From NCBI RefSeq assembly GCF_009455635.1, contig NZ_QPER01000002.1, positions 2,046,001 through 2,110,000 on the forward strand: a DNA stretch of 64,000 nucleotides. Direction: 5' to 3'. A program made the position numbers and the translations under genes. Position 1 is the first letter of the stretch. Every line of letters starts with the position of its first letter. Positions 1-64,000 of this stretch are shown piece after piece. Origin of the DNA: Paraburkholderia agricolaris (GTDB lineage Bacteria; Pseudomonadota; Gammaproteobacteria; Burkholderiales; Burkholderiaceae). The notes beneath the pieces were generated by a model, which did not search any database, had not been told where the DNA came from, and saw only the letters and a list, made by a program, of their open reading frames with translations.

Positions 1-2882
1 TCGATACGGGGCCTGTCGAATACCTCGATCGGCATGATCTCGAAGTCGGTCACGCGATGACTGCCCGGCGCCCACTTCGGCCGTACGCCGAGCAGCGCGA
101 GTGCCTGGGCGATATCGTCGCCGCCCGTGCGCATGGTGGCCGTGCCCCATACCGAGAGGCCAATCGCACGCGGATAGTCGCCCTTCTCCTGCAAATGCCG
201 TTCGATCAACTGTTGCGCCGATTTCAACCCGAGCGACCACGCCGCTTGCGTCGGAATGGCGCGCGTATCGACGGAATAAAAGTTGCGGCCGGTGGGCAAT
301 ACGTCGGGCCGTCCACGTGATGGCGAACCGCTCGGCCCCGGAGGCACGAAACGGCCCTCGAGGCCACGCTTCAGATGAAGCATTTCCTGCGGACCGCAAG
401 CGTCGAGCCGCGGCAATACATCATGACGCAGGCGTTCGATCACACGCTCGGCCTGCGGCAACGTCCCGTTCACGAGCGCCATATTGGACGCTTCATCGCC
501 GCATACCTCACGCAACATGTCAGAGGCCAGCAGTTCCAGACGCTCGCGTGTATCGCCACAGTGCCGCCAGGGCGCATCGCTGACCTGCTGCAACACGTCA
601 GGACGAGGACCGTCCCACGCCGCCGACCAATCCACCGAAAGCGGGTCGAACAGATGATCCATCTCCAGATCGCGCGCCAATGCATCGATCAATCCGGCCT
701 TGCCGCCCTGGCCATCGCCGACCGGGAAGCGCCCCAAAGCCAGCAACGTATCGCGCCGCTGCACCCCTGCGGGCGATTGCCCGAACGTGTGCAAGCCGTC
801 GCGAATCTGCGCTTCCTTCAACTCGCACAACCACGCATCGACACGCGTCAGCAGCACATCTTCATCGTCCTGACCGTTCGGTTCCGCGAGACTCAGTTCG
901 TCATGCAACCGGTGCTCGACGATGGTTTCGAGAATCGTGCGCCTCAACAGCTTCGAGCGGCGCGGATCGACCATCAGCGCCTCATAGTATTCGTCGACCT
1001 GGCGCTCGAGATCCTGCAAGGGTCCGTAAGTTTCGGCGCGTGTAAGCGGCGGCATCAGGTGATCGATGATGACCGCCTGCGCGCGGCGCTTGGCCTGACT
1101 GCCCTCGCCCGGATCGTTGACGATGAACGGATACAGATGCGGCATCGGTCCGAGAATCAGATCGGGCCAACAGGCATCGCTCAACGCGACACTCTTGCCC
1201 GGCAGCCATTCGAGATTGCCATGCTTGCCGACATGCACGACCGCGTCGATGCAGAACTGATGACGCAACCAGAAATAGAACGCCAGATACGCATGTGGCG
1301 GCACGAGTTCGGCATCGTGATAGCTCGCGTAATCGCCCTGCTCGCGTGAACGCGAAGGCTGAATACCGACGAACACCTGCCCGCAACGCCAGCCTGCGAT
1401 CATGAAGCGGCCGCGCCGCAACGTCGGATCCTGTTCGGGCGAGCCCCAGCGTGCGTTCAGCGCCTGGCGGGCCTCCGCGGGCAACGCGTTGAAGTACAGA
1501 AGGTAGTCGTCGAGCGCGAGGCTTTGCAACGCGGGCCGCAAGTCACGCACGACCGGATCGTTGGTCACGCCTTCGGTGAGCTGCTTTAACAAAGCGTCGC
1601 CGTCGGTCGGCAAGTCTGCGACGCGATATCCGTCGTCGCGCAACATCGACAGAATGCCGACCACCGAGGCCGGCGTATCGAGCCCCACGCCATTGCCAAT
1701 CCGCCCTTCGCTCATCGGATAGTTGGCGAGGATCAGCGCGAGTTTCTTCTGCGCGTTATCGAGCGTGCGCAGACGGCACCAGCGACGGCTCAGTTCGGCC
1801 AGAAAGCCGACACGCTCCAGGTCCGGCTGATAACGGACCACATCGACCTGCGTGTGCGGACAACGATACGCGAGCCCCTTGAAGCTGATCGCGCGCGTGA
1901 TGATGCGGCCGTCCACTTCCGGCAGCGCGATATGCATGGCGATATCACGCGAGTTGAGGCCCTGATTGTCCTTGAGCCAATCGTCGCGATTGCCGCCGCT
2001 CAGGATCACCTGCATCACCGGCGCGTCGCCGGCCAGCGCAAGCGGCTCGGGGTCGTCGATCGCGGATGCGGCGAATGCGGTCGTATTCAGCACCAGCGCG
2101 ACGTGGTGTTGCGCGCACAACTGCTGCACGACTTCGCGGCTCATTGCATCTTTCAGCGACGTAATCGCGATCGGCAGCGGGTTCAGGCCTTGCGCTTCGA
2201 GCGCATCGATTAGCGCGTCGAATACGGCGGTATTGGCCGCCTGAAGATGTGCCTTATAGAACAGAATCGCGGCAACCGGCGCGCCCTCGCGCCAGCGCGA
2301 CTGCCAGTCGGCCATCGTAGGCGTGTCGCGTTCCGGATGGTAGAGCGTCGCGGCAGGCAACGCGCGCGGCGGCGCAGGTTCGCGTCCCCAGCCAAATGAG
2401 CGGTACGCAATGCAGCGCAGGAACGCTTCGGCATTCTGCGGGCCGCCTTCACGCAGATAGCGCCATAGCTGATGGCACAAATCGGCGTCGGCGGTGCTGC
2501 GCGCGAGCAGATTCGGGTCTTCCTGCAGATCGCCCGAAAACATCGCGAGCGTCTGCTGCTTGCGCTCAGCGAGAGCGACGACCTGTTCGATTCCGTACGG
2601 CCAGTACGCCTCGCCGCCAAGATGATCGACCACCACCACGCGCGCATGCTGCAGCACGTCTTCGATATAGAAATCGACCGAAGCCGGCTGCCGCAAATAC
2701 GTGACGTTCGCAAGCCGTACACTCGGAAACCCATCGCCCAAGCGGGGAAACACGCTCGCCAGCAGCGACAGCGTGGTATCGGCAGAACTGAGCACCACGA
2801 TATCGGCAGGCTGCTGATCGATACGGATCACGCCTTGCGTATCGTCGACAAAACCGCCCGGCGTGGTGCGCAGCAGATGCAT
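1..2882 (-). CDS. cobN: Cobaltochelatase subunit CobN (3' end beyond window)
   Basis: This is the large subunit of the aerobic cobaltochelatase, which inserts Co2+ into hydrogenobyrinate a,c-diamide in the cytoplasm. The frame is open for about 960 codons from ATG at 2882 to the window edge, so the C-terminus is missing; CobN proteins are usually about 1,200-1,300 residues. The family signature around VGKHGNLEWLPGK is visible near residue 550, with the GIQPSRSREQGDYASYHD segment just before it. The start lies 6 bases after the cobW stop, so the two genes form one transcript under the riboswitch upstream of cobW. The partner ATPase subunits (CobS/CobT or ChlI/ChlD type) are not in the window. 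The substrate is from family knowledge. Confidence 0.93.
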   Translation of the reverse strand, partial: MHLLRTTPGGFVDDTQGVIRIDQQPADIVVLSSADTTLSLLASVFPRLGDGFPSVRLANVTYLRQPASVDFYIEDVLQHARVVVVDHLGGEAYWPYGIEQVVALAERKQQTLAMFSGDLQEDPNLLARSTADADLCHQLWRYLREGGPQNAEAFLRCIAYRSFGWGREPAPPRALPAATLYHPERDTPTMADWQSRWREGAPVAAILFYKAHLQAANTAVFDALIDALEAQGLNPLPIAITSLKDAMSREVVQQLCAQHHVALVLNTTAFAASAIDDPEPLALAGDAPVMQVILSGGNRDDWLKDNQGLNSRDIAMHIALPEVDGRIITRAISFKGLAYRCPHTQVDVVRYQPDLERVGFLAELSRRWCRLRTLDNAQKKLALILANYPMSEGRIGNGVGLDTPASVVGILSMLRDDGYRVADLPTDGDALLKQLTEGVTNDPVVRDLRPALQSLALDDYLLYFNALPAEARQALNARWGSPEQDPTLRRGRFMIAGWRCGQVFVGIQPSRSREQGDYASYHDAELVPPHAYLAFYFWLRHQFCIDAVVHVGKHGNLEWLPGKSVALSDACWPDLILGPMPHLYPFIVNDPGEGSQAKRRAQAVIIDHLMPPLTRAETYGPLQDLERQVDEYYEALMVDPRRSKLLRRTILETIVEHRLHDELSLAEPNGQDDEDVLLTRVDAWLCELKEAQIRDGLHTFGQSPAGVQRRDTLLALGRFPVGDGQGGKAGLIDALARDLEMDHLFDPLSVDWSAAWDGPRPDVLQQVSDAPWRHCGDTRERLELLASDMLREVCGDEASNMALVNGTLPQAERVIERLRHDVLPRLDACGPQEMLHLKRGLEGRFVPPGPSGSPSRGRPDVLPTGRNFYSVDTRAIPTQAAWSLGLKSAQQLIERHLQEKGDYPRAIGLSVWGTATMRTGGDDIAQALALLGVRPKWAPGSHRVTDFEIMPIEVFDRPRI

Positions 2883-2888
2883 GAGCGC

Positions 2889-3989
2889 TTACGCCTGTTG
2901 CGGCTGGACGCTCGCTGCGACGCCCAGGGCGGCGTCGAGTGCCTGTTGCAGCGCGGCCTGGTCGAGGTCTTCGCCGATCAGCACGAAGCGGCTTTGCAGA
3001 CCTTCGCCCACTTCCCCGGCTTGCCAGCGGCGGTCGAAGTAACTATCGAAACGACGGCCCACGCCCTGGATCACGAGGCGCATCGCCGCGCCCGGCAGCG
3101 CAGCGAAACCCTTGACGCGGTAAATCGTGTTCGTTTCGACCAGCCCTTGCAACGCGGCGATCACCGCCTCACGCGACGAAACATTCGCCTGCACCACCAC
3201 CGAATCGAACTCGTCATGGTGGTGATCGGCGTCGTCAGCCGAACCATGGTGATCGTGGCGCAAGTGGATCGTTTCCTCCGAGGCCGCTTCGAGACCCAGC
3301 AGCGTATGCAGGTCGAGCTGGCCCATCTGCGCGCGTACGATCTTCACCTGCGCCGGAATTTCTTCACGAATAAGCGCTTCGACCGAAGCCTGATGCGATT
3401 CGTCAAGCAGGTCGGTTTTGTTCAGAATCACCAGATCGGCCGCCGACAATTGATCTTCGAACAGTTCGTGCAGCGGCGATTCGTGATCGAGGTTTGGATC
3501 GGCCTTGCGCTGCGCGTCCACCGCAACCGGATTGTCGGCGAACTGGCCGCTCGCCGCGGCCGGCCCGTCAACCACGGTAACGACCGCGTCGACGGTAAAG
3601 CTATTCTTGATCTGCGGCCAGTTGAAAGCCTGCACGAGCGGCTTCGGCAACGCGAGACCGGAGGTTTCGATCAGCACGTGATCGATCTGCTCGCGGCGCT
3701 CCACCAGCTTTTCCATCACCGGGAAAAACTCTTCCTGCACGGTGCAGCACAGGCAGCCGTTCGCGAGTTCATACAGTTGGCCTTCGGTTTCGACGCCGTT
3801 TTCATCGCAGCCGATGCCGCAACCCTTGAGGATTTCCCCGTCGATGCCGAGTTCGCCGAACTCGTTGACGATCACCGCGATGCGCTTGCCGCCCGCGTTC
3901 TGAAGAATGTGCCGCAGCAGCGTGGTCTTGCCGCTGCCGAGAAAACCCGTGACGATGGTGACGGGAATCTTGCGCATTTGAATTTGCAT
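2889..3989 (-). CDS. cobW: CobW-type GTPase metallochaperone for cobalt
   Basis: A 366-residue G3E-family GTPase, thought to deliver Co2+ to the cobaltochelatase. The Walker A motif GFLGSGKTT is at about residues 15-23. The metal-binding CxCC (Cys79, Cys81, Cys82, in NGCLCC) is diagnostic of the family, and an NKTD guanine-specificity motif follows at about residue 205. A His/Asp-rich loop ([18 protein letters not shown]) precedes the C-terminal CobW domain and probably binds metal. Three in-frame ATGs lie close together (4001, 3989 and 3977). I chose 3989; MRKIP at 3977 is a possible alternative. Cotranscribed with cobN and preceded by a cobalamin riboswitch, so cobalamin should repress it. 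Confidence 0.92.
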
Positions 3990-4613
3990 CGTGAGGTCCA
4001 TCCGTAGGAGTTGCAGGTGCACGCCGGCGCGTTTGCGCGTTTTGTCTGTATCGGTCATGCAAACGGGGCCGCGCCCTGCAGGCAATAACGATAACAATGG
4101 CAAAACACGGGGACGAACAACGGCGTTGCCGGGGCAACAGAAAACAGAAATGCGGTCATGAACGCACCGCCGCATCCCCGCGGGGTCGTTCTTCGTCGTC
4201 TGGCCGGTATCCGGGCTGGCGAAAGCGCCGCTTCCCCTTCCCGGACGAGTGGTTTCTCGTCCAGTGGTCATATGCCGACGCGGCCTTGCGCGTGGACATC
4301 GAAGCCGGCTCCGCGGCGCCAGACAATCAATCTGGAACCGCATTTCGCTTACCGTTGCGGGGGCAGCACAGGTTAGCCCGGTCCATGGCAGGTGGGCACC
4401 CTGTTTCCCGTTTAACTGCATGCGCACGAGCGCGCACACGAGCACCAAAGTGCGTGCGAGTTTAGGCCGAGAGCCCCATGCCGTCAAGGAAACACGGGGT
4501 GTAGCAGGGCCTTTTCGCCATGCCGGCGCGACCTGCCGTGTGCTATTGTATGCGCGCGTTGGGTGCCCGCCCCTACGGGCCGCCTGGACCACCGCAACTC
4601 TCGCAGACCCTTC
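3990..4613. other. Divergent cobW / cobE intergenic region
   Basis: Apart from the riboswitch (about 4190-4460), this stretch holds the 200-base cobW leader on the left. On the right are about 150 bases that must carry both the cobW promoter and the cobE-operon promoter. I recognise no clear -35/-10 pair. The region is open in other frames on both strands, but those frames antagonise the conserved RNA element and are not believed to be genes. Confidence 0.6.
4190..4460 (-). promoter_or_regulatory. Cobalamin (B12) riboswitch
   Basis: Read on the minus strand, the leader of cobW contains the conserved cobalamin-aptamer blocks in the correct order. They are AAACGGGAA followed by GGTGCC (4394-4414), GCTGCCCCCGCAACGGTAAG (4347-4366) and the B12-box-like GCCCGGATACCGGCCAG (4200-4216). 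A variable domain with a GACGAGAAACCACTCGTC hairpin lies between the last two. The limits are approximate. The remaining leader of about 200 bases up to the cobW start would hold the expression platform, which I could not define. The aptamer faces cobW-cobN only; the divergent cobE operon has no such element on its side. Confidence 0.93.
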
Positions 4614-5075
4614 ATGAAAACACTCAGCATCGGCATCGGTTGTCGCTTGCACAGTTCGGCTGAGCAGATCGAAGCGGCTGTGCGCGCCACGCTCCGCTCG
4701 CATACATTCGGCGAAATCGCTGCGATTGCCTCGGTCGACACCAAAGCCCACGAAGCCGGTTTGCTCGAATTCTGCACACGCCACGCGCTGCCGCTGAAGT
4801 TGTTCAGCCGCGCGCAAATTGCGGCGATATCCGTGGACGATCCGTCGGCGGCGGTGCGCGAACATCTCGGCATAGACGGCGTCTGCGAGCCATGCGCGCT
4901 GCTCGCTGCGGCCGGCGCGTTCGATGTGGCCGATGTGGCCGATGCCCACAACACGCGGCTGCTCGTGCGTAAAACCGTACACAGTGGCGTCACGGTGGCG
5001 ATAGCCTCCTCGGGCAGCGCCCAGGCCGTCGGCGAACAGACAAATAACGACTCTCCAGAACAGGACCTGCAATGA
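4614..5075 (+). CDS. cobE: CobE/CbiG-C-like cobalamin biosynthesis protein
   Basis: A 153-residue small protein resembling CobE, or the C-terminal domain of CbiG. It starts [12 protein letters not shown] and carries the typical [13 protein letters not shown] and [10 protein letters not shown] segments. CobE is associated with the ring-contraction stage of corrin synthesis, but its exact step is unsettled even in the family. ATG at 4614 was chosen because the homologous N-terminus begins there. A GTG at 4563 in the same frame lies outside the conserved part. It is the first gene of the rightward cobE-cobO-cobB-bluB operon, and its stop overlaps the cobO start (ATGA). Residues 104-111 contain a short Asp-Val-Ala repeat. 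Confidence 0.8.
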
Positions 5076-5674
5076 AGACCGATCCCGAATCGCATCAACG
5101 CATGACCGAACGCCGGCGCGAAGGCCACGAAAAAAAACAGGCCAACGCTACCGTCGAAAAAGGTCTGCTGATCGTCAACACCGGCACCGGTAAAGGCAAA
5201 ACCACTGCGGCATTCGGCATGGCCGTGCGCGTGCTCGGGCACGGTATGCGCCTTGGCGTCGTGCAATTCATCAAGGGCGCGCTGCATACCTCGGAGCGCG
5301 ACTTCCTCGGTGCGATCGCCCAATGCGACTTCGTCACGATGGGTGACGGCTACACCTGGAACACCCAGAATCGCGACGCCGACATCGCCACCGCGCGCAA
5401 GGGCTGGGACGAAGCGCGCCGGATGATCGAGAGCAGCGATTATCAGATGGTGATCCTCGACGAACTGAACACCGTTCTCAAGTACGAATACCTGCCGCTC
5501 GACGAAGTGCTGTCGGTATTGAACGCGCGCGCGCCGATGCTGCACGTGGTGGTAACCGGCCGCCACGCGCCCGATGCGCTGATCGAAGCCGCCGACCTCG
5601 TCACCGAAATGCGCATCGTCAAGCACCCGTATCGCGAGCAAGGCGTGAAAGCGCAGCGCGGCGTGGAGTTCTAG
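5072..5674 (+). CDS. cobO: Corrinoid adenosyltransferase
   Basis: A 200-residue CobA/CobO/BtuR-type ATP:co(I)rrinoid adenosyltransferase, the usual length for the family. It transfers the 5'-deoxyadenosyl group of ATP to the reduced cobalt of the corrinoid. The P-loop [14 protein letters not shown] is at about residues 35-48. The VVQFIKG and VILDELN motifs, together with the C-terminal [16 protein letters not shown], are characteristic. The gene starts inside the cobE stop codon (4 bp overlap) and ends 3 bp before cobB, so translation is probably coupled. Confidence 0.95.
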
Positions 5675-5677
5675 GCG

Positions 5678-6976
5678 ATGTCCGCGTGCCCCGCCCTGTT
5701 CATTAGCGCGCCCGCGTCGGGTCAAGGCAAGACCACGATTACCGCGGGTCTGGCGCGCTACCACCGGCGGCTGGGGCGACGCGTGCGCGTCTTCAAGACG
5801 GGTCCCGACTTTCTCGACCCGATGATTCTGGCGCGAGCCAGCGGCGCGCCGGTACTGTCGCTCGATCTATGGATGGTGGGCGAGACGGCCTGCCGGAACC
5901 TGCTCGCGCAGGCGGCGGCCGAAGCGGATCTGATTCTGATCGAAGGCGTCATGGGTCTGTTCGACGGCACGCCGAGCAGCGCCGATCTGGCCACCACGTT
6001 CGGCGTGCCGGTACTCGCGGTGATTTCGGCGAAAGCAATGGCGCAGACCTTCGGCGCGGTCGCCTTCGGTCTCGCGCAATTCAGGCCGCAAGTGCCGTTT
6101 TACGGTGTGCTCGCCAATCGCGTCGGCTCGCCAAGACACGCGCAAATGCTCGAAGAGGCTTTACCGCCAGCGCTGCGCTGGTGCGGGCACATCACCAGTC
6201 ATGACGGCATCGAGTTGCCCGATCGCCATCTCGGCTTGCATCAGGCCGCCGAGATCGACGATCTGGACACGCGTCTGGAGCGCGCCGCCGATGCGCTCGC
6301 GCACACCGCGCTGGCGGAACTGCCGCCGCCGGTCGAATTCGGCGCGCCAGCGCCGGAAGCACTGCCGCGTATTCTGGAAGGCAAGCGTATCGCCATTGCG
6401 CGCGACGCCGCGTTCTCGTTCATCTATCCGGCCAACGTCACACTGTTAGAAACGCTCGGCGCGCACGTCGACTACTTCTCACCGCTTGCCGACGAAGCGC
6501 TGCCCGAGCATGCCGACGCCCTGTACCTGCCAGGCGGCTATCCCGAACTGCATGCACCCTTGCTGGCAGGCAACACGCGCAGTGCCGCAACGATTCGCGC
6601 GCACGCGGCAGCCAGCAAACCGATCGTCGCCGAATGCGGCGGCATGCTCTACCTGCTCGAGCAGCTCACCGACACGCACGGTACCAGCACGCCAATGCTC
6701 GGCCTGATGCCCGGCCATGCAAGCATGCAAAAGCGCTTCACGGCGCTCGGCATGCAACAGATCGACAGCCTGCATGGTCCAATGACCGGCCACACGTTTC
6801 ACTACTCGAAGCTGACCACACCGCTCACGCCGCTGCGCTCGGCCACCCGGCCACCCGGCGATGCCCCGGGCGAGGCCGTGTTCCGCGCCGGGTCGATCGT
6901 GGCAACCTATATGCACACTTATTGGCCCTCCAACCCGGCCTTCACGGCCGCCCTGTTCCATGGCGAAGCCTTTTAA
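5678..6976 (+). CDS. cobB: Cobyrinate a,c-diamide synthase
   Basis: A 432-residue glutamine-dependent amidotransferase, CobB/CbiA type, that amidates the a and c carboxylates of (hydrogeno)byrinate. The N-terminal ATP-binding domain has the P-loop SAPASGQGKTT (about residues 10-20) and the FKTGPDFLDP segment. The C-terminal class-I glutaminase-like domain carries the nucleophile Cys in AECGGMLYL and a downstream His in HTFHYS. Its product is the CobN substrate in the aerobic pathway, which ties this operon to the divergent cobW-cobN operon. The 3' end overlaps bluB by 17 bases. Confidence 0.95.
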   Translation: MSACPALFISAPASGQGKTTITAGLARYHRRLGRRVRVFKTGPDFLDPMILARASGAPVLSLDLWMVGETACRNLLAQAAAEADLILIEGVMGLFDGTPSSADLATTFGVPVLAVISAKAMAQTFGAVAFGLAQFRPQVPFYGVLANRVGSPRHAQMLEEALPPALRWCGHITSHDGIELPDRHLGLHQAAEIDDLDTRLERAADALAHTALAELPPPVEFGAPAPEALPRILEGKRIAIARDAAFSFIYPANVTLLETLGAHVDYFSPLADEALPEHADALYLPGGYPELHAPLLAGNTRSAATIRAHAAASKPIVAECGGMLYLLEQLTDTHGTSTPMLGLMPGHASMQKRFTALGMQQIDSLHGPMTGHTFHYSKLTTPLTPLRSATRPPGDAPGEAVFRAGSIVATYMHTYWPSNPAFTAALFHGEAF

Positions 6977-7619
6977 CGATTCCGAACGCGCAGCCGTCTA
7001 CCGCGCGATTTACGAACGGCGCGACATGCGCCATTTCGTGCGCGACCCGGTCGACCCTGCCGTGCTGCAACGCTTGCTCGACGCGGCACATCACGCGCCG
7101 AGCGTCGGTTTCATGCAGCCCTGGCGTATCGCGCGCGTCACCGATCCGGCCTTGCGTACGGCCTTGCACGCGACCGTCGAAAGCGAACGGCTCGCTACCG
7201 CCGACGCACTCGGCAAGCGTCGCGAAGAGTTCATGAAGCTGAAAGTGGAAGGCATGCTGGAGTGCGGCGAACTGCTGGTGATGGCACTGATGGACGGCCG
7301 CGAGCGGCACATCTTTGGACGCCGCACCTTGCCGGAGATGGACCTGGCGTCCGTGGCATGCGCGATCCAGAACATGTGGCTGGCCGCGCGCGCGGAAGGT
7401 CTGGGGATGGGCTGGGTGTCGCTATTCGATGTCGACGCGGTGCGCCAATTGCTGCATATGCCCGAGGGCGCGCGGCCGGTGGCCATCCTGTGTCTCGGCC
7501 ACGTCGATCAGTTCTATTGCGAGCCGATGCTGGAAACCGAGCGCTGGGCAAGCCGCATGCCGCTCGCCGATTGCGTGTTTGAAAACCGCTGGCCGCAAGA
7601 CGATAAAACGCCGGAATAA
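6960..7619 (+). CDS. bluB: 5,6-Dimethylbenzimidazole synthase BluB
   Basis: A 219-residue nitroreductase-fold flavoenzyme that breaks down FMNH2 with O2 to make the lower ligand of cobalamin. It begins MAKPFNDSERAAVYRAI, followed by the ERRDMRHFVRDPVD segment typical of BluB. The ATG at 6960 lies inside the end of cobB; an upstream in-frame start would run far into cobB and give a non-homologous extension. It is the last gene of the operon. Its presence, with CobN, points to the oxygen-dependent cobalamin route. Confidence 0.93.
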   Translation: MAKPFNDSERAAVYRAIYERRDMRHFVRDPVDPAVLQRLLDAAHHAPSVGFMQPWRIARVTDPALRTALHATVESERLATADALGKRREEFMKLKVEGMLECGELLVMALMDGRERHIFGRRTLPEMDLASVACAIQNMWLAARAEGLGMGWVSLFDVDAVRQLLHMPEGARPVAILCLGHVDQFYCEPMLETERWASRMPLADCVFENRWPQDDKTPE

Positions 7620-7628
7620 CGCCAGGCT

Positions 7629-8225
7629 TTACGGCTGAAGCGGCTTGACTGAAACCACCTCCGGCACGCCACCCGTCTTCTCGGTACGCAGTTTCACGCG
7701 CCATTCGGGCGGTGCATCGAACGGAAATTTAGCCAGCGCGCTCTTCACGAGCAGCGGCATGGCGTGCAAGGGATCGGCATCGCGATCGCTGCTGGCCGCG
7801 CTCACTTTGTAGACTTCCCGTCCGCTCGATCGCTCGAAAAACCGCAGCGTCAACGTGTGCTGATAGGCGCGTCCGCCGAACAGCGAAAACGGCGCTTCGG
7901 GCGAGCGTTCGCACACGCCCGGCGCGCAATCCTTCGTGCCCACGCCGACCGCTGCCGGCCGCGTGTCATACGCAATCGACAATAAATAGTGCGCGGGCTT
8001 GTCCGCCGTATCGACAAGGCCGTTCTTCGCCAGCTCATCGTGCAGCATGGTTTCAAATTGCGGATGATCCGCGCCGGCGTCCTGCGACGGCATCCGCGCA
8101 ATCGTATAAGTACGCTCACCCTGCAGCGCGGCTGAAGGGTTCGCCGTGTGCACGTTGGCGTTCAGACCCGCGCATCCGGTCAGACTCGCCGCGGCCAGCA
8201 CGGCACAGATCAATATCGCTTTCAC
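7629..8225 (-). CDS. DUF4136-type lipoprotein
   Basis: A 198-residue secreted lipoprotein. It has a short hydrophobic signal with lipobox LTGC (Cys18), followed by a beta-rich domain of the DUF4136 type (YLLSIAYDTRP, LTLRFFERSSGREVYKVSA, LVKSALAKFPF). Function unknown. It starts with GTG at 8225. It is convergent with bluB (9 bases between stops) and lies 38 bases downstream of the CHASE2 kinase gene on the same strand, so it may be the last gene of that transcript. Confidence 0.75.
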   Translation of the reverse strand: MKAILICAVLAAASLTGCAGLNANVHTANPSAALQGERTYTIARMPSQDAGADHPQFETMLHDELAKNGLVDTADKPAHYLLSIAYDTRPAAVGVGTKDCAPGVCERSPEAPFSLFGGRAYQHTLTLRFFERSSGREVYKVSAASSDRDADPLHAMPLLVKSALAKFPFDAPPEWRVKLRTEKTGGVPEVVSVKPLQP

Positions 8226-8263
8226 CAGCTTCTCGCTTCGATAAGGTCAATGTTCATAGGTCG

Positions 8264-10786
8264 TCAGCGCCCGGTTGCGGCGAACTCGGACTGCGCGTCG
8301 TCGAGCGCCGGCAGGGAAATCGTGAAAGCCGTGCCCTCGCCAGGCGCGCTGACCACTTCGACATCGCCGCCATGCCGCGTCACGACCGTCTTGACGAACG
8401 CCATGCCCAATCCCGCACCACCCACTTCCGGCCGCTCCGTCTCGTGAAAGCGCCGGAAGCGCTCGAACAGACCTGCCTGCTGCTCCTTCGGAATACCGTA
8501 GCCTTCGTCGCGAATCGTACACGACACGCGCTTCGCCGCGCCGGGCGCACCCGCCCGAACCTGCCCGCCTGCTGCATTGAGACTCGTCAGGCTATACGTG
8601 ATTCGCGTGTCCGGCGGACTGTACTTGACCGCATTGTTCAGAATGTTCACGAGTGCGCGGGTCATCAGCGAGCGGTCGGCGCAGATCCAGTGACCGTCGT
8701 CCTCCGCGCCCGCCGCCTCGCCGTGCGTATCGGTTTGCAGCGTGATGCGTTTGGCGTGCGCCTGCGGCCAGACCTCGTCGCTGGCGTCGATCATCAGCTC
8801 GGTCATGCTCACCGGTTCGAGCGCGTAAGTCTGCGATTCGGCGCGCGCAAGCTGCACGAAATCGTCGGCGAGTGTCAGCGCACGCTGCGCATAGCGCTCG
8901 ATGCGCTCCAGCAGGCCACGCGCCAGCACCGGCTCGCTGCGCGCCCGTTCGATCTCCACCAGCGCCAGAATCGAAGCCTGCGGCGAGCGCATATCGTGCG
9001 ACAGCAGCCGCAACGCGTCTTCCCGCTGGCGCTCAGCTGCATGCAAGGCAGACACGTCGACCAGACCCGCGATCCACCCTGTGGTCTCACCTTGCTCGTT
9101 CGTGCAGTTCGCATAGCGCAGCAGATGGTCGCGCGCATGGGTATCGCGCACCTCGACGCCTTGCGCCATCAGCGCGGCGAACTCGCGGCGCGCGGGATCG
9201 AGCAGCGCCGGCCACTGGGCATGCGCCAGCAGATTGTTTTCGGCGTCCGAGGCCGTGCCGCTGTCGATGGTCTTGACCAGCGTCAGGCCGCCCAGCACCT
9301 CCCGCATCGGCCGGCCTTCCGGCAACGGCGCACCGAGGCGCGCGAAATGCGCCTTGGCCGCATGGTTCGCGATCAGCACGATACCCTGCACGTCGCTCAC
9401 GAGAATCGGCTCAGGCATGCTGTCCAGGCTGTCCCACACAAAGCGCTTCATGTCCTGCACGCGCTGCGCGGCCTGCGCCATCAGCGCCATATGCTGTTCC
9501 AGCACGTCGCCGCCGAACTCGCGGCGGCGTTGCGGCGTTTCCGGCAGGAGGTGAGGCTCGTCCGCAAGGCGTTGCAGTTCGCCGCGCAGATACGCCATCG
9601 TCATTTCGAGGCGCCGCCAGTTCCAGATCGGATACACCACGAGCAGGCTGAAGATCGCCGGTACCGGCGACATCCAGAGCCGCGCGCCGTACAGCAAGAC
9701 CGCGCTGCCGGCGGTGGCGACCATGCCCAACGCCACGGTCAGCAGCAACGAGCGGCGCGGCGACAACACCAGAAAGCCGGCGAGCAGCGCGGCGAGCGGT
9801 GCCAGCGACACCGCGAACAGCATCCACGGCTCGGCGGGCTCGATCTCACGGCCGGTCAGCAGCGTATCGAGCACGTTGGCGTGGATATAGACGCCGGGCA
9901 GCGGCCCTAACTCGCCGGACACCGGCGTCGCAAAGCGGTCGTACAGGCCGGAGGCGGTCACGCCGATCAATACGATGCGCCCGCGCAGCTTGTCCGCCGG
10001 CACGTCGCCGGCGAGCACGCTGGCAAAACTCAGCTTCGCGAAATTCTGCGCGTTCGGACCGAAGGGGATCAGGAAGCGGCCTTCGCCTTCATCATTGTCA
10101 TCGTTGCTGGATGAGGCCGCCGCCTCGCCGGACGACTGCCTGCGCGGCCAGTCGTCGACGCGCAGCGTGCCACGCTCGACGTCCCGTGCGACCGGCACCA
10201 TCAATTGCGGCCAGCGTGAATCGGCATCGCCCTCGAACCGGGCGACGCTGCGCACGATACCGTCGTTGTCGACTTCAAGATTGATATGCCCCATGCCGGC
10301 CGCCGCATGCGCAAGCGGCGCCACCGGTTCGACCACGGCGTGCCGGCCCGTGCTGTCCGGCGGTGTAAGCAGCATGGGCAGATAGGTGGGGCTCAGGGCG
10401 ATCGCGCGGGCGAGCTGGTCGTCTTCCGGATTGGCTTCGGTGAAGAGCACGTCGTAGATCACCGCGGCGGGCTTCGCCTTCGCGATCTGTTCGAGCAGCC
10501 GCGCGTGGACGCTGCGCGGCCATGGCCAGCGGCCAAGCTGCGCGATGCTGGCGTTGTCGATTTCGACCACCACGATGTCGCGCAGCAACGGTTGCGCGCG
10601 CAGGCTAAGAAAGCGGTCGTAGACCAGGTTGTCGACGCTGGCGGTCAAACGGCCGAGCGAGCTGAGCAGAATCACCGCAATGCCGAGGCAACCGATACCG
10701 GCCCATTCCAGCAGGAAGCGGCGCCCGGCGCGCCGCCCGAGGCGGGCGCGCGGGTCGAGACTCAGGCGCGTGGGTGGGTTCGGCAA
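8264..10786 (-). CDS. CHASE2-domain sensor histidine kinase
   Basis: An 840-residue membrane kinase. One N-terminal membrane helix (about residues 27-45) leads into a periplasmic CHASE2 domain (about 50-310). Three closely spaced helices follow (about 315-390), then a PAS-like domain (about 440-580), a HisKA domain with His in RLLSHDMRSPQAS, and a HATPase domain with the N box NILNNAVKYSP, DEGYGIP and GGAGLGMAFVK. It should autophosphorylate in response to an extracytoplasmic signal and pass phosphate to the response regulator encoded two genes upstream. The start is a TTG at 10786; an in-frame stop just upstream excludes an earlier start. A hairpin separates it from the LysM/FecR gene. Confidence 0.9.
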   Translation of the reverse strand: MPNPPTRLSLDPRARLGRRAGRRFLLEWAGIGCLGIAVILLSSLGRLTASVDNLVYDRFLSLRAQPLLRDIVVVEIDNASIAQLGRWPWPRSVHARLLEQIAKAKPAAVIYDVLFTEANPEDDQLARAIALSPTYLPMLLTPPDSTGRHAVVEPVAPLAHAAAGMGHINLEVDNDGIVRSVARFEGDADSRWPQLMVPVARDVERGTLRVDDWPRRQSSGEAAASSSNDDNDEGEGRFLIPFGPNAQNFAKLSFASVLAGDVPADKLRGRIVLIGVTASGLYDRFATPVSGELGPLPGVYIHANVLDTLLTGREIEPAEPWMLFAVSLAPLAALLAGFLVLSPRRSLLLTVALGMVATAGSAVLLYGARLWMSPVPAIFSLLVVYPIWNWRRLEMTMAYLRGELQRLADEPHLLPETPQRRREFGGDVLEQHMALMAQAAQRVQDMKRFVWDSLDSMPEPILVSDVQGIVLIANHAAKAHFARLGAPLPEGRPMREVLGGLTLVKTIDSGTASDAENNLLAHAQWPALLDPARREFAALMAQGVEVRDTHARDHLLRYANCTNEQGETTGWIAGLVDVSALHAAERQREDALRLLSHDMRSPQASILALVEIERARSEPVLARGLLERIERYAQRALTLADDFVQLARAESQTYALEPVSMTELMIDASDEVWPQAHAKRITLQTDTHGEAAGAEDDGHWICADRSLMTRALVNILNNAVKYSPPDTRITYSLTSLNAAGGQVRAGAPGAAKRVSCTIRDEGYGIPKEQQAGLFERFRRFHETERPEVGGAGLGMAFVKTVVTRHGGDVEVVSAPGEGTAFTISLPALDDAQSEFAATGR

Positions 10787-10809
10787 AGCGTGGCGTGGTT
10801 GAGGGCTAA

Positions 10810-10837
10810 GGGACCGGCGGGTTGCCGGCGCGGTCCC
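10810..10837. other. Hairpin between LysM/FecR and CHASE2 kinase genes
   Basis: GGGACCG and CGGTCCC arms enclose a GC-rich, partly self-complementary 14-base middle. It lies within the 66-base gap of the operon and is not followed by a T-run on either strand. It could be an mRNA-stability or attenuation element; its function is unknown. Confidence 0.4.
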
Positions 10838-10852
10838 GTGAATCTACCAGCG

Positions 10853-12307
10853 TCAGCGTGCAAGCGTAAACGAGCGGACCGAACTGCTCTTCTCGTAGAA
10901 GCGGCCGTTCTCGAACTGCTCGGCGACGACCGTCCAGTAGTAGACACCGGCCGACAGATCGCTTACCACGATCTCGCCGCCGCTCAGATCGGTCCGGTCG
11001 ACGAGCGGATGGTGCAGATCGGCGCTCGTAGCCAGCACGAAGCGAAAGCGCGTTTCGACCGTGGAACGGCTGACGAACCAGCGGAACTCGTAATCGCGGC
11101 TGCCGGCACGCGGTCCCGCCGACGCAGCCAGACCCAGTTGACGCCGCTCGAAACCATATACCTGAGGCAGGCCTTCGAGACCGTTCGCATCGATCGCGGC
11201 AATCCGGACGAAATACGTGCCGTCGGCCAGTTCGCCGAAGTCCGCATGCGGCGCACTCACGCGCAGATCGCGGATCAGATCGAGCTGATCGGCATCGCGC
11301 GCAATCTGCACGCGATAAGCCACGGCGGGGCTGGCGGGTACGAGGTCGAAAGCGACGGTTTTGCCGTCCTGTACTTTGGCCGGGTCGACGAGCGCCGGCG
11401 CGGCCAGCAATTGCACCGGCGCGCCAATCGCGCTGCCTGCCCGCGTGACACTGCCAAAGCGTGCCTTGACGAGTTGCGCGGACGCCTGCAGCGGCACGCC
11501 GGGTGGCGGCGCATAGGCCTCGCCGCCGGCTGCGGCCGGATCGACGCCGACCGCGCCGTCCAGCACTTCCACTGCGGTGGTTTGCTCGTCGCCATCGTAG
11601 GCGACCTTGAAACGCGTTCCGCGCACGCCGGCTACAACCGACGGCGAACGGATCTGGAAGCGGTCGTCCTTTTTGGTGGCATGCGTGACTTCGCTGGCGA
11701 CTTCGCCGCGCCGCAGACCGAGTACGCGATCTCCCGAGCCGGTCAGTACTGTGCGCCGCAGCTTGTCGATGTCGAGCAGGCCGTCCGGCGACATGGTGAC
11801 GTGCGAGCCGTCCGGCAACTCCAGCGTGACAAAACCGTTGTGGCCCGTACGGATGCGGTCCCCCTCGCCAAGCGTCGTGCCGGCTGCGAGCGGTGTGTAA
11901 GGATTATTGCCAGAAGCGCGCTCGGCCGGACCACTCGTCGCGATCACGCGGGCCGACTCGGGATCCTGTTTGAGCCGGTCGGCCGGCAGCCGCAGCGAGA
12001 TTCCGGCCGGCATGCGGCGTGGTGCGGGCACATGATTCAAACGGCTCAACATGGCCCAATCGCCGGCGTCGCGTAGATAGCGGCCAGCGATTTCATACAG
12101 TGTGTCACCCTCGTGGGTCACGTAGGACACGTAAACCGGCGCCGTCGTTCGGGCGCGTTGCTTCGGCGCGCGGGACGATTGCGCATCCGCCGACAGCGGC
12201 GCAAAGCACGTCAGCGCGATCAGGCCGGCCGCGGCCAGCAGCGCGCCGGCACGGCGCCCCGGTAAGCCTGCGCAACCGGGCGCTACCGCCTCGAAAGAAA
12301 CCGTCAC
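10853..12307 (-). CDS. Secreted LysM-FecR domain protein
   Basis: A 484-residue exported protein. A signal peptide lies around residues 18-43. A LysM domain follows (about 58-108, GDTLYEIAGRYL to SLRLPADRL), then a FecR-type domain (about 135-250, TLELPDGSHVTMSPDGLL to VVAGVRGTRF). The C-terminus is beta-rich and resembles fibronectin-III repeats. LysM suggests peptidoglycan binding. The FecR domain here is periplasmic and not attached to a cytoplasmic anti-sigma segment, so a FecI/FecR role is unlikely. It starts with GTG at 12307 and overlaps the response-regulator stop by 4 bases, which argues for coupled expression and a role as accessory or signal-presenting partner of the CHASE2 kinase. 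Confidence 0.85.
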   Translation of the reverse strand: MTVSFEAVAPGCAGLPGRRAGALLAAAGLIALTCFAPLSADAQSSRAPKQRARTTAPVYVSYVTHEGDTLYEIAGRYLRDAGDWAMLSRLNHVPAPRRMPAGISLRLPADRLKQDPESARVIATSGPAERASGNNPYTPLAAGTTLGEGDRIRTGHNGFVTLELPDGSHVTMSPDGLLDIDKLRRTVLTGSGDRVLGLRRGEVASEVTHATKKDDRFQIRSPSVVAGVRGTRFKVAYDGDEQTTAVEVLDGAVGVDPAAAGGEAYAPPPGVPLQASAQLVKARFGSVTRAGSAIGAPVQLLAAPALVDPAKVQDGKTVAFDLVPASPAVAYRVQIARDADQLDLIRDLRVSAPHADFGELADGTYFVRIAAIDANGLEGLPQVYGFERRQLGLAASAGPRAGSRDYEFRWFVSRSTVETRFRFVLATSADLHHPLVDRTDLSGGEIVVSDLSAGVYYWTVVAEQFENGRFYEKSSSVRSFTLAR

Positions 12308-13044
12308 GCGTCCCCCAATTCGGGGCGCTGCTGTTCGGCCACCGCCGGCGGCGTGCCGGATTCGATCCGCTCGAGCCGGTACCCATAGCCATAGATCGGT
12401 GTCAGACGGTAGCCGTGCTCCGGGCGCAAGCCAAGCTTGCTGCGCAGCATCGACACGTGCGTGTCCATGGTGCGCGACGGAATATCCGTGGCCTGCTTCC
12501 AGATCACGTCGAGAATATGTGCGCGCGACAAAGGCCGGCTCAGGTGCTGGAATAGCAGCAGCGCGAGTTCGAACTCCTTCTGCGTGACGGCGACGGTCGC
12601 GCCGCGCACCACCACGTGCTTCGCGCCCAGATCGAATTCGAATTCGCCGAAAACCTCTTTCGACGCCGGCGGCTTCAGGTGATAGGCCCGGCGCAGCAAT
12701 GAGCCGACGCGCGCCAGCAGAACCGCCGCGGAGACCGGCTTGACGACGTAATCGTCCGCGCCCGTGTTGAGGATCGAGGTGATATCGGTTTCGCGGCCGC
12801 GGCTCGTCATGAACAGCACCGGCAAACGCTCGGAGAGGCTTTCGCGCACCCAGCGCAACACCTCTTCGCCCGACATGTCAGGCACGTTCCAGTCCAGCAC
12901 CAGAAGGTCGAAGGTCTGTCGCCGCAATTGCCGCACCAGTTCGCGGCCCGCTCCGAAAGCGTGACAGACGTGGCCGGCCGCCGACAGCGTTTGGCAAACA
13001 AGATCGGCTTGCGCCGAATCGTCATCCAGAACTGCAATTCTCAT
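12304..13044 (-). CDS. OmpR-family response regulator
   Basis: A 246-residue response regulator. The receiver domain has the acidic pair DDD at residues 7-9, phospho-acceptor Asp51 (LLVLDWNVPD) and the conserved Lys in YVVKPV. The winged-helix DNA-binding domain covers about residues 130-230 (TQKEFELALLL, RTMDTHVSMLRSKLGL, YGYGYRL). ATG at 13044 is preferred over a TTG four codons upstream, because the receiver domain begins at MRIAVLDDD. It is the first gene of the operon, and its cognate kinase is presumably the CHASE2 protein. Its targets are unknown. Confidence 0.92.
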   Translation of the reverse strand: MRIAVLDDDSAQADLVCQTLSAAGHVCHAFGAGRELVRQLRRQTFDLLVLDWNVPDMSGEEVLRWVRESLSERLPVLFMTSRGRETDITSILNTGADDYVVKPVSAAVLLARVGSLLRRAYHLKPPASKEVFGEFEFDLGAKHVVVRGATVAVTQKEFELALLLFQHLSRPLSRAHILDVIWKQATDIPSRTMDTHVSMLRSKLGLRPEHGYRLTPIYGYGYRLERIESGTPPAVAEQQRPELGDA

Positions 13045-13641
13045 AAAACCCCGCAACGCGACATGGTCCTTGGTAACTAACGGCCGGTGAACCGGCAGAT
13101 GACCGGGATGACGGCGCTAGCACCGACGATCCAGCTTCCAGTCTTCATCTTCGGCTGCACATTTTTTCGATTAATGGTCCCTTGCCTCGCACCCCGTTCG
13201 TTCTGCTGTCTTACTGTCTCAAAATTAGCGCGTATTTTTGGCTTTAGCGCGCTAATTATTGAGGGGGTAGATCATGATAATCGAAAACGACCCTGCTCTT
13301 TCCCGGATGCAATCATGCGGCTATCCATCCGGCACGGTTCGGTCATTGCGAACCGTTCAATGGGATTTTCCCCAAAGGTCTCTCAGGTTCCGCCCGCTAT
13401 TAAAATCGACCTCGGTGGATCGTCATTCGGGTCGGCTGGTCTCGCTCGCACGGTGATTGGCCCCGTCTGCTCTTCGTCGTAGGTGGCCCCGCCCCCAGCG
13501 ATTTGACAATTTGCGAGTCAGTATAGGAACAGTCTCAAAATAAATCGTTTAAAGATTGTTAGATCGATTGATTGAAACCCGGCTTTTGCCTGATTGGCGA
13601 GGAATCCGGCACTTTGGAGTGGATGCGCCGGCTCTAAAACC
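13045..13641. other. 597-base non-coding region upstream of the response regulator
   Basis: No open frame here looks like a gene; base composition is less GC-rich than the flanks. It must hold the promoter of the response-regulator operon (leftward) and the 3' flank of the SNF2 helicase gene. The main structure is a perfect 10-bp inverted repeat at 13223-13257. Between 13500 and 13570 there is an AT-rich patch without a convincing promoter spacing. Confidence 0.6.
13223..13257. repeat. Perfect inverted repeat AATTAGCGCG / CGCGCTAATT
   Basis: Two 10-bp arms (13223-13232 and 13248-13257) are separated by 15 bases, including the run TATTTTTGG. Arm centres are 25 bp apart. No T-run follows, so a terminator is unlikely. 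The spacing suits a dimeric regulator or a cruciform. It sits about 180 bp upstream of the response-regulator start. Confidence 0.5.
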
Positions 13642-16600
13642 TCACCGCCCGCCTTCAATCTCCGGCATCGGCGCGAATAGCGCATCGAGATCGTCGTCCG
13701 AGAACTTGGCGGCGCCGGCGGCGTCTTCAGAAAGAATGCTGTCGGCAAGTCCCGCCTTCTGTTCCTGCAATTCCACGATTTTTTCTTCGATGCTGCCCGC
13801 GGCGATCAGCTTGTAGACGAACACCGGCTTGTCCTGCCCCAGCCGATGCGCACGGTCGGTTGCCTGATTCTCGGCAGCGGGGTTCCACCACGGATCGTAG
13901 TGAATCACCGTGTCGGCAGCAGTCAGATTCAGGCCCACGCCACCCGCCTTCAGGCTGATCAGGAACAGCGGCACTTCGCCTTGCTGGAAACGCTCGACCG
14001 GTGTGACGCGGTCCGCCGTGTCGCCGGTCAGGATCACATAGGGAATCGCGGCCTCCTCCAGCGCTTCGGCAATCAGCGCCAACATGCCGGTGAACTGCGA
14101 GAACAGCAGCACGCGCCGGCCTTCCTCGATCAATTCGGGCAGCATCGACAGCAGCAAATCGAGCTTGGCCGAGCGCGTCACGCGCGTCGCCTTTTCGGTT
14201 TTTTCCGGCTTGCCGCGCTTCTCGTCCGGTTCGCCCTCTTTTCCCTCAAGCTGGACTTTCCGCACGAGACGCGGATCGCAGCAAACCTGGCGCAGCTTCA
14301 GCAACGCATCGAGCACGATGATGTGGCTGCGCGCGAGACCCTGCGCGCTGACTGCCGCCCGCACCCGCTCCTGCATCGCCGTACGCACGGTTTCGTAGAG
14401 GTCGCGCTGCGCGCCCTCCAGATCGACCGAACAGATGATGGTGGTCTTGGCCGGCAGCTCCTTGGCGACCTCGTCCTTACGACGGCGCAGCATGAACGGC
14501 CGGATGCGGCGCGCCAGCAGCGCGCGGCGCACGCCGTCGCCATTTTTCTCGATGGGATTGCGCCAGCGTTTAGTGAAATCTTTCTGACTGCCGAGAAAGC
14601 CCGGCAGCAGAAAATCGAACTGCGACCACAGTTCGCCGAGGTGATTCTCCAGCGGCGTTCCCGTCAAACACAACCGATGCCGGGCGCGCAAGCCGCGGAT
14701 CGCCTGCGCGGCTTTGGTCGTTGCATTCTTCACATACTGCGCCTCGTCGAGAATCAGCAGGTGATAGTCATGCTCGGCGAGTACCTTCTGATCGCGCCAC
14801 AGTAGCGCGTAGGTCGTGAGAATCAGTTCGTGCTCGCCGATCTGCTCGAAGCGCTCCTTGCGCTGCGGGCCGTTCAGCACCAGCACTTTCAAATCGGGTG
14901 CGAAGCGGCGCGCTTCCTCGCGCCAGTTGTGCACGAGCGTGGTGGGCACGACGATCAGCGCAGGCCGCTTGAGCCGCCCGGCTTCTTTCTCCGCGAGGAT
15001 GTGCGCGAGCGTCTGCACGGTCTTGCCGAGACCCATGTCGTCGGCGAGCACGCCGGCCAGATCGTGTTCGCGCAGAAACTGCATCCAGTTCAGTCCCTGC
15101 TGCTGATACGCGCGCAGCTCCGCCTTCAGGCCACGCGGCACCGGCACCTCGTGCAAGCCCGGGCCGGCCTGCAGACGCTGCGCCAGTTGGCGAATCGAGT
15201 CGTCGCCCTGGAACTGCCAGCGGCCCGTGCTATTCAGTGCTTCGAGCCGGCCGGCGTCGACCGAGGGCACGCGCAGCGGCGCGCCTTCGGCCAGCGTGCC
15301 GCCGAGCGCGTCGAACAGGTCCACCAGCACGCGCACCACCGGCTTCAGGCGGTCGGCGCGCAGACGCAGACGCTTGTTTTCTTCCGTCTTCAGCTCGATC
15401 GGCTCGTCGTCGGCGATGGCTTCGAGCGCGCCGCCCAGCCAGCGCCGGTCGCGGCGGAACAGATCGGCGAGCAGTGGCTCGAGCCGCACATTCCGCTCGC
15501 CGATGCGGATGCCCATCTCCAGATCGAACCAGCCGTCGCCCGCCTGCTGCGCGGTGCCGTCGATCGCGTCGATCTCGATGATGTTGTAGCGGAACTCCGG
15601 CGCCATCGTCACCCGCCAGCCCTGGCTCACGAGCTCCGGCACGGCGTCGTTGACGAAGGCCGACCAGGAGTCGGCGTCGGGCAGGCCGAGCATCGTATCG
15701 GGCAAAAGCCGCGATGCGTAGACCCGGCTGGTCGGGACTTTCTGCAGCCCGGTCTTGCGCAGTTCGAGCAAGCGCTTCTTTTCGGCGTCATAGCGCCGGC
15801 GGATATGGATGACGTCGCCACCCGGCATCGGCACCAGCGTGACGCTGCTGTCGACATTGATACTCACGCCGTCGTAATCGAAGCTGACACCGGCCAGCTC
15901 AACAGCCTCGGACTTGCGCTGCCCCGCCTTGCCGCTTGACGGCAGCGCGTGACTATTGAGCGTGAGCACCGGCACGGGGTCGACATCGATCACGCGGATC
16001 GCGGACGCTTCGTGCGTGGGCGGCAGCGGCAGGTCGGGCGCGATCTCGCGCAGCACCGAGGCGACAAGCGGTGCTTCGGCGAGCGAGATCGGCGGCATCG
16101 CGAGGTAATCGGGCAACTGCTGGAACGGCAGCGACGACTCGACGATGCCCGCTTCATTGGCGACGCCGTCCACGTACCAGACCGGCTCGGTGGGGAGCAC
16201 CATGCTGGCGCGCGGCTCGGTGCACAGCACGGGCCGCAGGCGTTCGTCCGCGAGTGGCTCCCATTCGATCCGGCCGGGCCGGTCGGCACCGCGCGACAGC
16301 GGCGTCGGCCCGTCCTGTCCCGGCGCCGGCTTGAGCTCGAAGAACAGGCGGCCCGTGAGGATCAGTTTTTGCAGCATCTCCGCGCCGCTCGTGCCGCGCA
16401 GAACGAACTGGCCGAAGTCCTCGCGCGAACGGCCGAGCCACAGGCCACGCAGGATCGACAGGTCTTCGTCGGAGACGAATCGGGGCTGCTTGAGCAGGGC
16501 CGCTTCCACGTTGCCCCAAGGCTCGTCGACTTCGACGATCGTGCCGTCGGGCGTGCAGCGTGCCCGGTACAACACGACCTCATGGCGCATGTGGAATTTG

Positions 16601-17124
16601 GACCAGTTCAGCAGATAAGCCAGGGTTTGGGTACGCGTGCCGCCCGACTTCTGGGCGACCGCATCGGCGGCCTCGGCGCGCGCGCGAAAACGCTCCAGCC
16701 AGCTGACCAGTTCGGGGCGCACGCCGGATGGCGACTGCGCTGCGGGCCCAGACCACGACTGCGGCGAGCGCGGGTAGCTGGTGGACGGGTGTGCATCGAT
16801 GTCGACGCCAGCGTCGATCTCGACATTGGTGATGTGGTCCATCTCGTCGTGATACTCGAGCTCGGCGAGCAGCAGCGCGGCGACATGCTTGCAGTTGCGC
16901 CCGACCGGACAACTGCAGTCGCTCTGCGCCCATGGTTTGCTGCCATCGGTGCGAAACCGCACCCGCGTGTGATAGGGCAACACACGGGTGCCTTGCACGT
17001 AGCCGCTGAGCGTGGCGCCGTTCCATTTCACGTTCGTGACGGCGCCGACCGAACGCGCCTTCGCGACAGTCTGGTCACCCAGCCATTCCGTAATCCTTTC
17101 CCGATCAAAGAAAACTGACGACAT
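13642..17124 (-). CDS. SWIM zinc-finger SNF2-family helicase
   Basis: A 1,160-residue DEAD/SNF2 ATPase. The N-terminal SWIM zinc finger has ligands Cys70, Cys72, Cys78 and His80 (CSCPVGRNCKH). A long central region of unknown function follows. The two RecA-like lobes are C-terminal: motif I DDMGLGKTVQTLA, motif II LILDEAQ, motif III LTGTPLEN, and motifs V/VI in GGVGLNL and ATDRAHRLGQ. Proteins of this type translocate on double-stranded DNA and remodel protein-DNA complexes; the SWIM finger may bind DNA or protein. It stands alone, with no neighbouring methylase, nuclease or defence gene that would make it part of a known defence system. Confidence 0.92.
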   Translation of the reverse strand: MSSVFFDRERITEWLGDQTVAKARSVGAVTNVKWNGATLSGYVQGTRVLPYHTRVRFRTDGSKPWAQSDCSCPVGRNCKHVAALLLAELEYHDEMDHITNVEIDAGVDIDAHPSTSYPRSPQSWSGPAAQSPSGVRPELVSWLERFRARAEAADAVAQKSGGTRTQTLAYLLNWSKFHMRHEVVLYRARCTPDGTIVEVDEPWGNVEAALLKQPRFVSDEDLSILRGLWLGRSREDFGQFVLRGTSGAEMLQKLILTGRLFFELKPAPGQDGPTPLSRGADRPGRIEWEPLADERLRPVLCTEPRASMVLPTEPVWYVDGVANEAGIVESSLPFQQLPDYLAMPPISLAEAPLVASVLREIAPDLPLPPTHEASAIRVIDVDPVPVLTLNSHALPSSGKAGQRKSEAVELAGVSFDYDGVSINVDSSVTLVPMPGGDVIHIRRRYDAEKKRLLELRKTGLQKVPTSRVYASRLLPDTMLGLPDADSWSAFVNDAVPELVSQGWRVTMAPEFRYNIIEIDAIDGTAQQAGDGWFDLEMGIRIGERNVRLEPLLADLFRRDRRWLGGALEAIADDEPIELKTEENKRLRLRADRLKPVVRVLVDLFDALGGTLAEGAPLRVPSVDAGRLEALNSTGRWQFQGDDSIRQLAQRLQAGPGLHEVPVPRGLKAELRAYQQQGLNWMQFLREHDLAGVLADDMGLGKTVQTLAHILAEKEAGRLKRPALIVVPTTLVHNWREEARRFAPDLKVLVLNGPQRKERFEQIGEHELILTTYALLWRDQKVLAEHDYHLLILDEAQYVKNATTKAAQAIRGLRARHRLCLTGTPLENHLGELWSQFDFLLPGFLGSQKDFTKRWRNPIEKNGDGVRRALLARRIRPFMLRRRKDEVAKELPAKTTIICSVDLEGAQRDLYETVRTAMQERVRAAVSAQGLARSHIIVLDALLKLRQVCCDPRLVRKVQLEGKEGEPDEKRGKPEKTEKATRVTRSAKLDLLLSMLPELIEEGRRVLLFSQFTGMLALIAEALEEAAIPYVILTGDTADRVTPVERFQQGEVPLFLISLKAGGVGLNLTAADTVIHYDPWWNPAAENQATDRAHRLGQDKPVFVYKLIAAGSIEEKIVELQEQKAGLADSILSEDAAGAAKFSDDDLDALFAPMPEIEGGR

Positions 17125-17313
17125 CAGGACCCATCCCTATTCAAGCCGGCGGGGGCAACCATGCGCGGACGCGGCAGACGGTGTACGGCGCCTGCCGGCG
17201 CGATCGCGGCCCGGCACGATTGCCCGTGATAACCGGCCATTTTACGCGTTGACGGCAATGGGCTGTGGAGACGGCTTTGAACGCGGCGCGAAGGGCCGAT
17301 GGCCTGGCTTCGC

Positions 17314-18093
17314 CTAGCACGAGGGATCGATTGACGCCCCGATACGGACCTCCAGGCCCGCCGCCGCGAACACCTGAGCGAGTGCGGGCGCCGGTGCCTC
17401 GTCGGTCACCAGCAGATCGACCGTGTCTGCGCCGAATGCGTGCACTAGCGCGCTATGGCCGAATTTCGCGTGATCCGCCGCGACCACGCGCTGCTCGGCC
17501 TGCGCAAAGGCCGCGAGCGAAAACGCGACGTCGCCTGGCAGCGCGTCCATGAAACGGCCCTGCATGTCGATCGCCGTGACCGAGACGATCGCGTAGCGCA
17601 CGTGGAACTGGCGCAGGAACGCCAGCACGCTGTCGCCGAAGGAGGCGGAGTCGTCGGGACGCAGTTCGCCTCCCGCGATGAACACACGGTTGCCGTTGCG
17701 CGGCGCCAGCACGCGAGCCACTTCGATTGAATTGGTCACCACCGTGAGGCGAGAACGCGCAGTGAGCGCCTGAGCGATATGCAGACAGGTGGTGCCGCCC
17801 TCAAGGATCAGCGAGTCACCGTCCCGCACCAGTTCAGCAATGCGCGCGCCAATCGCGTGCTTGCCTTCGCGGCTTGCCACCATGCGCCGCTGGAACGGCG
17901 GCTCGTCGAGACGCTCGGGCACCATGATGCCGCCATGAACCTTGATGAGCAGGCCGTCGGCGATCAGCGGCTTGATATTGCGGCGGATGGTTTCATCGGA
18001 AACCTCGAAACGGCCGGCGAGATCGGTAATCGTGCAGGTGCGCTGCTCGCGGACGAGTCGCAGTATTTCGGCTTGGCGTTGGGTGGAGAACAT
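17314..18093 (-). CDS. DeoR/GlpR-family transcriptional regulator
   Basis: A 259-residue repressor. The N-terminal DeoR helix-turn-helix (about residues 5-58, RFEVSDETIRRNIKPL, then VHGG) is followed by a sugar-phosphate-sensing domain (about 75-235, LILEGGTTCLHIAQAL, VVTNSIEVARVL, ADHAKFGHSALV). Such regulators usually control sugar or polyol catabolism and release DNA on binding a phosphorylated metabolite. No transport or catabolic gene is adjacent, so the target cannot be inferred from context. It lies 190 bases downstream of the SNF2 start on the same strand order. Confidence 0.88.
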   Translation of the reverse strand: MFSTQRQAEILRLVREQRTCTITDLAGRFEVSDETIRRNIKPLIADGLLIKVHGGIMVPERLDEPPFQRRMVASREGKHAIGARIAELVRDGDSLILEGGTTCLHIAQALTARSRLTVVTNSIEVARVLAPRNGNRVFIAGGELRPDDSASFGDSVLAFLRQFHVRYAIVSVTAIDMQGRFMDALPGDVAFSLAAFAQAEQRVVAADHAKFGHSALVHAFGADTVDLLVTDEAPAPALAQVFAAAGLEVRIGASIDPSC

Positions 18094-18198
18094 AGGGTAC
18101 GGATCGGGATGGCAGCGCCCAGTCTAGCAAACACCCTCATTATTCGCCAAGAAAACCCAACGCATTTCCATACAAACCCACAATCCGGATGGCAACGC

Positions 18199-18600
18199 TC
18201 AACTCGCCCTGACTTCTTCCAGCAACTCCGGATGCCGGTCCAGCACTTTCAACAGTTTGATCAGAGCGAGCGGCGGCCGGGTCTTGCCATTTTCGTAACG
18301 CGAAAAGGCGTTCACCCCCCCGCCAAAAATCTCCGCTGCCTCACGCTGGTCCAGATCGAGCTTCTTGCGCACAGCGGCAATGAATGCAGGATCCACTTGC
18401 GAGGCATTCACTTCTTTGTTGAAAGCCAGCATCATTTGCCCGGTGCGCGTGGCTTCGTCCATGTCGAGCACCGCCTCGTCGCACGCCGGACAATAGTCGC
18501 CCGTGACTGCTTCGAATACAGCCGTCTCGCCCTTGTAGACATAGCGCATATTGCGCGTATCGCGCACCAGTTCGGCCGCGCCGCAGGTCGGGCATTTCAT
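18199..18600 (-). CDS. mqsA: MqsA-type antitoxin
   Basis: A 133-residue antitoxin and autorepressor. The N-terminal zinc domain has Cys3, Cys6, Cys37 and Cys40, the same positions as in E. coli MqsA. The C-terminal helix-turn-helix contains GGGVNAFSRYENG, with Asn97 and Arg101 at the positions of the DNA-contacting residues. The ATG at 18600 follows the mqsR stop by 2 bases; GTG codons just upstream are in frame but would lengthen the conserved start. It is expected to bind and silence MqsR and to repress the operon at the palindrome upstream of mqsR. Confidence 0.95.
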   Translation of the reverse strand: MKCPTCGAAELVRDTRNMRYVYKGETAVFEAVTGDYCPACDEAVLDMDEATRTGQMMLAFNKEVNASQVDPAFIAAVRKKLDLDQREAAEIFGGGVNAFSRYENGKTRPPLALIKLLKVLDRHPELLEEVRAS

Positions 18601-18602
18601 GC

Positions 18603-18899
18603 TCACCACTCCTTGAATGACACGACAAGAACGTCGTCGATCACCGTCAATTTCAAATAGACCATGCCTGCTTCCGTGACGGCACAGTAGACGTCCTGCC
18701 AGACCCGATGGTCCGCGTACGTGGTCATGCTTTTTCGAAAATTCCCGCGCTCAAGCGACAGCAATGTCTCGATGATTGCCGCAGGCCCGAGGCCAAGTGC
18801 TGCAGCTCCAATCACGGCCGATTTCGTGATTCTGATGTTCCCCGCACGCGCGAGGCTTTGAACCTCGGCCAACTTGCAATGAGGCGTACTTTTTTCCAA
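18603..18899 (-). CDS. mqsR: MqsR-type mRNA interferase toxin
   Basis: A 98-residue RelE-like toxin, the same length as E. coli MqsR; that enzyme cleaves mRNA at GCU/GCA sites. Lys56, Gln68, Tyr81 and Lys96 fall at the positions reported as important in the E. coli protein. The start is the TTG at 18899, giving MEKSTPH at the N-terminus, which matches the family. It has a GGAGG ribosome site five bases upstream. An earlier in-frame TTG at 18911 would place that ribosome site inside the gene and is rejected. The toxin gene precedes the antitoxin gene, as is typical for mqsRA. Confidence 0.95.
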   Translation of the reverse strand: MEKSTPHCKLAEVQSLARAGNIRITKSAVIGAAALGLGPAAIIETLLSLERGNFRKSMTTYADHRVWQDVYCAVTEAGMVYLKLTVIDDVLVVSFKEW

Positions 18900-18918
18900 T
18901 CTCGCCTCCAATCGATAT

Positions 18919-18933
18919 TAACCTACTTGGTTA
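18919..18933. promoter_or_regulatory. Putative MqsA operator palindrome
   Basis: TAACC-TACTT-GGTTA lies 19 bases upstream of the mqsR start codon. It resembles the AACC/GGTT palindrome to which MqsA antitoxins bind. It overlaps the likely core promoter region of mqsRA, consistent with autorepression. The match is by eye and the binding is inferred. Confidence 0.7.
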
Positions 18934-19065
18934 TTAAAGGGTAGTTTTGCTGTCTATTACCGACGCATCACCCGCATCCTTTGATCCCTTGTAAGCCAAA
19001 TTGATCGTTGCTTTTTGCCAAGATTTGTTGCAATCTACGCGCGTTAATTCAACCAATTTCCACAT

Positions 19066-21570
19066 ATGTCCACACCCATCCCCACCCACGCTCGCGTCGT
19101 CATTGTCGGGGGCGGCATTATTGGCTGTTCGGTCGCCTATCACCTCACCAAGCTGGGTTGGACCGATGTGGTGCTGCTGGAACAGGGTCAACTGTCGTGC
19201 GGTACGACCTGGCACGCGGCCGGCCTCGTCGGCCAACTGCGCGCGCAGGAAAGCATGACCAAACTGATCCGCTACTCGACTGCGCTCTACGCCGAACTCG
19301 AAACCGACACCGGTCTCGCCACCGGCTGGAAGCAATGCGGTTCGCTCTCGGTGGCCCGCACGGCCGAGCGGATGACGCAACTCAAGCGCACTGCCGCCGT
19401 CGCGCGCGCCTACGGCGTGGCGTGCGACGTGATCAGCCCACAGGAAGCCGGCGCTCTATGGCCGGTGATGCGCACCGACGACCTGCTCGGCGCCGTCTGG
19501 CTGCCAGGCGACGGTAAAGCGAACCCCACCGATTTGACCCAGGCCCTCGCCCGCGGTGCGCGCACACGCGGCGCACGCATCGTCGAGAACACCCGCGTCA
19601 CGGCGATCCATACGCGCACCGCGCTCGAAGACAAGGCCAATGGCACAACCGGTGCACGCGAAGTCAGCGGCCTCGCGTGGCGTAACAAGGATGGTGAAGA
19701 AGGCACGCTCAGCGCGGATATCGTCGTGAATTGCGCGGGCCAGTGGGCCAAGGCGGTTGGCCGCCTGTGCGGCGTGACCGTGCCGCTACATTCGGCCGAG
19801 CACTACTACATCGTCACCGAGCGCATTGCCGGCGTGCATCCGGACCTGCCGGTGATGCGTGACCCGGACGGCTTCATCTACTTCAAGGAAGAAGTGGGCG
19901 GCCTCGTGATGGGCGGTTTCGAGCCGAATGCGAAGCCGTGGGGCATGAACGGCATCCCGGAGAATTTCGAATTCCAGTTGCTGCCCGATGATTGGGATCA
20001 GTTCGAAATCCTGATGGAAAATGCGCTGCAACGCGTGCCCGCGCTCCAGACAGCGCAGGTTAAACAGTTCTACAACGGCCCGGAGTCGTTCACGCCGGAC
20101 AACAACTTCATGCTTGGCGAAGCACCCGAATTGCGGCGCTTTTTTGTCGGCGCGGGTTTCAATTCGATGGGAATTGCGTCGGCGGGCGGCGCGGGCATGG
20201 CGCTCGCCGAATGGATCGTCGCAGGCGAACCTACGATGGACCTGTGGCCGGTCGACATCCGCCGCTTTGCGCGTTTTAACGGCAACGACACGTGGCTGCA
20301 CGATCGCGTGAAGGAAACGCTTGGCCTGCACTACGCAATGCCGTGGCCAAATCGTGAACTCGACAGCGCGCGGCCATTTCGCCGCTCGCCCCTGTATTCG
20401 CTGCTGCGTGACAATGGCGCCTGTTTCGGCAGCAAGATGGGCTGGGAACGTGCCAACTTCTTCGCGCCGACACCCGCGGAAGCTCAGATCGATTACGCGT
20501 TCGGCCAGCAGAACTGGCTGCCGTGGAGCGGCGCCGAACATCGCGCGTGCCGTGAAGGCGTCGTGCTGTTCGACATGACGTCGTTCTCCAAATTTCTGGT
20601 CAAGGGACGCGACGCGGAAAGCGTGCTGCAAGGCATCCTCACCAACGACGTTGCCGTACCGCCCGGCACCACCGTCTATACCGGCATGCTCAACGAGCGT
20701 GGCACGTACGAGTCCGACTTCACGCTGAGCCGCCTTGCCGACGACCAGTATCTGATCGTCTCCGGCTCGGCGCAGACTACGCGCGATTTCGACTACATCG
20801 AGAAGTCGATCCCCCACGACAAACACTGCACGCTGGTCGACGTCACCGGCCAGTACGCGGTGCTGGCCGTGATGGGCCCGCGCTCGCGCGAACTGCTGCA
20901 AAGCGTATCGAAGGCGGACTGGAGCAACGAGGCGTTTGCGTTCGGCCAGAGCCGCGAGATCGATCTCGGCTACGCGACGGTGCGCGCCACGCGTCTCACC
21001 TACGTCGGCGAACTGGGCTGGGAGTTGTACGTGCCCGTGGAATTCGCGGTGGGCGTCTACGAAACACTGCACGCCGCGGGCAACGCGTTCGGTCTCGTCA
21101 ACGCAGGCTATTACGCCATCGATTCGCTGCGTATCGAGAAAGGCTATCGCGCGTGGAGCCGCGAGTTGACGCCGGACACCAATCCGTTCGAAGCCGGTCT
21201 TTCGTTTGCCTGCAAGCTGAACAAGGACATTCCGTTCCGTGGCCGCGATGCTTTGCTGAAATTACGCGCCGAACCGCTGCGCCGCCGTATGGTGGTGCTC
21301 ACCGCCGATGGCGCCGCCGATCGCATGCTGTGGGGCGGCGAAGCGATTCTGCGTGACGGCAAGCCCGTCGGCTTCGTCAGTTCGGCGGCGTTCGGGCACA
21401 CGCTCGGCTGTCCTGTTGCGATGGGCTACATCAACAATCCGGACGGCGTCGCCGATGCGGCGTATCTGAACGGCGGTCAATACATGATCGACGTCGCCGG
21501 CGATCTGCTGCCGGCCACCGTGCATCTGAAGGCGCCTTATGATCCGCGCTCGGAACGGGTGAAGGGCTAA
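19066..21570 (+). CDS. FAD-dependent dimethylglycine/sarcosine dehydrogenase-like protein with GcvT domain
   Basis: An 834-residue two-module enzyme. The N-terminal FAD oxidoreductase has the dinucleotide motif VVIVGGGIIG (about residues 11-20) and TTWHAAGL, where His50 is at the position that covalently holds FAD in dimethylglycine and sarcosine dehydrogenases. The C-terminal half is a GcvT aminomethyltransferase (about 440-830), which in this family passes the oxidised methyl group to tetrahydrofolate. The substrate is likely an N-methylated glycine derivative. It stands alone, without sarcosine-oxidase or folate genes nearby, and its stop overlaps the cytochrome b561 gene on the other strand by 4 bases. 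Confidence 0.88.
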   Translation: MSTPIPTHARVVIVGGGIIGCSVAYHLTKLGWTDVVLLEQGQLSCGTTWHAAGLVGQLRAQESMTKLIRYSTALYAELETDTGLATGWKQCGSLSVARTAERMTQLKRTAAVARAYGVACDVISPQEAGALWPVMRTDDLLGAVWLPGDGKANPTDLTQALARGARTRGARIVENTRVTAIHTRTALEDKANGTTGAREVSGLAWRNKDGEEGTLSADIVVNCAGQWAKAVGRLCGVTVPLHSAEHYYIVTERIAGVHPDLPVMRDPDGFIYFKEEVGGLVMGGFEPNAKPWGMNGIPENFEFQLLPDDWDQFEILMENALQRVPALQTAQVKQFYNGPESFTPDNNFMLGEAPELRRFFVGAGFNSMGIASAGGAGMALAEWIVAGEPTMDLWPVDIRRFARFNGNDTWLHDRVKETLGLHYAMPWPNRELDSARPFRRSPLYSLLRDNGACFGSKMGWERANFFAPTPAEAQIDYAFGQQNWLPWSGAEHRACREGVVLFDMTSFSKFLVKGRDAESVLQGILTNDVAVPPGTTVYTGMLNERGTYESDFTLSRLADDQYLIVSGSAQTTRDFDYIEKSIPHDKHCTLVDVTGQYAVLAVMGPRSRELLQSVSKADWSNEAFAFGQSREIDLGYATVRATRLTYVGELGWELYVPVEFAVGVYETLHAAGNAFGLVNAGYYAIDSLRIEKGYRAWSRELTPDTNPFEAGLSFACKLNKDIPFRGRDALLKLRAEPLRRRMVVLTADGAADRMLWGGEAILRDGKPVGFVSSAAFGHTLGCPVAMGYINNPDGVADAAYLNGGQYMIDVAGDLLPATVHLKAPYDPRSERVKG

Positions 21571-22106
21571 CGCCCGCCGCGCGCCATACTCGAGAACACC
21601 CCGTCGCGGCGGATCAACCCATGCAACAGCGCTGCCGCGAGATGCAGCAGCACGGTGGCAAACAGCGCGAATGCGAGCCACGTGTGCAACGCGCGCAGTA
21701 CCGCGAACAGTTCGACGTTGTGCGGCGCGATCGGCGGCAAATGCAGCGGGCCATATAGCGTGACCGGATAGCCCGCTGCGGACAACATCGCCCAGCCGAT
21801 CAATGGCATCGCCGCCATCAGCGCATAGAGGACGAGATGCGACAGCCTGGCGGCGATGCGCTGCGGCGCCGGCATATCCTGCGGCAGCGGTGGCGTGCCG
21901 CGCCTCATACGCACGCTCGCGCGCAGCACCACCAGCAGCAGCAACGCAATGCCAAGCGGCTTGTGAATTGCGATCAACGTGTTATGCGCATGCGACACCG
22001 TCGCGACCATCCCCACCCCGATAAACAGCATCGCGACAATCAGCGGCGCCATCGTCCAGTGCAGAACGCGCGCGAGCGGACTGAAATGTGCGTGCGTCTG
22101 CTTCAT
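21567..22106 (-). CDS. Cytochrome b561 family protein
   Basis: A 179-residue integral membrane protein with four helices. Conserved haem-ligand histidines are visible in the first helix (RVLHWTMAP), near IHKPLGI and in LRALHTWLAF / VLLHLAAALLHG. It belongs to the YceJ/CybB group, which moves electrons from the quinone pool to periplasmic partners. It starts within the stop codon of the catalase-like gene (4 bp overlap), so the two are almost certainly a functional pair: membrane electron donor and periplasmic haem peroxidase. The operon lies under an ECF-type promoter element at 23234-23258. Confidence 0.9.
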   Translation of the reverse strand: MKQTHAHFSPLARVLHWTMAPLIVAMLFIGVGMVATVSHAHNTLIAIHKPLGIALLLLVVLRASVRMRRGTPPLPQDMPAPQRIAARLSHLVLYALMAAMPLIGWAMLSAAGYPVTLYGPLHLPPIAPHNVELFAVLRALHTWLAFALFATVLLHLAAALLHGLIRRDGVFSSMARGGR

Positions 22107-23194
22107 GACTGGCCTCCGTTTTTCTGTGTTTGATGGATCGCGGGATGCAGCGTTTCTTCGAGCGTGCGTCGCTTATAGGACAACGCGTAAGCCGCCGAGC
22201 GTGCCGCGAGCAGCGGATCGTTCGAGGGACGAATACCCGTCGGCAAGATGGTTGGATCGAAATTGACGTCGCGGCACGTACCGTTTTCCTGCGACGTCGA
22301 ACGATCGATCACCAGCGTGCCGGCATCGATATGCTGACGATCGTCGGGCCATTGCATCGTCGCGTCGTCGATGGGGTCGCCCGGCTGCGCGACTGTCAGG
22401 ATCAGATGCCAGCGCAGCGGTCCGTTTTGCAGGCGTTGATCGAGGTCGGCCGCGAGAAAATTCTTCCCAGCCTTTTGTGCATCGGTAATCGGCTCATACG
22501 GTGTTTCGGGCACCATGGCCCAACGCACGGCACGCTTGTCGCCGGCACTGTCGGCAAACCAGAATGCGTTGATGCTGTAGTACGCGGCGTTCGCCAGACT
22601 CGATGACGGCGGATGCGCTTTCACCCACGCCTGAAAGGGCCTGGTTTCCGGATTCGCGTCGTAAAACGCTTTCAGGGTGGCTGGATTCGGTTTGCCGGTC
22701 GCGGCATCAGGTTTCGCCGCGACCAGTTGCTGATAAAACTGCTCGGGCGTATGAACCGCGAATACGGGTGTGGAATTCATTCCCGTACGCCATTGCTCAC
22801 CGTTCTGCAATTCAAACAGCAAGGCCATACTGCGCACCGGAGAGCTGGTGTCGGGCGCCGACGGGTTACCGCCCGGCACCGCAAAGCGGCCCGTGACCGG
22901 CGTGCGGCCGGCGGCGAACACGGCGGCGCGCGATAGCGCCGTGCCGTTGCCGTTACTGTCGAAATAGCCTGCCACGCACAGGCCTTTTGCATGGTTGCGG
23001 CGGTAGCCCGGATGGGGCTGCCCGGCCACCGCCTCGAAGGTATTGATGAAACGCGGCGCTGTGAGCCGTGCGGGCGTCAGCCAGCCCGCGGTATAAGCGA
23101 AGCCACCGGCAAGGACAGCGACGACCGTGCCGATCGCGGCGAGCCGGCATGGCACGCATAAGGGTTCAGAATTGGGAACGGATGGTTTTGTCAC
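22103..23194 (-). CDS. Membrane-anchored catalase-related peroxidase (SrpA-like)
   Basis: A 363-residue haem peroxidase of the small catalase family. A single N-terminal helix (about residues 17-38, AIGTVVAVLAGGFAYTAGW) anchors it facing the periplasm. Conserved segments are PRFINTFEA, the distal-His segment NHAKGLCVAGYF, and RPSNDPLLAARSAAYALSYKRR near the C-terminus, which would supply the proximal Tyr. I chose GTG at 23194 because AGGAG lies five bases upstream; an ATG at 23224 in the same frame has no ribosome site. It is coupled to cytochrome b561. Small catalases with such a partner tend to reduce peroxides with electrons rather than dismutate H2O2 (family knowledge). Confidence 0.88.
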   Translation of the reverse strand: MTKPSVPNSEPLCVPCRLAAIGTVVAVLAGGFAYTAGWLTPARLTAPRFINTFEAVAGQPHPGYRRNHAKGLCVAGYFDSNGNGTALSRAAVFAAGRTPVTGRFAVPGGNPSAPDTSSPVRSMALLFELQNGEQWRTGMNSTPVFAVHTPEQFYQQLVAAKPDAATGKPNPATLKAFYDANPETRPFQAWVKAHPPSSSLANAAYYSINAFWFADSAGDKRAVRWAMVPETPYEPITDAQKAGKNFLAADLDQRLQNGPLRWHLILTVAQPGDPIDDATMQWPDDRQHIDAGTLVIDRSTSQENGTCRDVNFDPTILPTGIRPSNDPLLAARSAAYALSYKRRTLEETLHPAIHQTQKNGGQS

Positions 23195-23233
23195 AACGAC
23201 TCCTTGACGCCCGGAAAGATGCACTCATCGGTG

Positions 23234-23258
23234 AACACCGAATTCAGCGATCTATTCC
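23234..23258 (-). promoter_or_regulatory. ECF-type promoter element for catalase-cytochrome b561 operon
   Basis: GGAAT (23258-23254) and GTT (23236-23234) are separated by 17 bases on the minus strand, 40 bases upstream of the peroxidase start. It is the fourth and least similar copy of an element shared with the neighbouring DUF4148, anti-sigma and sigma genes. Activity is inferred from recurrence and position. Confidence 0.55.
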
Positions 23259-23260
23259 AT

Positions 23261-23296
23261 TCGATATCCGGCGCGTCCGTTCGCGCCGGATATCGA
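23261..23296. terminator. Strong hairpin between DUF4148 and peroxidase genes
   Basis: A perfect 15-bp stem (23261-23275 with 23282-23296) closes a 6-base loop, just after the DUF4148 stop and just before the GGAAT element. There is no T-run, so intrinsic termination is uncertain. It may be an mRNA 3'-end stabiliser or insulate the next promoter. Confidence 0.55.
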
Positions 23297-23301
23297 TCCC
23301 T

Positions 23302-23571
23302 TCAATTGACGTTACCCGTCGCCGCGCTGCCGCCCGCGACGTGGCTCGCGGCGGCCGCCTTTGCGGCAAGTGCCTGCTTGTTGTGCTCGACCTGCTGGGC
23401 GAAGACGGGACTCACATCCGGGTACGATGCATCGGTGACGTAGTCAAGGCCGTTCTGTTGGGCTTCGATCAATTCCTGGTACACCTGAGCACGTGTCTTG
23501 CCTTCGGCAAAAACGCTCGATGAAGCGGCAAGAATCACAACGGACAATGCGGCAAAAGCGATCTTCTTCAT
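23302..23571 (-). CDS. DUF4148 secreted small protein
   Basis: An 89-residue exported protein. A cleavable signal peptide ends near VFA-EGK (about residue 23), followed by the DUF4148 motif KTRAQVYQELIEAQQNGLD and a short Ala-rich tail. The family is common in Burkholderiales and has no defined function. GGAG precedes the ATG at 23571. Its promoter region contains the GGAAT-N18-GTT element, so it is probably part of the local ECF regulon. Confidence 0.85.
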   Translation of the reverse strand: MKKIAFAALSVVILAASSSVFAEGKTRAQVYQELIEAQQNGLDYVTDASYPDVSPVFAQQVEHNKQALAAKAAAASHVAGGSAATGNVN

Positions 23572-23612
23572 GATGAACTCCAGAGAGTTTTGTGCGGGTT
23601 CGCATGAGGGAA

Positions 23613-23638
23613 AACCACGGGCCGGCGGTTTTTATTCC
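23613..23638 (-). promoter_or_regulatory. ECF-type promoter element for the DUF4148 gene
   Basis: On the minus strand GGAATAAA begins at 23638, and GTT (23615-23613) follows after an 18-base spacer. The spacer shares CCGCC and CCGTG with the divergent copy at 23675. It lies about 42 bases upstream of the DUF4148 start codon. Confidence 0.65.
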
Positions 23639-23674
23639 TGCTTTGACGCTTCGAAAAAAACAAACTTCAAACGT

Positions 23675-23700
23675 GGAATAAACCCGCCTCAGCGCGTGTT
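23675..23700 (+). promoter_or_regulatory. ECF-type promoter element for the first anti-sigma-like gene
   Basis: GGAATAAA (23675-23682) and GTT (23698-23700) are separated by an 18-base spacer containing CCGCC and GCGCGT. It lies 38 bases upstream of the start at 23739 and is back to back with the minus-strand copy at 23613-23638. Confidence 0.68.
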
Positions 23701-23738
23701 TGCCGTTTGCTAGCTGAAATCCGACGCACGCCGACACC

Positions 23739-24464
23739 ATGACCTCAACCGACGCCCCCTCCGACTCGCCGCTTTCCGAAGCCGACATTCAGGCCTACGC
23801 CGATGGCACGCTAACGCCGGAACGCACGGCGTTTCTGCGGGACTATCTGGGCAAGGATCCGGCGGAGGCACGCCGGGTGGCGTTCTACGGCAGATTGAAC
23901 GCACAGATGCAGCAAGCCTTCCAGACAACCGGCGAACCCGTTTCGAACCGCGCAGAAGGAGCGCGCGGCGCGCCCGGCCGGCTAAAGGCCGCGCAGCGTC
24001 CGGGCAAGGTATTCAATACGCTCGCGGCGCTCGTTCTGGCGCTGACGGCCACGAGCGGCTGGCTTGCCGCCACCCAGGTGTCCGGCCAGGCGCTCAACAA
24101 TGCCGCCGTGATGGCGTTGGCGGAAATCGCCGCCGCGCCGTATTCCGCCGCGTCGCCGACGCGAACCGACGGGTCCGCACCCAGACTCGCCGCGATAGGC
24201 CTGCGGCTCGTGGATCAAAGGGCCCTATCGCTCGGCCCGTTCCAACGCGCCAATGAATTCGTCTATCTGAACGAAGACAACCAGCCCGTCGTGGTGATGT
24301 CCACCCTGGCACTGTTTGCACAGGCGCAGCCGCAGTGGATCGCCCGTCGTATCGGCGAGATCCGGTTGCTGACGTGGACGGCGCAGCGCCAGCACTTTGT
24401 CGTCGCGGGCGACGCTCGTACTCGTCGCCTGATGCGTGCCGCCGACGTGATGACCATGCGCTAA
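23739..24464 (+). CDS. Anti-sigma-factor-like membrane protein
   Basis: A 241-residue protein. The cytoplasmic N-terminal segment has the motif DIQAYADGTLTPERTAFL (about residues 16-33), a single membrane helix covers about residues 91-111, and a periplasmic domain of about 130 residues follows. The N-terminal motif matches that of the second anti-sigma protein at 25138, so the two are paralogues on either side of the sigma gene. No Cys/His zinc site is present. It is expected to hold or modulate the adjacent ECF sigma factor; a specific partner is not shown. It has its own ECF-type promoter element. Confidence 0.72.
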   Translation: MTSTDAPSDSPLSEADIQAYADGTLTPERTAFLRDYLGKDPAEARRVAFYGRLNAQMQQAFQTTGEPVSNRAEGARGAPGRLKAAQRPGKVFNTLAALVLALTATSGWLAATQVSGQALNNAAVMALAEIAAAPYSAASPTRTDGSAPRLAAIGLRLVDQRALSLGPFQRANEFVYLNEDNQPVVVMSTLALFAQAQPQWIARRIGEIRLLTWTAQRQHFVVAGDARTRRLMRAADVMTMR

Positions 24465-24516
24465 ACCACGCGCTAAGCCGTGCGCTGACTTTTCTCGCCA
24501 CGCTGCAAAAAACATC

Positions 24517-24541
24517 GGAATAAAATGCGCCCACGCGTGTT
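24517..24541 (+). promoter_or_regulatory. ECF-type promoter element for the sigma gene
   Basis: GGAATAAA (24517-24524) and GTT (24539-24541) are separated by 17 bases, with GCGCC and CGCGT inside the spacer as in the upstream copies. It lies 81 bases upstream of the sigma start codon. This suggests that the sigma factor activates its own gene. A CACGCGT/ACGCGTG inverted repeat follows closely. Confidence 0.65.
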
Positions 24542-24622
24542 CGCACTTTGAATACGCGTGGCGGTTCAATCGACCGCCGCCCACCCGGCGCCTCACGAGA
24601 AGCCCCACGATCGGGATGAAAA

Positions 24623-25141
24623 ATGGATGTCCGTGACGAGTTGATGGAGCATGTGCCGCGCTTGCGGCGCTATGCGCGAGCGCTGATCAACAATCGCGAT
24701 CTCGCCGACGATCTGGTGCAAGACACGCTTGAACGCGCGCTCGGCCGCACCGGCATGTTCCAGCCCGGCACCGACCTGCGCGCATGGCTGTTTACGATCA
24801 TGCATAACGTGTTCGCCAATCAGGCGCGTAAGGCCTCGGCACGCGCCGTCCACGTGGCGGTCGACGATGCCAGCGTCCACGAAAGCGAATTTGCGGTGCC
24901 GTCCGATCAAACCCGTTCGCTGGAAATGCGTGACCTTGATTATGCGTTGCAGCGCCTGCCCATCGAGCAGCGCGAAGTCGTGTTGCTGGTCGGTCTTGAG
25001 GAAATGAGCTATGCCGACGTGGCCCTCGCACTGAACATTCCGCTCGGCACGGTGATGTCGCGTCTTTCGCGCGGACGCGAGCGGCTTCGGGCGTTGATGG
25101 CGGGCACGCAGCCCGGTGCAAAATTACAGGTGGTGCGATGA
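24623..25141 (+). CDS. ECF-family RNA polymerase sigma factor
   Basis: A 172-residue group IV sigma factor. Region 2 covers about residues 5-75 (DLADDLVQDTLERAL, then LRAWLFTIMHNVFAN) and region 4 about residues 108-165 (LPIEQREVVLLVGLEEMSYADVA, then LGTVMSRLSRGRERL). It lacks regions 1.1 and 3, as expected. It overlaps the downstream anti-sigma gene by 4 bases (ATGA), the classic sigma/anti-sigma arrangement. The GGAAT-N17/18-GTT element that recurs around it is the likely recognition site. Its proposed regulon is the local peroxidase, cytochrome b561, DUF4148 and anti-sigma genes. Confidence 0.93.
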   Translation: MDVRDELMEHVPRLRRYARALINNRDLADDLVQDTLERALGRTGMFQPGTDLRAWLFTIMHNVFANQARKASARAVHVAVDDASVHESEFAVPSDQTRSLEMRDLDYALQRLPIEQREVVLLVGLEEMSYADVALALNIPLGTVMSRLSRGRERLRALMAGTQPGAKLQVVR

Positions 25142-25965
25142 GCGACCAACATACGCCGATCGGCGAAGAAGACCTGCACGCCTACGTGGACGGAACCCTG
25201 TCCGACGAACGGCGCGTCGAGGTGGAGCGCGCGCTCGAACAGAACCCCGAGCTGGCCGCCCGCGTCAGCGACTATTTCTCGCTGAACAACATGTTCCATG
25301 AACGCTATGACCGCGTGCTGAGCGAGCCCGTGCCCAAACGTCTGCAAACGCCGGCGGCCGGCAAGCGCCGCTGGCAGATTGCTGCCAACTGGCCGCAGGT
25401 TGCCGGCATGGCAGCGGCGCTGGTGATGGGTGTGGGCATCGGCATGGGCACGCACATGGGGCGGGACGTCGTCGCGCCGATTGCAGGTCAAGCGGACACG
25501 CGCCCCGTCAGTGCGGACAGTTCGGAAATGTTTGCACGGCAAGCCGCGCTGGCGCATGTGGTTTATATGCCCGCTATCGACCGTCCGGCCGACATGACCG
25601 CGGATCACGAACAGGATTTCGTGCAATGGCTGTCCAACCGGCTCGGCACCAACGTGCATCCGCCGATGCTGTCGAAGAGCGGTTTCAACCTGTCGGGCGG
25701 CCGCCTGTTGCCGGGCGCCGACGGGCCGACTGCCCAATTCATGTATCGCGGGCCAAACGGCGAACGCGTGACGCTGTGCATTTCGCATCGTCAGGTGAGT
25801 TCGAACACCACGGCGTTCAAGCTGTATCAGGACGGGCCGGTGAACGTGTTCTACTGGGTCGATGGCGACTTTGGTTATGCCGTGTCGGGCGGGATCGATC
25901 GCAAGGTGCTGTTGCAACTCTCGCACGACGTGTATTCGCAGTTGACGGGCGTGGCGCCGGGTTGA
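25138..25965 (+). CDS. Anti-sigma factor, membrane-spanning
   Basis: A 275-residue protein with a cytoplasmic N-terminal segment (EDLHAYVDGTLSDERR, about residues 11-26) and one membrane helix near 85-104 (VAGMAAALVMGVGIGMG). The periplasmic C-terminal domain, about 170 residues, ends with a segment typical of the family (FYWVDGDFGYAVSGGID). Translational coupling with the sigma gene makes it the prime anti-sigma candidate. It lacks the HxxxCxxC motif of zinc anti-sigma factors, so the signal is probably sensed in the periplasm. Confidence 0.85.
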   Translation: MSDQHTPIGEEDLHAYVDGTLSDERRVEVERALEQNPELAARVSDYFSLNNMFHERYDRVLSEPVPKRLQTPAAGKRRWQIAANWPQVAGMAAALVMGVGIGMGTHMGRDVVAPIAGQADTRPVSADSSEMFARQAALAHVVYMPAIDRPADMTADHEQDFVQWLSNRLGTNVHPPMLSKSGFNLSGGRLLPGADGPTAQFMYRGPNGERVTLCISHRQVSSNTTAFKLYQDGPVNVFYWVDGDFGYAVSGGIDRKVLLQLSHDVYSQLTGVAPG

Positions 25966-25993
25966 GAGGCCGCGCCGAACTGCAATAGCGGGC

Positions 25994-27073
25994 TCAGTTG
26001 GCTGAACCGCTGCCGCGATCGAGCGACGCCGCGCGCATGGCGTCGCCCGGATTGCTGAAGAACTGCTGACGCAGTTGGGCGACCTGCGCGTCGTGTTGCT
26101 GAGGCGGCAAATCCTGTTTGTCGATCTGCGCGCGCTGGCTTGCGTAGTCCGCGTAGCGGGCTTGCCAGGCGTCGTCGGCTTGCTGCATCTGCACGACGCG
26201 CTCCGCTGCTTCAGGCCCAAGTGTTTGTGTGATCTGCGCACGCGTTGCATCGAGCGAACCGCCTTGCTTCTGCGCCTGAGCGATCGCGTCGAGCGCGGCC
26301 TGCTGCTGGCGTGCACGCTCGTGGGCCGCGCGTACTTCCGGCGGGAGTGCGGCGTCCAGCGCGGCGAGGCGGGCCGCTTTCTGCGCGTCGCTGAGCGAGT
26401 TATCCGAAGCGATGCGCAGGCGTGCCAGATCGGTGTGTTGCCGCTGCGATTCAGTGCCGAAGAACGGCTCGTTCCAGTCTCCCATCAATCGCGCGCCCAA
26501 CGCGTCGCGCTGATCGAGCGAGAGTTGCAGCGCGTCGAAGTTCGGCTTTGCGCCGCCCGGGTTCTGGCTTTGGCTCTGGGTCGGGGAACTGTCCGGTAAT
26601 TGCGCGAGCGCCTTGAGATACGCGTTGTAGCGCTGCCAGACGGTCAGCGCTTCGTCAGCGGCCGACGTGCCGTCGAGTTGTGCCGCGATCTGACGACGCA
26701 CCACTGCGTCGAGCGTCGCCGCTGAAATTTCATTTTGCGTCGTCAGGAAGTAATCGAAGAAATCGCGTACCGCACGCGTACGCGCGAGGTGGCCATGGCC
26801 ATCGGTTGGCAAGCGCGGCGGCGATGACCCGTCGAGCGAAGCGGGCAATGCCCCGGCCATCGATGCGTCGGCGGTCGGGGTTTTACTCACAGCAGGCGCC
26901 TGTTGCGCAGAACTCGCGGCACGCCCAGTTTTTTGTGCCGACGCTTCATGCGTGAGCGGCGTACGGCTCAGCCATAACGCGGCGCCCGCCGACAGCACGC
27001 CCACCGCGATGAAAGCCAGCCACTGGCTCCGCGCACTGCCCCATTGCCGCCCCAATCGCCCCAATCGCCGCAT
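25994..27073 (-). CDS. lifO: Lipase-specific foldase
   Basis: A 359-residue steric chaperone, anchored by an N-terminal helix (about residues 18-36), with an Ala/Pro-rich linker and a helical periplasmic lipase-binding domain. The family signature RxxFDY is present as RAVRDFFDYFLTTQNE. It folds LipA in the periplasm before type II secretion. It lies 4 bases downstream of lipA in the usual lipA-lifO order. Confidence 0.94.
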   Translation of the reverse strand: MRRLGRLGRQWGSARSQWLAFIAVGVLSAGAALWLSRTPLTHEASAQKTGRAASSAQQAPAVSKTPTADASMAGALPASLDGSSPPRLPTDGHGHLARTRAVRDFFDYFLTTQNEISAATLDAVVRRQIAAQLDGTSAADEALTVWQRYNAYLKALAQLPDSSPTQSQSQNPGGAKPNFDALQLSLDQRDALGARLMGDWNEPFFGTESQRQHTDLARLRIASDNSLSDAQKAARLAALDAALPPEVRAAHERARQQQAALDAIAQAQKQGGSLDATRAQITQTLGPEAAERVVQMQQADDAWQARYADYASQRAQIDKQDLPPQQHDAQVAQLRQQFFSNPGDAMRAASLDRGSGSAN

Positions 27074-27077
27074 CCGC

Positions 27078-28205
<1,128 letters not shown>

Positions 28206-28275
28206 CTATGGAAATCGGTTGAGGGCAATAGAGCGGGAACTCCAAACTGGCTATGCTGCAGTGCGTTGCCAAGCT

Positions 28276-29211
28276 CTATCGCAGCGTTGCGATGCGGCGG
28301 GCATTGAAGAGTTCGAGTTCGATCATGCTGTCTGGATTCGCGCTTGACTTGACCAGCTCCCGCGGTGTCACCCCCAGCAACCGCCCCATCCAGTGCGCCA
28401 TATGACTCTGATGCGCAAAGCCCGTCTCCAGCGCGATCTGACTCGCGCTCAACCGGCCTTGAAGCAGGAGCGCACGGGCCCGCTCCACGCGCCGCTGCAC
28501 CACGTACTGATGCACCGGCATACCGAGCGTCTCGCGAAACAGCACCTTGAAATGCGGCACGCTCAACTCGGCGTGCGCGGCCAGTTCGCCAAGCGTGAGA
28601 CGTTGATCCAGGTGCGCTTCGATAAACTCGATCACGCGCGCGGCGGTTTTCGGCGCAAGCGTACGGCGTTTGTTTTCGAGCTTGTCGAGTATCGGCGCGC
28701 TGCCGATCAGCCGCACCACCATCGCCGTACACAGGCTTTCAGCGTAAAGCGGATCGGACGCATCATCCGCTTCGAGTTCAGCACGCAAAGCCCAGGCCAG
28801 ATGCTGAAAGCGCGGATCGCGCATCTGGAGCTGCGGACGCAGCCGCGCTTCGCTCGTTTTCAGTTCCAGTTGCTCGACGGTCCGCTGCGCGAAGTCCTCG
28901 CCGATCCACACGCTGAAAATCGTGCAGGCGGCTTCATCGGTCCACTGCCCGTCGACGCCTGCGGGAATCACATCGGCGTCGCCATGCGCCTGAATCCGCG
29001 AGTAGCGCCGCTCGCTGCACATGCAACGCGCCTTGACCGGCGCGCCAACATGCACGCCCACGCGATGATGCTTGAGCGCCGGGATCCGGTGCAGTCCGGC
29101 TGACACATTGACCAGTTCCGCACCGAAACCCTGCCAGCCGAGCGCCTTGCTGGAACGCAATACCAGGCGGGAACCACTGTGCGGTTGCAGTATCGGTGTC
29201 ACGGCATTCAT
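28276..29211 (-). CDS. AraC-family transcriptional regulator
   Basis: A 311-residue regulator with a variable N-terminal sensing region and a C-terminal double helix-turn-helix (about residues 205-300, LGELAAHAELSVPHFKVLF and ASQIALETGFAHQSHMAHWM). The ATG at 29211 follows a GGGAAAG ribosome site; the frame continues upstream but lacks a signal there. It is divergent from the NmrA-like gene (208 bases between start codons), which is the most likely target. The effector is unknown. Confidence 0.88.
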   Translation of the reverse strand: MNAVTPILQPHSGSRLVLRSSKALGWQGFGAELVNVSAGLHRIPALKHHRVGVHVGAPVKARCMCSERRYSRIQAHGDADVIPAGVDGQWTDEAACTIFSVWIGEDFAQRTVEQLELKTSEARLRPQLQMRDPRFQHLAWALRAELEADDASDPLYAESLCTAMVVRLIGSAPILDKLENKRRTLAPKTAARVIEFIEAHLDQRLTLGELAAHAELSVPHFKVLFRETLGMPVHQYVVQRRVERARALLLQGRLSASQIALETGFAHQSHMAHWMGRLLGVTPRELVKSSANPDSMIELELFNARRIATLR

Positions 29212-29419
29212 TGCTTTCCCTCGTGGATGACGGCCAACGTGTGTGCATTGTGCTGCGTTTTTCGCCGCTTTGCTTGAGCTCGCGCTGCCACAATCGGCAT
29301 GCTGCGTCGCCGCAGCAGAAAACAATCATCCGAATCTGCGCACGACGATCCGCGCCCGCGCGTTTCTCGCGCCCCGCTTCCCTAAGATGACGACATACCG
29401 ATCCAGCCAGGAGCCGAAC

Positions 29420-30334
29420 GTGTTTGTGATCTTTGGAGCAGCAGGCAATGTAGGTAGAGTGAGCGCGGCGGCATTGCGCCGGGCGGGCTGTGACGTGCGC
29501 GCGGTAGTCCGTAGCGCCGAGCAAGGTGCGGTGCTGGAGGAAATCGGCTGCGAAATCGCCATTGCCGATCTGCTCGACGCCGCCTCGGTCGCGCGCGCTA
29601 TCGAAGGCGCATACGCGGTACAGATACTGTGCCCGGTGCCGCGCGCCGACGCCGATCCCGCAACCACGATGCGCCGCATGATCGACGTGAGCGCAAACGT
29701 ATTGCGCGCCGACCCGCCACAACGCGTGCTCGCGCTCTCGGACTACGGCGCGGAACATCCGAGCGGCACGGGCATTACGACGCTGTTTCACACCCTCGAA
29801 ATGCGGCTCGCGCCCATTCCCGCGCAATTGACGTTTCTGCGTGCAGCGGAACACATGCATAACTGGGCCCGCATCTTACCTGTCGCGCTCGCGAGAGGCG
29901 TCCTGCCGAGCTTGCATCATCCGTTGACCAAGCTGTTTCCGACGGTCGCCGCCGAGGACGTCGGACTGCTGGCCGCCGAATTCCTGCTCGATGAGAGGCC
30001 AGCGAAAGAGGCGCCGCGTGTGGTCAGTATCGAAGGCGAAACGCGCGTCAGCGCGTTAGACCTCGCACATACGCTCGGTGCATTGACGCACCGTCAGATT
30101 ACGGCCTACGAAGTGCCCCGCGGCGAATGGGCCGCGATGCTCCAGGGTGCGGGACTCGGCGAGAATCACGCGCGTCTCATCACGGATCTGTACGACGCAC
30201 ACAACGCGGGCCGCATCGACGTCGAAACCGGGATCAGCGAGCGGCGCTTCGGCTCGACCGCGCTCGCGGACGTCTTCGCGGCGATCCTGGCACGCGTCGC
30301 CGCAACGTCGACGGCAAGCGCCGCCGCACGCTGA
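29420..30334 (+). CDS. NmrA-like NAD(P)-binding protein
   Basis: A 304-residue atypical short-chain dehydrogenase of the NmrA/HSCARG type. It starts MFVIFGAAGNVGRVSA, a Rossmann GxxGxxG. It has a DVRAVVRS segment and lacks an obvious YxxxK catalytic pair, as is common in the family. GTG at 29420 is chosen because AGGAG lies six bases upstream; an ATG at 29387 in frame has no ribosome site. Such proteins act as redox-sensing regulators or NADPH-dependent reductases. It is divergent from an AraC regulator. Confidence 0.8.
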   Translation: MFVIFGAAGNVGRVSAAALRRAGCDVRAVVRSAEQGAVLEEIGCEIAIADLLDAASVARAIEGAYAVQILCPVPRADADPATTMRRMIDVSANVLRADPPQRVLALSDYGAEHPSGTGITTLFHTLEMRLAPIPAQLTFLRAAEHMHNWARILPVALARGVLPSLHHPLTKLFPTVAAEDVGLLAAEFLLDERPAKEAPRVVSIEGETRVSALDLAHTLGALTHRQITAYEVPRGEWAAMLQGAGLGENHARLITDLYDAHNAGRIDVETGISERRFGSTALADVFAAILARVAATSTASAAAR

Positions 30335-30360
30335 ACGGCACTCGCGATAGGAGAAACGGC

Positions 30361-30570
30361 ATGCATACCTGCCCATTGCTGCGCGCATCGATGAAATCGC
30401 GGAAAATCGCCGTGCGGCGTCCACTGCACGCGCGCGGAACGACGAGCAGCCGCGACTGGACGGCGATTCTGGAGATTTCGGCTGGCCTTGCGGGACTAGT
30501 CGGCTGGCGAGCGCTTCAGGACGTGCTCAACGCGATTCCCGACAGTAACGACGACTTCAGTTTGTTCTGA
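30361..30570 (+). CDS. Small hypothetical protein, 69 residues
   Basis: It begins at ATG 30361 with a strong AGGAG seven bases upstream, 26 bases after the NmrA-like gene. The N-terminal third is basic (KSRKIAVRR). The rest has a moderately hydrophobic helix (WTAILEISAGLAGLVGWRAL) and an acidic tail ending DDFSLF. I do not recognise the family. The ribosome site and operon-like spacing support it as real; a membrane or small regulatory role is possible but not shown. Confidence 0.5.
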   Translation: MHTCPLLRASMKSRKIAVRRPLHARGTTSSRDWTAILEISAGLAGLVGWRALQDVLNAIPDSNDDFSLF

Positions 30571-30673
30571 CTCACCGGCCCCGACGAACCACCTGCGCGC
30601 CGTGGGCGCGCCGCAGCTCCGGCGAAGCCAGCCAACCTGAGGCCGCACTCTATTGACGAAAACGACGTGTTAG

Positions 30674-30705
30674 CGCCGGCCGCCGTTTGCAGGAGGCGGC
30701 CGGCG
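30674..30705. terminator. GC-rich hairpin between convergent genes
   Basis: An 11-bp perfect stem (30674-30684 with 30695-30705) has a 10-base loop and lies 13 bases past the ribA stop. It has no T-run, so it is a terminator-like or mRNA-end structure rather than a classic intrinsic terminator. Confidence 0.45.
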
Positions 30706-30717
30706 TCTATGCGTCGC

Positions 30718-31392
30718 TCATTCGTTTTCGTCGAAGTAGTGCCCAAACTTCGATTGCTTGGTGCGGATATAGCGCTCGTTTTCCTCGCGCATCGGAATCG
30801 CCAGCGCAACCCGCTCGCATACCGGAATACCGTGCTTCGACAGCGTGTCGAACTTCTCCGGATTGTTGCTCATCAGGCGCACCGAGGTCACCTTGAGCGT
30901 GCGCAGAATGCCCGCCGCCGAATCGTATTCGCGCGAGTCGTCGGGCAAGCCAAGATCGAGATTGGCCTCGACGGTGTCACGACCCTGCTCCTGCAGCGCA
31001 TACGCGCGAATCTTGTTCGACAGGCCAATGCCGCGCCCTTCGTGGCCACGCAGATAGAGCAGCACACCGCAGCCTTCGGCCGCGATATAACGCAGCGCCA
31101 GATCGAGCTGCTCGCCGCAATCGCAGCGGTACGAGCCGAGCACGTCGCCCGTCAGGCACTCGGAGTGCAGGCGCGTCAATACGGACGACTTGTTGGCGAC
31201 GTCGCCCATCACGAGCGCGAGATGTTCGGCGCCGCTTTCACACACGCGAAACACGTATGAGGTGAACGTGCCGTAGCGCGTGGGGAGCGTGGCGGTAGCG
31301 TCGAGGATGACGCATTCGCCGTTGATTGCGCCGTCTGCTGCTGGCGACGGATCGTGAGACGTGAGCATGGCGTTGGACAATGGTGCTGACAT
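30718..31392 (-). CDS. ribA: GTP cyclohydrolase II
   Basis: A 224-residue stand-alone GTP cyclohydrolase II, which makes the first intermediate of riboflavin synthesis from GTP. The zinc ligands are in [16 protein letters not shown], and the catalytic segment [10 protein letters not shown] is intact. It begins at ATG 31392; upstream residues in the frame are not family-like. No DHBP-synthase domain or other rib gene is nearby, so this may be a second copy beside a main rib operon elsewhere. It also bears on flavin supply for BluB, but no linkage is seen. Confidence 0.93.
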
Positions 31393-31660
31393 GAACCCGA
31401 TCAAACCGGGGATAAGGTACGGACAAGTACGGACTGGGAGTTTACCGCTAATCGGCGCAACGCACCCGGATGTCCATGCGCCGCGCAAGGAACCGCCGTG
31501 GCGCCGCGCCGCTCCCGAACGCTAACCCATGCCGGACATGCTGCACGCCACAGGTATTCCCGGAGTACTTCCAGCGGCGCTGCGCGCCTATACTGGAATG
31601 GCCTGTCCCTCACGACAGCGCGCCGCATCGGCGTGCTGCACTGCGAAACGGAGCCGCTCC

Positions 31661-32104
31661 ATGACAAGCGTTGCACAGCTTCTTAAAACAAAACCCAATC
31701 ACACCACCGTTTTTACTGTCGAGGCCGACGATTCCGTCTACGACGCGATCAAGCTAATGGCTGAAAAAGGCATCGGTGCACTGGTCGTGACCGAGGGCGA
31801 CAGCATCGCCGGGATCGTGACGGAGCGCGACTATGCGCGCAAGGTCGTGCTGATGGACCGTTCGTCGAAGGCCACGCCAGTGCGCGACATCATGAGCAAA
31901 GCCGTGCGCTTCGTCCGCCCCGACCAGAGCACCGACGACTGCATGGCGCTGATGACCGAACGGCGTATGCGCCACTTGCCGGTGATCGAAAACGACCGGC
32001 TGGTGGGCATGGTATCGATCGGCGACCTGGTGAAGAACATCATCGCCGAGCAGCAATTCACCATCCAGCAACTGGAGTTCTATATCCACGGCGAACGGCC
32101 CTGA
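31661..32104 (+). CDS. Two-CBS-domain protein
   Basis: A 147-residue protein made almost entirely of a tandem CBS pair (about residues 15-70 and 78-132; VYDAIKLMAEKGIGALVV, IAGIVTERDYARKVV, MALMTERRMRHLPVIE, LVGMVSIGDLVKNII). Such stand-alone modules bind adenine nucleotides and act as energy sensors for partner proteins. The ATG at 31661 begins at the conserved N-terminus. The partner is unknown. Confidence 0.9.
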   Translation: MTSVAQLLKTKPNHTTVFTVEADDSVYDAIKLMAEKGIGALVVTEGDSIAGIVTERDYARKVVLMDRSSKATPVRDIMSKAVRFVRPDQSTDDCMALMTERRMRHLPVIENDRLVGMVSIGDLVKNIIAEQQFTIQQLEFYIHGERP

Positions 32105-32130
32105 GATTCGCCGCACGCCGGGTGTGACTC

Positions 32131-32170
32131 GCTGCCGGGCGTAACCGGGCGTAACCGGGCACAAGCGGGC
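32131..32170. repeat. Degenerate 10-bp tandem array
   Basis: Four consecutive decamers are present. The two central copies are identical (GTAACCGGGC) and the outer copies keep CGGGC. The array lies 27 bases after the CBS-protein stop and abuts the A-run of the terminator hairpin. Confidence 0.6.
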
Positions 32171-32172
32171 GC

Positions 32173-32204
32173 AAAAAAAGCCCAATCCTTGAAAGAGGTT
32201 GGGC
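32173..32204 (-). terminator. Rho-independent terminator for the second DUF4148 gene
   Basis: On the minus strand the stem GCCCAACCT/AGGATTGGGC, with a short loop, is followed directly by a run of seven T. It lies about 180 bases downstream of the DUF4148 stop. It fits a leftward terminator and can also stop rightward read-through from the CBS gene less efficiently. Confidence 0.75.
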
Positions 32205-32240
32205 GAAGCTACCTTGCGGCAGCGGAGGTTCCTGTTTCAT

Positions 32241-32268
32241 CAATGCGCGCCGCATACGGCGCGCATTG
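32241..32268. repeat. Perfect 12-bp inverted repeat
   Basis: CAATGCGCGCCG and CGGCGCGCATTG flank a CATA loop, between the terminator and the DUF4148 stop. It is a very stable hairpin without a T-run, possibly a 3'-UTR processing or stability element of the DUF4148 mRNA. Confidence 0.55.
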
Positions 32269-32385
32269 TCATATTCCTGGCGAACTGCTGACTGCTTGCT
32301 GATTGCCGAGCGTGCATTTGTTCGACGCACGCTCGGCCAAACTCATGGGGCTACGCACCTGCAGCCCCTCATTGCACCCAATCAA

Positions 32386-32730
32386 TCAGTTACCGAAATA
32401 AACCGACTTCGGGCCGGACATCGGCTGGACCACGCCACCCGCTTGCGACGAACCGCTCACCGCGCCGCCGTAACCACTGGTATTCGCGACCGGTTCCTGC
32501 GTCTGCGCGACGGCCGGATTTTGCGCCTGCACACGGCTTTCGGCGGCCTGAATGTCAGACGGATAGTTTGTGTCGTTGCTGGTGGCCGGGTTGTAGCCCG
32601 CCTGTTCCAGCTGGATCAACTGACTGCGAACTTCCGCGCGGGTCAGGGGTTGTTGGCTCGATTGAGCGAACGAAGCGACCGGGGCGGCCAGAATGGCCGC
32701 AATAGCGACTGCCTTGATGAGCGAGTTCAT
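32386..32730 (-). CDS. DUF4148 secreted protein
   Basis: A 114-residue exported protein. The signal peptide ends near SFA-QSS (about residue 22), followed by the DUF4148 motif LTRAEVRSQLIQLEQAGYNP and a low-complexity Gly/Ser/Gln tail. It is the second DUF4148 gene of the window and only loosely similar to the one at 23302. Its upstream region has GGAAT but no GTT at the right distance, so it is not assigned to the ECF regulon. Function unknown. Confidence 0.85.
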   Translation of the reverse strand: MNSLIKAVAIAAILAAPVASFAQSSQQPLTRAEVRSQLIQLEQAGYNPATSNDTNYPSDIQAAESRVQAQNPAVAQTQEPVANTSGYGGAVSGSSQAGGVVQPMSGPKSVYFGN

Positions 32731-33001
32731 GATGATTTACCTCCAGATCTGGTTTTTTGCTTCGCTTGCCACACCATGTGAGAAGCGAGTGATTCCAGTC
32801 TAGTCACCCGATCATCGAGGGAAAACCCTTAATTACGAGATACATAATTGTTCGATTCGCAAGAATGCAGCGGAACTTACGCATGAGCGCGATTGAAGTC
32901 CCGTTCTTGCCGTAATAATTGTCGGGATCGTAACCCTTCTGTTTGATGTTCCGACAATTTCACCCACTACGCATGTTCACCGCATCGCATGTCGCTAGTG
33001 A

Positions 33002-33646
33002 TCAATCCGGCGCGTGGGTCAACGTTTCGGCATGCGGAGGCAGCAGAAGCTTTCGTGGTCCGCTGACGAACGCACTGCCTGGTTCAAAAAACCGCAATGG
33101 CCGATGCATTTCGCGCGATAAGCCGATGCGTGTCGTCACGCCGATCGGCACATCCTTCTCTATCACGCCAATCCACAGGTCACGCCCGGTGCAAAGATCG
33201 CGGCCGTCGAACGACTGACCGATGCCCAGGGCCATGGTGAGCCGGCCAGGGCCGCGCGCAAGGTCGCGCAGCGGCACGCCAGGCCGCCGCGCTTCCATCA
33301 GCGGCAAGCCTTCCAGCGGTTCGATGGCGCGCAGCAGAATACCGGCGCCGATATCCTCCGCTTCCGCGGACATGTTCAGCATGTACGAGAGCCCGTACGT
33401 GAGCCGGATATAAGCGTGGCCGGGGGCAAGAAACATCGAGCCGTTATACGGACGGCGGCCTATAAACGCGTGGCTGGTCGAGTCGCCGACCGGATACGCT
33501 TCGGTTTCGACAATCCGGCCGCTCATACGGCCTTCGGGAAGATCGTGCACCAGGTATTTGCCAACCATGAAGCGCGCCAACGCGGTTGCATCCGGCGGCA
33601 AATCGTCACGAAGCAATGGGAAGATGGGTAGCGGTTGTTTCTGCAT
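33002..33646 (-). CDS. mpg: DNA-3-methyladenine glycosylase (AAG type)
   Basis: A 214-residue alkyladenine DNA glycosylase of the eukaryote-like AAG/MPG family, which excises 3-methyladenine and other alkylated or deaminated purines. The catalytic Glu is in GRIVETEAY. The substrate-pocket segments [23 protein letters not shown] and [12 protein letters not shown] are conserved. ATG at 33646 is chosen because conserved sequence starts soon after; a longer frame runs upstream without a ribosome site. It is monocistronic. Confidence 0.93.
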
Positions 33647-34046
33647 GCGGTCCGGATGGATCTTTAGGCGCGAGGCGCAAGGTCGACGCAGGCGCGAGTT
33701 GGGCACTCAGCGGACACGCACGAGCGTGTCGCCGCGCCGCATCAAGCGATAAAGCGCCATAAAGCGCCATCGGCCCGCATTCATCCGCCCATTCGTTGTA
33801 CCAAAACCTCACTTCCGGGCAGCGGCGCAATCACCATGGCACTAATTGGAGTATCGTGTGTTTCCGGCCTGCAGCACAGCCCTTGCCGGCATGCGTGTGT
33901 TCAAGCGCACCTGATCAACTTACAGTTTGCAAGAAGTCGCACGATCCGCAGCAACGTTCCATTCAGATTTGATCCCGAAGTACCGCTGGCGTAGTACACC
34001 GGCCCATCCACGGGCCGTCGTGTTCATGACAATAGGAGAGAGTTGA
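33647..34046. other. 400-base intergenic region, mpg / BON gene
   Basis: A divergent promoter region for the glycosylase (leftward) and the BON protein (rightward). I see no clear promoter hexamers. The notable structure is a perfect tandem decamer at 33749-33768. Just before the BON gene is AGGAG (34035-34039), its ribosome site. Confidence 0.5.
33749..33768. repeat. Perfect tandem decamer (ATAAAGCGCC)x2
   Basis: Two identical 10-bp units. Their sequence is closely related to a tandem decamer at 57278-57297 (ATAAAGCGCT on the other strand). It is intergenic, about 100 bases upstream of mpg. Confidence 0.6.
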
Positions 34047-34412
34047 ATGAAAGCATTCCAGGCAATCAAGATGGTCGGCGGCGCGCTGATCGTTCTGGCA
34101 TCCGTCAGTGCGTACGCGCAAACCAGCGATGCCGCGGCTACGGCAGCCCCCACGGCTGCTTCGGCGGCGCCTAACGCCAAGTCGGTCAAGAAAGCCGACC
34201 GTGCATTGGGACGCAAAGTGCGCAGCGCGCTGTCGAAGACCAAGGGCCTGACGGTGACCAATATCACGGTGCGCGCACGTAGCGGTGCAGTGACGTTGGC
34301 CGGCACGGTGCCTGAACAGCCGCAAGTCGACCTGGCCACTCAGGCCGCGCAAGCCGTGCCGGGCGTGACGTCGGTCAAGAACGCACTATCGATCCGTCCG
34401 GTCGGACAGTAA
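34047..34412 (+). CDS. BON-domain periplasmic protein
   Basis: A 121-residue exported protein. The signal peptide ends near AYA-QTS (about residue 25). An Ala-rich linker follows, then one BON domain (about residues 52-118: LGRKVRSALSKTKGL, VTNITVRARSGAVTLAGTVPE, VPGVTSVKNAL). BON domains bind phospholipid or envelope surfaces, and such proteins are often induced by osmotic or envelope stress. AGGAG is just upstream of the ATG. No operon partner. Confidence 0.9.
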   Translation: MKAFQAIKMVGGALIVLASVSAYAQTSDAAATAAPTAASAAPNAKSVKKADRALGRKVRSALSKTKGLTVTNITVRARSGAVTLAGTVPEQPQVDLATQAAQAVPGVTSVKNALSIRPVGQ

Positions 34413-34750
34413 AACCGCATCAAGCAGCCTTAGTGCTACGCCGGGCGCAATGCTTCTCGCAAGGCGGCGCGTCCGGACTGAAACATCCAGCCTGTTTCCC
34501 CTGAATTTCCCCGCAATTGCCAAATCCGGCGGTTGCGCACCTTCGCCACTGCGTCGGCACAATCCGTCCCGCGGGCTCACAAAGCCTCGCCCGCCGCAAA
34601 CTATCCTTTATAATTTAATGCGTTAGGACGCGTTGTTGACAGGATGGTTTAGCAACTTACGCTCGCTCGCAGGTCTTGCCGGCGCCCACCTGTTCATCTC
34701 GCGCCAGTCAGCTACAGGCAACAAGAACCCGCAACGAAAGGAAGCCCCGA
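34413..34750. other. 338-base intergenic region upstream of chaA-like gene
   Basis: No gene seen. A TATAAT hexamer at 34609-34614 is a candidate -10 for the antiporter gene, but no matching -35 lies 17 bases upstream. The leader from there to the start is about 135 bases. I did not find a yybP-ykoY or other recognised riboswitch in it. Confidence 0.4.
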
Positions 34751-35833
34751 ATGACCACGACCGCGACCGCCTTGCCCCGCTGGACCATCGCCGCGCCTTT
34801 CGTCGCCTGGATCGTGCTGGGCGCCGCGTATGCCCTTCCGGGTAATGGGCTGCTGCTCGCGCTGATCGGGGTCGCACTGTGCGCTGCCGTGTTCACAGCG
34901 GTGCACCATGCGGAAGTGGTGGCGCATCGTGTCGGCGAACCGTTCGGCACCCTGGTGCTGGCGGTGGCCGTGACGGTGATCGAAGTTGCCCTCATCGTTT
35001 CGGTGATGTTGACGTCCGGTCCGGAAAAAGCCGGTCTCGCACGCGACACGGTGTTTGCCGCGGTCATGATCGTCTGCAATGGGATCGTGGGTATTTGTCT
35101 GCTGGTGGGCGGCATCCGGCATCGCGAGCAGGACTTTCAGAGCCGTGGCGCCGCGGCCGCGCTGGCAGTGCTTGCGTCCTTGTCTGTATTGACGCTGGTG
35201 ATGCCGAATTACACGACGACCAGCGCCGGCCCGCTTCTGTCGTCGTCGCAACTGGCGTTCGCGGGTGTCTCGTCGCTGGTGCTGTACGGGGTGTTCGTGT
35301 TCGTCCAGACCGTGCGGCATCGCGACTACTTTCTCGCCGACGTCCCCGACGAGGACGTCCATGCCGCCCCGCCAAGCATCGGTGTCGCGCTGGCGGCCGG
35401 CGGTTTGCTGGTGGTGTGCCTGGTCGCTGTCGTGTTGCTGGCGAAAGTGCTCTCGCCCGTGGTCGAAACCGCGGTGAAGAACGCGGGCGCGCCGCCGGCG
35501 GTGGTCGGCATTATCATCGCCGCGCTGGTGCTGCTGCCGGAAGGACTTGCCGCCGTGCGCGCGGCGCGCGCCGACCGTTTGCAGAACAGCCTGAATCTCG
35601 CGCTCGGCTCGGCGCTGGCCAGTATCGGGTTGACCATTCCAACGGTTGCCGCCGTGTTCTTATGGACCGCCCAGCCGCTCATCCTCGGTATCGACGGCAA
35701 AGAAACCGTACTGCTGATGCTCACGCTGGTAGTCGGCACCCTGACGCTGAGCTCCGGACGCACGACGATCCTGCAAGGCGCCGTGCATCTGTCGTTGTTC
35801 GCGGCGTATCTGTTTCTGTCCTTCGCGCCCTGA
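34751..35833 (+). CDS. chaA: Ca2+(Na+)/H+ antiporter, ChaA-like
   Basis: A 360-residue CaCA-superfamily antiporter with about eleven membrane helices. The two alpha repeats are visible: VTVIEVALIVSVML (first, about residues 80-95) and IIAALVLLPEGLAAVRAA (second, about residues 255-275), each with the acidic residue needed for cation transport. It probably exports Ca2+ or Na+ in exchange for protons across the inner membrane. An AGGAAG ribosome site precedes the ATG at 34751. It is convergent with the LysR gene. Confidence 0.88.
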   Translation: MTTTATALPRWTIAAPFVAWIVLGAAYALPGNGLLLALIGVALCAAVFTAVHHAEVVAHRVGEPFGTLVLAVAVTVIEVALIVSVMLTSGPEKAGLARDTVFAAVMIVCNGIVGICLLVGGIRHREQDFQSRGAAAALAVLASLSVLTLVMPNYTTTSAGPLLSSSQLAFAGVSSLVLYGVFVFVQTVRHRDYFLADVPDEDVHAAPPSIGVALAAGGLLVVCLVAVVLLAKVLSPVVETAVKNAGAPPAVVGIIIAALVLLPEGLAAVRAARADRLQNSLNLALGSALASIGLTIPTVAAVFLWTAQPLILGIDGKETVLLMLTLVVGTLTLSSGRTTILQGAVHLSLFAAYLFLSFAP

Positions 35834-35901
35834 CGGTGGGTCTCGGGTCTAAGGTCTGGGGCCTTGCGCCCCGCCCAGACACCGGGCGCCGCCTGCTCGT
35901 C

Positions 35902-36795
35902 CTACTCTTCCCAATGCGCCGCGATCCAGTTGCGAAACAGATTCAGCTTCTGCTGATGCGCGACTGAATCCGGATACACAAAGTAATAGCGCCAGCCGGT
36001 CTTGAGCACTGTCTCGAATGGCCGCACGAGGCGCCTGGCCGCGACGTCTTCGTCGATCAACGCAAGGTCGCTGATGGCGACACCGAAGCCCTGCAGCGCG
36101 GCGTTGGTCGCCATGTCGAGCGTGTCGAAGCTCGGGCCGTGCTCGGCGTCGATAGCTTGCGCATTCGCTGCATCTACCTCGCTCACTCTGGCAAGCCACA
36201 TCTTCCAGTCGCGATGATCGCGCGTCGGATGCAGCAGCGTGTGGCGCGCCAGATCCGCGACCTGGTCGAGCGGTTTGTCTTTCAGCAGATCGGGCGCGCA
36301 CACCGGCGTCAAACGCTCCTCGAACAGAGGCACCGCCTGCACGCCCACACCCGGAGACGAACCATAGATGATCGCCGCATCGAACGGCTCGAGCTGGAAA
36401 TCGACGTCGTGCTGCCAGGTCGTCGTGATCTGAACGTGCAGCTCGGGATACTCGGCCTGGAAGCGCATGATCTTCGGCAACATCCAGCGCATCACGCAGG
36501 TCGGCACCTTCAGTGCGAGGTCGGTGCGCTGCCGCGTGAGGCGCAGCGATATCTCCTCGATACGCGCGAAGCTCTCCTTCACGGCCGGCAGCAGCAACTC
36601 GCCTTCGGCGGTCAGCGTCAGACCTTTGGCGTGGCGTTTGAAGAGGGGAAACTTGTAATAGTCCTCGAGCGCGATGATCTGCCGGCTCACCGCGCCTTGC
36701 GTCAGGCATAGGTGATCCGCGGCACGCGTGAAGCTGCGATGCCGTGCGACGGTTTCGAAAATCTGCAACGCGTTGAGCGGAGGGAGACGTCGCAT
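35902..36795 (-). CDS. LysR-family regulator (GcvA-like)
   Basis: A 297-residue regulator. The N-terminal winged helix-turn-helix (about residues 7-65, ALQIFETVARHRSFTRAADHL, LTQGAVSRQI) and a periplasmic-binding-protein-like effector domain are complete. It resembles the GcvA branch. It is divergent from the seven-gene ABC operon across 560 bases, so it is the likely regulator of that operon; the effector may be the transported solute. Confidence 0.92.
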   Translation of the reverse strand: MRRLPPLNALQIFETVARHRSFTRAADHLCLTQGAVSRQIIALEDYYKFPLFKRHAKGLTLTAEGELLLPAVKESFARIEEISLRLTRQRTDLALKVPTCVMRWMLPKIMRFQAEYPELHVQITTTWQHDVDFQLEPFDAAIIYGSSPGVGVQAVPLFEERLTPVCAPDLLKDKPLDQVADLARHTLLHPTRDHRDWKMWLARVSEVDAANAQAIDAEHGPSFDTLDMATNAALQGFGVAISDLALIDEDVAARRLVRPFETVLKTGWRYYFVYPDSVAHQQKLNLFRNWIAAHWEE

Positions 36796-37355
36796 CGGAG
36801 TAGTCCAATCCGGAATCAGGAAAAATCATTGCGTGGATGGCGGCGTTGTACGCCGTCACGCCCTGTGAGCCCACAGGATACGCGATCAGAAGTTCTCGCA
36901 CGCGGTGCGCTCGGGCAAACCGCATGCATTTCACTCATGACCCGGCCGTCAATTCAAGCCTTGGCACACCCGCTTGCACCGACTCAGGGCAAATCCTGCC
37001 GGACATCGCACCAGAACCGAGCTTTCCTCATACCTCCTCAGGCCCCTCTACGCCAGAAAATCATGGACGTTAACCCCGATACGCCACTGGATTGGGGCTC
37101 GCAAGGATCGAAGCAAAGCCTCCGCTAGCGTCGCGCGGCAGCCAACCCATGAGATTCTGTCATGCGCTCCATGCGCATATTTCGTTTGTTGGGGGATTTT
37201 GGCAAATCTAGAGTGCATCCACACGCAACGCATCGGGTATCGCGTGAGGTCGGGAACAAAAGGTTGGGCACCACAAGCAGCGCAAATGGGCGATGCAACG
37301 GCAGCGGTCAGAGCGAAACTCACAAGGCAACAGGCGTTCAACACAGGAGACCGCC
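36796..37355. other. 560-base divergent control region, LysR / ABC operon
   Basis: No convincing gene; short open frames lack ribosome sites. It should hold the LysR operator and both promoters. The AT-rich stretch near 37175-37215, containing TTCGTTTGTTGGGGGATTTT, is the most promoter-like part. AGGAG precedes the binding-protein ATG. I could not fix a T-N11-A operator with confidence. Confidence 0.45.
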
Positions 37356-38450
37356 ATGCAAGAGATCAAACGGGGTAGAAGGCAGGCCATCAAGGCGATC
37401 GGCACGGCACTCGCGGCGTCCACATTGCCGATGCCGTTTATCAATCTCAGAGCGCAAGAGCACAACTTCTCCGGCAAAACACTGCGCTTGCTGACCTGGT
37501 CGGACGACACCGGCGCCGCTGCCTTGCGCAATATCGCCGCCACGTTCACGGCGAAGACCGGCGCGAAGGTGATCGCCGACCGCGCCGACGGCACGTCCGG
37601 CATGGTCGCCAAGGTCAAGGCCGCGAGTGATCGCCCCACTTACGACGTCATCACCCTGGCCGGCGTCGGCGCGGCGGGCCTCGGCGACGCGGGCCTGCTC
37701 ATGAAGCCCGATCTCGACAAGCTACCGAACCTGAAGGACGTCGCACCGCAATACCGCACGGGCGCGAACGGCTTCGGCGTGGGTTATCTGCTGTGGTCGG
37801 ACGGCTTGATCTACAACACGTCAACAGTCAGGACGGCGCCGTCTTCGTACGAAGCACTGTGGGATCCGAAATACGCCGGACGCCTGTTCCTGCCGCCGCC
37901 CGAATGGGCCGAAGCGGTAGACCTCGCAATCATCGCCGCAAAAATGAACGGCGGCTCGCAACAGAATATCGAACCCGGCTTCAAGAAGCTGATGCAGTTG
38001 AAAGACCGCGTGATGACGCTCGGCGAGAACCCGAATCAGGTGGCCGATCTGTTCCGCACCGGTTCGCTCGATATCGGCGGCATCTATTCGCCGGCCTTTT
38101 TCCCCGACCAGATCCGCAAGCCCGAATACAAGATGGGCGTGACCTACGGCATGAAGGAAGGCTTCGCCACGCAGCTGATGTTCACGGTGATCCCGAAGTC
38201 GCATCCCGCCGACAGCGATCTGATCCACGCCTTCATCAACCATTCGCTCGATGCCGGCGTGCAAGGCCGCATGGCTGCCGACGTGCTGAACGGCCCCGTC
38301 AATTCGAAAGCGGTGATTCCGGCGGAGAGCCGCGCGTTCGTGCCGAGCCCGCAGCAGATCGCCGAGAAAGCGATCCTGCATGACGACAAGGCGCTCGCCG
38401 TCGTGCAGCCGGCGTGGATCAAGCGCTACACCGAAATTTTCTCGGCATGA
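37356..38450 (+). CDS. ABC transporter substrate-binding protein, family 1 (spermidine/iron type)
   Basis: A 364-residue periplasmic binding protein. The twin-arginine-like signal GRRQAIKAIGTALAAS is followed by cleavage near residues 33-36. The mature protein has the PotD/Fbp-like fold segments LRLLTWSDDTG, AKVIADRADGTSGMVAKV, GVGYLLWSDGLIYN and WDPKYAGRLFLP. The ligand could be a polyamine, a metal chelate or a related small solute; sequence alone does not decide. An AGGAGA ribosome site is at 37345. The stop overlaps the permease start. Confidence 0.88.
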   Translation: MQEIKRGRRQAIKAIGTALAASTLPMPFINLRAQEHNFSGKTLRLLTWSDDTGAAALRNIAATFTAKTGAKVIADRADGTSGMVAKVKAASDRPTYDVITLAGVGAAGLGDAGLLMKPDLDKLPNLKDVAPQYRTGANGFGVGYLLWSDGLIYNTSTVRTAPSSYEALWDPKYAGRLFLPPPEWAEAVDLAIIAAKMNGGSQQNIEPGFKKLMQLKDRVMTLGENPNQVADLFRTGSLDIGGIYSPAFFPDQIRKPEYKMGVTYGMKEGFATQLMFTVIPKSHPADSDLIHAFINHSLDAGVQGRMAADVLNGPVNSKAVIPAESRAFVPSPQQIAEKAILHDDKALAVVQPAWIKRYTEIFSA

Positions 38451-39430
38451 CCGCGATGCTCGCGCGGTTTTCGCGGCGTGCATCGTCGGCGTCGGACGCT
38501 GGGTCGGGTGACGCGCCGGACACAGCACCCGGCTCGCCCGGCGCGGCCTCCGGTGCACCGGGCGAGCCGGCGTCCACGGCGCTCGCGAAAGCGCGCCCCT
38601 GGCTTCTGCTCGCGCCAATCCTGCTGTTTCTCGCCATTCTCGGCGCGGCGGCGCTCGTCGTACTGCGAATGAGCTTCGGTACGCAAGGCAACGAATGGCA
38701 TGGCTTCACGCTACAGAACTACGCCGATCTCCTCGACGGCTACTTCCTGAAGTCGCTGTGGCTCACGCTGAAGCTCGCATTTCAAAGCATGGTCTGCGCC
38801 GTGCTGCTGGCGATTCCCGTCGCTCTCGCGATGGCGCGCACCAAGTCGCGGCTCGCGCGGCGGCTGCTGCTCGCGGGCGTGCTGCTGCCCTTGCTCGTCA
38901 ATCTGCTGCTGCAAGGTTACGGCTGGCTGATCATTCTTGGTCCGGCTGGCCTGCTCAATCACGCGCTGCTCGGCAGCGGCCTGGTCGAGCGCCCGGTGAT
39001 GTGGCTGTATCGCGAACACGGCGTGTTGCTCGGCTTGATTCAGACCGCGTTTCCTCTGGCTGTGCTGCCGTTGTCGAGCGCGATGCGTGCGGTCTCGAGC
39101 TCGTATGAAGAAGCCGCGGCCACGCTCGGCGCGACGCGTTGGCAAACGTTGCGTCACGTATTGCTGCCGCTTGCCATGCCGGGGCTCGTGTCCGGCGCGT
39201 TGCTCGTGTTCGCCTACAACGCCAGTGCGTTCGCCGTACCCCTGTTACTCGGCGGACGTCGCGTGCCGATGCTGGCCGTACTGGTTCACGATCAAGTCGC
39301 GCCTCTGCTGAACTGGCCCGCAGCATCCGCGTCGGGCGTCGTATTGATGATCGCGACGCTTACCGTGATGGCGCTGTCGCAACGGCTCGTACGCCGTACG
39401 CAACGTCTCGCCGAGGAACCGCACCCATGA
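38447..39430 (+). CDS. ABC transporter permease (PotB type)
   Basis: A 327-residue inner-membrane permease. A Gly/Ala/Pro-rich cytoplasmic N-terminal extension (about residues 10-45) precedes six helices. The EAA loop is visible as SSYEEAAATLGATRWQTLRHVLLPLAMPG. It starts within the stop of the binding-protein gene (ATGA) and its stop overlaps the next permease start. It forms a heterodimeric channel with that permease. Confidence 0.9.
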   Translation: MTAMLARFSRRASSASDAGSGDAPDTAPGSPGAASGAPGEPASTALAKARPWLLLAPILLFLAILGAAALVVLRMSFGTQGNEWHGFTLQNYADLLDGYFLKSLWLTLKLAFQSMVCAVLLAIPVALAMARTKSRLARRLLLAGVLLPLLVNLLLQGYGWLIILGPAGLLNHALLGSGLVERPVMWLYREHGVLLGLIQTAFPLAVLPLSSAMRAVSSSYEEAAATLGATRWQTLRHVLLPLAMPGLVSGALLVFAYNASAFAVPLLLGGRRVPMLAVLVHDQVAPLLNWPAASASGVVLMIATLTVMALSQRLVRRTQRLAEEPHP

Positions 39431-40317
39431 GCACGCCGATCCGGACTCCGCGCCTGCCGCGTTTGCCACGCTCGCCGCGCCTGCCGCGTTTGCCGACCAC
39501 CATGCCCGGCCAGCTCGGCAAGGCCACCGCGCTGCTCGCCGCCGTCGTGCTGTTCCTCGCCGCGCTGCCGATCCTGACGATGATCACCATGTCGTTCAGC
39601 GCGGCCGACACGCTCGAATTCCCGCCGCACGCCTACGGCCTGCATTGGTACCGCGCGGCATGGCACAGCTTTGTCTCGCCGGATGCGAGCGACTCGCTCT
39701 CGATGGGCGCCGCGCTCAGCACAAGCCTGATCGTCGCGCTCTCGACGATGGTTATCGCCACCCTCGTCTCGGTGCCGGCCGCGTACGCACTGAGCCGCTA
39801 CCGTTTTCGCGGCAAACCGGCAGTCGAACAACTGGTCGCGCTGCCGCTCGTCTATCCGCTGGTGATGCTCGGCTTGTCGCTGCTGCTGGTATTCAACGTG
39901 CTGCCGGTCGAGCTCGGCGTATTTCGCCTGATCATCGCGCACGTGATTCTGGCGCTGCCGTTCACGGTGAAGAACTGCGCGGCATCGGTAGCGTCGATCG
40001 GCCCGGAGTTCGAGGAAGCGGCCTGTGTGATGGGTGCAAGCCCAGGCCGCGCGCTGATCGACGTGATCCTGCCGCTGATGCGCCCCGGTATTCTCGCCGG
40101 CATGCTGTTCGCGTTCATCGTCTCGTTCAACGAATTCACAGTGACGTTCTTTCTGTACGGCATCGACACGATGACGCTGCCCGTGTGGCTCTATAGCCGC
40201 ACGGTGTCGTCGCTCGATCCGACTGTATTCTGCTTCGCCGTATTTATCGTCGCGATCGACTTCGCGCTGATCTGGCTGCTCGAAAAGCTGATCGGCGACG
40301 AAGGGGTGGCGCTTTGA
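39427..40317 (+). CDS. ABC transporter permease (PotC type)
   Basis: A 296-residue permease with six helices and the EAA loop FEEAACVMGASPGRALIDVILPLMRPG. The first 25 residues are a basic proline repeat (RLPRLPR, then SPRLPRLP) encoded by a 27-bp direct duplication; it should be cytoplasmic. It overlaps the previous permease gene by 4 bases. Confidence 0.9.
   Translation: MSTPIRTPRLPRLPRSPRLPRLPTTMPGQLGKATALLAAVVLFLAALPILTMITMSFSAADTLEFPPHAYGLHWYRAAWHSFVSPDASDSLSMGAALSTSLIVALSTMVIATLVSVPAAYALSRYRFRGKPAVEQLVALPLVYPLVMLGLSLLLVFNVLPVELGVFRLIIAHVILALPFTVKNCAASVASIGPEFEEAACVMGASPGRALIDVILPLMRPGILAGMLFAFIVSFNEFTVTFFLYGIDTMTLPVWLYSRTVSSLDPTVFCFAVFIVAIDFALIWLLEKLIGDEGVAL
39448..39494 (+). repeat. 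20-bp direct repeat within permease gene
   Basis: Copies at 39448-39467 and 39475-39494 are identical (20 bp, offset 27 bp). The repeat is in frame and encodes the PRLPRLP duplication at the permease N-terminus. The offset of 9 codons keeps the frame, so it is a tolerated slippage or duplication event. Confidence 0.85.
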
Positions 40318-40372
40318 CCGCCCTTTGCCTTTCGATCCGCGCTGCGCTGATGCCTTTTTGCTGGAGCATTCG

Positions 40373-41446
40373 ATGACCCATCTGACCTTGCAGGCCGTGA
40401 CCAAGCGCTTCAATGCGGCCTATGCCGTCGACAGCGTCGATCTGAGCGTGCCCGACGGCAAGCTGGTGTGCTTTCTCGGGCCGTCCGGCTGCGGCAAGAC
40501 CACGCTCCTGCGGATGATCGCAGGGCTGGAAACGCCGAGCGCGGGCAGCATCAATTTTGCAGGCCGCGATATCACGCATCTGCCGGCGAACCAGCGCGAC
40601 TTCGGCATGGTGTTCCAGTCGCTCGCACTGTTTCCGCACATGACAGTGGCGCAAAACGTCGCGTATCCGCTCAAGCTGCGCAAGACCGCGAAAGATGCGC
40701 AAGCGCGCCGCGTCGCTGAGTTGCTGGATCTGATCCAGTTACCGCATATGGCGAACCGGCCCGTCACGCAACTCTCCGGCGGCCAGCGGCAACGCGTGGC
40801 GATTGCGCGCGCAATCGCATCGCAACCGAAACTGCTGCTGCTCGACGAACCGCTCTCCGCGCTCGACGCCAAGCTGCGCGAAGCGATGCAGGTGGAGATC
40901 CGCCTGCTGCAACAGCGTCTCGGCATCACGACGATCATGGTCACGCACGACCAGCGCGAGGCGATGACAATGGCCGACGAAATCGTCGTGATGGAGAAAG
41001 GCCGGATTGCGCAAGTCGGCAAACCGCTCGATATTTATCGCGACCCGGTCAGCGAATTCGTCGCTGACTTCATCGGGCTCGGCAATATCCTGCCGGTCAC
41101 TTACGACGGCGCGGGGGGCGTCAGCCTGCCGGGGGGCAGGCGCATTGCGGTGGCGCAGCCGGCACGCGTGCCGCAATCCAGCAGCGACATCCGTCTGTTG
41201 ATCCGGCCGGAAGATGTGTGCGTCAAATCGGCGTCCGACCATGCAGGGCCGAACCGCCTCGCGGGCACGGTAACCTTTATCCGCGACGTGGGAGCCTCAC
41301 TCGAAGCGACGATCGATTGCGCGGGTTTCACGCTGACGGCCGCCACTACCCCGCGAGAAACGCCGGGACTGGCGCTCGGCATGCCGGTGCTCGCGGAATT
41401 GCCACCGCACGCGTGCAAACTGATCGCTGCCCGCGCGGCGCATTGA
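40373..41446 (+). CDS. ABC transporter ATP-binding protein (PotA type)
   Basis: A 357-residue ATPase. Walker A GPSGCGKTT (about residues 38-46), signature LSGGQRQRVAIARA, Walker B LLLLDEP and the switch His in VTHDQ are all present. A C-terminal TOBE-like regulatory domain (about residues 240-355, LIRPEDV) is typical of the spermidine/iron/sugar class. It powers the two preceding permeases. It is the only ATPase in the operon and may have to serve the second permease pair too. Confidence 0.93.
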   Translation: MTHLTLQAVTKRFNAAYAVDSVDLSVPDGKLVCFLGPSGCGKTTLLRMIAGLETPSAGSINFAGRDITHLPANQRDFGMVFQSLALFPHMTVAQNVAYPLKLRKTAKDAQARRVAELLDLIQLPHMANRPVTQLSGGQRQRVAIARAIASQPKLLLLDEPLSALDAKLREAMQVEIRLLQQRLGITTIMVTHDQREAMTMADEIVVMEKGRIAQVGKPLDIYRDPVSEFVADFIGLGNILPVTYDGAGGVSLPGGRRIAVAQPARVPQSSSDIRLLIRPEDVCVKSASDHAGPNRLAGTVTFIRDVGASLEATIDCAGFTLTAATTPRETPGLALGMPVLAELPPHACKLIAARAAH

Positions 41447-41500
41447 AACGCTCATCCAGAAAAAACATTCCAGCACCGAGTTTTCGACAGAGGAAAGACC

Positions 41501-42328
41501 ATGAATCAGCCCCAAGTTGCCCGATCGAACGCGCGCCGCGTCTTCGCCACCCTTGCCGCCACGCTCGCCTTCACCGGCCTCGGCGCACTGTGCGCCCTTG
41601 CGTCGCCGGCCGCGCATGCCGACGCGCTCGACAACATCGCCAAGACCGGCACGGTGCGCATCGGCGTATTCGAGGACTATCCGCCGTTCGGCTCGATCGG
41701 CCCGGACATGAAGCCGATGGGCTACGACATCGACGTTGCCAACCTGATCGGCCGTGCGCTCAACGCGAAGGTCGAACTCGTGCAGGTGACGGGCGACAAC
41801 CGCATGGCCTACCTCGCCGACCACAAGGCTGACATGCTGCTTTCAGTCGGCCAGACGCCGGAGCGCGAAAAGGTGATCGACTTCTCACAGCCCTACGCGC
41901 CCTACTACCTCGCCGTCTTCGGCCCGAAGGCACTGCCCGTGAAGAACGCCGCCGACCTCGCCGGCAAGACGATTTCGGTCGCGCGGGGCACGCTGGAAGA
42001 CCTGAGTGTGACCAAAATCGCGCCGCCCAGCGCGACCATAAAAAGATTCGACGATCCTAACGGCGCAATTTCGGCGTTTCTTTCTGGTCAGGTACAGTTG
42101 ATGGTAGTCGGCAACGACGTCGGCGCAACCATTCTCGCGCGTCATCCGGCGAACGATCCCGAGCAGAAGTTCTCGCTGTTCAGCTCGCCGGATCACGTCG
42201 GCTTGAACAAGAACGAGCCGCGTCTGAAGCAGAAAGTCGACGAAACGATTGCCAAGGCCCGCAAGGACGGCACCATGAACGCGATTTCGCAGAAATGGCT
42301 GCGCGCGCCCCTGCCGGCCGATCTCTAA
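41501..42328 (+). CDS. Amino-acid-type ABC substrate-binding protein (family 3)
   Basis: A 275-residue periplasmic protein. The signal peptide ends near HA-DALD (about residue 40). The family 3 solute-binding segments are VRIGVFEDYPPFGS, MKPMGYDIDVANLIGRAL and LSVGQTPEREKVIDFSQPY. It normally binds polar amino acids or related organic solutes. It follows the ATPase by 54 bases, with a ribosome site (GAGGAAAG) before the ATG. It represents a second import system in the same transcript. Confidence 0.92.
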   Translation: MNQPQVARSNARRVFATLAATLAFTGLGALCALASPAAHADALDNIAKTGTVRIGVFEDYPPFGSIGPDMKPMGYDIDVANLIGRALNAKVELVQVTGDNRMAYLADHKADMLLSVGQTPEREKVIDFSQPYAPYYLAVFGPKALPVKNAADLAGKTISVARGTLEDLSVTKIAPPSATIKRFDDPNGAISAFLSGQVQLMVVGNDVGATILARHPANDPEQKFSLFSSPDHVGLNKNEPRLKQKVDETIAKARKDGTMNAISQKWLRAPLPADL

Positions 42329-42395
42329 ACCCTTATTGCACGGACGCCTTCGGAACGTCCACGCCGGAGTTTGACCTCACGATGAGCGCCACGTC

Positions 42396-43148
42396 ATGAC
42401 CTACGCGTTCGATTTCAGCGGCTTCGGCCTCTATGCGGGGCTGCTCGCGCGCGGCGTTGCCGTCACACTGGGACTGACCGCCGTGTCCACCGTGCTCGGC
42501 GGTGTCGTCGGCATTGGCGGCGCGAGCATCGCGGTGGCCGGGCCAAAGTGGGCGCGCTGGGTGGTCGCGACTTACGTCGAATTGATCCGCAACACGCCCT
42601 TCATCGTGCAGTTGTTCTTCATCTTCTTCGGCTTGCCGAGCCTCGGCATTCATATCGACGAGGTACAGGCCGCGATTCTGGCGATGACTGTCAATCTCGG
42701 CGCCTACGCGATCGAAATCGTGCGCGCCGGGATCGATTCGATTTCGCGCGGCCAGGTGCAGGCGGCGCAGGCGCTCGGCCTGCATGGGCGCCAGGTGTTT
42801 CGCTACGTCGTGCTGCCGCAGGCGCTCGCCAACGTGTTTCCCGCCTTGTTGAGCCAGGTGCTGATCGTGATGCTTGGCTCGGCGGTGGTTTCGCAAATCT
42901 CGGTCCCCGATCTGACTTACGCGGCCAACTTCATCCAGTCGCGCAACTTCCGCTCGTTCGAGAGCTACCTGATCATCACCGCGACGTACCTGGTGTTGTC
43001 GATCGTGTTGCGGCAACTCATGAACCGGCTCGGCCGCAATCTCTTTGCGGGCCGCGTGGCTCGTGGCGGCAATAGCGGCAGCGCGCCGCGCAACTGGCGT
43101 ACCCGCCTGATGTGGCGCGGCGCCCGCACCCTGCCGACGGAGCGTTGA
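42396..43148 (+). CDS. Amino-acid-type ABC permease, first subunit
   Basis: A 250-residue HisQM-type permease with about five helices. The family signature ELIRNTPFIVQLFFIFFGLP is followed by the EAA-like loop QAAQALGLHGRQVFRYVVLPQAL. It ends 2 bases before the next permease gene. Substrate as for the preceding binding protein. Confidence 0.92.
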   Translation: MTYAFDFSGFGLYAGLLARGVAVTLGLTAVSTVLGGVVGIGGASIAVAGPKWARWVVATYVELIRNTPFIVQLFFIFFGLPSLGIHIDEVQAAILAMTVNLGAYAIEIVRAGIDSISRGQVQAAQALGLHGRQVFRYVVLPQALANVFPALLSQVLIVMLGSAVVSQISVPDLTYAANFIQSRNFRSFESYLIITATYLVLSIVLRQLMNRLGRNLFAGRVARGGNSGSAPRNWRTRLMWRGARTLPTER

Positions 43149-43150
43149 TC

Positions 43151-43807
43151 ATGGTCGAATTCACGCTGTGGGACATCGCCCGCAATCTGTTGCTCGCCGC
43201 CCGCTGGACGGTGTTGTTGTCGCTGATCGCGTTTGTCGGCGGCGGCATTGTCGGGCTGATTCTGCTCGCGATGCGCGTGTCGCCGTTGCCGTGGCTGCGG
43301 CGCATCGTGGTGGTGTACGTGGAAGTGTTTCAGGGCACACCGCTGCTGATGCAACTGTTTCTGGCGTTTTTCGGCCTGCCCTTGCTGGGCGTCGATGTGT
43401 CGCCCTGGGTCGCGGCAACCGTTACGCTGACGCTTTATACCAGCGCGTATCTGGTCGATATCTGGCGCGGTTGCGTGGAAGCCGTGCCGCGCGGCCAGTG
43501 GTCCGCGGGGGCGAGTCTGGGCATGACGTTCGGCCAGCAACTGCGCTACATCGTCTGGCCGCAGGCACTGAAAATCGCCGTCGCGCCGACAGTCGGTTTC
43601 CTCGTGCAGGTGGTAAAGAGCACGGCGCTGGCGTCGATCATCGGCTTCACGGAATTGACAAAGACCGGCACGATGATCACCAACGCCGCCTTCCGCCCGT
43701 TTCCAATCTACGGCATGGTCGCGATGATTTACTTCGCGATGTGCTTCCCGTTGACGTGGTACGCCCGCGTGCTGGAGAAACGGCAGAAGGTGGGACAGCA
43801 CCGTTGA
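43151..43807 (+). CDS. Amino-acid-type ABC permease, second subunit
   Basis: A 218-residue HisQM-type permease. It has VYVEVFQGTPLLMQLFLAFFGLP and the EAA-like loop WSAGASLGMTFGQQLRYIVWPQAL. It is the last gene of the operon, 18 bases before a strong terminator. No HisP/GlnQ-type ATPase follows. Confidence 0.92.
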   Translation: MVEFTLWDIARNLLLAARWTVLLSLIAFVGGGIVGLILLAMRVSPLPWLRRIVVVYVEVFQGTPLLMQLFLAFFGLPLLGVDVSPWVAATVTLTLYTSAYLVDIWRGCVEAVPRGQWSAGASLGMTFGQQLRYIVWPQALKIAVAPTVGFLVQVVKSTALASIIGFTELTKTGTMITNAAFRPFPIYGMVAMIYFAMCFPLTWYARVLEKRQKVGQHR

Positions 43808-43825
43808 GGCTTCCCCCTGGTCGAT

Positions 43826-43864
43826 AAAAAAGCGGCAACCGTGCAAAACGGTTGCCGCTTTTTT
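43826..43864. terminator. Strong bidirectional rho-independent terminator
   Basis: A perfect stem of 17 bp including the A/T ends (AAAAAAGCGGCAACCGT and its complement) closes a five-base loop GCAAA. T-runs are in place on both strands. It separates the rightward ABC operon from the convergent cytochrome/dehydrogenase operon. Confidence 0.95.
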
Positions 43865-43891
43865 TCGTTGCGAACCTTGAGCGCGACGCCG

Positions 43892-45172
43892 CTAGCGAGC
43901 CGCCTGAGTCGACTTGCGCAGCTTCGCCACGTCGGCCGCCGTAACCGCCGGTCCACCGTTATTCCACCCGGCGCGCACGAAGGTGAGCACATCGGCGATC
44001 TGCTGGTCGTTGAGCACCGGAGCGTACTTCGGCATCGGATACGGCGCGGGAATGCCACCGATCACCAGGTCCTCCGTGCCGTTCAACGTCACGTTGATCA
44101 GCGAGGACGGATCCTTTTCCAGCACGTTCGGATTGCCGGCCAGCGGCGCCAGCATCGGCGCAAAACCGCGTCCGTCGACACCATGACAGTGCATGCAATA
44201 CGCCGTATAAACGCGCGCACCGGCATCGTTCGCGGGACGGTTCAACGACACTTTCGTCGCCTGTGGATCGTACGAGTAAGGCGGCGCGCCACTGCCACCC
44301 GCCGGCGGCAGCGACTTCAGGTACGTCGACATCGCGGCGATGTCGGTGTCGTTCATGCCTTGCGTGCTGTTGTTGATCACGCTGGTCATCGAACCGAACG
44401 CCGATGCATGGCGATTGGCGCCGGTTTTCAGGAACGCCTGCAAGTCCTGATCGTTCCAGCGACCGAGGCCGAGGTTGTGCTCGCCCGTCAGGTTTGCCGC
44501 GAACCAGCCGTCGAGCAGGCCGCCGGTCAGGAACGCGCTGCCACTTTCATCCAGCGCCTTTTCCTGGAACGCAATGCCGCGTGGCGTATGGCACGAGCCG
44601 CAGTGCCCGAGGCCCTGGATGAGGTACGCGCCACGATTCCACGCCACCTCCTTGCCGGGCTTGTCCTGATAGACGCCCTTCTCCAGGAACACCATATTCC
44701 AGAACTTCAACGGCCAGCGCATGTTCAACGGCCATTTGATGTCCGGCTCGCGATTCGCCTGCTGCACCGGCGCGACGCCGCTCATGAAGTATGCGTACAG
44801 CGCTTTCATGTCGTCGTCGTTGACCTTCGCATAGGACGGGTACGGCATCGCCGGATACAGGTTGTGACCGTCTTTCGCGACGCCTTCGCGCATCGCTCTG
44901 GCAAAGTCCTCTTCCGTGTAGTTGCCGATGCCGGTTTGCTGATCCGGCGTGATGTTGGTGGTGTAGATCCGGCCCATCGGCGTGACCATCGGCAGGCCGC
45001 CGGCGAACGGCTTGCCCTTCGGCGCTGTATGGCAAGCAACGCAATCGCCGACCTTCGCCAGATAGGCGCCGCGCTGCACCAGGTCTTGATCCGCGGCTTG
45101 CGCCTGGGTCTGTGTCAGGAACGGCAAAGCCATGCAGAGCGCCGCGCCGAAACCCTTGAGTGTGTTTTTCAT
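43892..45172 (-). CDS. Tri-haem cytochrome c subunit of dehydrogenase complex A
   Basis: A 426-residue exported cytochrome. After a signal peptide (cleavage near QAQA-ADQ, about residue 26), three c-type haem sites follow: CVACH (about residue 44), CGSCH (about 190) and CMHCH (about 330). It resembles the membrane-associated cytochrome subunit of acetic-acid-bacterial alcohol/aldehyde dehydrogenases. It should carry electrons from the molybdopterin and Fe-S subunits (upstream on the same strand) to the quinone or oxidase chain. The gap from the MoCo gene is 16 bases. Confidence 0.92.
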   Translation of the reverse strand: MKNTLKGFGAALCMALPFLTQTQAQAADQDLVQRGAYLAKVGDCVACHTAPKGKPFAGGLPMVTPMGRIYTTNITPDQQTGIGNYTEEDFARAMREGVAKDGHNLYPAMPYPSYAKVNDDDMKALYAYFMSGVAPVQQANREPDIKWPLNMRWPLKFWNMVFLEKGVYQDKPGKEVAWNRGAYLIQGLGHCGSCHTPRGIAFQEKALDESGSAFLTGGLLDGWFAANLTGEHNLGLGRWNDQDLQAFLKTGANRHASAFGSMTSVINNSTQGMNDTDIAAMSTYLKSLPPAGGSGAPPYSYDPQATKVSLNRPANDAGARVYTAYCMHCHGVDGRGFAPMLAPLAGNPNVLEKDPSSLINVTLNGTEDLVIGGIPAPYPMPKYAPVLNDQQIADVLTFVRAGWNNGGPAVTAADVAKLRKSTQAAR

Positions 45173-45188
45173 GTTGGGCTCCCTTCAG

Positions 45189-47432
45189 TCAGGCGGTTTG
45201 CAGTTGGCTGCCGACCGGCAACTGGCGCAGCCGCTTGCCGGTGGCCGCGTAAATCGCGTTTGTGAGAGCTGGCGCGAGTGCTGCCGTGCCGGGCTCGCCG
45301 ATACCGCCCGGCGCCTCGCTGCTCTTCACGATATGCACCTCGATGGGCGGCGTCTGATCGATCCGCAGCATCCGGTAGTCGGTGAAGTTGTTCTGCTCCA
45401 CGCGGCCGTCCTTGATCGTGATCTGGCTATAGAGCGCGGCCGTGATGCCGAAGATGATGCCGCCTTGCACCTGGGCTTCGATCGTGTTCGGATTCACCAC
45501 CATCCCGCAATCGACCGCGCACACCACGCGCTTGACCGATACCTCGCCCTGCTCGACGGCAACGTCGACGACCATCGAGAAGAAGCTGCCGAATGCATGC
45601 ATCACCGACACCCCGCGCCCTTGCCCGTTCGGCACCGCACTGCCCCAGCCCGCCGCCTGCGCGGCAGTGTTGAGCACGTTCAGCGCGCGGGGTGTTTTGC
45701 CCAGCAGATCCTGGCGGTATTTGACCGGATCGACTTTCGCCTGCGCGGCGAGTTCGTCGATAAAACTCTCGACTACGAAGGTACCGCGTGTCGGTCCTAC
45801 GCCCCGCCAGAATGCGGTGGGAATGGCATGTGGTTCCTGGCGAACGTAGTCGACCAACTGATTCGGCAGGTCATAGGGCAGATCAGCGGCAACTTCCACG
45901 GCATCGGGATCGAGCCCATGCTGGAACGCGGGCGGCGCAAAGCGCGCCATGATCGACGAGCCGACAATCCGATGCTGCCACGCGACCGGTTTGCCGTTCG
46001 CGTCGAGCCCGGCGGAAATCTTGTCGTAGTAGTACGGCCGGTACATGTCGTGCTGGATATCTTCTTCACGTGTCCACAGCACCTTTACCGGCGTCGACAC
46101 CTGTTTGCCGATCTTGACCGACTGCGTGACCATGTCGAATTCGAGCCTTCGGCCAAAGCCGCCGCCGATCAGATGGTTATGCACGACGATCTTGTCCGCG
46201 GGTAAACCGGTTACAGCAACCGCCGCATCCACCACCCGCGTCGGCACTTGCGAGCCGAGCCAGATATCGCAGCCGTCGGGCCGCACGTGTACCGTGCAGT
46301 TGATCGGTTCCATCGTGGCATGCGCGAGGAACGGTTGCTGATACACGGCGTCGACCCGTGTCTTCGCGTTTGAAAACGCGTTGCTCACGTCGCCTTCTTT
46401 ACGCGCCACCGCGCCGTTGCGTTGCGAGGCGTTGGCGAGATCGTCGACGATCTGCTTCATGCCGATCTGCGCGCCCGCGCCTTCGTTCCATTTGATATCC
46501 AGCGCCTGCAAACCGCGTTTGGCGGCCCACGTATGGTCGCCGATCACGGCAACCGCGTTGTCGATCTTGACGACCTGGCGCACGCCGGGAATCTTCTTCG
46601 CGTTGGTATCGTCGACGCTGGCGAGCGTGCCGCCGAATACCGGGCAGTTCGCAATGGCCGCGTAGACCATATCGGGCACACGCACGTCCAGTCCGAACAT
46701 GGCCGTGCCGTCGACCTTCTCGGGCGAATCGAGACGCTTCACCGCGGTGCCGATCACCTTGAAATCTTTCGGATCTTTCAACGGCACGTTCTGCGGCGCG
46801 GGCAGCTTCGCCGCGGCGCTCGCCAACTGTCCGTAACCGATGCTGCGATTGCTCGCCGCATGAATCACCTGACCGGCTTGCGCATGGCAGCTTGCCGGAT
46901 CGACCTGCCATTGCTGTGCGGCGGCGCCGATCAGGAGCGTGCGCGCGGCCGCGCCGGCCCGGCGCATCGGTTCCCACGCATAGCGGATCGACGTCGAACC
47001 GCCGGTGAGCTGGCCGCCGAGCAGCGGGTCCATGAAGAGCTTTTCGTTTGGCGGAGCGTGGTCGAGCGTGACCGAGTCGAGCGGCACTTCAAGCTCTTCC
47101 GCGATCAGCATTGGGATCGACGTGTAGACGCCTTGCCCCATTTCGACTTTCGGAATCACCAGCGTGACCTTGCCCGCCGTGTCGATCTGGATGAAGGCGT
47201 TCGGCGCGAACACGCCGTTCTGCGGCGCCTCATCTCCATCGCCGCCGATCACCGATTTGCCGGCCTTCTGATCCTGACTGGCTGCCGGCATGCTGAAACC
47301 GAGCAGCAAGCCGCCGCCGGTTGCCGCCCCGACCGTGACGCTGAACTTCAGGAACGTGCGGCGTGTGATGCCGCTTTTGCCACGCTTCGGAGGCTGCGCG
47401 CCGTTTTGTGCATCGAGCAATCCCTGGGACAT
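45189..47432 (-). CDS. Molybdopterin-binding subunit of periplasmic dehydrogenase A (IorB-like)
   Basis: A 747-residue xanthine-oxidase-family large subunit. A twin-arginine signal (GITRRTFLKFSVTV) at about residues 22-35 directs the folded enzyme to the periplasm. Conserved Moco-region segments include GGGFGRRLEFD, AFWRGVGPTRGTFVVESFIDELA and GEPGTAALAPALTNAIYAATGKR, whose Glu is the likely catalytic base. It resembles the isoquinoline 1-oxidoreductase and membrane-linked aldehyde dehydrogenase group; the substrate (aldehyde or N-heterocycle) is undecided. ATG at 47432 lies one base after the Fe-S subunit stop. Confidence 0.9.
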   Translation of the reverse strand: MSQGLLDAQNGAQPPKRGKSGITRRTFLKFSVTVGAATGGGLLLGFSMPAASQDQKAGKSVIGGDGDEAPQNGVFAPNAFIQIDTAGKVTLVIPKVEMGQGVYTSIPMLIAEELEVPLDSVTLDHAPPNEKLFMDPLLGGQLTGGSTSIRYAWEPMRRAGAAARTLLIGAAAQQWQVDPASCHAQAGQVIHAASNRSIGYGQLASAAAKLPAPQNVPLKDPKDFKVIGTAVKRLDSPEKVDGTAMFGLDVRVPDMVYAAIANCPVFGGTLASVDDTNAKKIPGVRQVVKIDNAVAVIGDHTWAAKRGLQALDIKWNEGAGAQIGMKQIVDDLANASQRNGAVARKEGDVSNAFSNAKTRVDAVYQQPFLAHATMEPINCTVHVRPDGCDIWLGSQVPTRVVDAAVAVTGLPADKIVVHNHLIGGGFGRRLEFDMVTQSVKIGKQVSTPVKVLWTREEDIQHDMYRPYYYDKISAGLDANGKPVAWQHRIVGSSIMARFAPPAFQHGLDPDAVEVAADLPYDLPNQLVDYVRQEPHAIPTAFWRGVGPTRGTFVVESFIDELAAQAKVDPVKYRQDLLGKTPRALNVLNTAAQAAGWGSAVPNGQGRGVSVMHAFGSFFSMVVDVAVEQGEVSVKRVVCAVDCGMVVNPNTIEAQVQGGIIFGITAALYSQITIKDGRVEQNNFTDYRMLRIDQTPPIEVHIVKSSEAPGGIGEPGTAALAPALTNAIYAATGKRLRQLPVGSQLQTA

Positions 47433-47433
47433 G

Positions 47434-47889
47434 TCAGGCCCCCTTCGCGGCTTGCTTGATCGCCGCGCGGATGCGGTTATACGTCCCACAGCGGCAGATG
47501 TTACCGGCCATGGCGGCGTCAATGTCCGCGTCGGTCGGACTGGGATTGCCCGCGATCAGCGAAGCCGCCGACATGACCTGCCCCGACTGACAGTAGCCGC
47601 ACTGCACAACGTCCAGTTGGCGCCATGCCTGCTGGACCTTTTGCCCGGCGGGTGTGTCGCCGACCGCTTCAATAGTGGTGATTTTCTTGTCGCCGACAGC
47701 CGCCGCCGGCAGTACGCACGAGCGCACCGCGACGCCGTCGAGATGCACGGTGCATGCGCCGCATTGGGCGATGCCGCAACCGAACTTGGTGCCGGTCAAG
47801 CCGACGAGATCGCGCAACACCCACAACAGAGGCATATCGGGGGGTGCGTCGACAGTATGAGTCTGGCCGTTGATGTTGAACGTTGTCAT
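47434..47889 (-). CDS. [2Fe-2S] subunit of periplasmic dehydrogenase A (IorA-like)
   Basis: A 151-residue two-cluster ferredoxin-type subunit. Plant-type cluster ligands are Cys38, Cys43, Cys46 and Cys58 ([14 protein letters not shown]). The second cluster, in the helical domain, uses Cys97 and Cys100 (QCGYC) and Cys132 and Cys134 (ICRC). It is the first gene of complex A and lies directly before the MoCo subunit. It lacks a signal, so it is presumably co-exported with the Tat-targeted partner. Confidence 0.95.
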
Positions 47890-48288
47890 AGGCGGCTCCG
47901 AGTGGGGTTTATTGTTTGTCGGGATGCTTGTACAAGCTGCTTGTCAGACTGCTTATCAGGCTGCTCAGTCAGACTGTTTGGGCTGAGACGTCGAACCAAA
48001 ACGCAAAAACTTGCGGTGTTTATTCGACAAGCCGTGCTAATACGCGATGCGGCTACAGTTCAATGGGTGCAGCAGGCAGTGCGCAGCGCGAGCGCGCTGG
48101 AAGGGACGTGGAAATTGTAGTCTTGCATAAAGAAGTCCGCAGACCAAGCGGGCATGTCCGCAGCGTATCCGCACGACGGGGACGACCCAGCCACGGCGGC
48201 CGCCGGAAAAGTGAAACGGGAGTCAAACCGATGCGCTACCATTGCCGCGTTGGCTTGATCCGGCATGACTACCCGAAGGAGCGGCAAG
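47890..48288. other. 399-base upstream region of complex A operon
   Basis: No gene believed here. It holds the promoter of the leftward dehydrogenase operon and that of the rightward hypothetical gene. In 47928-47978 there is a run of imperfect short direct repeats built on GCTGCTT-GTCAG / ACTGCTT-ATCAG / GCTGCTC-AGTCAG. An AAGGAG ribosome site at about 48276 belongs to the next gene. Confidence 0.5.
47928..47978. repeat. Imperfect short direct repeats upstream of complex A
   Basis: Successive 11-14-base units of the form RCTGCTYRTCAG, at least three, end in CAGACTG. They lie 40-90 bases upstream of the [2Fe-2S] subunit start on the minus strand, within its probable leader or promoter. They could be regulator sites or simple slippage products. 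Confidence 0.45.
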
Positions 48289-48687
48289 ATGAACGACCAG
48301 CAATGCATTCAATTCCTTTCGGAAATTCGCAAGCCGCTGTTGGCACTGCATAAGTCGATACTCGATCACGAGCGCGCGTCGTACGAAAAGGAATTCGGCC
48401 CCGTGACGCCGGCGGCCTTCCTGCAAGTGCTCATCAACGGCTCGGCGTTCCGCTGGCTCACGCCGCTCTCCACCGTGATCGCGAACGTCGACGAAATTCT
48501 CGACGACAAGGAAGCGGACGCGGCCGACCGGCTTGCCGCGGCCGAAGCCATTACCGGCCTGTTTTCTTCCGACCAACCCGACAATGCGTTTCTGCCGCGC
48601 TACTTGCCGCTTCTGCAAGCCGACCCGGCGATCCTGCACCATCACGGTCAGGTTTCCCAACTGCTGCGCGGTATTGAGTCGAAGTAG
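48289..48687 (+). CDS. Hypothetical protein, 132 residues
   Basis: It starts at ATG 48289 with AAGGAG upstream. Predominantly helical and acidic, with no signal peptide or membrane segment. Notable segments are IRKPLLALHKSILDHERASYE and SAFRWLTPLSTVIANVDEIL. I recognise no catalytic motif. Similar small proteins of unknown function occur in Burkholderiales (memory, unverified). It stands alone, divergent from the complex A operon. Confidence 0.75.
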   Translation: MNDQQCIQFLSEIRKPLLALHKSILDHERASYEKEFGPVTPAAFLQVLINGSAFRWLTPLSTVIANVDEILDDKEADAADRLAAAEAITGLFSSDQPDNAFLPRYLPLLQADPAILHHHGQVSQLLRGIESK

Positions 48688-49147
48688 CTGGCGGCGCTTT
48701 AGTTCGCAGGCTTCGTTGATGTTAGCCGGACGGCGTCGCTGAGGTTAAGCGCGGCCTCCGGTGAGCGTTGCGTCTTCGGCTCCCGAATTCCCTCACCATA
48801 GCCAGCCGTGAATTTCGGTCATTCACACGTCGTATTCGTTGAATACCGAATTGACGCCTCCCTGCGGCACCCCGGCGATTACCAGGCTTTCCGAATTCAG
48901 CCGACACAACGACACCTTATTTCAAGGTGATTTATGCACGTTTCGCAACAGTGCGCGATGTGCGCCCTACTCGCCGCTCAATCCGGCAACACCATGAGTC
49001 GCGATCTTTTGAATTTGCCTGGCTTTGCTGAATAAAACAAAGGTGAGCTTTTGCGGGAGGTATTCGGAAGATGCCACGAGAAGCCGGACAGCACGCTTTA
49101 GCGCGCCCTGCTAAGGTAAGCGGACTTACTCAAAACGCCCCTTCGCT
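48688..49147. other. 460-base intergenic region with possible insertion-sequence remnant
   Basis: No gene seen. It is less GC-rich around 48900-49060. The stretch starting at 49021 (GGCTTTGCTGAATAAA) resembles the terminal inverted repeat of IS5-family elements; no transposase reading frame remains. Confidence 0.45.
49021..49045. mobile_element. Possible IS5-family terminal repeat remnant
   Basis: GGCTTTGCTGAATAAAACAA differs little from the GGCTTTGTTGAATAAATC-type ends common in IS5-family elements. Only one end is seen, and there is no transposase. The identification rests on memory of the consensus. Confidence 0.3.
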
Positions 49148-49966
49148 ATGCAAAACTGGCCACTTCCGGAAAGCTATACGTTCCGTGATCAAACCGTGCG
49201 CTTTCGCGTGACGGGCAACGGTCCGCCACTGGTGCTGGTTCACGGCACGCCGTTTTCGTCGTATGTGTGGCATCGCATCGCTTTGCATCTCGCGCAGATT
49301 CGCACCGTCTATTACTACGATCTGCTTGGCTACGGCCAGTCCGAGCAACGCGATGCTCAGGACGTTTCGCTTGGCGTGCAGAACGTGCTGCTGGCGGAAT
49401 TGCTCGCGCATTGGCAACTGAAGAGCCCGGACGTCATCGCACACGATTTCGGCGGTGCAACCTCCTTGCGCGCGCATCTGATCGAGGGATGCGACTATCG
49501 CAGTCTGACGCTGATCGATCCGGTCGCCGTCGCGCCGTGGGGTTCGCCGTTCGTGCGGCACGTGCGCGAACATGGCGCGGCCTTCGCCGGCCTGCCGCCG
49601 TATATCCACGAAGCCGTGGTGAAGGCCTACGTGCGCGGCGCGATTGCCCGCGACATTCCGGACGAGGAACTCGCGCCTTATGTGACGCCATGGCTCGGCA
49701 CAACGGGACAAGCCGCGTTCTATCGCCAGATCGCCCAGATGGACCAGCGCTACACCGACGAGGTCGAAGCGCGTTATGCGCAGATGCGGTGTCCAACGCA
49801 GATTCTGTGGGGTGAAGACGACCAGTGGATTCCGCTCGAACGCGGGCGGCAACTGGCGGCCGTCATCCCCGAGGCACGCTTTCAGCCCGTGCCAAAGGCC
49901 GGTCATCTGATGCAGGAAGACGCGCCTGAAGCGATCGTCGCGGCAGCGCTGCGTTGGCTCGACTGA
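49148..49966 (+). CDS. Alpha/beta hydrolase with Asp nucleophile (dehalogenase/epoxide-hydrolase-like)
   Basis: A 272-residue alpha/beta hydrolase. The oxyanion segment VHGTPFSSYVWH (about residues 36-47) and DLLGYGQSE are as in haloalkane dehalogenases. The nucleophile elbow reads AHDFGGATS, with Asp instead of Ser at about residue 101. The acid is probably the Asp in WGEDDQWIP and the base His in AGHLMQED. An Asp nucleophile is typical of haloalkane dehalogenases and epoxide hydrolases. However, the halide-stabilising Asn (HGNP) and Trp (DW) are replaced by Thr and Phe, so true dehalogenase activity is doubtful. No signal peptide. The start follows CCCCTTCGCT without a good ribosome site. 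Confidence 0.8.
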   Translation: MQNWPLPESYTFRDQTVRFRVTGNGPPLVLVHGTPFSSYVWHRIALHLAQIRTVYYYDLLGYGQSEQRDAQDVSLGVQNVLLAELLAHWQLKSPDVIAHDFGGATSLRAHLIEGCDYRSLTLIDPVAVAPWGSPFVRHVREHGAAFAGLPPYIHEAVVKAYVRGAIARDIPDEELAPYVTPWLGTTGQAAFYRQIAQMDQRYTDEVEARYAQMRCPTQILWGEDDQWIPLERGRQLAAVIPEARFQPVPKAGHLMQEDAPEAIVAAALRWLD

Positions 49967-49979
49967 CGGCGCGCGTTAG

Positions 49980-50930
49980 CTAGCCGCGGCCTTGCGGCAG
50001 ATACGGCATCGGATCGACCGGCTTGCCGTCACGGCGCAACTCGAAGCCTACGGAGACGCGCGAGTTATTTTCGTCGCCCATTTCGGCAATCTGCTGCCCC
50101 TGCCGCACGATGTCGCCGATTTTCACCAACAGCTTGCGGTTATGCGAGTAGGCAGTCAGAAAGTCCTTGTTGTGCTGGACGATGATCAGGCTGCCGTAGC
50201 TGTTCAGACCCGTGCCGGCGTACATCACCTTGCCGTCGGCCGCGGCCCGCACCGGATCGCCGGGTTTGCCGCCGATTTCGATGCCGCGCGTTTCGCCCGG
50301 CTGGAACGCCTCGACGACTCGGCCACCCGCAGGCCATACCAGCGACACACCGTTCGCATGTCGCGAAGTCTCATGCGCAACTTCACGCACCTCGGCCGCG
50401 CTGGGCGCGGGCGATTGCGCGCTTGCCTGCGCATTGGCCGCCACCGGCGCTTGCTGCGCGGCGAGCGGAACAGCCGGCGCGGCCGCTGCCGCAGCCTTCG
50501 CCGCCGCGTTGGCCTGATTAACCGCGCGCACCGTTTCCGGCGAAGCGACGTGCAGCACCTGCCCCTGCTTCAACCGCGAGGAAGACTTGAGGCCATTCCA
50601 CGCCTGTAACTGCCTGACACTGCAATGATGACGCTGGGCGATGCGCGCCAGGGTATCGCCACGCCTGACGCGATACACCAGAGGCGGAGCGTTCTTAAGC
50701 GGCGTGCCGTCGTCCGCGGCTAGCTTGACCGCTGGGACTGCGAGCGCGTCGGAGGCCGGCGCTGCAGCCGCTGCCGGCACACCGGACGCAGCCGAGGCAG
50801 CCGGCGTCGCCGCTGCCGCGCCAGTTTGACCGCCCTGCTGTCCCACATTCGCACAGCCGCTGACCACCAGCGCAACCGACACGCCAGCCAGACTGGCCAT
50901 CAGTGTTCTGTCGAAACGCTTTCCCAACAT
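49980..50930 (-). CDS. nlpD: NlpD-like lipoprotein (LysM + degenerate LytM/M23)
   Basis: A 316-residue outer-membrane lipoprotein. It has a signal with lipobox VSGC (about Cys26) and an Ala-rich linker, then a LysM domain (about residues 87-130, VRRGDTLARIAQRHHCSVRQL), a second Ala-rich linker, and a C-terminal LytM domain. That domain keeps the NlpD-like GSLIIVQHNKDFLTAYSHNRKLLVKIGDIV and ends PYLPQGRG. The catalytic HxxxD and HxH of active M23 peptidases are degraded (GIEIGGKPGD, VGFELR), so it is probably an activator of an N-acetylmuramyl-L-alanine amidase at the septum rather than a peptidase. AGGAG precedes the ATG. A paralogue beside rpoS may exist elsewhere. Confidence 0.85.
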   Translation of the reverse strand: MLGKRFDRTLMASLAGVSVALVVSGCANVGQQGGQTGAAAATPAASAASGVPAAAAAPASDALAVPAVKLAADDGTPLKNAPPLVYRVRRGDTLARIAQRHHCSVRQLQAWNGLKSSSRLKQGQVLHVASPETVRAVNQANAAAKAAAAAAPAVPLAAQQAPVAANAQASAQSPAPSAAEVREVAHETSRHANGVSLVWPAGGRVVEAFQPGETRGIEIGGKPGDPVRAAADGKVMYAGTGLNSYGSLIIVQHNKDFLTAYSHNRKLLVKIGDIVRQGQQIAEMGDENNSRVSVGFELRRDGKPVDPMPYLPQGRG

Positions 50931-51473
50931 GTTCGACTCCTGCTTTTTTATTGGCAGGCCGAGTGCTGCCTTGTCGCGTGCGAGGCGCGCATTCTGACGA
51001 AGCGCTGCTTTCTCTCGCGACACAGCGAGGCCGCCTCGTGCGGCGCTCACCCAGGTCCTGCCGTCCAACCCAATCCCTTGCGCGCTGCCGGATGCCCAGA
51101 TGCCCGACAAACAGGCGATCTTCCGCGAAAAGGGCCAGATTGCCGATTAAAATTCACGCGGAATTGTAAAGTGCGTTTTGCAAAAAACGCTCCGCATCAC
51201 ACACTCTGATACAAACATTACGCACGGTGATGCAGACCCGGGTCGCGCCTCATGCGTGGTATTGGCCTGAGGCCGCTACACGCACGGTCGCAAAGACCCG
51301 CGAAAATCCGCCGGCGGCTACGCCGCCGGACAATCGGCTGGTAACGTTTTCTTTAACGGCAAAGCGTGGTCAAAACTTGAATGAGCGCTCGCCGCGACGG
51401 CGAGCGTAGGAGAAAAACGCGTGGGCAAGCGGACAGGCGCCATGCCCATCCGTTCAATAAGACTGAGTGACGA
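50931..51473. other. 543-base intergenic region with two hairpins
   Basis: No gene recognised. It holds the leftward nlpD-like promoter. Two GC-rich hairpins occur in the right half: CCGGCGGC-TAC-GCCGCCGG (51311-51329) and CGCTCGCCG-CGA-CGGCGAGCG (51386-51406), neither followed by a T-run. Both lie downstream of no rightward gene, so they may be 5' structures in the nlpD leader or small-RNA parts. Confidence 0.45.
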
Positions 51474-51887
51474 CTAGCTGTAGGTCTGGCCTTGATACTT
51501 CACGTAGCCGACCGGATGATGCGTGAAGTGCAATACCGGCAGGACGGGGTTGGAGTTGTCCTGGGTCGGATAAGCACTGGCGTCGGAGATATATTCGCCT
51601 TGAGCCTCGATTGGCTGGCCCGCCTGCAAGCCGGGAATTTCATGCGCCAACCCTTCGCTGTCGCCGAAACGCACCGCGACGAACACCTCCGTGCCGACCA
51701 GATTCTGCGTACCTTCGAACTTCAGCACCTTGTCGATCCTGATGACGAAGTGCTGATGATTGGCGTTGTTGTGGAACTCCGGGTTGAGGAACACCTTGCT
51801 GATCGTGCCTTGCACGCAAGCGAGCGGCGCGCTCTGCGACTGCGCGGCAGGAGGTTGGGGAACGGTTTGCGTCGCGCGATTACTCAT
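51474..51887 (-). CDS. DUF3465-like small protein
   Basis: A 137-residue protein. A Gln/Ala/Pro-rich N-terminus precedes a compact beta-barrel-like domain: VQGTISKVFLN, HQHFVIRID, IEAQGEYISD and LHFTHHPVGYVKYQGQTY. The closing HFTHHP...G...G..Y pattern resembles DUF3465, which has an OB-like fold, but no signal peptide is evident. Function unknown. ATG at 51887 is preceded by GGAGA. It stands between the nlpD-like gene and the complex B operon on the same strand. Confidence 0.65.
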   Translation of the reverse strand: MSNRATQTVPQPPAAQSQSAPLACVQGTISKVFLNPEFHNNANHQHFVIRIDKVLKFEGTQNLVGTEVFVAVRFGDSEGLAHEIPGLQAGQPIEAQGEYISDASAYPTQDNSNPVLPVLHFTHHPVGYVKYQGQTYS

Positions 51888-52057
51888 GAAATCTCCGGGA
51901 AGACAATCAGATGGGTCTACGGCGAAACGTAGCGCGCGCCGCCAGGGCGCAACGGCGCGATACCATTTGAGCCAGCCAGCACGCGCGAGTTCATTGCGCG
52001 CCATTCACTGGAGAGACGGGGCGCCGGACTGGCAGCGCCCCCGGCGCAGGGCAGGTC

Positions 52058-53320
52058 TTATCGCAGCGCTTTCACCGCATCGGCCGTCACGTCGGCAGCC
52101 TGGCCGCCGTACGTCGCGCGCAGATAATTCGCCAGTTGGGCGAGTTCCGTGTCGCTGAGTTGCGTGGCGAAGCCCGGCATCTCCTGCATCCGCTCGAGGC
52201 CCGGGAAATCCTGTGCGCCGATGCCGTCGAGCATCGCCACGATCAGGTTATGCGCGTCGCTCTGACGTACCGTCGAGTTGCCGTGCATCGGCACCGCGAC
52301 GTGTGGCTTGCCCTCACCGCCGAGGCCGTGACAGCCGGCACACACCGCGAGATACACATTGCGCCCGGCCTCGAGTTGCGCCGCATCGGCCGAGACCGAT
52401 TGCAAGGGTTGCGGCGCCGGGGCCGCGTCGCCGAGCAGATAGGTCGACATCGCACGCAGGTCGTCATGCGTCATGTACTGGCTGCTCAGATGCACAACCG
52501 GATACATCTCGCCGAACGCCGAGCCTTGCGGCGCGATGCCGGTGGCGAAGAAGGTCTGCAGGTCCGCAGCCGTCCAGCCACGCGCCGCCAAACCATGCGG
52601 CGTGATGTCGGGTGCGGCAATCCGGCCGAGCGCCGCGCCGGTCAATGGCTTCGCGCCGTCGAGCTGGCCGAATGTGCCGCGCGGCGTGTGGCATTCGGCG
52701 CAATGGCCGAGTGCGCTCGCCAGATAGCGCCCGCGATTCCAGTCAGCCGATTGTCCCTTCGACGCATCGGGCAACACGTCCTTCAGGAACACCCAGTCCC
52801 AGAAGCGCACGCCAAAACGCATGTTGAACGGGAACGACAGCTCCGGTTCGTGGTTCGCCACGGCGGCCGGCTTCTGCGCCATCAGATACGCGTAGATCGC
52901 GTCGCTATCCGCGCGCGACAACTGGCGGTACGACGTGTACGGCATGGCCGGATACAGGTGCTTGGTCGGCGTAACGCCGTCGTGCAGCGCCTTGTAGAGA
53001 TCGTCCGCGCTCCAGTTGCCGATACCGTGGTCCTTGTCCGGCGTGATGTTGGTGCCGTAGAAAGTGCCGAACGGCGAAGCCAGCTTCACGCCGCCGGCGA
53101 ACGGCGCGCCATCCGCCGTGGTGTGGCAGGCGGCGCAGTCGGCGGCCTTGACGAGGTAACGGCCACGCGCGAGCGGATCGGCGGCGGTGGCTTGCGGGCC
53201 CAGTGCGGCGGCAGCCTGCATCGCAGCGGCGGAGTCGTCCTGCTTGCCACACGCGCTGAGCAAAGCCGCCGTGCCGAGCAACAGCAGCGCGCGGCGCACA
53301 TTCATGGAAGCGCTCATCAT
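52058..53320 (-). CDS. Tri-haem cytochrome c lipoprotein, subunit of dehydrogenase complex B
   Basis: A 420-residue exported cytochrome with a lipobox (LLSAC, Cys24), so unlike the complex A cytochrome it should be lipid-anchored. Haem sites are CAACH (about residue 62), CAECH (about 205) and CAGCH (about 335). The overall domain order equals that of the complex A cytochrome. ATG at 53320 overlaps the [2Fe-2S] gene stop (ATGA). It should pass electrons from complex B to the respiratory chain. Confidence 0.92.
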   Translation of the reverse strand: MMSASMNVRRALLLLGTAALLSACGKQDDSAAAMQAAAALGPQATAADPLARGRYLVKAADCAACHTTADGAPFAGGVKLASPFGTFYGTNITPDKDHGIGNWSADDLYKALHDGVTPTKHLYPAMPYTSYRQLSRADSDAIYAYLMAQKPAAVANHEPELSFPFNMRFGVRFWDWVFLKDVLPDASKGQSADWNRGRYLASALGHCAECHTPRGTFGQLDGAKPLTGAALGRIAAPDITPHGLAARGWTAADLQTFFATGIAPQGSAFGEMYPVVHLSSQYMTHDDLRAMSTYLLGDAAPAPQPLQSVSADAAQLEAGRNVYLAVCAGCHGLGGEGKPHVAVPMHGNSTVRQSDAHNLIVAMLDGIGAQDFPGLERMQEMPGFATQLSDTELAQLANYLRATYGGQAADVTADAVKALR

Positions 53321-54090
53321 GCGGCGTCCTTTACGAGACCCGGCGTAGTCATCACGACCTCCTTCACGGCCTCGTAGTAGCGCACGTAGCCCGTGCAACG
53401 GCAGATATGGTCGTTCAACGCATCGGTGATGGTTTGCTCGACCTGATTCTTCGCAACCGGCTGGCGCTTCAGCCGCTCGATCAGCACCGTCGCCGCATTG
53501 ACGAACCCGGGCGTACAGTAGCCGCACTGAAAACTGAAGTGCTCGAGAAACTTCTGCTGGATCGGCGACAGTTCGACGACCTCGCCTGCTTCGTTGCGTT
53601 TCGCGTGCCCTTCGATCGTGCGGATGGTTTTGCCGTTGAAGAAGTTCGCGCCCGTGATGCAGGTGCGCACTTCTTCGCTGGTGCCGTCCGGCTTGTCGAC
53701 GATCACGACGCACGCGTGGCAGATGCCCTGGCCGCAGCCGAGGCGCGAGCCGGTCAGATGCAGGTATTCGTGCAGATAATCGATCATCATCAGACCGGCG
53801 GGCACGTCGGTTGGGCCGACGATCTCGCCATTCACCTTGACCGAAACCGGCAGCGTGCGGAAATGCGTCAATGGACGCTCGACCGCCGGTGCAGCCGGCG
53901 CGCTGGCCGGAACACCGGCGGATGCTGTCGCGCCGGAGGCCGCGGAAGCCGGGTTAGCGGCGGCAGCGCCCGAAGCACCAACAGTAGCGGATGCCGCTGC
54001 GGCAGAGGCGCCGGAGATTTTGCCTGAAGCAACGGCAGCGCTCGCCGCACCGCTCGCGGCATTAGCGGAAGTTTGAGTGGGGGCCGTCAT
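53317..54090 (-). CDS. [2Fe-2S] subunit of dehydrogenase complex B with Ala-rich N-terminus
   Basis: A 257-residue subunit, about 100 residues longer than the complex A homologue. Residues of about 8-70 are a low-complexity Ala/Ser/Gly tract of unknown role. The ferredoxin domain follows with cluster motifs GCGQGICHACVV and a distant Cys (RTCITG). The second cluster is formed by QCGYCTPG and HICRCTGY. Both clusters are intact. ATG at 54090 overlaps the stop of the MoCo gene by 4 bases, so all three genes are translationally linked. Confidence 0.92.
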   Translation of the reverse strand: MTAPTQTSANAASGAASAAVASGKISGASAAAASATVGASGAAAANPASAASGATASAGVPASAPAAPAVERPLTHFRTLPVSVKVNGEIVGPTDVPAGLMMIDYLHEYLHLTGSRLGCGQGICHACVVIVDKPDGTSEEVRTCITGANFFNGKTIRTIEGHAKRNEAGEVVELSPIQQKFLEHFSFQCGYCTPGFVNAATVLIERLKRQPVAKNQVEQTITDALNDHICRCTGYVRYYEAVKEVVMTTPGLVKDAA

Positions 54091-56915
54091 GCGAGCACCT
54101 TCTGAATAAGTTGCGGGGTGACCGGCAGGTCGGTAAAGCGATGGCCGATCGCATGCGCGATACCGTTCACGATGGCGCCGACCACCGGAATCATCACCAC
54201 TTCGGCGATGCCCTTCGGCGGGTCGGTCTCGGTCAGCGGCGGCAGCACTTCGCCGGTCTGGGCCCAGACGGCGACGTCCGTCGCGCGCGGCAAATGGTAG
54301 CGATTGAAGTTCCACGTGCCGTTGCCCGGGCCGTCCTCGTAAAGCGGCAAATACTCGTGCAGCGCGTGGCCGATACCCATTGCGAGGCCGCCTTGCAACT
54401 GCCCCGACACGAGTTGCGGCGAGAGCTGATTGCCACACTCCATGATCGAGTGATGCGCGAGCACATTCACCTTGCCGCTCGCTTCATGCACCGACAGTTC
54501 GACCAGGGTGCCGACCGCGCTGTAGTACGTCACCGCCGCGTTGTTACGCTGAACCGGCGGATAGAACACGCGTTGACGATCGAGCACGCGGTAATGGTTC
54601 GCCGTGGTTTGCAGTTTCTTCTTGTCGGCCGAAGCGTTGTCGCCATATCGCAGCGCGAGGCCGTCGAGCGGCAGACGCTCGACGCTGCCGTCGATCTCGA
54701 AGTCCGATTCGGTCCATTGCCAGCGATTGAACACGTGCACGGTCGCACCCGTGACCAGACCCAACTCGTGCGCCTTCTTCGCGAGCTGTTCGAACGGCAG
54801 CGCTTCGAGCCCGGCCGCGGACAGCTTGCCGTCGACCCAACGCGCGTCCTCCATGCGCACCACCAGCGGCGCGGCCTGACCGCCGCCCAGCCCCTGGCTC
54901 CAGATCGCCATCGCCGCCGGCCACAAGCCGTGCGCGAAGACGACGCGGGCCGCTTCGCGTGTGCTGTGCGTAAAGTAGAACGCCGAATTCGTCGCGCTCG
55001 ACGGCGACGCATAACCCGGCGACCAGCGCGGATTCGCGGCCAGCTTGTCCTGGTCCGCTTGCGACATCATGTACGGATCGCCGCTCGTGACGACCGGCAG
55101 ATCGGGCCAATCGGTGATCGCGACATGCACGTCGGTGGCCGGCATGCCGAGCCACTTCGCAACCGCGACCGCCTGCGAGGTCGACATGCCGGTGCCGATT
55201 TCGGCCGCCGTGTGTTGCAGCCCGATCTTGCCGTCGGCGCTGAACTCGACCTTCGCGAACGAGGTTTCCGCGCCCGTACCGAAGTCCTTCTGCACACACG
55301 CGAAACCAACGCCATAACGCGTACCCGGATGCGCGGTTTCGAACTCGGCCTTACGCTTCGCGCGATTCACCCATAGCGGATGAACCTTCGCCCTCTGCAG
55401 CACGTCGTCGACGCGAATCGCGCCGGCGGGCACCGCGCCCTGGGTGTTCTTCATGCCCGAACGCAGCGCGTTTTTCAGGCGGAAGTCGATCGGATCGAGA
55501 TTCAGTTGCGCGGCAATTTCGTCGACCATCATCTCGGTCGCGGCCATGCTTTGCAGCGTGCCGTAGCCGCGCGCCGAACCGGCGTCGATCGCGCGCGAGG
55601 CAATCGCCACCGACGACAGATCGTTCTTCGGGAAGTAATAGATCGATTGCGCGGCCGTCGCACCCACCATCGCCACCGACGGCGAAAAGTTGCAGCGCCC
55701 GCCGCCATTCGCTTCCATCTCGGCCTTGAACGATTGCATCAAACCGGTGTTCTTATCGACGGCGATCCGGTAATTCATCTTGAACGCATGGCGTTTCAAG
55801 GAGGTCTGGAACTGCTCGTAGCGGTCGTTGGCAAGACGCACCGGACGGCCGTCCGCATACATTGCGCAGACGAGGCCGTAGAACGGCACGTTGAAGTGGT
55901 CCTTCGAACCATAGCCGACCGTGTAGCACGGGTGAATGAACAGGTTCTTCACCGGGAACGCGCACTTCGCGACCATGCCGGCAGCACTGTCGGCAACTTC
56001 AGACGGCGCCTGGGTCGGCACGACCATGTGCAGCGATTGGGTCGCCGCGTCGTACCAGCAGTTCGCGTTGTCGGGTTCGAGCGCGGCCGTGTCGATCGAC
56101 TGCGTGTTGTATTCGCGCTGCATCACAAGCCAGTCCGCCGACGGATGATCCAGTTCCTGCTGGATCTCGCCCGCGTGGTACATGCCCTGCTCGTCGAGCT
56201 TGCCGTGTTCGACGCCGTCCGGCCATACCGGCTGATGCTTGCGCATCATGCTCGGAAACACCGGTGCGTCTTTCAGACTGGAGAAGATGTCGTCGTCGTA
56301 CGGCGTCTTGCCGCCGACGCGCACGAAACGGAACGTGCCCCACGGGTCGCGTTCGAGCGGCCCGGTTTGTGCACCGTAACGGATGATCTGATCCTGGAAC
56401 TTCAGTTTGTCTTTCGCGAAGCGGAAGCGCGCGAAGTCGTGATAGATCAGGATCGCGACCGCCTGGCCGAGATACGCGGGCGTCTTGCCCTGCGGCAACA
56501 ACATGTCGTCGCCATAGAAGGCCGGGAAGATCAGGCCGTCGCGCGTCAGGTCCGCCGCCGTGACCACCCGGTCAGGCTTCAACTCGTCGCCGAGCAAGCT
56601 CAGGTCGAAACCTTCGTAGCTGCGATCGGCTTGCGTCGTGCGCAGGATGAAGGCGTGCGATTGTTGCTGCGGCCAGTGCGGCATGTCGGTGGCGCGGACG
56701 TCGCGCGCGAACACCTTCGAGCCAGTCACTTTGGCGATCCCGTCGATACGGAATTTCGCCTGGCCGCGGGCGGCATCCCACTGAACCGGCGTCAGAATTT
56801 TTTCTTCGAACAACGCAGCGAATGCGCGGCTGCCCATCGGCGCGATATACACCGACACACCCGCCAATACGCTGGCCTTCAGAAAACTACGACGCGAAAG
56901 GTCGAGTTTCCCCAT
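54087..56915 (-). CDS. Molybdopterin-binding subunit of periplasmic dehydrogenase B
   Basis: A 942-residue xanthine-oxidase-family large subunit, about 195 residues longer than its complex A counterpart. The twin-arginine signal DLSRRSFLKASVLAG is at about residues 5-19. Moco-region segments include GGGRCNFSPSVAMVGATAA, SARGYGTLQSMAATEMMVDEIAAQLNLDP, GTGMSTSQAVAVAKWLGMP and SIMECGNQLSPQLVSGQLQGGLAMGIGHAL. ATG at 56915 has AAAGGAGAAG upstream. It is the first gene of complex B. Substrate undecided (aldehyde, alcohol or heterocycle). No XdhC-type maturation gene is nearby. Confidence 0.9.
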   Translation of the reverse strand: MGKLDLSRRSFLKASVLAGVSVYIAPMGSRAFAALFEEKILTPVQWDAARGQAKFRIDGIAKVTGSKVFARDVRATDMPHWPQQQSHAFILRTTQADRSYEGFDLSLLGDELKPDRVVTAADLTRDGLIFPAFYGDDMLLPQGKTPAYLGQAVAILIYHDFARFRFAKDKLKFQDQIIRYGAQTGPLERDPWGTFRFVRVGGKTPYDDDIFSSLKDAPVFPSMMRKHQPVWPDGVEHGKLDEQGMYHAGEIQQELDHPSADWLVMQREYNTQSIDTAALEPDNANCWYDAATQSLHMVVPTQAPSEVADSAAGMVAKCAFPVKNLFIHPCYTVGYGSKDHFNVPFYGLVCAMYADGRPVRLANDRYEQFQTSLKRHAFKMNYRIAVDKNTGLMQSFKAEMEANGGGRCNFSPSVAMVGATAAQSIYYFPKNDLSSVAIASRAIDAGSARGYGTLQSMAATEMMVDEIAAQLNLDPIDFRLKNALRSGMKNTQGAVPAGAIRVDDVLQRAKVHPLWVNRAKRKAEFETAHPGTRYGVGFACVQKDFGTGAETSFAKVEFSADGKIGLQHTAAEIGTGMSTSQAVAVAKWLGMPATDVHVAITDWPDLPVVTSGDPYMMSQADQDKLAANPRWSPGYASPSSATNSAFYFTHSTREAARVVFAHGLWPAAMAIWSQGLGGGQAAPLVVRMEDARWVDGKLSAAGLEALPFEQLAKKAHELGLVTGATVHVFNRWQWTESDFEIDGSVERLPLDGLALRYGDNASADKKKLQTTANHYRVLDRQRVFYPPVQRNNAAVTYYSAVGTLVELSVHEASGKVNVLAHHSIMECGNQLSPQLVSGQLQGGLAMGIGHALHEYLPLYEDGPGNGTWNFNRYHLPRATDVAVWAQTGEVLPPLTETDPPKGIAEVVMIPVVGAIVNGIAHAIGHRFTDLPVTPQLIQKVLA

Positions 56916-57296
56916 GGACTTCTCCTTTAGTGAACACGGCGGCAACCCATTGGCAGAACGAACGCGGAACACAGGCCGGCGCGGCACGCCTGCCTATCAG
57001 CTTATACGTGGCGGACCTGCGTTCAACGGCTGTAAACCACGAGGGAGGTGTTCGAACCGCAGGCGCTGGCGTGCGCCCGGGTGTACCGGCGACGTGCGGC
57101 GGCCATCACTTCGTCCATGCCGCAGTCGATCTGATTTACCTTGAACTACCGTGAGTTGCCTTCTTCCTGCCCTACATAGAGCAAAGGCGAGGGATTATCG
57201 CGCTGAATCGCAATAGGGTGCGTCAATTTTTGTTCTCTATCTCGAAAATAACGGATTGCATATAAATCGTTATGGCGAGCGCTTTATAGCGCTTTA
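56916..57296. other. 381-base upstream region of complex B operon
   Basis: No gene seen. It holds the complex B promoter, probably in the AT-rich part 57195-57270 or nearer the start. A perfect tandem decamer closes it at 57278-57297, against the DeoR stop codon. Confidence 0.5.
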
Positions 57297-57297
57297 T
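57278..57297. repeat. Perfect tandem decamer (AGCGCTTTAT)x2
   Basis: Two identical 10-bp units end on the stop codon of the DeoR gene. On the minus strand the unit reads ATAAAGCGCT, one base different from the tandem unit at 33749. Confidence 0.65.
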
Positions 57298-58052
57298 CAG
57301 GCCCGCAGGATCGTGATGCCCAGTGCGTCGAACGGCGCAGTGAGCACCTCGGGCGTGTTCTTCTCGACGACGATCGTGCTGGCCGCCGACACATCCGCAA
57401 TCCTGTACGCCGACGCCGCATTGAGTTTTTCCGCCGACGCCAGCACCACCGTTTCCGCCGCATGCTCCACGAGTGCGCGCTTCACGTAAGCCTCCTCCAT
57501 ATCGCCGGTGCTCAGACCCGCTTGCGGATGCACACCGGTGACGCCCATGAAATAGAGGTCGGCGCGAATGTGGCTGAGCGCTTCAATCGCGGCCGCGCCC
57601 ACGTTGACCATCGAATGGCGGAACAGGCGTCCACCGATCATGATGACCTCGAGCGCCGCGTGCTCCGCCAGTTCGACGGCGATGCTCGGACTGTGCGTGA
57701 CGATCGTCGCCTGCAAGTCGCGCGGGAGGTGACGCGCCAGTTGCACGGCGGTGGTGCCACCGTCGATGAAGGCAATCTGGCCGCGCCCGATCAGCCCTGC
57801 CGCTGCCCGGCCGATCGCCGCCTTCGACGCCGATTCAATCTGTTCGCGCCCGGCAAAATCCACCGCCGCCGGCGAGGCCGGCAACGCGCCGCCATGCACG
57901 CGCTGAAGCTGCCCTTCGGCGGCAAGTTCGCGCAGGTCGCGCCGGATGGTGTCCTCCGAGACGTCGAACGTCAGGCTCAAGGTCTTGGCAATGACCTGCC
58001 CGTCACGCTCGAGCGTGTCGAGAATCAACTGTTTTCTTTGCGATGTCAGCAC
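57297..58052 (-). CDS. DeoR/GlpR-family regulator
   Basis: A 251-residue repressor. The DeoR helix-turn-helix (about residues 5-57, LTFDVSEDTIRRDLREL, then VHGGALP) is followed by the phosphosugar-sensing domain (about 72-235, IAFIDGGTTAVQLARHL, VTHSPSIAVEL). GTG at 58052 gives the usual MLTSQRKQLIL start; the frame continues upstream without homology. It is divergent from nudK across 132 bases with phased CACGATA repeats, which makes nudK and itself the likely targets. Confidence 0.9.
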   Translation of the reverse strand: MLTSQRKQLILDTLERDGQVIAKTLSLTFDVSEDTIRRDLRELAAEGQLQRVHGGALPASPAAVDFAGREQIESASKAAIGRAAAGLIGRGQIAFIDGGTTAVQLARHLPRDLQATIVTHSPSIAVELAEHAALEVIMIGGRLFRHSMVNVGAAAIEALSHIRADLYFMGVTGVHPQAGLSTGDMEEAYVKRALVEHAAETVVLASAEKLNAASAYRIADVSAASTIVVEKNTPEVLTAPFDALGITILRA

Positions 58053-58093
58053 GACGCCGATCCTGTCAGTGTTCCGGTTGATTTGACCATTTG

Positions 58094-58131
58094 CACGAAA
58101 TTTCTTGTTTTTACACGATACTGCACGATAC
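58094..58131. promoter_or_regulatory. Phased CACGA(T/A)A direct repeats, putative DeoR operator
   Basis: CACGAAA at 58094, CACGATAC at 58114 and CACGATAC at 58124 are spaced 20 and 10 bases apart, i.e. on one face of the helix. They lie between the DeoR and nudK starts and overlap an AT-rich stretch (TTTCTTGTTTTTACACGATA) suitable for a promoter. Binding by the adjacent regulator is inferred. Confidence 0.6.
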
Positions 58132-58184
58132 CATGAATCGCATGCGGTGCAGGCCGCGGTTCCCAATAAAAGAGGATGCGAGTC

Positions 58185-58772
58185 ATGAACGAAATCGCCG
58201 AACGGGTGCGGATCATCGACGTGAAAGTGTTATCGGACGACTGGTACGTGCTGAAGAAGACCACCTTCGACTACCAACGTGCGGACGGCAGTTGGCAACG
58301 TCAGAGCCGCGAAACCTATGATCGCGGCAATGGCGCGACGCTGCTGCTGTACGACGCGCGCCGCCGTACGGTCGTGCTGACGCGGCAATTCCGCCTGCCG
58401 GCGTTCGTCAACGGTCATCACGGCATGCTGATCGAGGCGCCGGCAGGCCTGCTGGAGGCGGCCTCACCCGAGGAACGCATCCGCGCCGAAGTCGAAGAGG
58501 AAACCGGCTACCGCGTGCATGACGTGCGCAAGGTATTTGAAGCCTTCATGAGTCCGGGCTCCGTCACGGAAAAGCTGCACTTTTTCGTCGCCGAATACGA
58601 TGCGGTGGCCAAGGTCGGCGCGGGCGGCGGGATTGTCGACGAAGGCGAAGATATCGAAGTGCTGGAACTGCCGGTGGACGAAGCACTGGCGATGATCGAG
58701 CGCGGCGAGATCGTCGACGGGAAGACGATCATGTTGTTGCAGTACGCCACGTTGAATCTGTTCGGCGCGTAA
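58185..58772 (+). CDS. nudK: NUDIX hydrolase NudK (GDP-mannose / ADP-sugar pyrophosphatase)
   Basis: A 195-residue NUDIX enzyme. It matches NudK in YDRGNGATLLLYD and in the NUDIX box, which runs from GLLEAASPEERIRAEVEEETGY (about residues 90-111) with the catalytic REVEE-type Glu residues conserved. The C-terminal DIEVLELPVDEALAMI is typical of the subfamily. It hydrolyses GDP-mannose or related nucleotide sugars to sugar-1-phosphate and nucleotide. ATG at 58185 is preferred to one at 58176, which has no room for its ribosome site (AGAGG at 58171). It is divergent from a DeoR regulator. Confidence 0.92.
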   Translation: MNEIAERVRIIDVKVLSDDWYVLKKTTFDYQRADGSWQRQSRETYDRGNGATLLLYDARRRTVVLTRQFRLPAFVNGHHGMLIEAPAGLLEAASPEERIRAEVEEETGYRVHDVRKVFEAFMSPGSVTEKLHFFVAEYDAVAKVGAGGGIVDEGEDIEVLELPVDEALAMIERGEIVDGKTIMLLQYATLNLFGA

Positions 58773-59106
58773 GCGGCAGCTTCGCAGGTCGTTGGGCGAG
58801 ATCGATTGGAGCAGGCATCGGCGCACGCCAGATGCGGCAAGCGCCCTGCCGCTGCTATGGCCGCGCCGCGACAGCGATTCTGTCGGCGGCTTCGTCATCT
58901 GCCAGCCATTTCTGACTGATCCCACGCCACATTAGGAAAAAGACGATAGGTTGAAGAAGGTCAAAAAAATATCCTTACGGGTCCTTTTGAAGACTGTTTG
59001 CCTAGCAGCCAAAGTAAGGCGGGTTTTTAAACAGGAAAGCCATCTCCGTCAGTGTATTTTTTTATTTCGCCCGCTCGATAAAGTCGGCGAATGATTTGAG
59101 GTTTAA
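58773..59106. other. 334-base intergenic region
   Basis: No gene seen. The right half (58930-59100) is AT-richer and probably carries the promoter of the small membrane protein. A GAGG ribosome site is at 59098-59101. No repeats or clear hairpin. Confidence 0.45.
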
Positions 59107-59436
59107 GTGGATTCTCTTAATTCAGCGAACAGGTTCATGGGTGGTTTCTTTTTCGGCGCCCTGATCGCTGCCGTCGTCATGGTGTCGCTGTGCAATGCCG
59201 GTGAATTTTCGCCGTTTATCGCAAAGCTGCATGCTTTGGAGCAGGTCGTTCTGAGCGCGCTCATTGCCCTTGTTATTGTCGATGCAAAACCGTTGGCCTA
59301 TAAAACCGTCTGGCGTGAACGCCGCTGCAGCTTCGTACTCGATGAAGATCTGACCGCAACTATTCGCGGCAGAACGTGCGGCATTCCGGCCGGCGTGATA
59401 ATCGGAATACTGATTCAGAACTACGTGATGAATTGA
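59107..59436 (+). CDS. Small membrane protein of unknown function
   Basis: A 109-residue protein starting at GTG 59107, five bases after GAGG. Two or three membrane helices are visible: about residues 11-30 (MGGFFFGALIAAVVMVSLC), 44-60 (LEQVVLSALIALVIVDA) and 92-107 (IPAGVIIGILIQNYVM). A charged, Cys-containing loop (WRERRCSFVLDEDLTATIRGRTC) lies between the last two. I do not recognise the family. Moderate GC and a clear ribosome site support it. Confidence 0.6.
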   Translation: MDSLNSANRFMGGFFFGALIAAVVMVSLCNAGEFSPFIAKLHALEQVVLSALIALVIVDAKPLAYKTVWRERRCSFVLDEDLTATIRGRTCGIPAGVIIGILIQNYVMN

Positions 59437-59541
59437 CACGGAACCACGTGAGTTCACAACTCATGATACTCAGCGCCGCGGCGACTATTCCTTGCCACTC
59501 GCGGCGCCCCAGCACAACCGCGCAATTTCGGCGCGGCGTAT

Positions 59542-60714
59542 TCAGAACTTATGCCGTATCGCCGCGCGCACCACGACCTGCTTCGATGTCGATGACGGCG
59601 ACTGGGTACCGGGCGTGAAGGCGTAGTCCAGAATCGTATAGGTCGAGTCGCCGCTCACCTGCTGATATTCGCCCTGTATGTACACGTCGGTGCGCTTGGA
59701 CAGGTTGTAGTCCGCCATCAAACCAAACGAATGAATCTTCGGTTTCACGCCACCGTTCGAGGCATCGTAGCTTTCCATGGTGTAGACGTACTGCGCGCCG
59801 ACGAACAGCATCGGCGAAATCTGATACTTGCCGTTCACCTCGAAGTTCTGATACTTGAGCGAGTTCAGCAAGATGCCGGGCGGCACGAGCGGCGTCACGC
59901 CGAGATAGCCGTTGCCGGTCGGGTCCAGGTAGTTCGAATTGGTGTACACGAAGCCGGCCGTGGCCGGACCGAAGGTATAGGTGATGCCGCCGCCGAACAC
60001 GCGCATGCGGGCGGCGATAAAGCTGGCGTCGTTCGCGGTGATCGCGCCGTTTGAGCCGTTGCCAGGGTTATCGGCCTGCAGATACGCCGCGGCCACCAGC
60101 AATCCGCCATAGGCGTACTGGCCGCCGAAACTGTACGCGCGATTGTTGGCGAAATTCGTGTCGTTGCTGAAACTATAGACACCGCCGAACTGGAAGCCCG
60201 AAATCGACGGACTGGTGTACTTGACGCTGTTGTCGAGACGGAATGAGTTGTCGGTGTTGTCGTTATCGTAGGGATGCGAGAACAGCGCACCGGCCCAGTT
60301 GCCGTTGGCCGTGGTCTGCGCCAGATAGTCGACCACCGAATCGTACTGGCGGCCGAACGTCAATGTGCCGTATGGCGCCGAACTCAAGCCGACGAACGCC
60401 TGACGGCCGAACATCCGGCCGCCCTGATTAAGCCGCCCGGAGCTCACGTCGAAACCGTTTTCCAACTGGAAAATCGCCTTCAGGCCGCCGCCCAGATCCT
60501 CGTCGCCTTTCAGGCCCCAGCGGCTGCCTTGCGCATCGCCGCTTGCGAGTTCATAGACATGGCCACGGCCGACATTGTTGGTGTAGTTGATACCTTCATC
60601 GAGTACGCCGTACAGCGTGACACTCGTCTGGGCACACGCGGGTGGGGAGAAAATGGCTAGCGAAGTCGCGGACAAAACGGTGGAGACAGCCAGCGCGAAC
60701 ACTTGCTTGTTCAT
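59542..60714 (-). CDS. Gram-negative general porin
   Basis: A 390-residue outer-membrane porin of the Burkholderiales OmpC-like type. The signal peptide ends near ACA-QTS (about residue 28). The first strand SVTLYGVLDEGINY, the SRWGLKGDEDLGGGLKAIFQLE block, the FGRQAFVGL loop and the C-terminal aromatic residue of RHKF are typical. It forms a trimeric 16-strand channel for small hydrophilic solutes. It has a strong ribosome context (GGGAGATCTTC before ATG). Monocistronic. Confidence 0.95.
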   Translation of the reverse strand: MNKQVFALAVSTVLSATSLAIFSPPACAQTSVTLYGVLDEGINYTNNVGRGHVYELASGDAQGSRWGLKGDEDLGGGLKAIFQLENGFDVSSGRLNQGGRMFGRQAFVGLSSAPYGTLTFGRQYDSVVDYLAQTTANGNWAGALFSHPYDNDNTDNSFRLDNSVKYTSPSISGFQFGGVYSFSNDTNFANNRAYSFGGQYAYGGLLVAAAYLQADNPGNGSNGAITANDASFIAARMRVFGGGITYTFGPATAGFVYTNSNYLDPTGNGYLGVTPLVPPGILLNSLKYQNFEVNGKYQISPMLFVGAQYVYTMESYDASNGGVKPKIHSFGLMADYNLSKRTDVYIQGEYQQVSGDSTYTILDYAFTPGTQSPSSTSKQVVVRAAIRHKF

Positions 60715-61248
60715 GAAGATCTCCCTGAGCTCGAGTAATGGGACAACTCGATCCGACCGCTTTCTTCTTGGCGCTTCTCAAGGCGTTTATCGACCCCGAC
60801 GCGCTTTGAGGAAATCCTCACACGCCGTTACGTCGCCGTCCATCGGGTGTCACGCCCATATCTCAAAACGTTGCGAAATCTCCACTGCGTGGGGCAGCCC
60901 CTTTTTTCGCTGCGCCGTTTCAGGTAAACCGCGCAGCGGCGCCCGGCCCCTGGCCGGCTGCCGCATCGGCCACGGCGACCCTGCCCGTCCCGTGGCGTCT
61001 TTGTCATAAAAGGAAATATAATTGAAAGCTTTTGCGGCGCCGCAGCGGAACTCCGCGCCGTCGAACGGGTCATTTTTACTGGCCTCTACAACCGAGCCTC
61101 GCATGGCTGGTTCACGCTGCGATCCACGGCCGGTCCCCTGCGGGGGCAGCCGGCCGCCGCCGCACCCAATCCAATTTCAATAGCTTTGTGAGACGCCGCC
61201 GCGCTGGACTAGCGCGCCGTCGCACGGGGCTGCTTTTGACACCACACA
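60715..61248. other. 534-base divergent region, porin / acyltransferase
   Basis: No gene believed. It must hold the porin promoter (leftward) and the OpgC-like promoter (rightward). A TATAAT at 61017-61022 is the only good -10 hexamer, without a well-placed -35. Small frames on both strands lack ribosome sites. Several GC-rich stems occur around 61120-61160. Confidence 0.45.
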
Positions 61249-62358
61249 ATGCAAAAGTCGCAATCCCGCCTGATTGAACTCGATTTTTTTCGTGGGCTGG
61301 TCCTTCTGATCATTGTCGTCGACCATATCGGCGGCAGCATTCTCTCGCGCGTCACGCTGCATGCGTATGCGCTGTGCGACGCGGCTGAAGTCTTCGTGTT
61401 CCTCGGCGGCTTCGCCACTGCAACGGCGTACGCGGCGCTCGCCGAACGGCGCAACGAGGCGACCGCGCGTAGCCGCTTCCTGCGGCGCTCGCTCGAAATC
61501 TATCGCGCGTTCCTCATCACGGCCGGTTTGATGCTGCTGGTCAGCGCCGTGCTGAGCGCGTTCAGTATCGACGGCCCGAATCTCGCCACCACCGACCTCG
61601 ACGATCTGATCGCCACCCCCGTGGCCGCCCTGCGCGACATCCTGTTATTCCGCCGTCAGCCATACCTCGCGTCCGTGCTGCCGATGTACACGTTCTTCGC
61701 CCTGCTGGTGCCCATGATCCTGCCGCTCGCACGCCGCAAGCCATGGCTGTTGCTGGCCGGCAGCGTCGCGTTGTGGGCAGGCGCGCCGGCTATCGACGCC
61801 TATCTGCCCGCCGCGCCGGACATGCACTGGGATTTCAACCCGTTTGCCTGGCAGTTGCTGTTCGTGCTCGGCGTGCTGGCGCGTTGCCAGCCGGTTTATC
61901 AGCGGATCAGCGCACACCGCCTCGGCTGGCTGATCAGCGTGCTGGCGTTCGCCGTCGTCGCTGCCGCGGCCTACTACAAGCTGTTTATCGAACGCGAGCC
62001 GCTCGATGGCAGCCTCAAGCAAAATCTCTCTTACCTGCGCGCGGTCAATTTTCTGGCCATTGCCTGGCTCGTCGCGAACCTGATCCAGCTCGGCTGGGCA
62101 AAAAAACTCGCGCAATGGTTGCCATGGGTCGGCATGATCGGCCGCCAAGGGTTATTGTGTTTTATCGCGGGCGCGGTGATTTCGCTGGTCGTCGATTCGG
62201 TGCTGTATGCAGCGACCGACGGCTATCTGAACTATCCCCTCGGCCTGGTGGCGGATGCCTGTGCAGTCGGCGCACTGTTCGCGGTCGCGAGAGCCTCCGA
62301 GCCGCTCAAGCGCTTCACCACGCGTATCTGGAGCTTGCGCCTCAGAACGTCGCCCTGA
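61249..62358 (+). CDS. OpgC-type membrane acyltransferase
   Basis: A 369-residue inner-membrane protein with about ten helices. The OpgC-domain start SRLIELDFFRGLVLLIIVVDHI is characteristic, with Asp and His likely active-site residues, followed by AEVFVFLGGFATATAYA. OpgC proteins transfer succinyl or similar groups to osmoregulated periplasmic glucans or other polysaccharides. No opgG/opgH genes are adjacent. It is followed by a secreted esterase on the same strand (103 bases). Confidence 0.88.
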   Translation: MQKSQSRLIELDFFRGLVLLIIVVDHIGGSILSRVTLHAYALCDAAEVFVFLGGFATATAYAALAERRNEATARSRFLRRSLEIYRAFLITAGLMLLVSAVLSAFSIDGPNLATTDLDDLIATPVAALRDILLFRRQPYLASVLPMYTFFALLVPMILPLARRKPWLLLAGSVALWAGAPAIDAYLPAAPDMHWDFNPFAWQLLFVLGVLARCQPVYQRISAHRLGWLISVLAFAVVAAAAYYKLFIEREPLDGSLKQNLSYLRAVNFLAIAWLVANLIQLGWAKKLAQWLPWVGMIGRQGLLCFIAGAVISLVVDSVLYAATDGYLNYPLGLVADACAVGALFAVARASEPLKRFTTRIWSLRLRTSP

Positions 62359-62461
62359 GGGAGCAGCGTGCGGATGCACGCGCGGTGCCTGCCGATTTCC
62401 ACTGCCGATCCTGATAGCATGACGGCCGCGCGCGACCTGCGCGGCGGCCTCTTACTTTGAC

Positions 62462-63322
62462 ATGCGTCTATTCCTACATTCCGCACTCCTCGCGCTGTGC
62501 GCCGCTGTCGGCACGACGGCTAGCGCCAGCACGGTCATCAGCCGAAGCTTCCATTCCGAAGCACTCGGCCGCGACTGGTCCTACACGATCTATCTGCCTA
62601 CCGGCTATCGCCACGACGCCCCTCGCATTCCCGTGCTCTACCTCCTGCACGGCAACAACGGCGACGCCAATGACTGGCTCACGCAGGGCCACCTGCAAGC
62701 CGCCGCCGACACGCTGATCGAGCACAAGGAGATACCACCGGTCGCAATCGTGATGCCGCAAGGCGGTACCGACTGGTATGTCGATCGCAAGGAGAAGATG
62801 GAGACCGCGTTCTTCACCGACCTGCTGCCCGAAATCGAAACGCACTATGCGGTCGCGACGCAGCGTGGCGGACGGATGATCGGCGGCGTTTCGATGGGCG
62901 GTTTCGGCGCGCTGCGCTATGCGATGACGCAACCCGAGCTTTTTTGCGGCGCGCTCCTGCTGAGTCCCGCGGTCTATGCGAATGAGCCGCCGCCCGGTTC
63001 GGCGGCACGTCGCGTGGGTGTGTTCGGCGACCGGCAGTTCGATCCGCACGTCTGGCATGCGCTCAACTATCCAGCGCAATGGGAGCGTTACATGAGCCGG
63101 CCGTATCGTCTGCCGATGTTCATCGCTGCCGGCGACGACGACCTCACGATCCAGGCCGACGCGTCTTCGCTTTATACGCATCTTCGGCTGGCGGGGAATC
63201 CGGCGGCGCTGCGCATCATCGACGGCGGCCATACCTGGGAGGTCTGGAGCGCGCTGCTGCCCGCGGCGCTGAAATATACGCTGGGCTGCGTCAAACAGAC
63301 GGCGCACGATCAGGACAAGTGA
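62462..63322 (+). CDS. Secreted esterase (esterase D / PF00756 type)
   Basis: A 286-residue exported alpha/beta hydrolase. The signal peptide ends near SAS-TVI (about residue 22). The fold begins SYTIYLPTGY, followed by VLYLLHGNNGD; the nucleophile Ser is in GGVSMGGFGALRYA (about residue 146), the acid is in GDDDLT and the His in GGHTWEVW. It acts in the periplasm or outside on ester groups. It lies next to the acyltransferase, so a role in removing or trimming acyl groups on glucan is possible but not shown. It is convergent with the permease. Confidence 0.85.
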   Translation: MRLFLHSALLALCAAVGTTASASTVISRSFHSEALGRDWSYTIYLPTGYRHDAPRIPVLYLLHGNNGDANDWLTQGHLQAAADTLIEHKEIPPVAIVMPQGGTDWYVDRKEKMETAFFTDLLPEIETHYAVATQRGGRMIGGVSMGGFGALRYAMTQPELFCGALLLSPAVYANEPPPGSAARRVGVFGDRQFDPHVWHALNYPAQWERYMSRPYRLPMFIAAGDDDLTIQADASSLYTHLRLAGNPAALRIIDGGHTWEVWSALLPAALKYTLGCVKQTAHDQDK

Positions 63323-63381
63323 ATCAGAACGAGTGGACCGGCGAATCAGCAGTCCTGATTTCGCCGGCACATTGCGTGCAA

Positions 63382-64000
63382 CTATTGCACGAGGTCAGTC
63401 CACAGTACGACCAGCACAGTCATGAGCGCGGGTCCGATGAAGAGGCCGAGCAAACCGAACGTCTCCGCCCCGCCGAGAATTCCGAATAGCACCAGCAGGA
63501 AAGGCAGTCGTGTGGAGTTGCCGATCAGCACCGGCCGCACGAAATGTTCAGCGACGAACACCACAATTGAACCGAACACCGCCAGCCCAATGGCCCCGGC
63601 CACCGAGCCTTGCGAGAACAGCCACAAGGCCGCGAGGCCGAATGTGATCGGTGCGCAGAACGGCAGCATCGCCGCGATCGCCGTGATGAACGCGAGCAGC
63701 GCGACGTGCGGCAACCCGGTCACGAAATAGGCCACGCCCATCAACACGCCCTCGCCAAGCCCGACCACGACCAGCCCCGACACCGTGCCGCGCACAGCGG
63801 TGGCCATGCGCTCGAGCAACTGTGCGCCGTCGTTGCCGAAGCCGCGCCGCACGCCGGTCATCAGCGAGCCGGACAGACGCGGCCCGGCCTGAAAGATCAC
63901 GAACAGCGTGACCAGCATGAAGGCAAACACCATCAAGCCATGCGCCGCGCGCGCGCCGAAGTGGCGGCCGAGCGTCATCACGGTGGTGCTGTGCAGCCCC
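63382..64000 (-). CDS. AI-2E family transporter (5' end beyond window)
   Basis: The C-terminal 205 residues or so of an AI-2E/PerM/YdiK-type permease; family members are about 340-360 residues, so about 140 are missing. Helix-rich segments include MVFAFMLVTLFVIFQAG, VSGLVVVGLGEGVLMGVAYFVTGLP, VALLAFITAIAAMLPF and LFIGPALMTVLVVLW. The frame is open to the window edge. Transport specificity is not established for this type. Confidence 0.88.
   Translation of the reverse strand, partial: GLHSTTVMTLGRHFGARAAHGLMVFAFMLVTLFVIFQAGPRLSGSLMTGVRRGFGNDGAQLLERMATAVRGTVSGLVVVGLGEGVLMGVAYFVTGLPHVALLAFITAIAAMLPFCAPITFGLAALWLFSQGSVAGAIGLAVFGSIVVFVAEHFVRPVLIGNSTRLPFLLVLFGILGGAETFGLLGLFIGPALMTVLVVLWTDLVQ

What the first reader, a model, noticed from the sequence alone, without database searches (positions are those of the whole stretch)
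21567..25965. Self-contained ECF sigma regulon with four shared promoter elements
Four upstream regions in 1.3 kb carry GGAAT, a 17- or 18-base spacer, then GTT: 23234-23258 (minus), 23613-23638 (minus), 23675-23700 (plus) and 24517-24541 (plus). Three share GGAATAAA plus CCGCC/GCGCC and CGTG in the spacer. They precede the peroxidase-cytochrome b561 pair, a DUF4148 protein, an anti-sigma-like protein and the sigma gene itself. Seen directly: the repeats and their positions. Inferred: the sigma factor reads them and autoregulates. The logic would be an envelope peroxide-defence switch.
Basis: partly seen in the sequence, partly recalled or inferred. Interest (0 to 1): 0.75.

Follow-up and report, generated by a model that had tools for sequence, protein, structure and literature searches.

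The report
Sigma-factor switch for envelope oxidant defence
A soil bacterium carries a compact gene switch whose shared promoter signals, kept in many related species, very probably let one regulator turn on a membrane peroxidase, its own two brakes and a distant protein-repair enzyme when the cell envelope is attacked by oxidants.

Summary
Observation confirmed: the four GGAAT-N17/18-GTT elements lie where stated, beyond chance (9 in the window, 2.5 expected). Across 80 named loci the element precedes sigma in 66 of 80, the second anti-sigma in 76 of 76, DUF4148 in 64 of 66 and the peroxidase in 47 of 50; five control gene sets have none. In the family the strict motif occurs in 26 of 44 genomes with this sigma and 3 of 116 without.

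Best reading: an ECF26-like sigma with a co-encoded anti-sigma that autoregulates and drives a membrane-anchored small catalase-type peroxidase plus cytochrome b561, a DUF4148 exported protein, and a second anti-sigma that is a paralogue of the first.

"Self-contained" is not right: msrP in the same genome carries the element, as it does in 41 of 41 sampled genomes with the same sigma lineage. In relatives it also precedes DsbD-like, molybdoenzyme and DUF4148-type genes. The regulon is envelope oxidant removal and repair. Sigma dependence, transcription starts and the inducing signal are not shown.

Promoter type and sigma/anti-sigma layout are known (ECF26); the sigma-driven second anti-sigma and the peroxidase/MsrPQ combination make it a new variant.

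The parts
21567..22106 (-). cytochrome b561 (179 aa), second gene of the peroxidase operon
   Evidence: Pfam PF01292, 106 bits, cut-off 30.1
22103..23194 (-). catalase-family peroxidase with an N-terminal hydrophobic stretch (anchor by eye); start probably GTG 23194-23192
   Evidence: Pfam PF00199, 89 bits (on the longer ORF from 23224); nearest solved structure 3e4w, E 7e-31; start and AAGGAG read
23234..23258 (-). promoter element of the peroxidase-b561 operon, GGAAT-N17-GTT
   Evidence: element in 47 of 50 relatives
23302..23571 (-). DUF4148 exported protein (89 aa)
   Evidence: Pfam PF13663, 48.7 bits, cut-off 27
23613..23638 (-). promoter element of DUF4148, GGAAT-N18-GTT (GTGGTT type)
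   Evidence: 64 of 66 relatives
23675..23700 (+). promoter element of the second anti-sigma, GGAAT-N18-GTT
   Evidence: 76 of 76 relatives
23739..24464 (+). AntiS2, second anti-sigma-like protein (241 aa)
   Evidence: no Pfam or NCBIfam family; database names 'anti-sigma factor family protein'; profile match to AntiS1, 98.8% over 224 columns
24517..24541 (+). promoter element of the sigma operon, GGAAT-N17-GTT
   Evidence: 66 of 80 relatives
24623..25141 (+). ECF sigma factor (172 aa)
   Evidence: Pfam Sigma70_r2 and Sigma70_r4_2; NCBIfam TIGR02937 81 bits, cut-off 42.9
25138..25965 (+). AntiS1, anti-sigma overlapping the sigma stop (275 aa)
   Evidence: Pfam zf-HC2 22.9 bits, cut-off 22.2; weak NCBIfam anti-sigma matches below cut-off

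Best explanation
This is an ECF26-like sigma-factor switch that guards the cell envelope against oxidants. AntiS1, made from the same operon, would hold the sigma inactive at the membrane; damage outside the cytoplasm would release it. Sigma-RNA polymerase would then start from GGAATA-N14/15-GTGTT-type promoters and raise (a) sigma and AntiS1, (b) a membrane-anchored catalase-type peroxidase fed electrons by cytochrome b561, (c) the DUF4148 exported protein, (d) a second, paralogous anti-sigma under its own promoter, giving delayed negative feedback, and (e) away from the locus, MsrPQ, which repairs oxidised methionine in envelope proteins. Shown here: gene content, elements, their conservation, their co-occurrence with the sigma gene, the paralogy of the two anti-sigmas, the msrP element. 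Inferred: sigma binding, transcription starts, release mechanism and signal, and what AntiS2 does.
For: Elements before the same genes in 66/80, 76/76, 64/66 and 47/50 named loci, control genes 0/5, 0/15, 0/15, 0/79, 0/50. 132 motif matches in 47 of 58 genus genomes, wrong spacing 7 in 5 of 58, reversed pattern 5. Motif in 26 of 44 sigma-bearing and 3 of 116 sigma-less genomes of the family, Fisher 4e-15. Of 13 loci with AntiS2 but no sigma element, 8 have an operon-like AntiS2-sigma gap of 21-92 bases, against 93-367 in the 63 with the element. The element precedes peroxidase genes that sit at other loci in 4 genomes (L153, L178, L187, L197). msrP element in 45 of 60 sampled genomes, wrong strand 2 of 60; 41 of 41 with a sigma of 91% identity or more; MsrP identity above NCBIfam cut-off, 500 against 207 bits. 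Promoter agrees with the ECF26 consensus and mapped S. meliloti promoters (PMC6180224, passages).
Against: No expression or binding data. 18 of 44 sigma-bearing family genomes have no strict match. Fisher test not corrected for shared ancestry. Genomes with an 83-86% sigma lack the msrP element (0 of 11) and one of two genomes without a detected sigma has it. In 19 off-cluster DUF4148-type cases the element lies 132-404 bases before the start, longer than usual. A paralogous sigma has a near-identical -35.
Confidence: 0.8

Rival explanations
1. The promoters are real but are read also, or mainly, by the paralogous ECF sigma on chromosome 1 (L002), so the locus is one output of a shared ECF26-type network.
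For: The paralogue (51%) has a homologous anti-sigma and an own GGAATAAA element. In S. meliloti RpoE1, RpoE4 and RpoE6 each activated a foreign ECF26 promoter (PMC10880074, passages).
Against: The paralogue's element ends CGCGTTAATC, not GTGTTnGC. The motif tracks the local sigma gene in the family; whether the sigma-less genomes hold the paralogue was not tested.
Confidence: 0.15
2. AntiS2 is not a second brake but a modulator: a sensor, an anti-anti-sigma or a decoy that frees the sigma from AntiS1.
For: AntiS2 has no recognised family, is only 23% identical to AntiS1 in the profile alignment, and is itself sigma-promoted; no binding is shown.
Against: Its N-terminal part keeps the anti-sigma-like stretch conserved in 15 aligned homologues, and the whole length aligns with AntiS1.
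Confidence: 0.3
3. The system answers another signal, such as sulfite or metal stress, and the peroxidase and MsrPQ are side outputs.
For: The studied ECF26 sigmas RpoE1 and RpoE4 respond to sulfite (PMC3511301, passages).
Against: The recurrent enzyme targets are peroxidase, MsrP, DsbD-like and molybdoenzyme-cytochrome b units; no sulfite oxidase operon was seen at the locus.
Confidence: 0.2
4. The repeats are binding sites of some other regulator, or chance GGAAT words, and not promoters.
For: No 5' ends are known and GGAAT is short.
Against: Two boxes at fixed spacing on the right strand, loss of the signal with wrong spacing, match to mapped ECF26 promoters, co-occurrence with the sigma gene.
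Confidence: 0.04

Closest known systems
ECF26 sigma factors, e.g. Sinorhizobium meliloti RpoE1 and RpoE4 (PMC3511301, PMC6180224, PMC6527743; passages only)
   Same: -35 GGAATA and -10 GT type promoters, autoregulated sigma with downstream anti-sigma, very small regulon
   Different: those regulons centre on sulfite oxidation; here peroxidase-b561, DUF4148, a second anti-sigma and msrP; formal group assignment not testable here
Peroxidase-cytochrome b-ECF sigma-anti-sigma row on Pantoea agglomerans plasmid p33.1_2 (L274)
   Same: same four gene types side by side; GGAATAAAG...CGTC 59 bases before the peroxidase start (the loose pattern itself is not above chance in that locus); sigma 39%, anti-sigma 25% identical
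   Different: one operon, one anti-sigma, no DUF4148 gene listed, CGTC-type -10
Burkholderia cenocepacia BCAL3477 catalase / BCAL3478 sigma (PMC2830190, PMC2194791; passages)
   Same: sigma divergent from a catalase gene, rising together after H2O2; sigma linked to an anti-sigma gene
   Different: orthology not tested; no promoter analysis seen; not significantly induced by NaOCl
Brucella BcrS-AbcS with bcrXQP (PMC8315932; passages); Azospira SigF system (recalled, paper not held)
   Same: ECF sigma that drives MsrPQ-type envelope methionine repair
   Different: ECF16 sigma, six-helix NrsF-type anti-sigma, methionine-rich peptide, GTAAC/CGAA-type promoters, no catalase-type peroxidase seen in the passages
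Small catalase-type protein of PDB 3e4w/3e4y
   Same: same fold family over residues 44-343, E 7e-31
   Different: the window protein adds an N-terminal hydrophobic stretch and a cytochrome b561 partner; that the solved protein is a peroxidase is recalled

Membership tests
ECF26 sigma factors | promoters with -35 GGAATA and -10 GT | tested here: met
   against the consensus in PMC6180224 (passages)
ECF26 sigma factors | downstream anti-sigma of COG5662 type with one membrane helix and periplasmic C-terminal domain | tested here: inconclusive
   AntiS1 overlaps the sigma stop and passes zf-HC2 narrowly; no COG library or helix predictor was run, helix read by eye
ECF26 sigma factors | sigma protein scores best with the ECF26 group model | not testable with these tools
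   no ECF group models; the classification paper is not held
ECF16/NrsF-type MsrPQ regulators (BcrS, SigF) | NrsF-type six-helix anti-sigma | tested here: not met
   neither AntiS1 nor AntiS2 matches such a family; description from PMC8315932 passages
ECF16/NrsF-type MsrPQ regulators (BcrS, SigF) | GTAACC-N16-CGAA promoters | tested here: not met
   elements are GGAATA...GTGTT; consensus from PMC3511200 passages
ECF11 RpoE-ChrR systems | ChrR-like anti-sigma with cupin domain | tested here: not met
   no cupin match in AntiS1 or AntiS2; ECF11 description from PMC3597554 passages
Small catalase-type peroxidases | catalase fold by sequence | tested here: met
   PF00199 89 bits; 3e4w E 7e-31
Small catalase-type peroxidases | peroxidase activity with electrons from cytochrome b561 | not testable with these tools
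   gene order only
MsrP (distant target in the own genome) | NCBIfam equivalog NF003767 above cut-off | tested here: met
   500.1 bits, cut-off 207

The most novel reading that the evidence does not exclude
One ECF26-type sigma runs a two-brake circuit: the sigma operon encodes the primary anti-sigma, and a duplicated, sigma-induced anti-sigma with one or two sigma promoters of its own shuts the response off, so that peroxide removal by a b561-fed membrane peroxidase and methionine repair by MsrPQ are fired as a pulse across much of the genus.
Probability: 0.4. Interest if true: 0.65.

Novelty: new variant of a known kind. Interest (0 to 1): 0.5.

Why it matters
ECF control of envelope methionine repair (MsrPQ) is known from an unrelated sigma/anti-sigma type (Brucella BcrS, PMC8315932 passages). 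Here an ECF26-like system appears to have reached the same solution and added peroxide removal. The locus gives a small, conserved and easily tested regulon with a sigma-induced second anti-sigma, a circuit feature that can be measured directly. It also gives DUF4148 proteins, whose function is unknown, a concrete regulatory context: the local one, and 19 of 65 distant element sites in relatives, lie before DUF4148-type genes.

Tried and rejected
ECF11 (ChrR cupin) and ECF16 (NrsF, GTAACC) were considered and rejected on anti-sigma type and promoter. The idea that the spacer words CCGCC/GCGCC are part of the signal was dropped: they vary between species. The DsbD-like gene is a target in three relatives (L141, L142, L179), but the best own-genome homologue (63%, L204) shows no GGAAT in the roughly 350 bases before its start (read by eye). 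Of the four other GGAATA-N14/15-GTGTT sites in the own genome, two precede near-identical helix-turn-helix (XRE-like, recalled) genes and two have no clear gene in position; not claimed. An own-genome site at C2:89416 precedes a cytochrome b561 gene but lacks the GTG of the -10 box; undecided. The plasmid searches gave no annotated Burkholderia locus, so BCAL3478 orthology stayed untested. The S. meliloti pSymA hit had no annotation. Acidovorax plasmid L276, sigma 54% identical, has no GGAATA-N13..16-GT. The solved-structure search with AntiS1 gave nothing credible. In one search two loci share one element sequence (G012 and G036), so the genome label printed for L143 is wrong; counts are unaffected. 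Labels such as DUF305-like, GshA-like, response regulator, AraC and RidA for off-cluster genes are recalled from the sequences, not from a family search, and each rests on a representative taken from the same list (AraC and RidA matched only themselves). No paper on this locus was found by searches, but the ECF reclassification paper and the Azospira paper are not held, so I claim no absence from print.
Full report
What is there. The window lies in a Paraburkholderia genome (G000 C2:2046001-2110000, 8.72 Mb; the sigma protein is 100% identical to that of P. fungorum LMG 16225). From 21567 to 25965 it holds cytochrome b561 (-), a catalase-family peroxidase (-), DUF4148 (-), an anti-sigma-like protein AntiS2 (+), an ECF sigma factor (+) and its anti-sigma AntiS1 (+). 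The four GGAAT-N17/18-GTT elements are at the stated places; the window has 9 such matches against 2.52 in shuffles, none of 100 shuffles reaching 9.

Genome-wide rarity. GGAATAAA-N10..13-CGTG occurs three times in the genome, all here, against 2 for the reversed pattern. GGAATA-N14/15-GTGTT occurs 8 times, 0 for the reversed pattern: the peroxidase, AntiS2 and sigma elements, one before msrP on the other contig, and four without a convincing target. GGAATA-N16/17-GTTnGC occurs 14 times, 3 for the reversed pattern.

Conservation at the locus. One scan of genome contigs with the sigma protein kept 80 loci, the best 80 of 138 that encode a relative; a few genomes give two loci. Within 300 bases upstream on the right strand, GGAAT-N17/18-GTT is found for sigma in 66 of 80, AntiS2 76 of 76, DUF4148 64 of 66 and peroxidase 47 of 50. 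Control genes in the same loci have 0 of 5 (gcvT-like), 0 of 15 (lipase chaperone), 0 of 15 (lipase), 0 of 79 (AntiS1) and 0 of 50 (b561); the last two have coding sequence upstream. Shuffled upstream sequences gave 6 of 800, 9 of 760, 11 of 660 and 3 of 500. I left out peroxidase and b561 hits whose match begins after residue 45, gcvT-like hits beginning after residue 5, and upstream stretches under 200 bases. Majority sequences are GGAATA..N..GTGTTnGC for three genes and GGAATA..N..GTGGTTCTCC for DUF4148. Of the 76 loci with AntiS2, 13 lack a sigma element; in 8 of these the gap between AntiS2 and sigma is 21-92 bases (126-154 in the other 5), whereas it is 93-367 in the 63 that have both. 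This is what one expects if the sigma gene then rides on the AntiS2 promoter. Gene content moves: 29 of 80 loci show no peroxidase in the stretch held (some stretches are short), and in 10 Caballeronia-type loci it sits downstream on the other strand, with an element in front in 7 of the 10.

The motif follows the sigma gene. In 58 genomes of the genus GGAATA-N14/15-GTGTTnGC has 132 matches in 47 genomes; with N20/21 it has 7 matches in 5 genomes; the reversed pattern has 5. In 160 genomes of the family 44 carry the sigma gene (E <= 1e-50). The motif is in 26 of these 44 and in 3 of the other 116 (64 and 3 matches; Fisher 4e-15); with genomes of at least 5 Mb only it is 25 of 43 against 2 of 61 (p 2e-10). 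These figures are not corrected for shared ancestry, and 18 sigma-bearing genomes have no strict match.

Targets outside the locus. By a first sorting 67 of the 132 matches lie in sigma clusters (same letters as in the named loci, or two within 2.5 kb) and 65 elsewhere. I fetched all 65. Downstream genes were DUF4148-type proteins with a C-terminal CVGPxxFC-like motif in 19 (starts 132-404 bases from the element), AntiS2 homologues in 9 (one weak, 24%; these belong to diverged sigma clusters), sigma in 1, MsrP in 5, peroxidase in 4, a DsbD/thioredoxin fusion in 3, cytochrome b plus molybdopterin oxidoreductase in 3, a DUF305-like exported protein in 3, a glutamate-cysteine-ligase-like protein in 2, response regulators in 2, AraC 1, RidA 1, and no recurrent gene in 12 (family support). 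The recurring enzymes fit oxidant removal from, or repair of, the envelope.

msrP. All 97 genus genomes examined have an msrP match (E <= 1e-120; the one in G008 is partial with a stop). I read the upstream region of 60 of the 97, five of them cut by contig ends. GGAAT-N16..19-GTT is on the right strand in 45 of 60 and on the wrong strand in 2 of 60. By sigma identity: >= 91%, 41 of 41; 83-86%, 0 of 11; 76-81%, 3 of 6; no sigma found, 1 of 2. The 45 elements have 39 different spacers but keep GGAATA (41) or GGAATT (4) and TGTT. In the window's own genome the msrP element reads GGAATATTTGCTGCATCCAGGGTGTTCG. So the regulon in this genome is probably at least five transcription units, and 'self-contained' is too narrow.

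The two anti-sigmas. AntiS1 and AntiS2 align over nearly their full length (98.8% probability, 224 columns, 23% identity): AntiS2 looks like a diverged duplicate. In 35 of 76 loci a second element lies 100-300 bases before AntiS2 on its strand, 56-139 bases upstream of the proximal one in the 34 that have both; the window lacks it. A sigma-driven extra anti-sigma suggests delayed shut-off. This is inference; that AntiS2 binds the sigma has not been shown.

Paralogue and specificity. A second sigma in this genome (L002, 51%) has a homologous anti-sigma, an upstream 48-aa lipoprotein-like frame and the element GGAATAAATCACCGTCTGCTCGCGTTAATC. This resembles the S. meliloti SMc01418-rpoE1-ecfR1 arrangement and its mapped promoter (PMC6180224, passages). 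The shared -35 and different -10 suggest that the -10 box separates the two sigmas (inference); cross-talk remains possible.

Comparison with what is known. The promoter fits the ECF26 consensus (-35 GGAATA, -10 GT, PMC6180224; GGAAT and CGTC in PMC6527743, passages). The best-studied ECF26 sigmas respond to sulfite and drive sulfite oxidase (PMC3511301, passages). Formal group assignment could not be tested. A Pantoea agglomerans plasmid holds peroxidase, cytochrome b, ECF sigma (39%) and anti-sigma (25%) in a row, with GGAATAAAG...CGTC before the peroxidase; the loose pattern is not above chance in that locus, so its position carries the argument. The peroxidase-b561-sigma module is thus wider than Burkholderiaceae. 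ECF control of MsrPQ is known from BcrS of Brucella (ECF16, NrsF-type anti-sigma; PMC8315932, passages). In B. cenocepacia biofilms a catalase (BCAL3477) and divergent sigma (BCAL3478) rose together, most at 60 min after H2O2, not significantly with NaOCl; a cytochrome b561 unit BCAL1105-1107 rose with both oxidants (PMC2830190, passages). Orthology of these genes with the present ones was not tested.

Verdict. The central inference (sigma reads the elements and autoregulates) is strongly supported by comparison but not proven. The regulon is broader than proposed and the signal is open. New variant of a known kind.

Noticed in passing
L010, L022, L034 and 32 other loci, DUF4148-AntiS2 intergenic region: A second plus-strand element (GGAATAAA...GGGTTTGC or GGAATAAC...GTGTTTACGCGC type) 100-300 bases before AntiS2 in 35 of 76 loci, absent from the window; tandem promoter or a short transcript.
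   Followed up: partly
L137-L139, L143-L145, L164, L168 and others: Small exported DUF4148-type proteins ending in CVGPxxFC..FGS-like motifs behind the element in relatives; the two cysteines are lacking in the window's DUF4148 protein.
   Followed up: partly
L002 (own genome, C1:2872260-2872715): Paralogous ECF sigma with lipoprotein-like small frame, homologous anti-sigma and its own GGAATAAA...CGCGTTAATC element.
   Followed up: partly
own genome C1:783100 and C1:803844 (L266, L267): Two near-identical upstream regions 21 kb apart before similar 132-aa helix-turn-helix genes, both with GGAATATACATTCCAT..GGGTGTT.
   Followed up: no
window 25994-28172: Lipase and lipase chaperone genes next to the locus in 15 of 80 relatives, without the element.
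   Followed up: no
genomes G008, G071 and G075: G008 has an msrP element but no detected sigma gene; sigma matches with an internal stop in G071 and in the second copy of G075.
   Followed up: no
L276 (Acidovorax sp. T1 plasmid): A 54%-identical sigma with anti-sigma next to YncE-family and DUF305 genes and a further sigma gene, near IS1071, without a GGAATA-type element.
   Followed up: no
own genome C2:89416 (L101): GGAATAAAACGGCACACTGGCACGTTAGC about 100 bases before another cytochrome b561 gene; -10 unlike the local type.
   Followed up: partly
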